From positions 9,736 to 51,002 of the forward strand of contig PCBT01000046.1 in the NCBI GenBank assembly GCA_002731375.1: a stretch of DNA of 41,267 nt. The letters run 5' to 3'. Positions within the stretch are counted from its first letter, which is position 1. The number at the start of each line of letters is the position of its first letter. The notes below the pieces were generated by a model. That model ran no database searches. It had not been told where the DNA came from and worked only from the letters and a program-made list of their open reading frames with translations. The position numbers and the translations under genes are program-made. Positions 1 to 41,267 of the stretch are shown here, one piece after another. The stretch comes from Rhodospirillaceae bacterium. Its GTDB lineage: Bacteria; Pseudomonadota; Alphaproteobacteria; GCA-2731375.

Positions 1-1295
1 GACTTGCCGGATTGCGCCAGCTCGACCACCTTATGGGCGAGGCTTTCTGCGCCCGCGCCGCCATTGGCCCAATGGCTACAGACATGCGCTTCCACGCCAC
101 GGTCCTGGCAATAGGTGCTGATGGCCGCCATTTCCGCTTCCGTATCCGCGGTGAACTGGTTGATGGCAACCACCGCCCCGACGCCGAATTGCGCCAGATT
201 GTCCAGATGCTTGCCCAGGTTTTCCAATCCCTTTTGCAAAGCGGCCACGTCTTCCTTGCCCAGATCATCCTTGGCCACGCCGCCATGCATCTTCAGGGCC
301 CGCACCGTGGCCACCAGTACCACCGCATCGGGCCGCAAACCGGCCTTGCGGCACTTGATGTCGAGGAATTTCTCCGCCCCCAGATCAGCGCCGAAGCCGG
401 CCTCGGTGACAACGAAATCGGCCATCTTCAGGGCCGCCTTGGTGGCGATCACGGAATTGCAGCCGTGTGCGATGTTGGCGAACGGGCCGCCGTGGATAAA
501 GGCAGGATTGTTTTCCAGGCTTTGTGCCAGATTGGGCTGGATGGCGTCTTTCAGCAACGCGGCCATGGCGCCGTCGGCTTCCAGCTCCCGCGCCGTAACG
601 ACTTCGCGCTTGCCATTTTGCGCCACCACGATGTTGCCCAGGCGGCGGCGCAGATCGTCGCTGTCCGAGGCCAGGCAGAACACCGCCATGACTTCCGAGG
701 CAACGGTGATGTCAAAGCCGTCCTCGCGCGGGAAACCATTGGCGATGCCGCCCAGGTTGGCGACGATGGAACGCAACGCCCGGTCGTTCATATCGACCAC
801 CCGCCGCCACGAAATCCGTCGGGCATCGATGTCCAGCTTGTTGCCCCAATAGATATGATTGTCCAGCATCGCGGCGAGCAGGTTGTTGGCTGCGCCAATG
901 GCGTGGAAATCACCGGTGAAATGCAGATTGATATCTTCCATGGGCACGACCTGGGCAAAGCCGCCGCCCGCGGCGCCGCCTTTCATGCCAAAACAGGGGC
1001 CCAGGCTGGGCTCACGCAGACAGATCATGGCTTGTTTGCCGATCCGGTTCATGGCGTCACCCAGGCCCACGGTGGTCGTGGTCTTGCCCTCGCCTGCCGG
1101 TGTTGGCGTGATGGCGGTGACCAGGATCAGCTTGCCGTCGGGACGGTCATTCAACGAAGCGATATAGTCGGAAGCCACCTTCGCCTTGTCGGCGCCATAA
1201 CGGTACAGGTGCTGGGATGGGATCGAGAGTTTCTCGGCGATCTGTTCGATCGGCAACGTGGCCGCCTGCCGGGCGATTTCGATATCTGGTTGCAT
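1..1295 (-). CDS. fhs: Formate--tetrahydrofolate ligase (3' end cut by window edge)
   Basis: The enzyme makes 10-formyltetrahydrofolate from formate, ATP and tetrahydrofolate in the cytoplasm, feeding one-carbon metabolism. Read on the minus strand from the ATG at 1295, the frame stays open for about 431 codons to the window edge. The N-terminus begins [10 protein letters not shown]. The family's P-loop, [12 protein letters not shown], is at about residues 63-74, and the downstream blocks [19 protein letters not shown] and the FTGDFHAI region are highly characteristic. The full family length is about 555 residues, so roughly the last fifth is missing. It lies 40 bp downstream of the M20 deacylase on the same strand and is probably cotranscribed with it. 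The antisense strand is also open over most of this gene, but that is a shadow. Confidence 0.95.
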
Positions 1296-1335
1296 TTTTT
1301 TGGTTGTCCCCTATCCAACGTCAACAAAAAGGTCT

Positions 1336-2616
1336 CTAAATTTCTTCCAGGCCGCACCATTCGGCAATGAATAATGCCATGGCCTGGGTGTTCTGACGCA
1401 CGGATTCCAGATTGACTCGTTCGTCAAAGCCATGAATGGCATCCGATAAAGGTCCGTAAACCAGGCCCGGAATATCCGCATATAGTCCAAAGAATCGTGC
1501 ATCCGTGGTGGCCGTGGTGGCGGTTACCTGCAACGGCTTGCCATAGGCTGCCTCATGCGCCCGGCCCAGGATCGCCTCCGCCTCATCGGCGCCTTGCAGA
1601 GTATACCCCTCGGCCATTAGGCCATGATAGGTGATCTGGGGCGGTGCGTTGCGCAGAAACGCGTCCTGGCTGGCCGCATCGCGGATGCAATCCTCCAGTT
1701 CCGCCCGCCGCGCCGCCAGATCATCGCCCGGATAAACCGCCACGCGCAAATCGAACACGCACCACGACGGTACGGACGAGGCCCAGTCGCCACCCTCGAT
1801 CTTGCCCACATTGAAATTGAGGGGATGGTCATGGTCGGCATAATGAGGCTGATCGACCCGCTGCTCGTTCCATTTCACCTCAAGCTTCTTCAGACCCTGG
1901 ATCAATACGAATGCCGCATCAATGGCGTTCGAGCCAGTGCCCGCGTAGGCCACATGCACCGGGATGCCTTGAACCTTGATCTGCAACCACATAACGCCAA
2001 GCTGAGCCCGGATCAGACAATCGCCAAGAGGTTCCGGAATCAAGGCCGCCTCGGCCCGGTAGCCGCGCGCCAAACAGGCGAGCGCGCCGTTGCCGGTGCA
2101 TTCCTCCTCGACCACGGATTGCAGAAAGACGTCGGCGCCCGGGTGCCAGCCCTGACCTTTCAAGGCCTTCAGCGCATACAAGGTGCCGACAAGCCCGGCT
2201 TTCATATCGCCCGAGCCCCGGCCATACATCCAACCGTCGTCGATCCGCGGCTCGTAAGGGGGTGATGTCCACATCTCGGGCGGCCCTTCGGGCACCACGT
2301 CGATATGGCCGTTCAGGATCAGCGATCGGCCCCTGGGCACCTCGCTACGATGAGCGCCGACCACGTTGAAGACATTGTCATAGTCAGCATAGACCGGGGA
2401 AAAGCCCGGCAGATGGCTGATCTGATCAACGTCAATCTGCCAACGGTCAACACCCAGGCCATGTTCGCGCATGGCCTGGGCCATGAAATCCTGGGCTGTA
2501 TGCTCCTGGCCTCGGCGCGACGGGAACTTCACCAGTTCGGCGGTAAAATCCACCTGTTCATCAAAGCCAGCATCGACGGCATCCTTGATCCGCCCGGCAA
2601 TGGCGCTATCCAGCAT
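1336..2616 (-). CDS. M20-family metallo-deacylase (ArgE/DapE/ACY1-like)
   Basis: This is a predicted cytoplasmic zinc amidohydrolase that removes an acyl group from an N-acylated amino acid or related compound. The exact substrate cannot be read from sequence. The protein has 426 residues, normal for ArgE/DapE-type enzymes. Metal-site motifs are present: GHIDVVP (His104, Asp106), GRGSGDMKAG (Asp137), VVEEECTGNG (the Glu170/171 pair) and a C-terminal DAIHGFDER His. A dimerisation-type insert with a PVHVAYAGTG segment follows the catalytic half. The start is fixed by a GGAGG ribosome site seven bases before the ATG at 2616. It precedes fhs on the same strand, so a role in supplying or recycling a formylated or acylated amino acid is possible but only inferred. 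Confidence 0.85.
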   Translation of the reverse strand: MLDSAIAGRIKDAVDAGFDEQVDFTAELVKFPSRRGQEHTAQDFMAQAMREHGLGVDRWQIDVDQISHLPGFSPVYADYDNVFNVVGAHRSEVPRGRSLILNGHIDVVPEGPPEMWTSPPYEPRIDDGWMYGRGSGDMKAGLVGTLYALKALKGQGWHPGADVFLQSVVEEECTGNGALACLARGYRAEAALIPEPLGDCLIRAQLGVMWLQIKVQGIPVHVAYAGTGSNAIDAAFVLIQGLKKLEVKWNEQRVDQPHYADHDHPLNFNVGKIEGGDWASSVPSWCVFDLRVAVYPGDDLAARRAELEDCIRDAASQDAFLRNAPPQITYHGLMAEGYTLQGADEAEAILGRAHEAAYGKPLQVTATTATTDARFFGLYADIPGLVYGPLSDAIHGFDERVNLESVRQNTQAMALFIAEWCGLEEI

Positions 2617-2993
2617 GTATTTTCCTCCGGTCCACGGCGCGGATATGAGGATAGGACCAATGTGCTATCGGGGCCAGTCTGAACGGGTCATTTTCGGACA
2701 GGTGTTCCCAAAATAAAAAAAGCAGGTATACCTGCGTCATGTCTCAATCTTCTCGGGCTGCTTTGGCGCGTTGCAGTGGAATGCCCATGGAAGGTAACAA
2801 CGCGGGCTAAGCGTGTTTTCCCTTTGGCATAAGAGGCGAAGACCTAGACGACTGCTAGGTTTATGCAAATTACGTTGTAGACGGAAAATTTGCCATCTTC
2901 TGGGCGGAAAAGCCAAAACAGGTCGCCAAGAATGAGCGGTCTCATTGAGGCCCGCGCGCATTGCACCTGTAATCTATGTCGGAATTCTGCATC
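2617..2993. other. Gene-free 377-bp stretch with two hairpins
   Basis: No convincing gene is visible. The segment holds a terminator-like hairpin at 2714-2735 (separate entry) and a larger imperfect hairpin at about 2828-2866 built from GCATAA...TTATGC around AGACCTAG...CTAGGTTT. A 74-codon minus-strand frame at 2737-2961 reads without family resemblance. Base composition shifts here from the G+C-rich M20/fhs side to the more A+T-rich hydrolase/transporter side, so the left edge of the A+T-rich block probably lies in this stretch. Confidence 0.5.
2714..2735 (-). terminator. Probable Rho-independent terminator (minus strand)
   Basis: On the minus strand the palindrome GCAGGTATACCTGC (2722-2735) is followed directly by a run of T (2721 down to 2714). 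The stem is GCAGG/CCTGC with a TATA loop. It lies about 260 bp after the S15/CocE hydrolase stop and would end that transcript before the M20 gene on the same strand. Confidence 0.55.
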
Positions 2994-4997
2994 TCACACC
3001 AATCTCCGCGGTACCGTGTCGTCAAACCTCTTTTCAAAAAACAACTCATCATTGTCCCAACACTGCAGTTCTGCGGAAATGTAGAAAAACTCCCTATCGC
3101 AGTGGATCTCACCGCGCGCCAGAATGCGCCACAGTCCGTCCTCGCGGCCCCCTACATGCTCCCATACTGCTTCGCCCCGAGCTGTGGTCGGGTCTTGCGG
3201 CAGGATAGTCCAAGTTTCCACCATACGATGACCAGCGATCATGTCGATGTCGAGATCGCGGACCTGCCCGAAATCGCAATCAACGCGGGTAATGGTTTGG
3301 CCGCTAACGGGGTTCTGTGTTGTTTCGCGGGCATAGGAAGCCGGCCGCATAACTTCGACCTGTTGCGCTGATGAGCCCTCGGCCGCTTCGAAACACCACT
3401 CGTCGCTCGTGGCTAACGAGCGCACGGGCAGTCCCACCCGACCGGCCCGCAGACGCAAGGTCATCGGTTCTGGCGACGGCCAGATAAAGGGCCAATAGGC
3501 CGTCGAAACCGCCACACGGAGGCGATGCCCGGCCGGTAGGCGATAGGCGATTTGATCCAAGGTCAAAATGACTTGAAAGTCCTCACCTGGTACCAGTGGC
3601 ATCGGCGTTTCGTGAGATTGCCGATGGGTCAGGTTCAATACGCCGAAGGTGATATGTGCGGAAGTTCCGTCGGGTCGCAGGTCGCATAACCGCACCGCCA
3701 CTTGACCGGTGGATTTGTCGCTGCTGCCAGTGAAACAAACAATTGGAGCGCCAACGATGTCCCAATCCAGTTCCAGGGCCGGGCTGTCAAAACATAATGA
3801 CTTGTCATCGTCGACGCTCTGGTCGTCTGGGAGCTCATCTCCACAGGCAAACGGAAAATATTCCCCAGATTGCGCGCCGCAATCCTGTACCGAGCAGATT
3901 CTCGCGTCGATCCTCGTCGGTACTTCGCTCAATGACCCTTTATCGGCGAAATGGAGGAAATGCGGCAAAATACCCGCTGCCGGCCATTCCGGCTCGGCAA
4001 TCCAACGGCCGGTCCGGAAGGGGTGCCAGCGTTTCGGCTTCGAAGAATCCATCACATAGGCCCGATAGGCCGGGTCTTGTTCAACGCCAGTCGCCTCTCC
4101 TCTGAGCCAGCGGTCCCACCAGCGCTTAGCTTCCTGTAGGAAACCGATAGCCGGTGCCGGGCCGGCGATGTGAGGATATTTATGAATCCACGGGCCGACA
4201 ATGCCCTTGACGGGCGCTTCAAGATTTTCCACTAGATGGCTGACGGTATTACGATAACCATCATGCCAGCCACCGATCGATAGAACCGCCACCTTGATAG
4301 CGCCATAGTCCTCACAAACTGAACCGTGCTTCCAATAATCGTCCCGATGCTGATGGCGTAGCCATGTCGACAGGTGGAGCGGTTGACGAGTTAGTCGCTC
4401 CCGCCAAATTTGATGCCAATTGTTGCCAACTAATGCGCGGTCTGGTGGCCGCGCTGAATAGGCTAGCATGGTCATAGACCAACCAAAATTCTCGATCAGC
4501 AGACAGCCACCTTTGTAGTGGATGTCATCGGCGTAGCGATCCACCGACGAGCAGATGGAGATCACCGCCTTCAAGGCCGGCGGATTGAGGGCTGCGACTT
4601 GCAAAGCGTTGAAACCGCCCCAGGAAATACCCATCATGCCGATATTGCCATCGCACCAGGGCTGCTCTGCCAGCCAAGCTATAACGTCACAGGCATCTTG
4701 CAATTCTTGAGCGGTGTATTCATCCAATAATAGGCCGTCCGATTCACCGCTACCACGCATATCGACGCGCACGCAGGCATAGCCATTCCCGGCGAACCAG
4801 GGATGGGTCACCGCGTCCCTGGGCGCAGTGCCGTCGCGTTTTCGATAAGGGATATATTCGAGAATAGCCGGAACTGGTTTCGTAATGGCGCTTTCGGGCA
4901 TCCACACTCGTGCCGACAAGCGGCATCTGTCGGGCAAGACGACGCCTAAATCCGGATTCTCCACCACTTTGTGGTCAAAATTATCAAGATATTTCAC
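2994..4997 (-). CDS. CocE/NonD (X-Pro dipeptidyl-peptidase S15) family hydrolase
   Basis: This is an alpha/beta-hydrolase of the S15/CocE family, which contains X-prolyl dipeptidyl peptidases, cocaine esterase and glutaryl-7-ACA acylases. The protein has 667 residues. The N-terminal hydrolase domain carries the nucleophile elbow GISWGG (Ser125) after the DMRGSGES segment. The C-terminal part, about residues 400-640, has the beta-rich jelly-roll typical of PepX_C, with PAGHRLRVAVSTAYWP. No signal peptide is evident, so it is probably cytoplasmic. The start is a GTG at 4997. It lies downstream of a peptide-binding protein on the same strand and opposite a peptide permease operon, so it probably cleaves an imported peptide or amide. 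A peptidase, an esterase or an amidase role cannot be separated by sequence alone. Confidence 0.85.
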   Translation of the reverse strand: MKYLDNFDHKVVENPDLGVVLPDRCRLSARVWMPESAITKPVPAILEYIPYRKRDGTAPRDAVTHPWFAGNGYACVRVDMRGSGESDGLLLDEYTAQELQDACDVIAWLAEQPWCDGNIGMMGISWGGFNALQVAALNPPALKAVISICSSVDRYADDIHYKGGCLLIENFGWSMTMLAYSARPPDRALVGNNWHQIWRERLTRQPLHLSTWLRHQHRDDYWKHGSVCEDYGAIKVAVLSIGGWHDGYRNTVSHLVENLEAPVKGIVGPWIHKYPHIAGPAPAIGFLQEAKRWWDRWLRGEATGVEQDPAYRAYVMDSSKPKRWHPFRTGRWIAEPEWPAAGILPHFLHFADKGSLSEVPTRIDARICSVQDCGAQSGEYFPFACGDELPDDQSVDDDKSLCFDSPALELDWDIVGAPIVCFTGSSDKSTGQVAVRLCDLRPDGTSAHITFGVLNLTHRQSHETPMPLVPGEDFQVILTLDQIAYRLPAGHRLRVAVSTAYWPFIWPSPEPMTLRLRAGRVGLPVRSLATSDEWCFEAAEGSSAQQVEVMRPASYARETTQNPVSGQTITRVDCDFGQVRDLDIDMIAGHRMVETWTILPQDPTTARGEAVWEHVGGREDGLWRILARGEIHCDREFFYISAELQCWDNDELFFEKRFDDTVPRRLV

Positions 4998-5082
4998 GGT
5001 GTTCGTCTGCCCTATGGCCGGTGGGCTATTTAGTACTCGCCAATGGCGTTAGACTGGCAATTCAAATCTCGCTAAGACAATA

Positions 5083-5115
5083 AATCGGCGGCGGAGAAGC
5101 CCGCCGCCGCCGATT
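5083..5115. terminator. Strong 12-bp hairpin between binding protein and hydrolase
   Basis: AATCGGCGGCGG (5083-5094) pairs perfectly with CCGCCGCCGATT (5104-5115) around a nine-base loop. On the minus strand it follows the substrate-binding-protein stop by about 30 bp and is followed by a moderately T-rich TTTATTGTCTT. It may be a partial terminator or an mRNA-stabilising hairpin. Either would make the binding protein more abundant than the hydrolase encoded behind it. Confidence 0.5.
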
Positions 5116-5145
5116 ATGGTTGGAAGGATTGCCTGTTACCTACTC

Positions 5146-6759
5146 TTAAGCGAACCACCAACGTTCTGCCGCCTTACTACCGTCGAGTTGCCAATTGGCT
5201 GCGACGTCCTTGTCATGAGCGACCTTCTTCGAGAGACCTTCAATATAGTTGGCAAACATGGCGACAATGGCGCCACCGTCGTCATTAATTAGACGTTGGC
5301 ATTCCGCATACATAGTGCGGCGTTTACTTTCATCCAGTTCGCCACGAGCTTGGATGGCTAGTTTATTGAATTTTTTTGCGCCGTCTGTGGTTTTCCAAGC
5401 GGTGTCGTTCCATTTGGTGGAATCTACATAGGCCGAGCTGAACATCCAGTCTTCGGTTGGACGACCGCCCCAATAACAGGCACACCAGCCTTTTTTGTTC
5501 CAAACGTTAGACCAATAACCGTCTTTTGGCTCCCGTACGACTTCTATATCGATGCCAACTTCCTTAGCAGAAGCAGCGATCAATTGCGCGGCGTCGACGG
5601 CTCCGGCAAACGCGGCGTCTGCAGCCGAGAGTTTAATCTTACCAGAGTGACCCGACTTTTTGTAGTGGTAGGCTGCTTTGTCCTTATCGAACTCGCGCTG
5701 GGGTAGGTCCGAAGCATGGTAACGGTTTGCTGTCGAAATCGGATGATCATTACCCAAGGCACCATGACCGAGTAGAATTTTATCAACCATTTCCTGACGT
5801 TTCAGCGACAACTTCAAAGCCATGCGTAGATCGTAATTTCCAAACGGTTCAACATCCAAACGCATTGGAAAGGTGTAGTGCAGCGTGCCAGTATTTTCCA
5901 AGATTTTGATATTGGGGTTGCGCGCCAGCAAGTCCACCGTTTTAGGATCGACCCGATCAATAACGTCAACATTGCCGCTCATTAGCGCATTTTGCCGCGC
6001 TGTAACGTCAATCAAAGACAGGAACAACACTTCATCGAAATGAGCCCGCCCGGACTTAAAATAATTTGGATTGCGTTTGGCCTCTGCCCGAACACCTGCC
6101 TCGTATTTCGTAAGCTTATAGGGGCCGGTACCGATCCCCGCATTCGGATCAACCTTACCATCCTTGGAGGGCATGATCACCAAGTGGTAATCGGACATTA
6201 TATAAGGAAAATCAGCGTTCGCTGATTCTAGCTCGAAGGCCACCTTATTATTGCCGTCTTTACGGATATTTTTTACAGCCGTCAAAAGACCTTTGGCCGC
6301 AGATTTTGATTTTTCGCCCCGGTGATAGTTGAGTGAGGTGATGACGTCATCGGCCGATAGGGTTTTGCCATTGTGGAATTCAACACCATTTCGCAATTCA
6401 AAAAACCAAACTTTGCCGTCGTCACTGGGACTAAAATTTGCCGCTAGATCCGGAACCAAATCGCCCTTGTTGTCCACTTCGGTCAGATGGTTTCCGTATA
6501 GAAAACCGACGCCAGTCATAAAGCCATTTTCGAACGTCGCGGGGTCTAGTGAATCCGTGGTTGAGCCGTGCCCCAAGCCAAACCTAATTTTACCACCCTT
6601 CTTTGGCGTGGCGGCCATGGCGTCGCCCGCCATCGAAATAGCTGTGGGTAGGGTGATCCCCGCCGCCAGCATCGATAAGATGAACTGCCGTCGATCGATT
6701 TGCCGCGTCGTAAGCTTTTTGGTTTGCTGGTCAAGGTAAATCGTATTCATGGTGTCCAT
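5146..6759 (-). CDS. ABC transporter substrate-binding protein, family 5 (peptide type), Tat-exported
   Basis: This is a periplasmic solute-binding protein of the SBP_bac_5 (DppA/OppA) family that delivers peptides or similar solutes to the permease pair. The protein has 537 residues. It has a twin-arginine signal (RRQF, Arg23-Arg24), a hydrophobic stretch and a likely cleavage after DAMA near residue 49. Family blocks include the domain around LDPATFENG and the FELRNGVEFHNGKTLSADDV segment. The ATG at 6759 is preceded by AGGGA at eight bases. An in-frame ATG three codons later is a weaker alternative. It is divergent from the permease genes across a 229-bp intergenic region. The true ligand is unknown, though the neighbouring S15 hydrolase suggests a peptide or amide. 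Confidence 0.92.
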   Translation of the reverse strand: MDTMNTIYLDQQTKKLTTRQIDRRQFILSMLAAGITLPTAISMAGDAMAATPKKGGKIRFGLGHGSTTDSLDPATFENGFMTGVGFLYGNHLTEVDNKGDLVPDLAANFSPSDDGKVWFFELRNGVEFHNGKTLSADDVITSLNYHRGEKSKSAAKGLLTAVKNIRKDGNNKVAFELESANADFPYIMSDYHLVIMPSKDGKVDPNAGIGTGPYKLTKYEAGVRAEAKRNPNYFKSGRAHFDEVLFLSLIDVTARQNALMSGNVDVIDRVDPKTVDLLARNPNIKILENTGTLHYTFPMRLDVEPFGNYDLRMALKLSLKRQEMVDKILLGHGALGNDHPISTANRYHASDLPQREFDKDKAAYHYKKSGHSGKIKLSAADAAFAGAVDAAQLIAASAKEVGIDIEVVREPKDGYWSNVWNKKGWCACYWGGRPTEDWMFSSAYVDSTKWNDTAWKTTDGAKKFNKLAIQARGELDESKRRTMYAECQRLINDDGGAIVAMFANYIEGLSKKVAHDKDVAANWQLDGSKAAERWWFA

Positions 6760-6988
6760 TGTATTTTTCCCTGTTAGAAAAAAAGCTGTCTCCGCCGATT
6801 TGAATAGCTCCTAGACGAAGTTGGAGACTTTCGCCTAATGTTATCGTGATTTGTTGCATATAAGCAAATGTCGACAGCAAGTCTCTGGGTAGGTAGCTTC
6901 ACTGTAGGCGAAGCCAGATGTTCTAGCCAGGTTAACAGACGTTGCAAGCTTGACCTGGGTGTTTGAGAAAATATGGAAGGGGGTAAAT
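6760..6988. promoter_or_regulatory. Divergent intergenic region of the peptide-uptake locus
   Basis: This A+T-rich region must contain promoters for both the binding protein (minus) and the permease operon (plus). An 8-bp inverted repeat, TTCGCCTA (6830-6837) and TAGGCGAA (6905-6912), brackets the middle. An imperfect dyad TTTGTTGC...AGCAAA lies between the two arms near 6850-6870. No single promoter can be assigned with confidence. Confidence 0.35.
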
Positions 6989-7969
6989 TTGCACCCCATC
7001 GTTTCCACGGTACTGAAGCGCTTTGTTTTGGGCGTGATGACGCTGTTTTTGGTTTCGTTGATTATTTTCAGTTCCATTCAAATGCTGCCCGGAGATTTCG
7101 GCGAAGCGGTTCTGGGGCAGGCGGCTCTACCTGAGACGGTGAAAGCCTTCCGCGAGGAATTGGGCTTGGATAAGCCGGCATGGCAGCGTTATCTCAACTG
7201 GGTCGCTTCAGTGACGCAGGGGGACCTCGGCACATCGTTTTCTGGTCGGGCCGCATCTGGTATCGATCGATCACGACCAGTTGCCGATTTAGTAGCGCCA
7301 AGATTATGGAATACACTTTTTCTTGCGGGCATGACAGCGGTGATAGCCGTACCGTTGTCGCTATTTCTTGGCATTACCACAGCGCTTTACCGTAATTCCA
7401 TTTATGATCGAGTGATCAACTCGTCAACACTGACAACAATTTCTTTTCCGGAGTTTTTTGTCGCCTATATTCTAATTGTCTTGTTTGCGTCGGTATGGCC
7501 GATATTACCATCGCTCGCAAATGTGACGGAGGCAACGCCACTGGGCGAGAGAATATACAAGGCCTCGCTACCAGCGATCACGCTGACATTGGTTATTGTC
7601 GCGCATATGATGCGTATGACCCGAGCCGCCATCATCAACCTAATGGCCAGCGCATACATCGAAACGGCGCGTTTGAAGGGCCTATCCAGGTCTATGGTAA
7701 TTATCAAACATGCATTGCCCAATGCTTGGGCACCAATCGCCACAGTGATCGCGTTCAATCTGGCCTATCTAGTTGTTGGCGTTGTCGTGGTCGAAGTGGT
7801 GTTCGTCTACCCCGGCGTCGGGCAATTGATGGTCGATGCGGTTTCTAGCCGTGATATTCCAGTGGTACAGGCCTGCGCTTTAATTTTTGCCGGCACCTAT
7901 ATCTTATTGAATTTGATCGCCGATATTATCGGCATCGTCACCAATCCGAGATTGTTACATCCACGATGA
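6989..7969 (+). CDS. Peptide-type ABC transporter permease (DppB-like)
   Basis: This is an inner-membrane permease of the binding-protein-dependent transport family, the DppB/OppB half of the channel. The N-terminal helix (FVLGVMTLFLVSLIIFSSIQ) is followed by the family-typical MLPGDFGEAVLGQ segment and several further hydrophobic helices. An EAA-type loop, ETARLKGLSRSMVIIKHALPNAW, contacts the ATPase. I place the start at TTG 6989 because GGAAGGGGG (6975-6983) sits at ribosome-site distance. An in-frame TTG at 6950 would add 13 residues but has no ribosome site. The gene overlaps the next permease by four bases (ATGA). Confidence 0.9.
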   Translation: MHPIVSTVLKRFVLGVMTLFLVSLIIFSSIQMLPGDFGEAVLGQAALPETVKAFREELGLDKPAWQRYLNWVASVTQGDLGTSFSGRAASGIDRSRPVADLVAPRLWNTLFLAGMTAVIAVPLSLFLGITTALYRNSIYDRVINSSTLTTISFPEFFVAYILIVLFASVWPILPSLANVTEATPLGERIYKASLPAITLTLVIVAHMMRMTRAAIINLMASAYIETARLKGLSRSMVIIKHALPNAWAPIATVIAFNLAYLVVGVVVVEVVFVYPGVGQLMVDAVSSRDIPVVQACALIFAGTYILLNLIADIIGIVTNPRLLHPR

Positions 7970-8886
7970 GCGGGGACAATGAAACCTACTCGGCTTCCGG
8001 GGAAGTTGCTCTCGTCCTTCAACGTCGCACCCGCGCTAAGCGCATTTGGATCAGCCTGAAAAATGCCCCGCCGACCGCTTGGTTTGGCATTATTGTCATT
8101 ATTGCCTACTTGTTTGTGGCAATATTCGCTCCAGTGCTCGCACCGCATGGCGAAGCGCAGGTGTTTAAGAAACCGTTTGAGCCTTGGGGTGGAGAATTTC
8201 TTTTCGGCACGGACCAGATAGGTCGCGATGTCTTAAGCCGTCTAATATTTGGTGCTCGTAACACCATCGGTTTCGCCCTGGCGACGACACTATTGTCCTT
8301 CGTCATCGGTGGCTGCTTGGGTCTGGTTGCGGCAATCAACCGTTCTTGGCTTGACCAGGGTTTGAGCCGGGTAGTTGATGTGTTGATGGCGATCCCAAGT
8401 CTAATTTTCGCCCTTATGCTAATAGCTATCTTCGGCTCGACGATTGTGAACCTGATCATAATCATCGCCGTTCTTGATTCCACGCGGGTGTTTCGTTTAA
8501 CCCGGGCGGTCGCAATGAATGTGGTCGTGATGGATTATGTCGAAGCGGCGCATCTGCGTGGAGAAAAGTTGGGTCGTATTATGAGACGTGAAATCTTGCC
8601 TAATATTATGCCGCCACTGGTAGCAGAATTTGGCTTGCGATTTTGTTTCGTGTTCTTGTCGATTGCAGCTTTGTCGTTCCTCGGTGTCGGTATCCAGCCG
8701 CCCACCGCTGATTGGGGATCTATGGTGCGAGACAATGCCTCGCTTATTCAATTCGCACAATATGACATTACCGCGGCCCTAACTCCGCTATTACCGGCCT
8801 CCGCCATTGCCCTATTGACCATTGCCGTCAATTTTGTGGTTGACTGGTTCTTGCATAAGACGAGTGGACTGCGCGATGAACATTGA
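7966..8886 (+). CDS. Peptide-type ABC transporter permease (DppC-like)
   Basis: This is the second inner-membrane permease subunit, 306 residues. The N-terminal cytoplasmic tail and first helix (WFGIIVIIAYLFVAIFAPVLAPHG) fit DppC/OppC. They are followed by the typical FLFGTDQIGRDVLSRLIFGAR block and an EAA-type loop, EAAHLRGEKLGRIMRREILPN. The start ATG overlaps the stop of the upstream permease. The stop lies 11 bases inside the next gene. The pair forms the channel energised by the fused ATPase downstream. Confidence 0.92.
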   Translation: MSGDNETYSASGEVALVLQRRTRAKRIWISLKNAPPTAWFGIIVIIAYLFVAIFAPVLAPHGEAQVFKKPFEPWGGEFLFGTDQIGRDVLSRLIFGARNTIGFALATTLLSFVIGGCLGLVAAINRSWLDQGLSRVVDVLMAIPSLIFALMLIAIFGSTIVNLIIIIAVLDSTRVFRLTRAVAMNVVVMDYVEAAHLRGEKLGRIMRREILPNIMPPLVAEFGLRFCFVFLSIAALSFLGVGIQPPTADWGSMVRDNASLIQFAQYDITAALTPLLPASAIALLTIAVNFVVDWFLHKTSGLRDEH

Positions 8887-10504
8887 TCAGGGCAGAGGGC
8901 GAAAGGGCGATATCCTGTTGGAGATGAGGGAGATCGTGATCGATGGCTTCAGCGATGAGCGCTGGCATGAAATCATTAAGGGCATCAATCTGACTCTGCG
9001 GCGAGGCCAAGTGTTGGGATTGATCGGCGAATCTGGTGCTGGAAAGTCGACGCTAGGTCTGGCGGCTATGGGGTTCGCCCGTCCGGGCTGTCGCCTTACT
9101 GGCGGTAGCATTAGATTTGACGGCATCGAATTGATGGGTATGCCGGAAGGCGAACGGCGACGATTGTGGGGTAACCGTATTGCTTATGTGGCGCAGTCCG
9201 CCGCCGCTGCGTTTAATCCAGCACACCGGTTGATGGATCAAACAATCGAAGCAGTAGTAAACCAAGGCAAGATGAGCCATCGCGAAGCCAAAGCCGACGC
9301 GGTCGATCTCTTTGGTAACTTGCAATTGCCGGATCCAGATAACATTGGCTTTCGTTACCCGCATCAAGTCTCCGGCGGCCAATTACAACGAGTGATGACG
9401 GCGATGGCCATGTCACCGCGTCCGGATTTGATAATTTTCGATGAACCAACCACTGCTCTGGATGTTACCACCCAGGTCGAAGTGCTGGTGGCGATGCGCG
9501 ACATCGTTGACAAATTCCACACTGCCGCCATTTACATTACCCACGATTTAGCCGTAGTGGCGCAGATGGCTGATGTCATCAAGGTTTTGCGCTACGGTTT
9601 GGAAGTGGAGGAAGCCGACACTCGTAAGATGTTGGCGGAACCAGAGATGGATTACACTAAATCGCTCTGGTCCGTGCGCGCTTTGGAAAAACCCGAGAAT
9701 AAGAGCGAAAACATCTCATTATTTATTGATGGTGTCGATGCCGCGTATGGCGGCGGCGTCAGGGTTCTAAACAACGTTTCTATTAAATTACCACGTGGCC
9801 GAACCGTGGCGGTAGTGGGGGAATCCGGGTCGGGTAAATCAACCTTGGCGCGTGTTATAACTGGACTATTGCCGCCGTCAAAAGGCGTCGTAGATTTTAA
9901 TGGCGAAGCTTTGCCGTTGGCTCTGAAGGACCGGAGCAAGGACCAGTTGCGACGCATTCAGATGATCTACCAGATGGCTGATACGGCAATGAATCCAAAG
10001 CAAACGGTTGGTGAAATTATTGGTCGGCCATTGGAATTCTATCACGGCCTCCGCAGCCGCCAGCGCGATCAGCGCGTGGTCGAATTACTGGAAATGATAG
10101 AATTGGATGAAGGCTTCATTGATCGTCTGCCCGACGAACTTTCCGGTGGTCAAAAACAACGGATCTGCATTGCCCGGGCGCTGGCGGCCAATCCGGAAAT
10201 CATCATCTGCGATGAAGTCACCTCAGCTCTCGATCAGATTGTGCAAGAAGGTATTCTGCAACTCTTGCTACGGTTGCAACAGGAATTCGATATAACCTAC
10301 CTCTTCATCAGCCACGATATCGCCGTGGTGCGCGCAATTTCCGATGAGATCGTGGTGATGTTCCAGGGCAAAGTGGTGGAACAGGGTCTAAAAAGCGATA
10401 TCCTCTCGCCGCCGCATCCAGAATACACTGAACTGCTGCTCTCGTCGGTTCCGGAAATGAGTCCGGACTGGCTCGACCAGGTGGTGAAGACTCGCACCGT
10501 TTAA
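8876..10504 (+). CDS. Fused double ATPase of a peptide-type ABC transporter (DppD-DppF-like)
   Basis: Two nucleotide-binding domains sit in one chain, replacing the separate DppD and DppF subunits. In the first domain, Walker A is GESGAGKST (51-59), the signature is SGGQLQR (166-172) and Walker B is LIIFDE (185-190). In the second, Walker A is GESGSGKST (315-323), the signature is LSGGQKQR (422-429) and Walker B is IIICDE (442-447). H-loop histidines are present in ITHD and ISHD. The start is ATG 8876, overlapping the upstream stop; longer in-frame extensions run back into the permease gene. The product has 542 residues and completes the uptake operon. Confidence 0.93.
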   Translation: MNIDQGRGRKGDILLEMREIVIDGFSDERWHEIIKGINLTLRRGQVLGLIGESGAGKSTLGLAAMGFARPGCRLTGGSIRFDGIELMGMPEGERRRLWGNRIAYVAQSAAAAFNPAHRLMDQTIEAVVNQGKMSHREAKADAVDLFGNLQLPDPDNIGFRYPHQVSGGQLQRVMTAMAMSPRPDLIIFDEPTTALDVTTQVEVLVAMRDIVDKFHTAAIYITHDLAVVAQMADVIKVLRYGLEVEEADTRKMLAEPEMDYTKSLWSVRALEKPENKSENISLFIDGVDAAYGGGVRVLNNVSIKLPRGRTVAVVGESGSGKSTLARVITGLLPPSKGVVDFNGEALPLALKDRSKDQLRRIQMIYQMADTAMNPKQTVGEIIGRPLEFYHGLRSRQRDQRVVELLEMIELDEGFIDRLPDELSGGQKQRICIARALAANPEIIICDEVTSALDQIVQEGILQLLLRLQQEFDITYLFISHDIAVVRAISDEIVVMFQGKVVEQGLKSDILSPPHPEYTELLLSSVPEMSPDWLDQVVKTRTV

Positions 10505-10528
10505 TGTCGTGTTTAAATAATTCCAACC

Positions 10529-10578
10529 CACCGATTTGTAGTCAGTAGGCCACGGGTTCAAATCCTATTGCCGTCGCT
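10529..10578 (+). other. 3' fragment of tRNA-Thr(UGU), probable attachment-site remnant
   Basis: ACCGA-TTTGTAG-TCAGT folds as an anticodon arm with anticodon UGU, U33 and A37, and one stem mismatch. After a short variable region, a T-arm with the canonical TTCAAAT loop follows (10556-10562 area). The seven-base 3' acceptor strand TGCCGTC, a discriminator G and CTA in place of CCA complete the fragment. No D-arm or 5' acceptor strand precedes it, because the upstream sequence runs into the ATPase stop. A tRNA 3' half without a 5' half is the usual trace left at one end of an element integrated by a tyrosine recombinase. Confidence 0.65.
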
Positions 10579-10634
10579 AATTAATTCAAACGCTTAGCTG
10601 GGATCGGTTACGCCTTTGTTGGTTGAAAATTTTG

Positions 10635-10654
10635 CTGGGGACACACTGGGGACA
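10635..10654 (+). repeat. Tandem CTGGGGACA direct repeat
   Basis: CTGGGGACA occurs at 10635-10643 and again at 10646-10654, 11 bp apart, or about one helical turn. It lies some 60 bp beyond the tRNA fragment. From memory, repeats of this kind are common beside tRNA attachment sites of tyrosine-recombinase islands, where they may bind the integrase. Confidence 0.5.
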
Positions 10655-11007
10655 TTTTCTGCATTAGTTTGATGACCTGGCTCGGCTGAAATTTTGGCTA
10701 AAAATAAATTGCAATCCGCTAAGGTCTGGTCATGGGAAAATCCTGCCGCTACGCTTACTAAGGATACATTTTACATGAGAAATCCCACCCTTGCCTCATT
10801 TTGATGTGCGGTATTAGGCACCTGTACCAGTGTACGAGTAAACACCCACAAAACAGATACTGTTTCGAATCCAAAACGAGTTTTGCTAGCCATGCGCTTA
10901 GCGGAAATGGGTTGCTAGTGCTCTGAATTTTGATGATTTGCTCCACGGATGGGTTGGTGTAGGATGGGCTAGCAATAGAGAATGTGGCGGTTTTAGTGGG
11001 GCGAACG

Positions 11008-11817
11008 ATGTCTGGGGCAGGATTGTTGGCGGGCCGGCGTGGGCTGATAATGGGTGTGGCAAATAACCGCTCGATCGCCTGGGGCGTGGCCAACGCGGCA
11101 GCCGAACAGGGTGCGGAGCTGGCCTTTACCTTTCAGGGCGAGGCACTCGAAAAACGGGTGAGGCCTCTGGCGGGCTCTGTTGGATCGGAGTTCGTCATGC
11201 CTTGCGATGTTACCGACGATGGCAGCATGGATGCGGTGTTTGCGCAAATCGCGGACAAATGGGGCGACCTGGATTTCATGGTTCACGCCATCGCCTACGC
11301 TGACAAGGACGAACTGGATGGCCGTTATGTGGATACTACGGCGGGCAATTTCGCCCGCTCGGTCGATATCTCTTGCTATTCCTTCACTACTCTGTGCCAG
11401 CGGGCGGAAAAGCTAATGCCCAACGGTGGTTCCATTGTGACCTTAACCTATTATGGCGCTGAGCGGGTAATGCCTCATTATAACGTCATGGGCGTGGCCA
11501 AGGCGGCGCTGGAGGCTAGCGTGCGGTATCTGGCGGTCGATCTGGGGCCCAATAAAATTCGCGTCAATGCCATTTCCTCCGGGCCTATCAAGACCCTGGC
11601 CGCATCGGGCATTGGCGATTTCCGCTATATCCTAAAATGGAACGAATACAATTCGCCCATGCGCCGCAATGTTGGTATTGACGAGGTTGGCGGTGCGGCG
11701 ATGTATTTGTTAAGCGATCTGGGCAGCGCCGTCACGGGCGAAACCCATCATGTGGACTGCGGCTACAATGTGGTTGGTATGAAGGCCGTGGATGCACCAG
11801 ATATCAGCACCGTTTAG
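11008..11817 (+). CDS. fabI: Enoyl-[acyl-carrier-protein] reductase (NADH)
   Basis: The enzyme reduces enoyl-ACP in the last step of each fatty-acid elongation cycle. The N-terminal Rossmann segment GLIMGVANNRSIAWGVA matches FabI rather than ordinary SDRs. The catalytic pair is in YNVMGVAK (Tyr-x6-Lys), and the LAVDLGPNKIRVNAISSGP and CGYNVVGM blocks are typical. I use ATG 11008, giving 269 residues. A GTG eight codons upstream is in frame but gives an atypical N-terminus. aroC follows 14 bp after the stop, an arrangement common in alphaproteobacteria. Confidence 0.95.
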   Translation: MSGAGLLAGRRGLIMGVANNRSIAWGVANAAAEQGAELAFTFQGEALEKRVRPLAGSVGSEFVMPCDVTDDGSMDAVFAQIADKWGDLDFMVHAIAYADKDELDGRYVDTTAGNFARSVDISCYSFTTLCQRAEKLMPNGGSIVTLTYYGAERVMPHYNVMGVAKAALEASVRYLAVDLGPNKIRVNAISSGPIKTLAASGIGDFRYILKWNEYNSPMRRNVGIDEVGGAAMYLLSDLGSAVTGETHHVDCGYNVVGMKAVDAPDISTV

Positions 11818-11831
11818 TACATAGATAAATC

Positions 11832-12902
11832 ATGTCGCATAATTCCTTCGGCCAATTATTTCGGGTTACCACCTGGGGTGAAAGCCACGGACCGGCCATT
11901 GGCTGTATCATCGATGGCACGCCGCCGCTGTTGCCGCTGACCGAGGAAGATATCCAACCCTGGCTGGACCTCCGCCGGCCTGGCACCTCGCGCTTTGTCA
12001 CCCAACGCCAGGAGACGGACCAGGTACGTATCCTCTCCGGTACCTACGAGGGCAAGACCACGGGTGCGCCGATCAGTCTACTGATCGAAAATGTTGATCA
12101 ACGCTCCAAAGATTACGGCGCCATTGCCGACACCTTCCGGCCGGGCCATGCTGATTACGCCTATCACGCCAAATACGGCATTCGCGATCCCCGCGGCGGA
12201 GGTCGCGCCTCTGCCAGGGAGACCGCCTGCCGGGTCGCCGCCGGCGCCGTGGCGCGTAAGGTGCTGGGGAGCGGCATCGTGATCCGCGGTGCCCTGCGGC
12301 AGATCGGCGAACATGCGGTTGCGGATGAAAACTGGGACTGGGCGGCGGTGGGCAACAACGCCTTCAATTGCCCCGATGCGGCCATGGCGGCGGTCTGGGA
12401 GAATTATCTGGACGAGATCCGCAAGGCGGGCTCGTCCATCGGTGCGGTGGTGGAGGTGCATGCCTCTGGCGTGCCGGCGGGCTGGGGCGCACCGGTTCAT
12501 GGTAAGCTGGATACGGATCTGGCTGCCGGCATGATGAGCATCAACGCGGTCAAGGGCGTGGAGATCGGCGCTGGCTTTGCCGCCGCCACCTTGCGGGGCG
12601 AGGATGCGGCGGACGAAATGCTGCCGGGCAATGATGGCCCTACGTTTAGCGCCAACCATAACGGCGGCATTCTGGGCGGCATCTCGTCGGGTCAGGACGT
12701 CGCGGTGCGGTTCGTGGTCAAACCGACATCATCAATTCTTATACCTCGGCGCAGTCTCGATCAAAGCGGCGCGGCGACCGAGGTTCAGACCAAGGGCCGC
12801 CATGATCCCTGCGTCGGCATCCGCGCCGTACCCGTGGGCGAGGCCATGATGGCCTGTGTGCTTGCCGATCATATGCTGCGCCACCGCGCACAAATCGGCT
12901 AG
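11832..12902 (+). CDS. aroC: Chorismate synthase
   Basis: It converts 5-enolpyruvylshikimate-3-phosphate to chorismate, the last shikimate-pathway step, using reduced FMN. The protein has 356 residues, a normal length. Signature blocks seen are the N-terminal [20 protein letters not shown], the middle [17 protein letters not shown] with [10 protein letters not shown], and the C-terminal [17 protein letters not shown]. It is cotranscribed with fabI (14-bp gap) and followed after three bases by a small membrane-protein gene. Confidence 0.97.
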
Positions 12903-12905
12903 GCG

Positions 12906-13076
12906 ATGACACGGGCGCATCTACACGGCTTGGCGGCCTTGTTGCTAATTGGTGGCGGTGCCCTGTTCATCTTCACCGAGACCGTGGCGCCGGCCCTTGC
13001 CGGTCTTGGCTGCACTGCCGCCGCCGCGTTGTTGTTGGTCATAGCCTGGTACCGGGAGCGTTCAAAAAATGAGTGA
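12906..13076 (+). CDS. Small membrane protein, 56 residues
   Basis: The frame runs from ATG 12906, three bases after the aroC stop, to TGA 13074-13076, inside the start of the thioesterase gene. It encodes two hydrophobic helices: about residues 8-23 (GLAALLLIGGGALFIF) and 28-46 (APALAGLGCTAAAALLLVIA). The C-terminal tail is basic (WYRERSKNE). The tight spacing on both sides supports a real operon member. I do not recognise the family, and its role is unknown. Confidence 0.65.
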   Translation: MTRAHLHGLAALLLIGGGALFIFTETVAPALAGLGCTAAAALLLVIAWYRERSKNE

Positions 13077-13494
13077 TAGTGACGTGGATCTGACTGATCC
13101 GGCGAGTTTCGAATACTGGATTGTCGAGAACGTCCGCATCGCTGATACGGATATGGGCGGCCATATCAACAACACTGCCATCGCAGCCTATGTGGAAAGC
13201 GGCCGGGTGGCTCGCCTGCGCACCGCCATGGAGCAACGCAGCGATGGCGAACGTTGGGTCATTGCCCATGTGGATATTGACTTCCGGGCCGAAGCGCAAC
13301 CGCCCGGTCAGGTCCGCATCGGCACTCGGCTGATGCTCCTGGGCACCAAGTCCGTGACCCTGGGCGCGGGCATCTTCATGGCGGACCGATGCCTTGCCAC
13401 CGGGCATTCCACCATGGTTTTCCTGAACGGTCCCGACACCGCCGTCATCCCCGATGCGGTACGGCAAAGCCTGGCTGCCAGCCCGAAAGATTAA
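13069..13494 (+). CDS. Hotdog-fold acyl-CoA thioesterase (YbgC/FadM-like)
   Basis: This is a predicted cytoplasmic 4HBT-type thioesterase that hydrolyses acyl-CoA or acyl-ACP. The protein has 141 residues. The active-site region DTDMGGHINNTAIAAYVESGR has the Asp-x-x-x-x-His-x-Asn pattern of the YbgC/FadM group. The second strand block WVIAHVDIDFRAEAQPPGQVRIGT fits the fold. The start overlaps the preceding small membrane-protein gene by eight bases. Co-occurrence with fabI agrees with a lipid role, but the substrate is unknown. Confidence 0.85.
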   Translation: MSDSDVDLTDPASFEYWIVENVRIADTDMGGHINNTAIAAYVESGRVARLRTAMEQRSDGERWVIAHVDIDFRAEAQPPGQVRIGTRLMLLGTKSVTLGAGIFMADRCLATGHSTMVFLNGPDTAVIPDAVRQSLAASPKD

Positions 13495-13608
13495 AGCCGG
13501 CGGAATTGCCTGAAACGGCGCCCAGACCTTTAAGAATCAAGCAATTGTGGCAATCATTGAAGTCGCGCCTGAACCGTCCTCAGTGATTCCGATTGATTGA
13601 AAATTGCT

Positions 13609-15765
13609 CTATCCCAAATTTTGCAGCAGGAAGCGGAATTTGATCGAGGTCGATGGCTCGACGTCGCGGTCGCGGGTGAAATTCCGCTCCACCGTGATAC
13701 CAAAGCCGATGCATTCATCCAAATATTGCACCCCCGCGCTGGCACGGATTTGACCGCCATCGTCGCGTAGGTCTCGGCGGCTTTCCATCGTGGCGATCCA
13801 ACGTTCGCTGATTTGCCAGCGCAGGGAGTTGTACAGTTCTTCGCGCGCCTCTAGTTCATCGGAGGTCTGCTCCCGCTCCAGCGAAACATAGGAAGTGTTA
13901 AAGCGCAGAAATTTGGGCCCGGTGGAAAAATAAACTTCATTGCGGCGCAGAGAGAAACTGTTGCGGTCCAGGCGAAGTCTGTTCGTCAGGTCAAAATACG
14001 GCGAGGGTGCCAGGGTCAAGGCCATGACATAGTCCGAGCGATGATCGTCCAGACCGGACTGTTCGGCGAAGGTGTCATCGTCACGTGCCCGAAATACTTG
14101 GCCCACGGTCAGGGTCGTGTAGCCGCCTGAAGCACCAAGCAATGAGGCTCTCGCACCCAGATTGGCGCGTGGGCCACTTTCAACCCGGTCATGGCCGGGA
14201 AAGCGGTTCAGGCTGAACAAATTGGTGTCATCGAACTCCAGACTGCGGCTGTCTTCGTTTGGGATTTCCTTCGGATTGCCGCCGTAGGGTGCGAGAATGA
14301 ATTGCGCCACCGGCTCGATTACCTGGCGCACGCTGCCATCGCGGCGCACAAAGGGAAAGCGCCATTCCAAGGCCATCAAGGGATGCAGGCGCGCCTGCAG
14401 ACCGTTGTTGCTGGGCGTGTTGGCGGACTGGCCAGGTTCGACAAAACCGTTCAACCAGTAAAGATCCAGATCAAGCTTGGTTGTAAGCGTGTATAAATCG
14501 CCGGCGGGCCCGACAAAGGGCATTTGCCAGCTGCCATGTGTGCTGAGCCGCCGGCTGTCAAAGCCGTCTTTGCGGTAAAGGGAGACGGCGGAGGCATCGA
14601 AATACAAACGTCCCGGCAGGCGCTCGGGCGCCACTGTCACGGCATATTGCATGAGGGGCGCCACATAGGGCGTTGTGCCGGCATCATCCTCGGCCTCCAG
14701 GCCCTGAAAGGCATAGGTCGACGCGGCGATATAATTCCGGTCGCGGAAACCCTCTAAGAACAGATCGGTCGTCAAGGTATCTTCATCGTCGAAACCATAA
14801 CGGTTCAGGTAGGTATCATCCGTGGCCCGGGATAGATCAAAACCCCAGCGCCACGTTTCATCAATGCCAAAACGGCCCAGGGCGTTGATATGGCCGCGAA
14901 ACTCCTTGTCGTTCAGTTTTTCGTTATTGTCATTGCGCTCGTCCGTATAGGTCAGGCTGGCCTTGCCTTCGTAACCACCATTTTCAGTCAAGGCCCTGTA
15001 TTCGCCCGTCAAAATGGCGCCTTCTTCCGTGCTCACGATGGGTGCGAAGGTAAGATCCCGTTCGTCGTCAATCGCCCAGAAATAGGGCACGCGGATCATT
15101 GTTCCCATCTCCGAAGACGAACTGAATTCTGGCGCCAGAAATCCGCTTTTGCGTGGCGTCAGCGGATCAACATGACGAAAATACGGCGTATAGGCGATAG
15201 GCACGCCGTAGATTTCCAACACCGCGTCGCGGTACTCGATCTCGTGGGCGTCACGGTGGTGGATCACCCGCACCGCCTTTAGCTGCCACAATGGTGCCCG
15301 CTCGGGATGTTCGCGGCAGACCTCGCATGGTGAATAGACCGCTTTGGCCATTTCCAGACGGTTGGCGTTATGGCGCCGTGCCCAATTGGCGGCAAAGCGG
15401 GATTTATCGGTCAATAGAATGCGGACGCTCTCGATAAAGCCTTGCGTCAGGTCTTCCGACAATCGCAGGTGTTCGGCGAAAATGACCTCCCCGCTTGGCT
15501 CCATCAGGGTCAGATTGCCTGACGCGGTGACCACGCCATCTTGTTGATTGTAACTTACGCTGTCGGCAAGAAGGACCCGGCCGGCGCTGCTGATTTCCAC
15601 ATTGCCCCTGGCGGTGACCTGGCCCAGTTCACTATCATGGATCATCCGGTCCGCCGACAACAGGAACGGCGCCTCGCCCACTTTCCCCGCGTTCTGCGCC
15701 AGGGCCGGCGTTAGGGCCGCGAACAGCAGCAAAGGTATGAGTGCCATGCGGCATAACCAGGCCAT
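13609..15765 (-). CDS. lptD: LPS-assembly outer-membrane protein LptD
   Basis: LptD is the outer-membrane beta-barrel that, with the LptE lipoprotein, inserts lipopolysaccharide in the outer leaflet. The N-terminus has a signal peptide (hydrophobic ALIPLLLFAALTPALA). The OstA-like periplasmic domain follows (about residues 35-130, with ADRMIHDSELGQVTARGNVE), then a long beta-barrel region. A CEVCREHPERAPLW segment and KSGFLAPEFSSSSEMG are typical of alphaproteobacterial LptD. I choose ATG 15765, four bases after the lptG stop; a TTG at 15783 would overlap lptG. It is the last gene of lptF-lptG-lptD. surA, which often follows in this group, is absent here. Confidence 0.95.
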   Translation of the reverse strand: MAWLCRMALIPLLLFAALTPALAQNAGKVGEAPFLLSADRMIHDSELGQVTARGNVEISSAGRVLLADSVSYNQQDGVVTASGNLTLMEPSGEVIFAEHLRLSEDLTQGFIESVRILLTDKSRFAANWARRHNANRLEMAKAVYSPCEVCREHPERAPLWQLKAVRVIHHRDAHEIEYRDAVLEIYGVPIAYTPYFRHVDPLTPRKSGFLAPEFSSSSEMGTMIRVPYFWAIDDERDLTFAPIVSTEEGAILTGEYRALTENGGYEGKASLTYTDERNDNNEKLNDKEFRGHINALGRFGIDETWRWGFDLSRATDDTYLNRYGFDDEDTLTTDLFLEGFRDRNYIAASTYAFQGLEAEDDAGTTPYVAPLMQYAVTVAPERLPGRLYFDASAVSLYRKDGFDSRRLSTHGSWQMPFVGPAGDLYTLTTKLDLDLYWLNGFVEPGQSANTPSNNGLQARLHPLMALEWRFPFVRRDGSVRQVIEPVAQFILAPYGGNPKEIPNEDSRSLEFDDTNLFSLNRFPGHDRVESGPRANLGARASLLGASGGYTTLTVGQVFRARDDDTFAEQSGLDDHRSDYVMALTLAPSPYFDLTNRLRLDRNSFSLRRNEVYFSTGPKFLRFNTSYVSLEREQTSDELEAREELYNSLRWQISERWIATMESRRDLRDDGGQIRASAGVQYLDECIGFGITVERNFTRDRDVEPSTSIKFRFLLQNLG

Positions 15766-15769
15766 TGCG

Positions 15770-16864
15770 CTAACCGTCCTCAAGGTGCAGTAACAGAGAC
15801 AGGCCCAACAAGGTGCAAACCCCCGTTGGCGTCCAGGCAGCTAGGATAATGGGTAGATTGCCGGCAATACCAAAGGCATGCACCACGTCTGACACGAAAT
15901 ACAGCAGGAAACCCGTCAACACACCCGCCCCCAGCAACAGCCCCGTGTGGCCGGATCTGGTCAGGCGCAGGGAAAATGTCGCGGCTAGCAGGATCATGGC
16001 CGCCAACAGCAATGGCGTGGACAAAACACTGTGCCAATGCAGGCGATGCCGGGTGGCAGAAAAACCAGCGAGTTCCAGGGTTCGGATAAAGCCGGGCAAG
16101 GACCAGAACGACAGGGTCTGGGGCGAGGCGAAGCCTTCCTGTATCTGGGCCAGGGTCAGCGTGGTTTTGATCTCGTACTCCGGCAGCCGTAGCGCCGGTC
16201 TCCCGGCACGGGTCAGCAGGGCGTCGGACAGGCGCCAACGGCCATCCAGTAAAATCGCTCCCTTGGCATCGATCCGTCCGGTGAATTTGTCCGTGCCCTT
16301 GTATAGAAAAACGATGACATCCCGCAGCTCCGTACCAGCGGAGGAAACATGCCGGGCATGGATCACCGATTGTCCGAATTCGTCCGCCTGGCGCAACCAT
16401 AGTCCCGTGGCTGAGACCGTGAGAAGACTTTGCCGGCCTTCGAGAAAGCGCCCTTCCAGCTGTTCATAGCGCGAAGACATGATGGCGGCCAGGGGATTGA
16501 AAAACGTCACCATGAAGGTACCCAACAGCAGGGCGATGACCAGGGCGGGGGCCAAGAATTGCCAAACCGATATGCCGGCGGCACGGGCAACGATCAACTC
16601 GTGGCTGCGCGTCAGGCGGGAAAAGGTCACGATGGCGCCAAACAAGGTCGCCACCGGCAACACTTTTTGCGCTAGGGATGGCAGGTTCAGTGCTGCCATG
16701 CCTAAAATCAAGCTAAAGCCCGCCGCATCATGGCCGGCGGCGCGGCGCAACAGTTCGACCACATCAATCAGAAAAATCAACGCCAGCAGAATACCCAGAA
16801 CAAAACCGATACCGAGCAGAAATTGCCGGCCCAGGTAAAGGGAGAATGTTGGCGAAAGTCTCAT
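15770..16864 (-). CDS. lptG: LPS export ABC transporter permease LptG
   Basis: LptG is one of two inner-membrane permeases of the LptB2FGC complex that extracts lipopolysaccharide from the inner membrane. The protein has 364 residues. Hydrophobic helices occur near residues 14-34, about 55-75 and 95-118, and three more at the C-terminus (LSTPLLLAAMILLAATFSL, GLLLGAGVLTGFLLYFVSDV, ILAAWTPTGVCTLLGLSLLL), with a periplasmic beta-jellyroll between. The start ATG shares one base with the lptF stop (TGATG). The HSVLSTPLLLAAM segment resembles LptG more than LptF. Confidence 0.93.
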   Translation of the reverse strand: MRLSPTFSLYLGRQFLLGIGFVLGILLALIFLIDVVELLRRAAGHDAAGFSLILGMAALNLPSLAQKVLPVATLFGAIVTFSRLTRSHELIVARAAGISVWQFLAPALVIALLLGTFMVTFFNPLAAIMSSRYEQLEGRFLEGRQSLLTVSATGLWLRQADEFGQSVIHARHVSSAGTELRDVIVFLYKGTDKFTGRIDAKGAILLDGRWRLSDALLTRAGRPALRLPEYEIKTTLTLAQIQEGFASPQTLSFWSLPGFIRTLELAGFSATRHRLHWHSVLSTPLLLAAMILLAATFSLRLTRSGHTGLLLGAGVLTGFLLYFVSDVVHAFGIAGNLPIILAAWTPTGVCTLLGLSLLLHLEDG

Positions 16865-18015
16865 CAGAGCGGGCCCGCGTCCGTCTGTGGCATGTCCTGT
16901 TGCGCTTGCCGGCGGCGGCGCCAGACCCTGCCGTTCAATAGGGTATAAAGGCAGATTGCCATGGCGAGAACGATATTCAGGTACAACAATGGGATCAGGG
17001 CCGGAACCTTGGCCGGGAGACTGACTAGGCCCAATCCCACCGCCCGTAACAAGGTGATGCAGCCCACCGCCGCCACTATGCGCCAGCGCCGGCCGCGGCG
17101 GTTGAATTCTCCCGACAGCACTGCCGCCAGGGCAATTAGGGTAAAGGCCAGGCTATAGAGGGGCGAAGCCAGACGGTCATGACCCTCGGCCCGCATACGG
17201 GCCGCATTGGCTACGTCGTCGGCGCCAGTTCCGGGCCAGAACAATTCGTGCAAATAGCGTTCACCCGGTTCCAGCCAGCGGTCTTCATCGCGCTGCACAA
17301 ACTGGCTCAGATCCAAGGCATATCGGTCGAACTGCAGCAATGACAATTGTCCGGCACCATGATCAATCTGCTGGCGGTTGCCATTGACCATGATAAAGCG
17401 GGGCCCTCCCTTGGTCCGGACCATGGCGCCTTTCTCCGCGATCATGGTAACGGGGCGCTGCTTTTCGCGGCTGTCATGGACCAGAATGCCCAACATCTCG
17501 CCACCAGACTGCCGGGCCCGGATATAAACCGTCAAGCTGTCGCCAATGGTGTTGAAAGTACCCTCCTGCAACAGCACATACGAGAGATTGGTACGCAGCG
17601 AGGTTTTCATGTCCTTGAAGGCGCGCTGGCCTGTGGGCATTATATAGAGGGAAAGGAAATAGCCCGCCAAGGTGGTTGCCAGGGCTAGCAACAGGGCCGG
17701 CCGCGCCAGGGACAGATTACCCAGACCCAAGGCTCGCATGACGACGATTTCGCTGTCTCCGTCCAGGTTGTTGTATACGTACAATACAGCTGCGAACAGG
17801 GCGATGGGCAGGATAATGGTCAGCACGCTGGGCAGGATCAACAAGGTCAACTGGCTGAAGTATGACGCGGAAAGCCCTTTGTTGATGATCAGATCGACAA
17901 AGCGCAGGGATTGCGTCAACCAAATCACGCCAGTCAGCGATAATAGGAAGAAAACGAACGGTCCGGCCAACTGCCGAAGGATATATTTTTGCAATCTGCG
18001 CACGCCGTGAACCAT
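16864..18015 (-). CDS. lptF: LPS export ABC transporter permease LptF
   Basis: LptF is the partner permease of LptG in LptB2FGC. The protein has 383 residues with the YjgP/YjgQ fold: N-terminal helices (LAGPFVFFLLSLTGVIWL, LTLLILPSVLTIILPIALFAAVLYV), a conserved DSEIVVMRALGL coupling segment, a periplasmic domain, and C-terminal helices ending at YLNIVLAMAICLYTLL. It is translationally coupled to lptG. Its usual divergent neighbour pepA lies 3.8 kb away, separated by a three-gene block on the same strand as lptF. Confidence 0.93.
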   Translation of the reverse strand: MVHGVRRLQKYILRQLAGPFVFFLLSLTGVIWLTQSLRFVDLIINKGLSASYFSQLTLLILPSVLTIILPIALFAAVLYVYNNLDGDSEIVVMRALGLGNLSLARPALLLALATTLAGYFLSLYIMPTGQRAFKDMKTSLRTNLSYVLLQEGTFNTIGDSLTVYIRARQSGGEMLGILVHDSREKQRPVTMIAEKGAMVRTKGGPRFIMVNGNRQQIDHGAGQLSLLQFDRYALDLSQFVQRDEDRWLEPGERYLHELFWPGTGADDVANAARMRAEGHDRLASPLYSLAFTLIALAAVLSGEFNRRGRRWRIVAAVGCITLLRAVGLGLVSLPAKVPALIPLLYLNIVLAMAICLYTLLNGRVWRRRRQAQQDMPQTDAGPL

Positions 18016-18091
18016 ACAGCGAAGGCCCCATACGGGAAAGGCCGTGGATCAATAGAATAGACCCGGCGGTTCGAATAAATTCGCCAATGTC

Positions 18092-18517
18092 CTATGGCGG
18101 GTCCGTGGCGAAGACGCGCTCGTGGGACTGTGATTTGAACTCGACAATATTACCGCAGCCATCCGATAGCATCATGATGTGCTGTTCCGCTGGCTTGCCC
18201 TTGAAGGACAGCCGTGGCGGCAAGGTGAATTCGACCCGCCGGATGGTCAGCCGCCGCTCCATTTCCTTCCATTCTTTCAGCGGCAGGATAACGCCAAAAT
18301 GGCGCAATGGCGCCGTGTCTCCATCGGATTCAATTACACCATTGACCTTGCTGGCCTCGGCTGGGGCAAGATGGGCGACTACATGGTGGCCGAAGAAATC
18401 AATATCGAAACGGCTGCTGGCCTTGCGCCCCAATTCACAGCCAAGCATATCAACATAAAACGCCTTGGCCCGGTCAAGATCGTCGACCGGTATGGACAAA
18501 TGAAAAAGCGGTTCCAT
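18092..18517 (-). CDS. VOC-superfamily (glyoxalase-like) protein
   Basis: This is a single-domain vicinal-oxygen-chelate protein of 141 residues, with two beta-alpha-beta-beta-beta modules. Visible landmarks are the N-terminal LFHLSIPVDDLDRAKAFYVDMLGCELGR, which carries the first metal His, and the C-terminal MLSDGCGNIVEFKS, which carries the Glu ligand. The family includes lyases, isomerases and dioxygenases, so function cannot be assigned. It starts 11 bases after the sulfatase stop and is probably cotranscribed with it. Confidence 0.8.
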   Translation of the reverse strand: MEPLFHLSIPVDDLDRAKAFYVDMLGCELGRKASSRFDIDFFGHHVVAHLAPAEASKVNGVIESDGDTAPLRHFGVILPLKEWKEMERRLTIRRVEFTLPPRLSFKGKPAEQHIMMLSDGCGNIVEFKSQSHERVFATDPP

Positions 18518-18528
18518 GTCAGGTCCTT

Positions 18529-20061
18529 CTATACCTGGGCCACCTTTTCCAAAGGCTCGGACCGGCCTTCGGGCAGGTTATCATAAAGGTCCGCGATCAG
18601 GGCGGACTTCAACGATTGACGCGCCGGATCATCCCATAGATTGCGCCATTGCAGGGGATCATCGGTCAGATCGTACAACTCCCCCACATCACCGCTATCG
18701 TAATAAGAGGTTTTTTCGTAAGCCGTGCAAATATGCCCGTCGCGGTAAAGGGTGCGCATGGTGTTATCATTGCCGTCAAACCTATCCTGCCATTCCGTGA
18801 TGGTGCGTTCATGTGTGGCGGTATCGCCGGGCGTGGTCGGCAGGGCCGTGCCCTGCATCCAATCCGGAACGGCCAGTCCCGCCAGATGGCAAATCGTCGG
18901 CGCTAGATCCACATGGCCGACTGGTGCCTCGATCACCGCCGGGGCGATACCGGTGCCGGGCGCCGGGCGCCAGATGAAAGGCAGCCGCATCAGGCCATCC
19001 ACATGAAACGGACCCTTGAACAGCATGCCAAAATCACCCTGAAACTCGCCATGGTCCGTGGTGTAAAAGACATCCGTATCGCCACCCCAACCGAGGTTGT
19101 CGATATGGCTGACAACGCGGCCCACGGCCTCGTCAATCAGCTCGTTGGAAATATGGACCATGGCGTTGACTTCGCGGATCTGATCCGCCGTCAGGCGGGC
19201 ATTCACCAGATCGGCGGGAACCTCGTAATTGAACTGGCCGCGCCCCTCGTACCATTCCAGCCAATGACGCGGTTTATCGGCCAAGATCTCCGCCACCTTT
19301 TCGGGCGAACCGGGATAGCCCGCTGGCAATTCCAGATCGCGCCAGTCGACGCGGTGTAGCTCGCTTTGCGGCGGGTCCCAAGGGTGATGGGGATCGGGGA
19401 AGCTCATCCAGACGAACCAGTCTTCGTCTTCATTCAGGCTATCCAGAAAGGCGATGGTCCGATCCGCCGTCCAGTCCGTGTGGTAATGCTCTCTTGGGAT
19501 GGGATTGTGCCAAACCTGAGGCGCCAATGTGTCGCCGCCGCCCAGTCCGCTGGGTCCGCTTTGCGAGGTGTATTCGTGAAAGCCCTCGACCTCGCCGGGA
19601 AAATTATCCCGCAGCCAGCGGGGATAGTGGGTCAGACTGCGCCCGGCCCGCCCCGTGTGGCCGCATAGTTCCATATGATCGAAGCCACGATGCGGCCCGG
19701 TCTCGCCCTTTGTCGCGGCCCAGTTCTCGAAATAGTCCGTATGCGAGGCCGGCTCGAAATGTGCCTTGCCCAACAAAGCGGTGCGATAGCCATTCTGGTT
19801 CAGATAGGCGGCCAGATTGGGCGCATCCACGGGCAAGGGAATCCCGTTCGAGGTGACGCCATGGCTGCCGATATATTGCCCGGTCAAAATGGTGGCCCGT
19901 CCCGGCATGCAGACCGTGCACTGGTTACGCGCCCGGCGAAAGTTCAGGCCGCTGCTGGCCAGGGCGTCGATGGCCGGCGTCCGCGCTACCCCTCCGCCGG
20001 TACAGCCCAAGGCATCATGGCGCTGCTGGTCCGTGGTAATCAGTAGAATTTTGCGTCCCAT
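18529..20061 (-). CDS. Sulfatase / phosphonate monoester hydrolase family enzyme
   Basis: This is an alkaline-phosphatase-superfamily hydrolase of 510 residues that acts on sulfate or phosphonate esters. The N-terminal metal ligands are in TTDQQRHD (Asp11, Gln12). The formylglycine motif C-x-P-x-R is present as CMPGR (Cys51, Pro53, Arg55) in CTVCMPGRATILTG. The second metal site is in YTTDHGEFQGDFGM. There is no signal peptide, so a cytoplasmic location is likely. Activity needs a formylglycine-generating enzyme, and none is encoded nearby. It sits in one strand-run with the carboxyltransferase and VOC genes. Sulfatase versus phosphonate or choline-sulfate type cannot be decided. Confidence 0.88.
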   Translation of the reverse strand: MGRKILLITTDQQRHDALGCTGGGVARTPAIDALASSGLNFRRARNQCTVCMPGRATILTGQYIGSHGVTSNGIPLPVDAPNLAAYLNQNGYRTALLGKAHFEPASHTDYFENWAATKGETGPHRGFDHMELCGHTGRAGRSLTHYPRWLRDNFPGEVEGFHEYTSQSGPSGLGGGDTLAPQVWHNPIPREHYHTDWTADRTIAFLDSLNEDEDWFVWMSFPDPHHPWDPPQSELHRVDWRDLELPAGYPGSPEKVAEILADKPRHWLEWYEGRGQFNYEVPADLVNARLTADQIREVNAMVHISNELIDEAVGRVVSHIDNLGWGGDTDVFYTTDHGEFQGDFGMLFKGPFHVDGLMRLPFIWRPAPGTGIAPAVIEAPVGHVDLAPTICHLAGLAVPDWMQGTALPTTPGDTATHERTITEWQDRFDGNDNTMRTLYRDGHICTAYEKTSYYDSGDVGELYDLTDDPLQWRNLWDDPARQSLKSALIADLYDNLPEGRSEPLEKVAQV

Positions 20062-20089
20062 GTATTTTGTTACTTTCTGGTTCGGTTAG

Positions 20090-21640
20090 CTAGGGCATGA
20101 CGCCAAATCGGGCCACCGGTCCGGCTGGTTTGTGGCGGCGCATGAGGACACGCTCGAGAGCAGCGATCAGACGTGGCCGGGTTTCCGCCGGGTCGATGAT
20201 GTCGTCGATCTTGGCTTGTTCGGCGGCCGGAAAGGCGCCGCAAAGATCGGTGAATTTGCTTTCCAACTCTGCCTGCAGGGCCGCCGGATCCGCCGCCGCC
20301 TCCAGATCCGCGCGATACGCGGCCTTGATGCCGCTTTCCAGGGGAATGGCGTTGAAGTCCGCAGTCGGCCAGGCCAGAACCGCGGATTGCCCGGCACCGT
20401 ATCCGCCCATGGCGCAGGCGCCATAGCCAAAGCCCTTGTGCAGCACAAGCGTGAACAGGGGCACCTGAGCATAGGCAAAGGAATGCGCGATGGTCATACC
20501 GACGCGCAGCGCCGCCTCCTGCTCGGATTTCGGCCCGGTCATAACGCCGGGCGTGTCCATCAAGAAGATGATTGGAATATGATAGGCATTGCACAGGTCC
20601 ATGAAGTGGCGGTGCTTGGTGCCGGCGGCGGCTGTGATGGCGCCGGACATTACCTTGGGCTGATTGGCGATGATGCCGACCGCTTGGCCGTTCAGGCGGG
20701 CGAAGCCTGTGATCATCATCTTGGCGAAATCGGGCTTTATCTCGAAAAAGCTATCCTGATCGGCGATCAACTCGATCACCCGGTACATATCATAGGGCCG
20801 GCGCCTGTTCTCCGGAATGATCTCACGCAGCACTTCCTGCGCCTGGGCCTGAACATCGGCGTCGCGGGGCAGCGCCGGGGGATATTGATAGGCGTTGGTG
20901 GGCAGGTAGGACAGGAACCGTTTGATCTGAGTGATGGCGTCGGCATCGTTCTCTGCCCGATTATCGCCGACACCGGATATGCGACAATGCAGATCGGCAC
21001 CGCCAAGCTCCTCCTTGCCCACTGTCTCGCCGGTCGCGCTTTCCACCAATGGCGGCCCACCGGCGGCCAGCATGGCGGTGTCCTCGACCATGACAATGAA
21101 TTCCATCATCGCCGCGATTAGAGCGGAATCGCCTGCCACCGGGCCCATGACCGCGCAGACTTGCGGCACGGTGCCTGAAAGCTTGGCGATTTCCATGAAA
21201 TGATGCATGGGCACCAAGCCCTCGCCAACGGATTCATCGGTACGCGCGCCGGCGCCGTCGAACAGCCAGACCAGCGGCACCTGGTCACGGCCCGCCAGCT
21301 CCACCATTCTACGTTTCTTGATCAGATTGTTGGTGCCGACCGAGCCGCCCAACACCGTGAAATCCTCGGCGACGACGCTGACTATGCGCCTATCAATCCG
21401 GCCAAATCCCGTGACCACGCCATCGGCTGGGGTGCGCTTGCCCGCGACCTTTGGCACGGGCGTATGCGCGTGGGAAGCCAATTGGCCGATTTCCTCGAAG
21501 CTGCCGGGATCAAGCAGAAGATCGACCCGTTCGCGCACCGTCAGCTTGCCGGCGCTGCGTTGCCTCTCGATCCGCCGTTCGCCCCCCAGCAGCAGACTGT
21601 CGTCCTGCCGTCGCTGCAGATCCTCAAGCAATTCACGCAT
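20090..21640 (-). CDS. Acyl-CoA carboxylase carboxyltransferase subunit (biotin-dependent)
   Basis: This is the beta-type carboxyltransferase of a propionyl-, methylcrotonyl- or related acyl-CoA carboxylase, moving CO2 from carboxybiotin to an acyl-CoA. The protein has 516 residues with both crotonase-like halves. The N-half includes GKLTVRERVDLLLDPGSFEEIG and VVAEDFTVLGGSVG. The C-half includes KMMITGFARLNGQAVGIIANQP and MDTPGVMTGPKSEQEAALR. ATG 21640 is preceded by GGAGGG at four bases; a GTG four codons upstream is in frame but lacks a ribosome site. No biotin carboxylase or biotin-carrier gene is adjacent, so its partner is elsewhere and the acyl-CoA specificity is unknown. Confidence 0.9.
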   Translation of the reverse strand: MRELLEDLQRRQDDSLLLGGERRIERQRSAGKLTVRERVDLLLDPGSFEEIGQLASHAHTPVPKVAGKRTPADGVVTGFGRIDRRIVSVVAEDFTVLGGSVGTNNLIKKRRMVELAGRDQVPLVWLFDGAGARTDESVGEGLVPMHHFMEIAKLSGTVPQVCAVMGPVAGDSALIAAMMEFIVMVEDTAMLAAGGPPLVESATGETVGKEELGGADLHCRISGVGDNRAENDADAITQIKRFLSYLPTNAYQYPPALPRDADVQAQAQEVLREIIPENRRRPYDMYRVIELIADQDSFFEIKPDFAKMMITGFARLNGQAVGIIANQPKVMSGAITAAAGTKHRHFMDLCNAYHIPIIFLMDTPGVMTGPKSEQEAALRVGMTIAHSFAYAQVPLFTLVLHKGFGYGACAMGGYGAGQSAVLAWPTADFNAIPLESGIKAAYRADLEAAADPAALQAELESKFTDLCGAFPAAEQAKIDDIIDPAETRPRLIAALERVLMRRHKPAGPVARFGVMP

Positions 21641-21751
21641 GCCGCCCTCCACATACTAGAATACCAACACTGCCATCCTGCACGGCATCGGCGCCGCGCG
21701 CCACGACTGATTTCCTGGGACTGTTTTCTCGCACAGAATTCTTGCCGCGAC

Positions 21752-21779
21752 TTGCACTGGCGGCGATCAGCCGTAAGAT
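21752..21779 (+). promoter_or_regulatory. Possible sigma70-type promoter for pepA
   Basis: TTGCAC (21752-21757) and TAAGAT (21774-21779) are separated by 16 bp and end about 38 bp before the pepA start, in the divergent region shared with the carboxyltransferase gene. This is a pattern match by eye only. Confidence 0.35.
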
Positions 21780-21816
21780 ACGTTCAGCTCAATCACCGCT
21801 CATTCTGGGGACGTTC

Positions 21817-23313
21817 ATGAAGATCACTATCGCGGAAGCAAAATTACCCACCTCCGGCGCGCTTGTTGTCGGCGTTCTGAAGGGCGGCAAATTGTTGGCC
21901 ACCGGCAAGGCCCTTGACAAGGCCTCCAAGGGCGCGATTTCCAAGGCAATCAAGGCCTCCCGCTTCGAGGGCGACAAGGGGCAATGGCTGGACGTGCTGG
22001 CCCCGGCGGGCGTTGGCGCCGACCGGGTCTTGCTGGGCGGCTTGGGTGATGGCAAGAAAGTCGACCAGATGGCGGTGGAGAATTTTGGCGGAACCACTTG
22101 GCAGCGCCTGGGCAATTGCGGCCTGAAGAGTATCGCCATCGTCTACGATCCCATTCCCGGCGCCAAAGTGGAGCTGGACATGGGCGCGGCGGCAATCGCT
22201 TACGGCGCCCGCTTAGCCAGCTACCGCTTTGATAAATACCGCACCACCTTGAAGGCAAAGGACAAGCCAAGCGTGACCGCGTTATCGGTTCTGGTGGAAG
22301 GCCCGGCGGCGGCGCGCAAACATTTCAAGGCCCTGGACGCGGTCGCCGGCGGTGTCTTCATGACCCGCGACCTGGTTAGCGAGCCGGCCAACGTGCTCTA
22401 TCCCGACAGCATGGCGCAGCAGTGCAAGACCTTGTCTAAGCTGGACGTCAAGGTTGAGGTGTTGGGCGAGGCGCGCATGGCGAAACTGGGCATGGGCTCC
22501 CTGCTGGGCGTTGGCCAGGGCAGCCCCAGGGAAAGTCGCATGGTGGTGATGAGCTGGCAGGGCGCCGGTGCCAAGGCACAGCCGGTTGCTTTCGTGGGCA
22601 AGGGTGTGACCTTTGATACGGGCGGTATTTCGCTGAAACCCGGTCCGGGCATGGAAATGATGAAGTGGGACATGGGTGGCGCCGGCACCGTTGTTGGCCT
22701 GATGAAGGCCCTGGCCGGGCGTAAGGCCAAGGTCAATGCCATTGGTGTTGTCGGCCTGGTGGAAAACATGCCCGACGGCAATGCCCAGCGGCCCGGCGAT
22801 ATCGTCACCTCCATGTCGGGCCAGACAATCGAGGTCCTGAATACGGATGCCGAGGGTCGTTTGGTCCTCGCTGACGTGCTTTGGTACACGCAAAAGCGTT
22901 TCAAGCCGCAATTCATGGTCAATCTGGCGACCTTGACCGGGGCTATGATCATCGCCCTGGGCCATGAAAATGCCGGCATGTTTTCCAACAACGACAAGCT
23001 AGCCCAGCAGCTCCACGATGCCGGGCAGGATGTGGGTGAAGGCGTCTGGCGCATGCCGCTATCGACTGCCTATGACAAGAAACTCAATTGCGCCATCGCC
23101 GACATGAAGAATATCGGCGGCCGGGACGCCGGCTCCATCACTGCGGCGCAGTTCCTGCAACGGTTCGTCAACAAGGTGCCCTGGGCCCATTTGGACATCG
23201 CCGGCGTGGCCTGGGCCGACAGGGGTAAGCCAACCGTGCCGAAGGGCGGCGTCGGTTGGGGCGTGCGTTTGTTGGACCGGCTGGTGGCAAAGCATTACGA
23301 AGATGGGAAGTAG
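21817..23313 (+). CDS. pepA: Leucyl (cytosol) aminopeptidase, M17 family
   Basis: This is a cytoplasmic di-metal aminopeptidase that releases N-terminal residues from peptides. The protein has 498 residues. The catalytic C-terminal domain has VGKGVTFDTGGISLKPG (metal Lys and Asp), KWDMGGAGTVVG and the signature NTDAEGRLVLADVL (metal Asp and Glu). ATG 21817 follows GGGGA at ribosome-site distance. The frame is open 122 codons further upstream, but that part overlaps the divergent gene and has no family similarity. holC follows 21 bp after the stop, the classic pepA-holC pair. Confidence 0.96.
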   Translation: MKITIAEAKLPTSGALVVGVLKGGKLLATGKALDKASKGAISKAIKASRFEGDKGQWLDVLAPAGVGADRVLLGGLGDGKKVDQMAVENFGGTTWQRLGNCGLKSIAIVYDPIPGAKVELDMGAAAIAYGARLASYRFDKYRTTLKAKDKPSVTALSVLVEGPAAARKHFKALDAVAGGVFMTRDLVSEPANVLYPDSMAQQCKTLSKLDVKVEVLGEARMAKLGMGSLLGVGQGSPRESRMVVMSWQGAGAKAQPVAFVGKGVTFDTGGISLKPGPGMEMMKWDMGGAGTVVGLMKALAGRKAKVNAIGVVGLVENMPDGNAQRPGDIVTSMSGQTIEVLNTDAEGRLVLADVLWYTQKRFKPQFMVNLATLTGAMIIALGHENAGMFSNNDKLAQQLHDAGQDVGEGVWRMPLSTAYDKKLNCAIADMKNIGGRDAGSITAAQFLQRFVNKVPWAHLDIAGVAWADRGKPTVPKGGVGWGVRLLDRLVAKHYEDGK

Positions 23314-23334
23314 TCCACGGATTAGGTTCGACGC

Positions 23335-23784
23335 ATGACCGATGTCGGGTTTTACCATCTGCTGCATTGGCCGTTGGAGCGCGCCTTGCCGAAACTGCTG
23401 GAGAAAGCCCTGGAACGCGGCCATCGGGCCATCGTCCTGGCCGGATCGAAACAGCGGGTGGAGGATCTGAACAGCGTTCTGTGGACCTACGAGGAACGCT
23501 CCTGGCTACCCCATGGCGGTGCCGGTGACGGTGAGGCATCGGAGCAGCCGATCTTTCTAACGGCGGAAGATGAAAATCCCAATGGCGCCGATGTGCTGGT
23601 CACGGTGGATGGCCGTGCGCCAGCCGGCACCGAGGGTTTTGCCCGCATCATCGACATGTTCGATGGCCGCGACGAGGCCATGGTCGCCGCCGCCCGGCAG
23701 CGCTGGCGCGGCTATCTGGACCAAGGTCTTGATCTGACCTACTGGCAACAGACCGAGGCTGGAGGTTGGGACAAGAAGACGTAA
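23335..23784 (+). CDS. holC: DNA polymerase III subunit chi
   Basis: Chi is a clamp-loader accessory subunit that links the polymerase III holoenzyme to single-strand-binding protein. The protein has 149 residues. The N-terminus VGFYHLLHWPLERALPKLLEKALERGHRAIVLAG and the central LNSVLWTYEERSWLPHG are typical of alphaproteobacterial chi, as is the DMFDGRDEAMVAAARQRWR helix. Position directly behind pepA supports the call. Confidence 0.92.
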   Translation: MTDVGFYHLLHWPLERALPKLLEKALERGHRAIVLAGSKQRVEDLNSVLWTYEERSWLPHGGAGDGEASEQPIFLTAEDENPNGADVLVTVDGRAPAGTEGFARIIDMFDGRDEAMVAAARQRWRGYLDQGLDLTYWQQTEAGGWDKKT

Positions 23785-23801
23785 ACGGAGAGGGGCATTT
23801 C

Positions 23802-24041
23802 ATGGGTACCAACAAGATTGGACTTTTGCTGCAGCAAAAGGGTGCGACGCAGCCTTGTCACCGTTGCGGCCAGTTTGGCTTTACCGTCTTGAACGGTTTC
23901 ACGAATTTTATCCTGCAGTCGAATTTTCGGGATGGCGTGGAAGTCGAGGGCGCATCCGTGCCCGTGGAGAATGTGGCCTGCGACAATTGTGGCGCTGTGA
24001 CGTCGCGTGCGGTTGGCGCGCTGGGTTTGAAGTTGGATTAA
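23802..24041 (+). CDS. Small zinc-ribbon-like protein, 79 residues
   Basis: Two CxxC knuckles, Cys19/Cys22 (CHRC) and Cys60/Cys63 (CDNC), bracket a beta-rich core and suggest a single zinc ribbon. The start is ATG 23802, preceded by GGAGAGGGG at a short distance. An upstream in-frame ATG at 23766 would overlap holC and add residues unlike the rest. It sits between holC and an SDR gene. I do not recognise a named family, and its role is unknown. Confidence 0.7.
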   Translation: MGTNKIGLLLQQKGATQPCHRCGQFGFTVLNGFTNFILQSNFRDGVEVEGASVPVENVACDNCGAVTSRAVGALGLKLD

Positions 24042-24064
24042 TTCGATTTTGAAAGGTTTGTATC

Positions 24065-24934
24065 ATGAGTGGGCGATTGCAGGACAAGGTGGCGGTGATA
24101 ACGGGTGGAGCCAGCGGTATGGGGCAGGCCACGGTGTACCGTTTCCTGGCCGAGGGGGCATCGGTTGTGATCGGCGATCTGAATGTCGAGACAGGTGCGG
24201 CGACCATGGCCGAGATTGAGAAACAAGGCGCGGCTGACCGTGCCGCTTTCATGGTCACGGATGTTGCCGAGGAAGCTGATGTCGAGGCCCTGGTGGCCTG
24301 CGCGGCCGGGAAATTTGGCCGCCTGGATTGCATCTACAACAACGCCGGCGTTGGCGGTGCGATCGGCCCCATTTCGGAAACCAGGGTCGAGGAATGGGAT
24401 TTCACCTTCAATGTTCTGGTGCGTAGTGTCTTCCTGGGCATGAAACATGCGGCGCGCGTCCTGCAAGACCAGGGCGAGGGGGGCAGCATCATCTCGACCT
24501 CTTCCGTCGCGGGTCTGGGCGGCGGCGGCGGGCCGCACGCATATTCGGCGGCGAAGGCGGCGGTGGCCAATCTAACCCGTGCCGTTTCGGGCGAGCTGGC
24601 CAACTACCGTATCCGGGTCAACGCCATTGCTCCGGGGGTGATCACCACGCCATTGTTCCATGCCGGGCACGCGGAAAAGGCCGAGGCCATGGCGACGCGG
24701 ATCGTGCCCTGGCCGCGCCTGGGAACGGGCGAGGATATTGCCGCCATGGCGGTGTATCTTGCATCCGACGAGTCTGAGTACGTTACCGGCCAGAACATGG
24801 TGGTGGACGGCGGCGTCACGGCGGCGGGGCCGAATTTGTGGGGTTATGGTCCCGACAGTCCCATACTGCGCAAATCCGGCGTCACCCACGGCAGCACTGG
24901 CGTGGACAGCGATATTCGGGATGTAGAGGGTTAG
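24065..24934 (+). CDS. Short-chain dehydrogenase/reductase
   Basis: This is a classical SDR of 289 residues that oxidises or reduces an alcohol/ketone with NAD(P). The cofactor motif TGGASGMG is at residues 14-21. NNAG, the catalytic Ser in STSSVAG, and YSAAK (Tyr-x3-Lys) are present, followed by RVNAIAPGVITTPL and the C-terminal YVTGQNMVVDGG. Asp in the second strand (IGDLN) favours NAD. The C-terminus runs about 30 residues past the usual end. It converges with the dioxygenase gene, leaving six bases between stops. The substrate is unknown. Confidence 0.88.
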   Translation: MSGRLQDKVAVITGGASGMGQATVYRFLAEGASVVIGDLNVETGAATMAEIEKQGAADRAAFMVTDVAEEADVEALVACAAGKFGRLDCIYNNAGVGGAIGPISETRVEEWDFTFNVLVRSVFLGMKHAARVLQDQGEGGSIISTSSVAGLGGGGGPHAYSAAKAAVANLTRAVSGELANYRIRVNAIAPGVITTPLFHAGHAEKAEAMATRIVPWPRLGTGEDIAAMAVYLASDESEYVTGQNMVVDGGVTAAGPNLWGYGPDSPILRKSGVTHGSTGVDSDIRDVEG

Positions 24935-24940
24935 ACCCTT

Positions 24941-25930
24941 TTAACCGAGGTAGAATGGCCGGCCCGCCTCGCGCAGCCAGATGCGTACCAGGTGGCGGCG
25001 GCGTTCAGGCTCCGGCCAGTCCTGAAATTCGGTGCGTCGGTGGCCCAATTGCTTGTTGTTGACGATTTGGATCTGGCCGCGCTGAAAGCCAAAGGTTTTG
25101 CCCAGGCCGCCGCGCTCTGAGACCTCCTCCAATACCTTGACGGCCTCGCGGCCACGGGCATCCATGTCCTCTTTGCACATGTCATAGCCCTGCTCGACCA
25201 GGCGGGGCGAGAAATTGGCGAACAGCTTTTCCCCATCGGATTCGAAGACTGGTGTAAAGGACAGGCGTTCGTCGTTTGGCGCATGCTCCATCTGCCGGTC
25301 GAAATAAAATGGTTCGTACAGGCGCGGCAGGATGTCGGGGTATTCCTCCAACAACAAATTATGCACCGTCTCGAAACTGACCAGCCCGCTGACGCCGCCT
25401 TCCTTGGCGGTTTGCAAGCAGAACAAGGCAACAAAATCGGGCGGCAGGTTAAATGCGTTGTCGGTGTGATAGCCCTGTCCACCGTTGGTCTTCGATGAGC
25501 GCACCCCGTTGCCGGCCAGCGCCTTTTGCCCCGTGTCGACGATATCGTATAGCATCGTTCCATCCCATTTCTGGGCGACGGGGCGGCTGATCATGGACAT
25601 CAGCAACCAATAGAGCTTTGTCGCGATATCGCTTTTCAGGTGGTCCACGGGCACACGGTCGATGATCGCGAAACCAACACTATTGTGGATTTGTTCATGG
25701 ACCCGGATCATGGCGGCCTGGCAGGCGGGCATCTCGAAGTCTTGTGGACTCAACGCCTCCGCCGGTAGCGGATTGGCCTCGATTATAGCCGCCGTCGCCT
25801 CCAGCTCGGCGATGCAATCACTACCCAGTTCGATCAAGCCATCATTTTCGAACATTGTTTCGGCCGCCCAGGTCATTGGGCTGGCCAGCGGCCGTTCCAT
25901 TATTTCCCCCATAGCTTTGTCTTTCCCCAT
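24941..25930 (-). CDS. TauD/TfdA-type Fe(II)/2-oxoglutarate dioxygenase
   Basis: This is a predicted cytoplasmic hydroxylase using Fe(II), O2 and 2-oxoglutarate. With the start at 25930 it has 329 residues. The facial triad is visible as His155-x-Asp157 in YHTDNAF and His297 in QLGHRRTEF, and an Arg about 19 residues later (RRRHLVRIWLR, Arg316) would bind 2-oxoglutarate. Three starts are possible: 25930 (13 bases after the upstream stop), 25912, and 25900, which has the best ribosome site (GGGGG at five bases). It is the last gene of the selenoprotein operon. The substrate is unknown, and family members act on taurine, herbicides, betaines and others. Confidence 0.85.
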   Translation of the reverse strand: MGKDKAMGEIMERPLASPMTWAAETMFENDGLIELGSDCIAELEATAAIIEANPLPAEALSPQDFEMPACQAAMIRVHEQIHNSVGFAIIDRVPVDHLKSDIATKLYWLLMSMISRPVAQKWDGTMLYDIVDTGQKALAGNGVRSSKTNGGQGYHTDNAFNLPPDFVALFCLQTAKEGGVSGLVSFETVHNLLLEEYPDILPRLYEPFYFDRQMEHAPNDERLSFTPVFESDGEKLFANFSPRLVEQGYDMCKEDMDARGREAVKVLEEVSERGGLGKTFGFQRGQIQIVNNKQLGHRRTEFQDWPEPERRRHLVRIWLREAGRPFYLG

Positions 25931-25943
25931 TTGTTGCCGTTCT

Positions 25944-27167
25944 TTATTCAAGTCTATGCATTTGTTGCCTGGGCACAAGCTGTCCCAGGGCGACACGTTT
26001 GACGCCCGCATCGGTGGCATCCAGGCAAACAGGATGCAGCGCCAACAGCAGGCGCCCAGCGGCGGTGCCACCCCAGAACCAATCGGCAAGTGCGTGACTG
26101 CTGGCGCGGCCCGGCTGCGCCGTCGCGGCCTCCATATAAAAGCTTTTCATATCTTCCGAAGCACCGCGAAAAGCTTGCCCCAGGCTGAGCTCCGTCGATG
26201 GACTGTCGGCGGCACCATTGTCGATCAACAAGACATGGAGAAACCGCGCAGATGCTTCAATGTCCATTCTGGCCGCCCCAACAGCCGTGCGGCCCCGTGT
26301 CTCGGCGGCAAGTTTCTGCCATGGTGCGAGGCTCGAAATCTCCGCCAAAATACTGGCAAGCAGCGCCGGGATATCCGATGTCTCCGGCGGCGGCAAGGGG
26401 ATGGGACAAGTCCACCCGGTCATGTCTACCTCGGCACTGCCGGGCGCCTCATCGGGAAAATCATCGAGGATTGGTGGGCCGTCCTGACGCTCGAGCAGGG
26501 CCAAGGTGGCGCGCAGGACCTTTGTTTGGAATTCCGGTTCATCAGGCGCCCCGAATGGACGGCCAAGTTCAAACGGCACCCAAAGGAAGCGTGGCGGCCG
26601 CAAGCGTTCGGTGTTGTTACGTACCAGGCTGATTCCCGCCGTCGCCACGCCTTCGTCTTCAATGTAGTGGGCCAGCGCGCCCACGGCGCGGGTGCAGTTG
26701 GGTCAGACCGGGACAAGCAAGGCGGCGTTAACCCCGTCCTCCTTTAACATCCGTCCTACCTCGCGCGCCGTCGGCTCGAAGGCATGGACCAACTGGCCGG
26801 CGCCGTTGAAGGCGTAGTGAAAGTTGGCGATGCCTCCGATTTCGCCCCGCTGTTCCATTTCCCGCAATCGATCCAGGGGGAAGACCACGTTGACATCCTG
26901 CTGAAATCCCGTGCGGTCGTAATTAACCGAGGCCTGGGTCATGACCAGATCATTCAGTTCCACATCGCCGGGGATCAGCCGATAACTAAGATCGCCAAGG
27001 TCGAAATTCTTGTCATCTCGGCGATGCAGACCGGCGGTGGTCACGATGGCAACCCGGCGCTCCTTCAGGGGCGAGCCCGAGACTCAGGGCTGGCTTTCAA
27101 AGGGCGGGCAGTCCTTGTCCAGCAAATGCTGAGCGGAGGCAGAATGAATATCTGTCAGACGGACCAT
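25944..27167 (-). CDS. Selenoprotein of the glycine/sarcosine/betaine/D-proline reductase B family (in-frame UGA = Sec)
   Basis: Read through UGA, one frame joins two pieces into a 407-residue protein. Sec155 (UGA 26705-26703) lies in LLVPV-U-PNC, a U-x-x-C redox motif at the position where GrdB/PrdB-type proteins carry Sec. A SECIS-like hairpin follows. The N-terminal part has RVAIVTTAGLHRRDD, YRLIPGD and NYDRTGFQQDVNVVFPLDRL. The C-terminal part has GALAHYIEDEGVATAGISLVR and RFLWVPFELGRPFGAPDEP. ATG 27167 is two bases after the amidohydrolase stop, which supports this start. A second in-frame UGA is at codon 28 (27086-27084), so full-length synthesis is not certain. The natural substrate in a probably aerobic host is unknown. 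A thiol/selenol-dependent reductive cleavage is inferred. Confidence 0.82.
26676..26705 (-). promoter_or_regulatory. Sec UGA codon and bacterial SECIS-like hairpin of the GrdB-family gene
   Basis: On the minus strand UGA (26705-26703) is followed by 18 bases, then a GTG loop (26684-26682) closed by a perfect six-pair stem CGCGCC (26690-26685) / GGCGCG (26681-26676). The published bacterial SECIS pattern asks for an apical loop roughly 16-37 bases after UGA with a G in its first two positions, and both hold here. SelB would bind this loop. Confidence 0.72.
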
Positions 27168-27169
27168 TG

Positions 27170-28072
27170 CTACAGCCTATAGGTTTCGGCGGCGTTGTCG
27201 TGAAACAGCTTGCGCTGGTGGCTGTCCGATAGATCCTTCGTGATCTCCAAGAAACCACCGAAGATGGTGGCAAAGCCACCAACCATGCTGTCGACCGGAA
27301 AGTTCGAAGCGAACATGCAGCGTCCGACGCCAAAGATCCGAATGACATCGCGCACCACGCCCCGCTGCCGCGCAACGTTCCAGGCATGGCCGGCCTCGCC
27401 GATGCCGGAAATTTTGACCTTGACGTTTGGCTGTTCGGCCAGCTCCACCATGCCGGCTCGCCAGGCGCTCAAGCCGGATGTGGAGCGATCCTCTGGAACT
27501 CCGGCATGGTTCAGGACGATCGTGATGTCGGGGAAGTCCCGCGCCAGGGCGGCGGCCTCGCCCAGATGCCAATATCGGGTCTGCAATTCATAATGCAGGC
27601 CATATTTGACCAACAGCCCATAGCCGGCCCGCCAGATGGGATCGGACATGGAGCCTGGAAGCCCTACTTGCATTTGCTCAGGACTGGGTGCGGAGCTGGG
27701 TTTTTGCCGTACTGCGCGGACTAGGGGATAGGCTGCATGGCCGGCCAGCACATCGTGGATATCGTCCCGGTCGAACCAGGCTTGGCCAATGATGGCGCTG
27801 GGCAATCCCTCGGCCTCGGCCAGGTCATGCAGCCAGCGGGTCTCTCCCACGGGGTCGTCGGAGCGCCGCTCCGCTTCCATATGGACGCTGCCTGCGATCT
27901 GGAATTCCGCTGTGTCTTGGCGGTAATCGCTAGGTAGATAATCCCGCGACAGCGGCGCTACCGGGCCATAGCGGTGCGGCGGCGCGTCGGCGTTTTCCAG
28001 CCAGGGATAATTGCCCTGGCCCAGACGCCAAAAATGCTGATGGCAATCAATGATGGGAAATGCATCGGTCAA
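27170..28072 (-). CDS. Amidohydrolase-2 family hydrolase (L-fuconolactonase/dicarboxylate-lactonase-like)
   Basis: This is a TIM-barrel metal-dependent hydrolase of 300 residues related to COG3618. The N-terminal metal motif is IIDCHQHFW (His-x-His). A barrel histidine is in VLNHAGVPEDR, and the C-terminal block CMFASNFPVDS carries the catalytic Asp position typical of the family. Start is TTG 28072, overlapping the DUF1491 stop by two bases, with a GAGGA ribosome site upstream. It is followed two bases later by the selenoprotein gene, so the two are translationally coupled. Members hydrolyse lactones or decarboxylate aromatic acids, and the substrate here is unknown. Confidence 0.85.
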   Translation of the reverse strand: MTDAFPIIDCHQHFWRLGQGNYPWLENADAPPHRYGPVAPLSRDYLPSDYRQDTAEFQIAGSVHMEAERRSDDPVGETRWLHDLAEAEGLPSAIIGQAWFDRDDIHDVLAGHAAYPLVRAVRQKPSSAPSPEQMQVGLPGSMSDPIWRAGYGLLVKYGLHYELQTRYWHLGEAAALARDFPDITIVLNHAGVPEDRSTSGLSAWRAGMVELAEQPNVKVKISGIGEAGHAWNVARQRGVVRDVIRIFGVGRCMFASNFPVDSMVGGFATIFGGFLEITKDLSDSHQRKLFHDNAAETYRL

Positions 28073-28443
28073 TCGAGAATGTCCTCAAGCAAATGGCGGC
28101 CTTCGCGGTCCTCGATCTCCAGCAGCCACAAGTCCGGGTCCATGTTCAATTGCCGCGCCATATAGGCATCGGCCTCTACCTCCGCCACCAGGGCATCGCC
28201 CCGTTCATCACCTCGTTCATCACCCAGGGCCCGGCGCCATTTCCGCCCGCCATCAAGATTGCTGCTGTCCATGCTTGAGGCGGGTGCCAGCACCATGCAA
28301 CCGGGACCCAGATGATTGACCTTGATAAAGATGGCGCCGGCGGTGTTGTCGCCGTGGCGGACCACCATGGCCGGAATGGCCTGCAGGCCGCATTTGCGGA
28401 TATGTGCCTTGACCCATAATTCGGTGGCGAGGCGCGGCTGCAT
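28069..28443 (-). CDS. DUF1491 family protein
   Basis: This is a small cytoplasmic protein of 124 residues. The N-terminus LATELWVKAHIRKCGLQAIPAMVVRHGDNTAGAIFIKVN matches the DUF1491 pattern, a family I know essentially from alphaproteobacteria. The acidic C-terminus has YMARQLNMDPDLWLLEIEDREGRHLLED. I choose ATG 28443, eight bases after the tag stop, over an upstream in-frame start inside tag. A GDERGDERGD tandem lies near the middle. No function is known. Confidence 0.85.
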   Translation of the reverse strand: MQPRLATELWVKAHIRKCGLQAIPAMVVRHGDNTAGAIFIKVNHLGPGCMVLAPASSMDSSNLDGGRKWRRALGDERGDERGDALVAEVEADAYMARQLNMDPDLWLLEIEDREGRHLLEDILD

Positions 28444-28451
28444 CGGATGGA

Positions 28452-29039
28452 TCAGACCTGGCCGTGGCGGTGGCAATCAACCACATGGTCGTTGACCATG
28501 CCCACCGCTTCCATGAAAGCGTAGCAAATCGTCGGGCCGCAGAATTTAAAGCCGCGTTTTTTCAGATCCTTCGACATGGCATCGCCCTCGGGGCTGGTGG
28601 TGGGCAGTTCGCCCATGCCCCATGCTTGGTTCACGATGGGCTGGCCATCGACAAAGGACCACAAATAATCGGCGAACGCCCCTCTGCCCGAACCCATTAT
28701 ATCCCGCCACAGGTTCGCGCCGGTGATGGTGCCCATGATTTTTGCCCGGTTGCGCACAATACCTGCATCGGCCATCAAGGCTTCCACCTTGGCATCATCA
28801 TAAGTGGCGATCAGTTCGGGCTCAAAGCCATCAAAGGCGGCACGGAAATTGTCCCGTTTACGCAATATGGTGATCCAGGACAGTCCGGCCTGAAAACCAT
28901 CTAGGATCAATTTTTCGAACAAGGCGCGGTCGTCCCACTCGGGCACGCCCCATTCCTGGTCATGATAGGCGATATAAACCGGGTCCTTGTCGCCGCACCA
29001 GGCACAACGGATCAAGCCGTCCTCGTGGTGGATTGTCAT
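28452..29039 (-). CDS. tag: DNA-3-methyladenine glycosylase I
   Basis: This base-excision repair enzyme removes 3-methyladenine from alkylated DNA. The protein has 195 residues. Typical blocks are RCAWCGDKDPVYIAYHDQEWGVPEWDD (zinc Cys and His), FQAGLSWITILRKRDNFR, ADAGIVRNRAKI and the C-terminal GFKFCGPTICYAFMEAVGMVNDH with the closing CHRH. The start overlaps the ygfZ-like stop (ATGA). DUF1491 follows. Confidence 0.96.
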   Translation of the reverse strand: MTIHHEDGLIRCAWCGDKDPVYIAYHDQEWGVPEWDDRALFEKLILDGFQAGLSWITILRKRDNFRAAFDGFEPELIATYDDAKVEALMADAGIVRNRAKIMGTITGANLWRDIMGSGRGAFADYLWSFVDGQPIVNQAWGMGELPTTSPEGDAMSKDLKKRGFKFCGPTICYAFMEAVGMVNDHVVDCHRHGQV

Positions 29040-29947
29040 GCCTCGGCCTCCGGCAATTCGAAATCCGCCCAGGCGGGGAGTTGTAGCGCCACTGTCGCAT
29101 CCCCCGCACGTAGGGTTTGCTCAAGCCCGCCCGATGCCGCCAGGCGGTCCAGTCTAACCAGGGCCAGGCCGCGGTCATTCTGGCCAGACCGCATGTTGCC
29201 GATTTCCCACTTTCCCGCCATCAGGGGCGAATCTGGTTCTGGTACCGGGCCATAAATGTGTACGGGCAAAAGACGTTTACGCACCAGGGCCCGGTATTTC
29301 GTGCGCGCCGTCAATTCCTGGCCCACGAAACAGCCTTTGTCGAAATCAACACCGTGCAATGCCTCGAAATTGCTTTCCAGCATCAGGGATTTATCCACCA
29401 CCATGTCCTTGCTACCATCGGGCAGCGCCAGACCAAGTCGGAAATAGTCGTAATCCGCAGCCTCTGACGGATCAAGGCCGACAGCCGCCAGCAGCGCTTC
29501 TGCCTGACCACTTGGTGCAACGATACGCGCGCCGGCGCCGTCCAGGCGCGGGTCCAGAAAGGCTATGCCATCGCCAAGGGCTCTGGCGGCGCCTAGTCCC
29601 GTCAGTCCAAGTGCGCCGTCTACATCCGCGCCAAAGGCGGCGGCAACTTCCCATGTCTCCTGTTCGATTGTCACGTCGGCGCGCAGGCGGTACGTGTTCA
29701 GCCGTTTGGTCAATGTTTCCAGGCGCCCGGCCTCCGTCTCCAGTAACAGATCATCACCTTTGAGGCACAGGAAGAAATCAAACAGATACTTACCCTGTGG
29801 CGTCAGTAGCGCGCCATAGACGGCGCATTCCGGTGACAGACTATCCAGATCGCGGGTTATCAGCGCTTGCAGGAACGGATGTGCATCCGCGCCAGACAAA
29901 CGCAACACGCCGCGCCCAGGTAATAGACAATAATTTGCTTCCATCAT
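29036..29947 (-). CDS. ygfZ: YgfZ/GcvT-like folate-binding protein
   Basis: This tetrahydrofolate-binding protein supports iron-sulfur cluster assembly or repair (the YgfZ/IBA57 group). The protein has about 303 residues. The diagnostic motif KGCFVGQE is present (in DFDKGCFVGQELTARTKYR). The N-terminal LSGADAHPFLQALITRDLDSL and YGALLTPQGKYLFDFF are characteristic. The start could be ATG 29947, ATG 29944 or GTG 29953. The second ATG has slightly better spacing from GGTGGG. It is the first gene of a six-gene operon that ends with the selenoprotein and dioxygenase genes. Confidence 0.9.
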   Translation of the reverse strand: MMEANYCLLPGRGVLRLSGADAHPFLQALITRDLDSLSPECAVYGALLTPQGKYLFDFFLCLKGDDLLLETEAGRLETLTKRLNTYRLRADVTIEQETWEVAAAFGADVDGALGLTGLGAARALGDGIAFLDPRLDGAGARIVAPSGQAEALLAAVGLDPSEAADYDYFRLGLALPDGSKDMVVDKSLMLESNFEALHGVDFDKGCFVGQELTARTKYRALVRKRLLPVHIYGPVPEPDSPLMAGKWEIGNMRSGQNDRGLALVRLDRLAASGGLEQTLRAGDATVALQLPAWADFELPEAEA

Positions 29948-29977
29948 TCCCACCCCACTGGTTATACATGCACCTTG

Positions 29978-30004
29978 TCATGAGGCCTTGGCAAGACCTC
30001 ATGA
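29978..30004. promoter_or_regulatory. 27-bp near-perfect palindrome in a divergent intergenic region
   Basis: TCATGAGG (29978-29985) mirrors CCTCATGA (29997-30004), and inside them CTTG (29987-29990) mirrors CAAG (29992-29995), centred on 29991 with one mismatched pair. It lies midway between the ygfZ-like start and the first glycosyltransferase start. There is no T-run, so an operator for a dimeric regulator is more likely than a terminator. Confidence 0.5.
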
Positions 30005-30057
30005 GCACCCCTTAACCCAGGTTAGCCGCCAACCAACAGGGACCCGCCGGTGCGGCG

Positions 30058-31023
30058 ATGAAAATCCTGTTTATCTCGCATAATCGTCTTGGCGACGCCG
30101 TCCTTTCGACCGGACTGCTGGCGCACTTGGTACGCGCATATCCCGAGGCCCGTCTGACCATCGCCTGTGGTCCGGCGCCCGCACCCTTGTTGCGGTTGGC
30201 GCCGAATGTGGACACGGTGTTCGTGATGGAAAAAGCGCCCCTAGCCGGCCATTGGCGCCGTTTATGGCAACAGGCTGTCACGCAACGCTGGGACTTGGTG
30301 GTGGATCTGCGCGCCTCGTTGCTAGCTTGGCTGCTGTGGTCCAGGCAGCGTAAGGTCCTGCGGCCAAACGCGGTTAGCCTGCACCGGGTGCGCCATGTCG
30401 CGGGCGTCTTGAACCTGCCCGAACCGCCGCCGGCGCCCGAGCTGTGGCTGCGCCCGGAACACGAGCAGGCGGCGGGCGAACATCTGCCGGCGGGCGGGCC
30501 AATTCTGGCTTTGGGCCCCACGGCCAATTGGGGCGGCAAGCAGTGGCCCATAGAGCGGTTTTTGCACTTGGCCCGGCGCCTGATTAGCCCGGGCGGTCTG
30601 CTGCCGGGGGGGCGTGTCGCGGTGTTTGGTGGGCTGAACGAACGGACGGCGGCACAGCCTCTGTTGAACGGCCTGCCGGGCGATCAATTGATTGATCTGA
30701 TTGGCCGGATTGATCTGCCCGTGGTGCTGGCTTGCCTGGCACGCGCCGATTGTTTTATCGGCAACGATTCGGGCCTGATGCACATGGCCGCCGCCGTCCA
30801 GGTTCCGACGCTTGGTCTGTTCGGTCCCAGCCGTGAGGAATTGTACGCTCCCTGGGGCGACAAGGCGGCCTTTGTACGTACCGACCTTGGTTTTGACGAC
30901 ATTCGCAACAATCCGGCTTACGATTACTGCTGCCAGGATAGTTGGATGGATACTTTGTCGATTGAAAAGGTGGAAACGGCGGTGCACGCCCTGTTGACCA
31001 GAGCTCGTGAGACGGCGGAATGA
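30058..31023 (+). CDS. Glycosyltransferase family 9 (heptosyltransferase-like)
   Basis: This is an ADP-heptose:LPS heptosyltransferase-type enzyme of 321 residues, probably membrane-associated on the cytoplasmic side and acting in lipopolysaccharide core synthesis. The N-terminus MKILFISHNRLGDAVLSTGLLAHL is the GT9 signature. The C-terminal nucleotide-sugar site is in FIGNDSGLMHMAAAVQVPTLGLFGPS. It starts a plus-strand operon of three glycosyltransferases plus asnB, and overlaps the next gene by four bases (ATGA). Confidence 0.9.
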   Translation: MKILFISHNRLGDAVLSTGLLAHLVRAYPEARLTIACGPAPAPLLRLAPNVDTVFVMEKAPLAGHWRRLWQQAVTQRWDLVVDLRASLLAWLLWSRQRKVLRPNAVSLHRVRHVAGVLNLPEPPPAPELWLRPEHEQAAGEHLPAGGPILALGPTANWGGKQWPIERFLHLARRLISPGGLLPGGRVAVFGGLNERTAAQPLLNGLPGDQLIDLIGRIDLPVVLACLARADCFIGNDSGLMHMAAAVQVPTLGLFGPSREELYAPWGDKAAFVRTDLGFDDIRNNPAYDYCCQDSWMDTLSIEKVETAVHALLTRARETAE

Positions 31024-31775
31024 CGAAGCCCATCCTGTCTGCGCTGGTGGTCGCCCATAATGAAGAGGCACAGTTGGCTGATTGCCTGGCGCAATTGGGT
31101 TTCGCCGACGAACTGGTGGTGGTGCTGGACAAATGCACTGATGGCAGCAAGGCCATTGCCGAAAGATTTGATGCAATCCTGGTGGAAGGCGCCTGGGAGA
31201 TCGAGGGCCATCGCCGCAACGAAGGCTTGGACGCCTGTATTGGTGCCTGGATCCTGGAAGTGGATGCGGACGAACGGGCCAATGCGGCGTTGGGCGCTGA
31301 GATTCGAAGCGCCATAGACGGCCTGTCGGATGGCTATTTTCTGTTGCCGTTCGACAATTATATTGGCGAGCGTCTGGTGCGCCATGGTTGGGGCGGTTCA
31401 TGGGGCGTGTCGGCGGCGCCTCGGCTGTCCGCCAGGGGTGCCAAGCGCTGGGGCGAGCAACGCATCCATCCATCCCTGAGCCTGAACGGCCCGCGGCGGT
31501 GGTTAAAGACGCCGATCCGCCATAACGTGGATAATGATATTTCCGATATGTTGCGGCGCTTGGACCGCTATAGCAGCGCCCGGGCGGCTGATTTGAGGGC
31601 CTCGGGTGATGTTGGCAATCTGGCCAGCAACATCCGGCGAATGTTCTCCCGCTTCATCAAATGCTATCTCTCCCGCAAGGGTTACCGCGAAGGCGCCTAT
31701 GGCTTTCTGATCGCCTTGATGGCTGGGCTCTACCCGATCCTCTCGCATCTTAAAGCCAGGCTGGAGGACAACTAG
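31020..31775 (+). CDS. Glycosyltransferase family 2 (WaaE/KdtX-like)
   Basis: This is an inverting GT-A fold transferase of 251 residues. The N-terminal LSALVVAHNEEAQLADCLAQL is typical of GT2, and the metal-binding DVDADE-type motif is seen as EVDADER. The C-terminal LSRKGYREGAYGFLIALMAGLYPILSHLK is a membrane-associating segment found in KdtX/WaaE-type enzymes that glycosylate the inner core. It is coupled to the GT9 gene upstream, and the next GT gene starts three bases after its stop. Confidence 0.88.
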   Translation: MTKPILSALVVAHNEEAQLADCLAQLGFADELVVVLDKCTDGSKAIAERFDAILVEGAWEIEGHRRNEGLDACIGAWILEVDADERANAALGAEIRSAIDGLSDGYFLLPFDNYIGERLVRHGWGGSWGVSAAPRLSARGAKRWGEQRIHPSLSLNGPRRWLKTPIRHNVDNDISDMLRRLDRYSSARAADLRASGDVGNLASNIRRMFSRFIKCYLSRKGYREGAYGFLIALMAGLYPILSHLKARLEDN

Positions 31776-31778
31776 ATA

Positions 31779-32822
31779 ATGCGGGTAATGCATTGCATGG
31801 CAGGGGCCCGGCATGGCGGGGCTGAGGCTTTCTTCACCCGTCTGGTGCTGGCGCTGCACCATGCTGGCCTGGATCAGCGGGTGCTGCTGCGGGGGGAGGA
31901 AAACCGTGAGCGGCAATTGGCTGACGGCGGCATCGCGGCGGTGACCCTGCCCTTTGGCGGTAAGCTGGATATAGCTACCCGGCTTGGCTTGCGCCGCGAG
32001 TTGCGCAGTTATAAACCCGATGTGGTGCTGAGCTGGATGAATCGGGCCGCCTCGTTCTGTCCTAAACCGGCGGGACGGTTCGTGCACTGCGCCCGTCTGG
32101 GTGGTTACTATGACCTGAAATATTATCGCACCTGCGATCATCTGGTTGGCAATACCAAGGGTATCGTCAACTATCTGGCCGAACATGGCTGGCCGGAGGA
32201 GCGGGCGCATTACGTGCCGAATTTCGTCTCCGCCGCGCCGGTGGCGCCCGTATCGCGCCGGAAACTTTCCACGCCGGATGATGTGGCGGTGGTGTTGGCC
32301 CTGGGGCGGCTACATCAGAATAAGGCTTTCGATGTCCTGATCCAAGCCATGCGCGGGCTACCGGACGTATATTTATGGCTGGCGGGCCAGGGGCCGCTGG
32401 AAGCTGAGTTGTATAACCAGGCGGTACATTTTGGGGTCGCGCCGCGTATACGCTTCCTGGGCTGGCAGGAGGATCCGGGACCATTCTACGCCGCCGCGGA
32501 TGTAGTCGCCTGTCCGTCGCGGGCCGAACCTTTGGGTAATGTGGTATTGGAGGCCTGGGCCCGCCGTCGGCCTATTGTTGCCGCTGCCGCCGCCGGACCG
32601 GTGGAGCTGATCCGGGATGGTGAAAACGGCCTGTTGGCGCCTATTGACGATGCCGAGGCACTGGCCGCTGCCATCAATCGGGTGCTGGTCAGTCGGGAAA
32701 CCGCATTGGCCCTGGCCCAGGCTGGTCATGACGATTATCTGGCGGACTATAGTGAGGCGGTGGTGGTGCAACGCTATTTGGATTTTTTCGCCAAGGTGGC
32801 GGGTAATGAGGTGACCGGCTAA
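31779..32822 (+). CDS. Glycosyltransferase family 4
   Basis: This is a retaining GT-B fold transferase of 347 residues. The N-terminal domain begins RVMHCMAGARHGGAEAFFTRLVLAL. The C-terminal donor domain has LALGRLHQNKAFDVLIQAM and the E-x7-E motif in SRAEPLGNVVLEAWARRRPIVAA. The stop overlaps the asnB start (TAATG). The role is probably lipopolysaccharide core or O-chain synthesis, by context. Confidence 0.9.
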   Translation: MRVMHCMAGARHGGAEAFFTRLVLALHHAGLDQRVLLRGEENRERQLADGGIAAVTLPFGGKLDIATRLGLRRELRSYKPDVVLSWMNRAASFCPKPAGRFVHCARLGGYYDLKYYRTCDHLVGNTKGIVNYLAEHGWPEERAHYVPNFVSAAPVAPVSRRKLSTPDDVAVVLALGRLHQNKAFDVLIQAMRGLPDVYLWLAGQGPLEAELYNQAVHFGVAPRIRFLGWQEDPGPFYAAADVVACPSRAEPLGNVVLEAWARRRPIVAAAAAGPVELIRDGENGLLAPIDDAEALAAAINRVLVSRETALALAQAGHDDYLADYSEAVVVQRYLDFFAKVAGNEVTG

Positions 32823-34591
32823 TGTGCGGTATAGCGGGCATCATGATGGCGGACGGCACGGCGCCCGGCCCGGCCACCCTTGACGCATTGCAGGATGCGT
32901 TGCGCCATCGCGGACCCGATGGCACTGGGCGGCATCTTGGCGATGGTATTGGCCTGGTTCATACGCGCCTGGCCATTATTGATCTGGAAACCGGTGAACA
33001 GCCCATTGTAGCTCCCGATGGTGCTGCCTTGATCGCCAATGCCGAGATTTACAATTACTTGGAATTGCGCGAGACCCTGGCGGAGGCACCGCTGAAAACC
33101 AAATCCGATTGCGAGCCGGCGCTGTACCTGTACCGCCGGGATGGCGTCGGCTTCGCCGATCAGCTGCGCGGTATGTATGCCATCGCCATTTATGATCCGG
33201 GCGAAGGGCAATTGCTGCTGAGCCGCGATCCTTTTGGCATCAAGCCGATTTACTACATGGAAGGCGATTTTGGCTTTGCCTTTGCTTCGGAACCAACGGC
33301 ACTGATCGCGGCCGGGCTGGCCAGTTCCGGCATGCTTGAACAGCCCATGCACGAGCTGTTGCAGATGCAGTTCACCACCGGCCGGCGTTGTATCCACCCC
33401 CAGATCCATCGGGTTCTGCCGGGCGAGACCCTGGTAATAGCCCAGGGCCGCATTGTCGACCGCCGCCGGCGTGGCGCTCTGCTGCTCGAACGCCCTAGAC
33501 GGCTTGAAGAAAGCGCCGCCTTGAAGGAGTTGGAGCAGATCCTTCTCGATAGTGTCGAAATCCATCAACGCTCCGACGTGCCTTTTGGCATGTTTCTTTC
33601 CGGCGGCATCGATAGTGCCGCCCTGCTGACCTTGATGGCCCGGTTGAATGAACAGCCCGTGCGCGCCTTTACCGCCGGCTTCACCGGCACCAAGGCCCAC
33701 GATGAACGGGATCGGGCCCGCGCCCTGGCGCGGCAGCTGGGGGCAGAGCATCACGAGGTTGATTTTGGTGAAAACGATTTCTGGTCCCTGCTGCCTCAGG
33801 TTGCCGCCGCTATTGATGACCCGGCGGCGGATTATGCCGTATTGCCAACCTATAAATTAGCGGCGGCGGCCAAGGCCGAGGGTCTGAAGGTAGTGCTGTC
33901 CGGCGAGGGTGCGGACGAGCTATTTGCCGGCTATGGCCGCTATCGGGACGCGCAGCGCTCCTGGTGGGTGGGTGGGCCGCGCACCATGCGCCGGACCGGG
34001 CGCTTTGACCGTCTTGGCGTTCTGCGTCAGCCGTCGGATACCTGGCGGGATGGCATCCTGGCGGCGGAAAGCACCTTGGGTGCCAGCGATTTGAGCCGAT
34101 TGCAGTTGGCCCAGGCGATAGATTGCGCGGACTGGCTGCCCAATGATCTGTTGATTAAACTGGATCGCTGTCTGATGGCCCATGGCGTGGAGGGGCGGAC
34201 GCCGTTCCTGGATCAAAAGGTCGCCGATTTCGCCTACCGCCTGCCCGATGATCTGAAAGTGCGGGACGGCAAGGGCAAATATCTGCTGCGCCGTTGGTTG
34301 GCCAATGCCACGCCCATGGCCAATCCATTCGACCGCAAGCATGGTTTTACGGTGCCCGTGGCGGAATGGATCAGGGGCCGGGGCAATGAATTGGGACCGC
34401 TGGTGGCGGCGCAGCCGGGTATCAATGCCATCGCCCGCCCCGACAGGGTTGCGGCCTTGTTTCAAAATGGCGGTAAGCGTCGGGGTTTTGCCGCCTGGTC
34501 CCTGTTGTTTTATGCCTTGTGGCACCGGCGCCATATCTTGGGTGCCAAGCCCCAGGGCGACGTTTTCGAAACCCTATCGACAGCCGTCTAG
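32822..34591 (+). CDS. asnB: Asparagine synthase (glutamine-hydrolysing)
   Basis: This two-domain enzyme of 589 residues uses glutamine as nitrogen donor. The N-terminal class II amidotransferase has nucleophile Cys2 (MCGIAGI), RGPDG, HTRLAI and the NAEIYNY block. The synthase domain has the PP-loop SGGIDSAALL and LSGEGADELFAGYGRY. In polysaccharide gene clusters such enzymes often amidate a sugar acid, so housekeeping asparagine synthesis and cell-envelope modification are both possible. The TAG stop (34589-34591) overlaps the first bases of a MITE. Confidence 0.92.
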   Translation: MCGIAGIMMADGTAPGPATLDALQDALRHRGPDGTGRHLGDGIGLVHTRLAIIDLETGEQPIVAPDGAALIANAEIYNYLELRETLAEAPLKTKSDCEPALYLYRRDGVGFADQLRGMYAIAIYDPGEGQLLLSRDPFGIKPIYYMEGDFGFAFASEPTALIAAGLASSGMLEQPMHELLQMQFTTGRRCIHPQIHRVLPGETLVIAQGRIVDRRRRGALLLERPRRLEESAALKELEQILLDSVEIHQRSDVPFGMFLSGGIDSAALLTLMARLNEQPVRAFTAGFTGTKAHDERDRARALARQLGAEHHEVDFGENDFWSLLPQVAAAIDDPAADYAVLPTYKLAAAAKAEGLKVVLSGEGADELFAGYGRYRDAQRSWWVGGPRTMRRTGRFDRLGVLRQPSDTWRDGILAAESTLGASDLSRLQLAQAIDCADWLPNDLLIKLDRCLMAHGVEGRTPFLDQKVADFAYRLPDDLKVRDGKGKYLLRRWLANATPMANPFDRKHGFTVPVAEWIRGRGNELGPLVAAQPGINAIARPDRVAALFQNGGKRRGFAAWSLLFYALWHRRHILGAKPQGDVFETLSTAV

Positions 34592-34750
34592 AGCATTTCC
34601 GGGCTATTCTGGCCCATTTGACCGGCTTCCCAGGCTCCGCGGCGGCATTGCAGTTCTTGAACGATGTCCCGCATCGCGCGGCGCAACGCGCCTACCCGAA
34701 TGGCTTGTGGATGCCATCAAATGCGTCACAATAGCCCGGAAATGCTCTAG
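34588..34750. mobile_element. MITE with 21-bp terminal inverted repeats (IS630/Tc1-mariner type)
   Basis: The left end (34588-34608) and right end (34730-34750) are perfect 21-bp inverted copies, beginning CTAGAGCATTTCCGGGCTAT. The inner 121 bp has no gene and is itself weakly self-complementary (CATTTGA near 34615 against TCAAATG near 34717). Each end shows TA within CTAG, which fits IS630-family insertion at TA in CTAG with TA duplication. It lies exactly between the asnB stop, which uses its first TA, and the pyrC ribosome site. Confidence 0.75.
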
Positions 34751-34762
34751 GAGAATATTATG
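34749..34762 (+). promoter_or_regulatory. pyrC ribosome-binding site abutting the MITE
   Basis: AGGAG (34749-34753) lies six bases before the pyrC ATG (34760). Its first two bases belong to the right CTAG end of the MITE. Any promoter for pyrC must therefore lie inside the MITE or upstream in or before asnB. Confidence 0.6.
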
Positions 34763-36100
34763 GCCGAAACGTTTGATTTGTTGCTGCGCGGCGGCACCCT
34801 CGTCACCCACAATGGTATTGCCCTCGGTGACGTTGGTGTACGGGATGGCCGAATTATGTCCATTGGCGATTTGGCCGCCGCCGCCGCCGGCGAAGTCGTT
34901 GATGCCACGGGGTTGCACGTTCTGCCCGGCGTGATCGATACCCAGGTGCATTTCCGAGAGCCGGGTAACGAGCATAAGGAGAACCTTGAAGCTGGTTCCC
35001 GCGGCGCCGTCCTGGGTGGTGTCACCGCCGTGTTCGAGATGCCGAATACCTCTCCCTTGACCACAAACCCCGAGGCTCTTGCGGATAAATTGTCCAGCGC
35101 CAAGGATCGCATGTGGTGCGAGCATGCCTTCTATATGGGCGGCACCAGCGAGAACGCTGAGCAACTGCCGGAACTGGAGCGGCTGCCGGGCTGCTGCGGG
35201 GTGAAGATCTTCATGGGCTCGTCCACTGGCAATCTGCTGACCGAGGACGATCCCACCTTACGCCGGATCCTGGGCGCCATTAACCGCCGTTGCGCTGTGC
35301 ATGCCGAGGACGAACCGCGCCTGAAGGAGCGCCAGCACCTAGCCGAGGAAGCCGCCAATCCCGCCGCGCACCCATTGTGGCGAGACCCGGAGACGGCCTT
35401 GCGCGCCACCAAACGACTGATCGCCATTGTCCGGGAAACCGGCGCCCGGGTGCATGTGCTGCACATTACCACGGCGGAGGAAATGTACTTTCTGGCCGAG
35501 AACAAGGATGTTGCCTCGGTGGAGGCGACGCCCCAGCATCTGACCCTGGCCGCGCCTGATTGCTATGACCAGATGGGCACACGGGCCCAGATGAATCCGC
35601 CGATCCGCGATGAGGGCCACCGCCAGGGCCTGTGGTGGGGTTTGGATCAGGGCGTGGTGGATATCATCGGCTCCGACCATGCGCCTCATACCCAGAAAGA
35701 AAAGGCGGAAACCTATCCGTCCTCTCCCTCCGGCATGCCCGGTGTGCAGACCCTTTTGCCGATCATGCTGGACCATGTGGCGAATGGCCGTTTGAGCTTG
35801 TTGCGCCTGATGGATTTGGTTTGTGCCGGCCCGGTGAGATTATTCGGCATCGCCCGCAAGGGGCGCATCGCGGTTGGTTATGATGGCGACTTTACCCTGG
35901 TGGACTTAAGCGCCAAACGCACCATCCTAGATCAGGACATGGCTAATATCTCGGGCTGGACGCCGTTCCATGGCCGCGAGGTTACCGGTTGGCCCATGGC
36001 GACGATTATCCGGGGCCATGTGGTTGTGCGTGATGGCCAATTGATCGGCCAGGCTGGTGGGCAGCCTTTAAGTTTCGCCGAGACCTTGCCGGGGCAATAA
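34760..36100 (+). CDS. pyrC: Dihydroorotase, class I type
   Basis: The enzyme cyclises carbamoyl aspartate to dihydroorotate in pyrimidine synthesis. The protein has 446 residues. The metal motif is DTQVHFREPG (His-x-His-type pair), and EMPNTSPLTT, KIFMGSST (bridging Lys), VHAEDE, HVLHITTAEE and the catalytic Asp in IGSDHAPHT are all visible. Close relatives include allantoinases and hydantoinases, but the motif set favours dihydroorotase. It is separated from asnB by the MITE. Confidence 0.92.
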   Translation: MAETFDLLLRGGTLVTHNGIALGDVGVRDGRIMSIGDLAAAAAGEVVDATGLHVLPGVIDTQVHFREPGNEHKENLEAGSRGAVLGGVTAVFEMPNTSPLTTNPEALADKLSSAKDRMWCEHAFYMGGTSENAEQLPELERLPGCCGVKIFMGSSTGNLLTEDDPTLRRILGAINRRCAVHAEDEPRLKERQHLAEEAANPAAHPLWRDPETALRATKRLIAIVRETGARVHVLHITTAEEMYFLAENKDVASVEATPQHLTLAAPDCYDQMGTRAQMNPPIRDEGHRQGLWWGLDQGVVDIIGSDHAPHTQKEKAETYPSSPSGMPGVQTLLPIMLDHVANGRLSLLRLMDLVCAGPVRLFGIARKGRIAVGYDGDFTLVDLSAKRTILDQDMANISGWTPFHGREVTGWPMATIIRGHVVVRDGQLIGQAGGQPLSFAETLPGQ

Positions 36101-36153
36101 CAGGCGCTATGATCCGGCTAGATTTTTTCAGTTCAACGCGATAGGAAATGATT

Positions 36154-37149
36154 ATGAGCGGTACCTTCAAGGCTTGGTGGGCAACGGACGTCGATGGCAA
36201 GGCGCAGGTAGAATTGTGCGATGTGGTGGACGGGGATCTGCCGGCAGATGAAGTCACCGTTGGGGTGAAATACTCCACCATCAACTACAAGGATGGCTTG
36301 GCGGTTCAGGGTAACAAATCCAAGATCATGCGCGGCCTGCCCATGGCGCCGGGTATTGATTACGCCGGTTTGGTGGAGGCGTCCGATTCAGGCAAATTCG
36401 CCGTCGGCGATGAAGTCGTGCTGACCGGCTGGGGCGTGGGCGAGGCCGTCTCGGGCGGTCTGTCACAAAGGGCCCGGGCCAAGGCTGACTGGCTGGTGAA
36501 GAAGCCCAAAGGCTTGAGCCTGCAACAGACCATGGCCATCGGCACCGCCGGTTTTACCGCCATGATGTCTGTGCTGGCCCTGGAAGATGCTGGCGTCAAA
36601 CCCGGCGACGGCGATGTCATCGTAACCGGTGCCGCCGGTGGTGTCGGCTCCGTCGCGGTGGCGGTGTTGGCTAATCTTGGCTACAGCGTTGCCGCCTCCA
36701 CGGGGCGCGAGAGCGAACATGACTATCTGCAAGGCCTGGGCGCCAGTTCTATCGTGCTGCGCTCGGACTTGAGCGGGCCGGGCCGCCCCCTGGGCCGTGA
36801 GACCTGGGCCGGTGGTATCGACACGGTGGGCAGCCAAATCCTGGTCAATGTCCTGGCGGCGACAAAATCATTGGGTACGGTCGCGGTATGCGGGCTGGCG
36901 GCGGGGGCCGACTTGCCGGGCACGGTGTTGCCGTTCATCCTGCGCGGCGTACGGATTTGGGGTATCGATTCTGTCTATTGCCCGGCTGAGCGGCGGGCGC
37001 AAGCCTGGGCCCGTCTGGCCACGGACCTGCCTTTGGACAAGCTGGATGCGATGACAGAGGTCAAGGCCATGGCCGATGTTCCCGCCGTCACCGCCGATAT
37101 CCTGGAAGGCCAGGTGCGCGGGCGCACGGTGATTGACGTTAACGCCTAA
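36154..37149 (+). CDS. acuI: AcuI/YhdH-type acryloyl-CoA reductase (MDR family)
   Basis: This NADPH-dependent medium-chain reductase is related to AcuI/YhdH, which reduces toxic acryloyl-CoA to propionyl-CoA. The protein has 331 residues. Typical blocks are VGVKYSTINYKDGLAVQGN, MAPGIDYAGLVEASDS, LTGWGVGE and the cofactor motif VTGAAGGVGSVAVAVL. ATG 36154 follows AGGA at seven bases; an in-frame ATG two codons upstream is less well spaced. In marine bacteria AcuI protects against acrylate made from dimethylsulfoniopropionate, but here only the family is supported. Confidence 0.85.
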   Translation: MSGTFKAWWATDVDGKAQVELCDVVDGDLPADEVTVGVKYSTINYKDGLAVQGNKSKIMRGLPMAPGIDYAGLVEASDSGKFAVGDEVVLTGWGVGEAVSGGLSQRARAKADWLVKKPKGLSLQQTMAIGTAGFTAMMSVLALEDAGVKPGDGDVIVTGAAGGVGSVAVAVLANLGYSVAASTGRESEHDYLQGLGASSIVLRSDLSGPGRPLGRETWAGGIDTVGSQILVNVLAATKSLGTVAVCGLAAGADLPGTVLPFILRGVRIWGIDSVYCPAERRAQAWARLATDLPLDKLDAMTEVKAMADVPAVTADILEGQVRGRTVIDVNA

Positions 37150-37174
37150 GGTTTGGGCCAGGGCTGAGATTGTG

Positions 37175-37192
37175 GATCAACATAAATTGATC
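37175..37192. promoter_or_regulatory. Small dyad upstream of selD
   Basis: GATCAA (37175-37180) and TTGATC (37187-37192) form a perfect dyad about 70 bp before the selD start and just after the acuI-like stop. It could be an operator or a weak transcript-end hairpin, and no T-run follows. Confidence 0.3.
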
Positions 37193-37263
37193 GCGATTGG
37201 GTGCGGCGACCGTATATCGTCGTGCTCATGAACGTGTGAATGGTTCCTGTAAACGAGGTAGAA

Positions 37264-38322
37264 ATGAGCAAAGACAACATGGAGGGTGAGCCACGGCTAA
37301 CCGCCCTGGCCCACGGCGGCGGTTGAGGTTGTAAGATTGCCCCCGCCGTGTTGCGGGAGCTGCTCGCGACTCTGCCAAAGCCTGACCCGAATGCCGATCT
37401 GCTGGTCGGCAACGAGACCGGTGATGACGCCGCTATCTATCGTATCGACGAAAGCCGGGCGATGGTGGCGACGACGGACTTTTTCATGCCTGTTGTTGAC
37501 GATCCGTACGATTTTGGCCGTATTTCCGCGACCAATGCTCTTTCCGACGTCTATGCCGTGGGTGGGCGGCCGGTATTGGCCCTGGCCATTGTCGGCATGC
37601 CCGTGGACAAAGTCGCGACGGCCACGATCGGACAGGTTTTGGCAGGCGGCGCCGCCGTCTGCAATGACGCTGGTGTGTCTATCGCGGGCGGCCATTCCAT
37701 TGATACGTTGGAACCGATTTACGGCCTCGCCGTAATTGGCATGGTGGATATAGCCAATATCAAGCGCAATATCGGCGCCGTGCCCGGCGACGTGTTGATT
37801 TTGGGCAAGGGCATTGGCACCGGTTTTCTGACCTCGGCTATGAAAAAAGGCACCTTGTCCGACGCCGGTTACAGGGAAATGATCGACTGCACCACACGGC
37901 TGAACGATATCGGCGTCGAGCTGGGTGAAAGGGCGGACGTCCATGCGGTGACGGATATTACCGGGTTTGGCCTGCTTGGCCATTTGAGCGAGGTTTGCCA
38001 GGGCTCCGGCGTTGGGGTGCGGATTGATCTGGATGCGGTGCCCATACTGGCGGCGGGACGGGAGCTGGCGCAGGCCGGCCTGATTATCGGGGCTGCGGGC
38101 CGTAACCGCATGGCCTTCGCTGGCGGCGTAGTTTTGCCCAACGATCTACCGGGTTGGTGGGATAACATGCTCTACGATCCGCAAACCGCTGGGCCCTTGC
38201 TGGTGGCGGTTGATCCATCAGGCGCGGACGAGGTCCTGGCGCTGTTCCATGCCCGTGCTTATGACCGCGCCGCCATCATCGGTAAATGTGATGCGGGTGA
38301 GCCGGTTATAACCGTCAGCTAG
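37264..38322 (+). CDS. selD: Selenide, water dikinase containing selenocysteine (in-frame UGA)
   Basis: SelD makes selenophosphate from selenide and ATP, the selenium donor for Sec-tRNA synthesis. The frame from ATG 37264 reaches UGA at codon 21 (37324-37326) in HGGG-U-GCK, then continues to the stop at 38322, giving 352 residues. In E. coli SelD the equivalent segment is HGAGCGCK, so the Sec replaces catalytic Cys17. Cys23 and Lys24 are kept. Downstream blocks such as GNETGDDAAIYRI, VDDPYDFGRISATNALSDVYAVGG and GHSIDTLEPIYGLAV are typical. Starting at the first start codon after UGA (37348) would lose the active-site loop. A SECIS-like hairpin follows UGA. Confidence 0.92.
37324..37357 (+). 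promoter_or_regulatory. Sec UGA codon and bacterial SECIS-like hairpin of selD
   Basis: UGA (37324-37326) is followed by 20 bases and then a six-base loop CGTGTT (37347-37352) closed by a perfect five-pair stem CCCGC (37342-37346) / GCGGG (37353-37357). Distance and a G within the first two loop bases agree with the bacterial SECIS pattern. Confidence 0.72.
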
Positions 38323-39061
38323 TCAGATCAAGCGCCGCGCCATCGCGCAGCACGGCGCGGGCCTGTTCGCTGTCATTGCCAGTCACGTCAAGCAGGCATA
38401 GTCCTGGGTGCACGACATCCGGGCCCCGTCCGCCCACGCGGGCCTGCACGATCACTCGCTTGGCCGGCCTGTCGGGCCGGGCCCATAGGGGAAAAACCAC
38501 GATATCGCCCGCACCCTGGCGCAGGCCCGACAACAATGCCCCCAGGCGCTCGCTGCGGTGGATAATGGTGACGGTGCCGCCCGATACCGTGCGGCGCAGG
38601 CAAAATGCCAGCCAGTCGTCCAGGCGCGTTTCACCCTCGCCATGGGCGATGGCCTTGCTGGTGTCGGGCGGGGTGGAGGTCCGGCCTGCCACATGAAATG
38701 GCGGGTTGCAGGCCGTGTGATCGAAGACCTCTTGGCCGATTTCCGGCGGCGGTTGGCGGATATCTCCCTGCTGGATGTCGACCCTCTCCGCCATGCCGTT
38801 AGCGGTGATGTTGTTCCGGGCCAAGGTTGCCAATTCAGGCAGCAATTCCAAACCGCGTACGGTTAATTCGTGGCAGCGCCAGGCCAGGCACAGGGAGACC
38901 GCGCCGACACCGGCGCCTGCATCCAATACCGTTTGTCCCGGTTTGGCCCGCAGCGCCGCCGCCAATAGTACCGCGTCATCCCCAGCGCGGTAGCCGTGGC
39001 GTGGCTGTCGCAAGGCGATGCGCCGGTCGAGCAGGCCATCTTCCGTAATATTAGGGGGCAT
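38315..39061 (-). CDS. TrmN6-like tRNA1(Val) A37 N6-methyltransferase family protein
   Basis: This is a SAM-dependent N6-adenine-type methyltransferase of 248 residues. The SAM site is VLDAGAGVGAVSLCLA, and the catalytic NPPF motif is in FDHTACNPPFHVAG. The N-terminal LLDRRIALRQPRHGYRAGDDAVLLAAAL is characteristic of the TrmN6/YfiC group. The start is ATG 39061, overlapping the stop of the DUF2007 gene; a longer start would run further into that gene. The end overlaps the selD stop by eight bases on the opposite strand. Confidence 0.88.
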   Translation of the reverse strand: MPPNITEDGLLDRRIALRQPRHGYRAGDDAVLLAAALRAKPGQTVLDAGAGVGAVSLCLAWRCHELTVRGLELLPELATLARNNITANGMAERVDIQQGDIRQPPPEIGQEVFDHTACNPPFHVAGRTSTPPDTSKAIAHGEGETRLDDWLAFCLRRTVSGGTVTIIHRSERLGALLSGLRQGAGDIVVFPLWARPDRPAKRVIVQARVGGRGPDVVHPGLCLLDVTGNDSEQARAVLRDGAALDLTS

Positions 39062-39269
39062 AGATTTCGATATCCGCTTCCTGCAACAGCGCGCGGGCCC
39101 GCGCCTCGTCATCGTCCAGCACCATCAGGCGGCGGTTGAAGGCGCCGATGGAGCCTTCCAGGACCGAAATATTCTGATCCAGCAGCACGCTTTCAATACC
39201 AGCATCGCGCAAATAGACCTCGACCCATGACAGCAATACCATGTCATTACTGCGCAGCAATTTGGTCAT
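39051..39269 (-). CDS. DUF2007 (putative signal-transducing protein) domain protein
   Basis: This 72-residue protein is a complete DUF2007 domain. It opens MTKLLRSNDMVLLSWVEVYL and carries DAGIESVLLDQNISVLEGSIGAFNRRLMVLDDDEARARALL. The fold resembles small ferredoxin-like regulatory domains. Its stop overlaps the start of the TrmN6-like gene, so the two are translationally coupled. Function is unknown. Confidence 0.85.
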   Translation of the reverse strand: MTKLLRSNDMVLLSWVEVYLRDAGIESVLLDQNISVLEGSIGAFNRRLMVLDDDEARARALLQEADIEIYAP

Positions 39270-39389
39270 TGGCTCCTCCCGTTAAATTGACCGCTGTCAT
39301 GCCCGTGAATGTCTTCTTGCATTATGACCCATGAATGCAGTCTATAGAGTAGGCGGCGCAAAGTCGTGGGTAACCAGAGGGACGTTTTG

Positions 39390-40406
39390 GTGGCGGACGT
39401 AATACAATTGGAAGGGGCGACGCCCCGGCGGCCCTCGATGGAGCCGTTGATGCAGTTGATTCGCGATGATTTGATCAAGGTCAACCATACCATCCTGGAC
39501 CACATGCACAGCCGGGCGCCGTTGATCCCGCAATTGGCCGGACACATCATCGCATCGGGCGGCAAGCGCCTGCGCCCCATGCTGACCCTGGCCAGCGCCC
39601 GCCTTTGCGGCTATACGGGCGAGCGTCAGATCGGCCTGGCGGCGGCGGTAGAATTCATTCATACCGCTTCGCTGCTGCATGACGATGTGGTTGACGAAAG
39701 CGATCTGCGCCGGGGCCATGCCACGGCCAATGTGCTGTGGGGCAATCAGCCCAGCGTCCTGGTCGGTGACTTTCTGTTCTCCCGCGCCTTTCAGATCATG
39801 GTCGCCGACGGCAGCTTGGAAGTGCTGCACGTCCTCGCCAATGCCTCGACCACCATCTCGGAGGGCGAGGTGATGCAGCTGGAAACTCTTAACAATGTCG
39901 AGATCCCCGAGGAAAAGTACCTCGACGTGGTGGCCGCTAAGACTGCCGCGCTGTTCGCCGCCGCTTGCCGCATTGGCGCCGTTATCGCTGGCCGCGCCGC
40001 GGTCGAGGAAGATGCTTTGGAAGCCTTTGGCCGCAACCTTGGCATTGCCTTTCAACTGGTTGACGATACCTTGGACTATTCCGCGCAACAGGGCACCTTG
40101 GGGAAGACCGTGGGCGATGATTTCCGCGAGGGCAAGGTGACCTTGCCGGTATTGCTGGCCTATCGCCGGGGTGACGAGAAAGAGCGCGTCTTTTGGGTCC
40201 GCTGCATTGGCGATTGCGAGCAAAGGGATGGCGATCTGGAACACGCCATAGAACTATTGCAACGCAACGATGCCTTGCAGGATTCCATCGAACGAGCGCG
40301 GCACTACGGCGCCATGGCCCGCGACGGCCTGGGCATTTTTCCCGGTGGAGAGGCCAAGCGCGCATTGGCGGACGTCGTCGATTTCTGTATCGAACGGGCC
40401 TATTAA
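39390..40406 (+). CDS. ispB: Polyprenyl (octaprenyl-type) diphosphate synthase
   Basis: This trans-prenyltransferase makes the long isoprenoid side chain of ubiquinone. It has about 338 residues from GTG 39390, which follows AGAGGGA at seven bases; a GTG at 39366 is in frame but lacks a ribosome site. The first Asp-rich motif is in LLHDDVVDESDLRRG and the second in FQLVDDTLDY. SGGKRLRPML and GDFLFSRAFQIM are typical. Chain length cannot be read exactly, and octaprenyl or decaprenyl are likely. It is divergent from the DUF2007 gene. Confidence 0.93.
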   Translation: MADVIQLEGATPRRPSMEPLMQLIRDDLIKVNHTILDHMHSRAPLIPQLAGHIIASGGKRLRPMLTLASARLCGYTGERQIGLAAAVEFIHTASLLHDDVVDESDLRRGHATANVLWGNQPSVLVGDFLFSRAFQIMVADGSLEVLHVLANASTTISEGEVMQLETLNNVEIPEEKYLDVVAAKTAALFAAACRIGAVIAGRAAVEEDALEAFGRNLGIAFQLVDDTLDYSAQQGTLGKTVGDDFREGKVTLPVLLAYRRGDEKERVFWVRCIGDCEQRDGDLEHAIELLQRNDALQDSIERARHYGAMARDGLGIFPGGEAKRALADVVDFCIERAY

Positions 40407-40413
40407 ATCTTGT

Positions 40414-40439
40414 CGTTCACGCAGCGTGCTACGTGAACG
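40414..40439 (+). terminator. Hairpin after ispB
   Basis: CGTTCACG (40414-40421) pairs with CGTGAACG (40432-40439) around ten bases, eight bases after the ispB stop. There is no T-run, so it could be a Rho-assisted end or an mRNA-stabilising hairpin. Confidence 0.4.
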
Positions 40440-40658
40440 GCTCCACTAGGTGCGGCGCAGGGGCGCCAGGCCGCCGTCGCGGCCTTAAATCTTAAATCGA
40501 TATCTTGCCGCCGCCCGTCATGGGCGCTATCGCAATATAGATCAGATAGTTAAATTGTCACCATAGCCTAGACGGTTTTCTTGCTTCTCAGTTATAAAGC
40601 TGCTCCAAATCGGGAATGATTCAGCCCTATGTGCCATATGAAAAAACAGCAAATTCCG

Positions 40659-40847
40659 CTAGTCCGGCAGCAGGTCGTAGGTTGTGCTTTTTAAAATTCT
40701 CTGGTGGTGACGCTGATAGCGGCGTTTGAAGTGCTTTTCCAATAGTCGGCAATTAAACGTGCGGGTGTCCACCAGTAGACGGAAACCAGGCGGGAATTTG
40801 TCCTCCATGTCCAGAATATCGACGGCGGCGCGGCGTTCCGGTGTCCG
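40659..40847 (-). pseudogene. Probable gene remnant of unknown family
   Basis: The minus-strand frame from the codon after TGA (40850-40848) to TAG (40661-40659) gives 62 residues with protein-like composition, including MEDKFPPGFRLLVDTRTF and LLEKHFKRRYQRHHQRIL. The same frame is open upstream of that TGA for another 22 codons (RYIDRVINFRTTITIGPHA) before another TGA at 40919-40917. It has no convincing start unless ATG 40808 is used. I do not recognise the family. A broken gene is the simplest reading. Confidence 0.35.
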
Positions 40848-41071
40848 TCAGGCATGTGGGCCAATCGTGATGGTTGTCCTGAAATTGATGACACGGTCGA
40901 TGTAACGTCTACATCGTCAGGGGGGCGCAAAGCAATTCGGCGTACCGGTCATTCAGGGCGCCTAATCTTGGCGCCACCACTGCCCGGTCAGCGCCAATTT
41001 CGAGCAGAAAAAATTAATCGGTGTGAACACGCCCAGCACGACGAGAGGTGCAACAAGAGCATGAATGCCCA

Positions 41072-41266
41072 TTACCTCGACGCAGAACACCAGCAACTGA
41101 AGACTAAGCATATGGCCTCGCTGACGAACATGGCAATAGCGGCGGCCACGGCGGCAACGGCGGTGCCGATTGTCGACCATTGCTCTGCGCTGATGCCGAA
41201 CACCATGGCTAGCCCAGCTAGACCGGCCCAGGTGGATGGTTCCTTGGCGCGGTCGAGCGCCCAGAA
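41072..41266 (-). CDS. Holin-like small membrane protein (partial at window edge)
   Basis: The minus-strand frame entering from the right edge reads ALDRAKEPSTWAGLAG, LAMVFGISAEQWSTIG and TAVAAVAAAIAMFVSEA before ending at TAA 41074-41072. The RAKEPSTWAGL segment followed by one or two hydrophobic helices resembles small holin-like proteins of alphaproteobacterial phages and gene-transfer agents. The last residues (CLVFSCWCSASR) look out of phase, so a frameshift near the 3' end is possible. The start is outside the window. Confidence 0.45.
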   Translation of the reverse strand, partial: FWALDRAKEPSTWAGLAGLAMVFGISAEQWSTIGTAVAAVAAAIAMFVSEAICLVFSCWCSASR

Positions 41267-41267
41267 T

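Follow-up and report, generated by a model that had tools for sequence, protein, structure and literature searches.

The 41,267-nt window (the whole stretch of DNA analyzed, from the draft genome of a Rhodospirillaceae bacterium) encodes on its minus strand what, judged from sequence, is very probably a genuine selenoprotein. It belongs to a known superfamily, within which its two-domain form is distinct, and none of the classical partners was found with it. The joint explanation that we hold to be quite likely combines insertion of selenocysteine (Sec) at codon 155 through SelB, tRNA-Sec, and a downstream hairpin with a U-x-x-C redox center that would act without a pyruvoyl partner, and it treats a second in-frame UGA, at codon 28, as an artefact or a nonsense change. 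The features discussed here are the following, in positions of the window.

24941 to 25930, minus strand: TauD-type Fe/2OG dioxygenase gene (PF02668), downstream
25944 to 27167, minus strand: GrdB/PrdB-like selenoprotein frame, 407 residues if UGA codons 28 and 155 are both read
25947 to 26417, minus strand: C-terminal extension, residues 251 to 407, with Cys254 near its start and then an all-helical part (model residues 268 to 406)
26448 to 27083, minus strand: GrdB/PrdB-like domain, approximately residues 29 to 240 (PF07355 at 34 to 152, TIGR04483 at 32 to 227)
26676 to 26690, minus strand: SECIS-like hairpin CGCGCC-GTG-GGCGCG, loop at +19 after UGA 155, with pair conservation
26703 to 26705, minus strand: UGA codon 155, very probable Sec of a U-P-N-C motif; TGA in 79 of the best 80 relatives, Cys in two further relatives without a selA match
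27084 to 27086, minus strand: second in-frame UGA, codon 28; a sense codon in relatives (Trp/Phe/Tyr, one Ala)
27170 to 28072, minus strand: Amidohydro_2 gene (PF04909), upstream

Codon 155 and the downstream hairpin

The initial annotation had joined two frames at the UGA in 26705-26703. The frame does run through this TGA, but a second in-frame TGA at 27086-27084 had been overlooked: joined over UGA 155 alone, the uninterrupted frame extends from 27083 down, and the ATG at 27167 is reached only via two UGAs. Two nucleotides lie between the amidohydrolase stop and this ATG, and 13 nt separate the selenoprotein stop from the likely ATG of the TauD-type gene, a start read by eye. Compared with an 86%-identical relative (locus L048), the window frame shows a dN of 0.083 and a dS of 0.73 (dN/dS of approximately 0.11), with low ratios on both sides of UGA 155.

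A scan of GTDB genomes with the window protein yielded 394 relatives, and we retained the best 80. Codon 155 is TGA in 79 of these best 80, with homology before and after it, and none of the relatives examined terminates here. The PrdB profile spans residues 32 to 227, thus lying on either side of codon 155 and bearing out the earlier observation of family motifs flanking the UGA, and the proposed U-x-x-C motif is present as U-P-N-C. Cys158 and Cys254 are each found in 81 of 81 aligned rows (the window and the best 80 of the 394 relatives); Cys254 is absent from L145 and L148, two more distant copies in genomes of the same class. The predicted Sec155 together with Cys158 is the conserved center of the protein. 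The one exception at codon 155, locus L062, has CGA at the Sec codon and an intact hairpin, and represents either an error or a recent change.

A family member at E <= 1e-40 is present in 16 of the 241 genomes of the class (the window's own included), and in two of these 16 the copy carries Cys, encoded by TGC in L147 and by TGT in L149. selA scores over the cut-off in all 13 of the other class genomes whose copy has UGA and in neither of the two whose copy has Cys, its absence being weak in one of the latter because that genome is 83% complete; among five genomes without a match to the window protein, selA is over the cut-off in one. With TGA at this codon in 79 of the best 80 relatives, the hairpin kept, the machinery present (see below), and Cys in relatives without selA, we conclude that Sec is very probably inserted at UGA 26705-26703, as had been proposed. 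That it is an ordinary stop, separating two genes or marking a decayed pseudogene, seems extremely improbable: translation table 11 does read UGA as stop, and the downstream part could begin at GTG 26684, but such a reading is at odds with TGA and homology on either side of it across these relatives, with Cys at the same position in two genomes lacking a selA match, with the conserved hairpin, and with low dN/dS on either side of the UGA. Reassignment of UGA to Trp, which would explain both UGAs, was rejected, as the tRNA-Trp anticodon is CCA (in the loci scanned only) and codon 155 is never Trp in the relatives examined.

Bacterial SECIS elements are hairpins located just downstream of the UGA, with a G in the apical loop. 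In the window, the six-pair hairpin CGCGCC-GTG-GGCGCG occupies 26690-26676, and its loop begins 19 nt past TGA 155. Because the hairpin sits in coding sequence, synonymous codons resampled from the same genes served as the control. Among 74 distinct 30-mers, 391 of 444 pairs form versus 266.7 +/- 8.2 expected from synonymous-codon shuffles, all six pairs are found in 29 versus 3.3 expected, and the loop is GTN in 74 of 74. Over 80 distinct 60-mers, 426 of 480 pairs form (292 expected under synonymous-codon resampling), all six being complete in just 34 of the 80 sequences, and a hairpin scan ranks the +19 hairpin, with its nested registers, at the top, the seven-pair form reaching 492 of 560 pairs versus 325. 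Hairpin z-scores are not probabilities here, because the 80 relatives are mutually related.

RNAfold alone, applied to 16 near relatives, gives a triloop hairpin at +19 in 11 of them; for the isolated window segment, it prefers a different hairpin at +25. The segment after UGA 155 folds at -13.6 kcal/mol, a stability that does not exceed that of shuffled sequences (z of -0.19). The hairpin with a GTG loop at +19 that had been described is confirmed and conserved, but folding of the isolated window segment does not give it as the minimum-energy structure. The +25 minimum-energy hairpin was discarded as a SECIS candidate: 366 of 480 pairs form versus 342 expected, and 2 of the 80 sequences have all six. 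In each of the seven paralogs of the window's own genome, six or more of the eight pairs form in the same register around a GTN loop, and in six paralogs the stem letters are clearly different; paralog L160 has eight pairs around GTA, with quite different letters. In the Cys relative L147, six pairs are retained around a loop without the initial G.

The second in-frame UGA at codon 28

Every one of the 79 relatives with a residue at position 28 has a sense codon: the best 80 comprise 47 with Trp, 29 with Phe, two with Tyr, one with Ala, and one gap, and neither UGA nor Cys occurs at this codon in any of them. Relative to L048, codons 1 to 27 show a dN of 0.10 and a dS of 0.52, on few sites. 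UGA 28 is most likely an artefact or a recent nonsense change and not a second Sec codon, and the window copy, interrupted here, may be dead.

A population or assembly artefact, or a polymorphism, is somewhat probable. It is also possible, if rather doubtful, that a real and recent nonsense change has left this copy inactive or N-terminally truncated (e.g., starting from GTG 27044) in a family whose members are still selenoproteins. The TGA is assembled without ambiguity and absent from every relative, and one of eight GrdB-family genes could be dispensable. A start at codon 42 would remove part of the first predicted strand (residues 38 to 43 in the L048 model), so that a truncated product would probably not work, and we rejected GTG 27044 as a downstream start on the same ground. 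The frame, on the other hand, is otherwise unbroken, its dN/dS is approximately 0.11 versus L048, and the neighboring genes look intact. Among the 19 L048 frames compared with the window, four rows contain stops. The stop at 28087 lies upstream of the amidohydrolase start (28072), and those at 30963 and 31008 likewise precede the gene that begins at 31020; a third row, antisense to the selenoprotein gene, has its stop at 26745, and the fourth, of 66% identity, at 35260. Leaving the 35260 row aside, there are no stops inside neighboring genes versus L048 as far as resolved. Scattered single N bases occur in some other contigs of the draft; the window contains none.

A two-Sec protein, with both UGAs recoded, is very unlikely. 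The frame is open and conserved in codons 1 to 27 too, the genome decodes Sec, and RNAfold predicts after UGA 28 a bulged stem-loop with a 10-nt loop starting with G at +12, whose -13.3 kcal/mol is similar to the -13.6 after UGA 155. Against this, no Sec or Cys is found at position 28 in the best 80 relatives, the stem-loop does not exceed shuffled sequences in stability (z of 0.59), and most of 16 sense-codon relatives fold equally well or better at the same place. Loops of bacterial SECIS elements lie approximately 16 to 37 nt after the UGA, a range that excludes +12. Perfect hairpins of at least five pairs after UGA 28 have loops at +9, +35, or +36, none of which starts with G. Another copy with an extra stop is L144/L032 (G048), which has an in-frame TAG at residue 281 besides its Sec UGA.

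Selenocysteine machinery and its linkage to the gene

A search of the genome for selA, selB, and tRNA-Sec, suggested earlier as a check, recovered all three. selA (580 bits) adjoins selB (426 bits) on a contig other than the window's, and the tRNA-Sec scores 73 bits, with the ARAGORN anticodon tca. A second RF01852 match over the cut-off (C47, 50.5 bits) is called tRNA-Ser by ARAGORN and was not counted. The draft (G000) is 96% complete, with a listed contamination of 6.66%. Contigs C111 and C10 of this genome share one arrangement of an EF-Tu-like gene with tRNA-Tyr, -Gly, and -Trp, which represents either a second copy or contamination. selB was over the cut-off in 13 of 13 hand-chosen genomes, comprising the window's own, SAR116 and other Alphaproteobacteria, Acidobacteria, Chloroflexi, Nitrospinota, Desulfobacterales, and others.

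Of the 13 UGA-copy genomes of the class besides the window's own, seven have selA at most 10 kb from the gene for the 407-residue protein, and six have it on another contig. The distances are approximately 0.13 kb in G198, 2.2 kb in G068, 4.5 kb in G048, 5.3 kb in G200, 7.0 kb in G113, 7.1 kb in G013, and 9.9 kb in G212 (loci L153 to L158 and L113); G113 and G212 belong to one family. AIR-synthase (SelD-type) genes are near in L155, L156, and L157, three of the selA-linked loci inspected. A frame of selB size stands beside selA at linked loci, the tblastn scan having covered only L070, L071, and L113. These three are also the loci with selA among the best 80 GTDB loci (flanks of up to 8 kb), and L113 is probably the same locus as G013:C80.

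Family, partner subunits, and putative role

The protein matches PF07355 at residues 34 to 152 with 44.8 bits, over the gathering threshold of 22. This alignment covers positions 223 to 345 of the 347 in the profile, and since it starts at position 223, the window protein is without the first part of GrdB. All five matching NCBIfam models stay below their own cut-offs: the PrdB profile TIGR04483 (residues 32 to 227) scores 117 bits against 300, TIGR01917 scores 48 against 602, TIGR01918 scores 52.5 against 65.45, and NF040794 and NF040795 fall far below theirs. The assignment to the GrdB/PrdB family thus stands as a relationship, through PF07355, but the curated equivalog cut-offs for GrdB and PrdB are not reached.

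Beyond the PrdB-like part, the protein extends by approximately 165 residues. The C-terminal part of relatives matched no family in Pfam (five of five fragments) or NCBIfam (three of three fragments). An AlphaFold2 model of L048 (65 sequences; mean pLDDT, 89.9; pTM, 0.87) shows a mixed N-terminal part of strands and helices, in which residue 155 follows strand 148-152 and precedes helix 156-171; beyond it, starting at residue 268, seven helices are predicted. A fold search of the PDB with this model gave no match at E <= 0.001; in a profile search of the PDB, the best row was a designed repeat protein, with no stretch passing alone.

D-proline reduction is a fermentation of anaerobes, and the initial annotation had judged classical Stickland reduction improbable for this protein. 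In agreement with this, GrdA (PF04723) is found in none of 21 genomes, the window's own 96%-complete draft included, and the search works, as GrdA was detected in two of 12 other genomes with a family member (those of L110, a Desulfobacterales locus, and L087). PrdA (TIGR04480) is likewise found in none of the 21, in a search with no positive control over the cut-off; among the 12 other genomes it gave weak matches in two, all under the cut-off. A genuine glycine, betaine, or D-proline reductase subunit working in Stickland-type reduction would agree with the PF07355 score (44.8 versus a gathering threshold of 22), the 117 bits to the PrdB profile, and the U-x-x-C motif, but is very improbable given that all five NCBIfam models score under their cut-offs, that neither GrdA nor PrdA (the latter without control) is seen in 21 genomes, that the C-terminal part extends beyond the PrdB profile, and that a Fe/2OG dioxygenase gene adjoins. 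The protein resembles PrdB in its homology at residues 32 to 227 and in the Sec of U-x-x-C, and differs from it in score (117 versus 300 bits), in the approximately 165 extra C-terminal residues, and in having no PrdA match. With the GrdB/GrdF/GrdH selenoprotein B (PF07355) it shares a profile match to position 345 of 347 and U-x-x-C, whereas it lacks approximately the first two thirds of that profile, remains under the family cut-offs, and has no GrdA.

Because no GrdA or PrdA match was found, and the protein has a helical C-terminal domain in their place, the enzyme probably does not depend on a pyruvoyl partner, and the best reading is that of a putative stand-alone selenol/thiol reductase. 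Sequence comparison strongly supports the view that SelB and tRNA-Sec, with the hairpin that immediately follows, recode UGA 155 to Sec. Sec155 and Cys158 would form a U-x-x-C redox center. By analogy with PrdB/GrdB chemistry, and considering the conservation, the selenolate of Sec155 may attack a substrate bond, after which a Se-S bridge would form with Cys158 and be reset by a cellular thiol system, possibly via Cys254 as a candidate relay.

The neighbors of the gene differ from locus to locus among relatives. A TauD-type gene is nearby in seven of the 81 loci compared (window included), and TauD is the commonest family in a tally of adjacent co-directional frames, with five of 61. This tally covers 61 of 73 such frames, 12 (mostly near-duplicates) having been excluded by hand; the frames were chosen by length and are not verified genes, and the window's own neighbors stand outside it. 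Since even the commonest neighbor family reaches only 5 of 61, there appears to be no obligate partner gene. The TauD-type neighbor in the window shows weak similarity, below the cut-off, to TmpA/gamma-butyrobetaine dioxygenase. The selenoprotein would most likely provide a reductive step in small-molecule catabolism beside the Fe/2OG dioxygenase and the amidohydrolase; our preferred guess, a tentative one, is a role next to oxygenase-based catabolism of small amines or similar compounds.

The initial annotation had presented the gene as a hidden selenoprotein. This kind is already known, because marine "PrdB" selenoproteins with UxxC have been in print since 2005, reported as abundant in the Sargasso Sea (2005) and GOS (2008) data: the counts by Zhang and colleagues were 42 "PrdB" sequences with UXXC for the former (PMC1088965) and 235 "PrdB" with pfam07355, plus 110 Cys homologs, for the latter (PMC2398784). 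In a later survey, proline reductase made up 6.4% of marine selenoprotein genes (PMC9402790), and a 2026 review lists GrdB (PF07355) and D-proline reductase (TIGR04483) with UxxC (PMC13188914). According to a 2006 survey, a neighboring fdhA was the sole selenoprotein gene of the Sec-decoding Alphaproteobacteria then known (PMC1794560). Our literature search gave, among the matches listed, no account of the 407-residue two-domain form.

The selenoprotein has many little-studied relatives. If the marine "PrdB" counts contain the two-domain family without GrdA/PrdA, the annotation "proline reductase" is misleading, and if these counts are that family, an unassigned selenium-dependent reaction would be common in the ocean. 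The linkage to selA offers a handle on why such bacteria retain the Sec trait. Speculatively, the putative 407-residue family could be a self-contained selenoenzyme for reductive bond cleavage in oxygen-respiring marine bacteria, acting with no pyruvoyl partner on a compound shared with Fe/2OG dioxygenases, and could count among the main reasons for marine Alphaproteobacteria to retain and mobilize the Sec cassette.

The window's genome contains eight GrdB-family places by protein search (the window gene, one at 50% identity, and six at 31 to 36%); a search with PF07355 alone gives seven. All eight genes have a UGA in the motif, which is U-x-x-C in seven and U-x-x-D in one. The approximately 300-residue GrdB-like paralogs resemble the window gene in the UGA of the aligned motif and in a hairpin at the same place with a GUN loop, and differ from it in sequence (31 to 36% identity) and in the motif itself, UPVCHQTV in five and UPLDHQTV in one versus UPNCTRAV. 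As their stop-to-stop frames measure only 297 to 330 residues, these paralogs lack room for the 407-residue architecture. The seven further places, with one in-frame UGA each, are on contigs C9, C11, C25, C85, C89 (two), and C92 of G000, and the U-x-x-D paralog (L162 876-878, on C89) keeps the hairpin. Genome G004 has 11 matches to the window protein, and L065 carries a tandem pair, in which the first family member is directly preceded by the end of a second (8001-8460).
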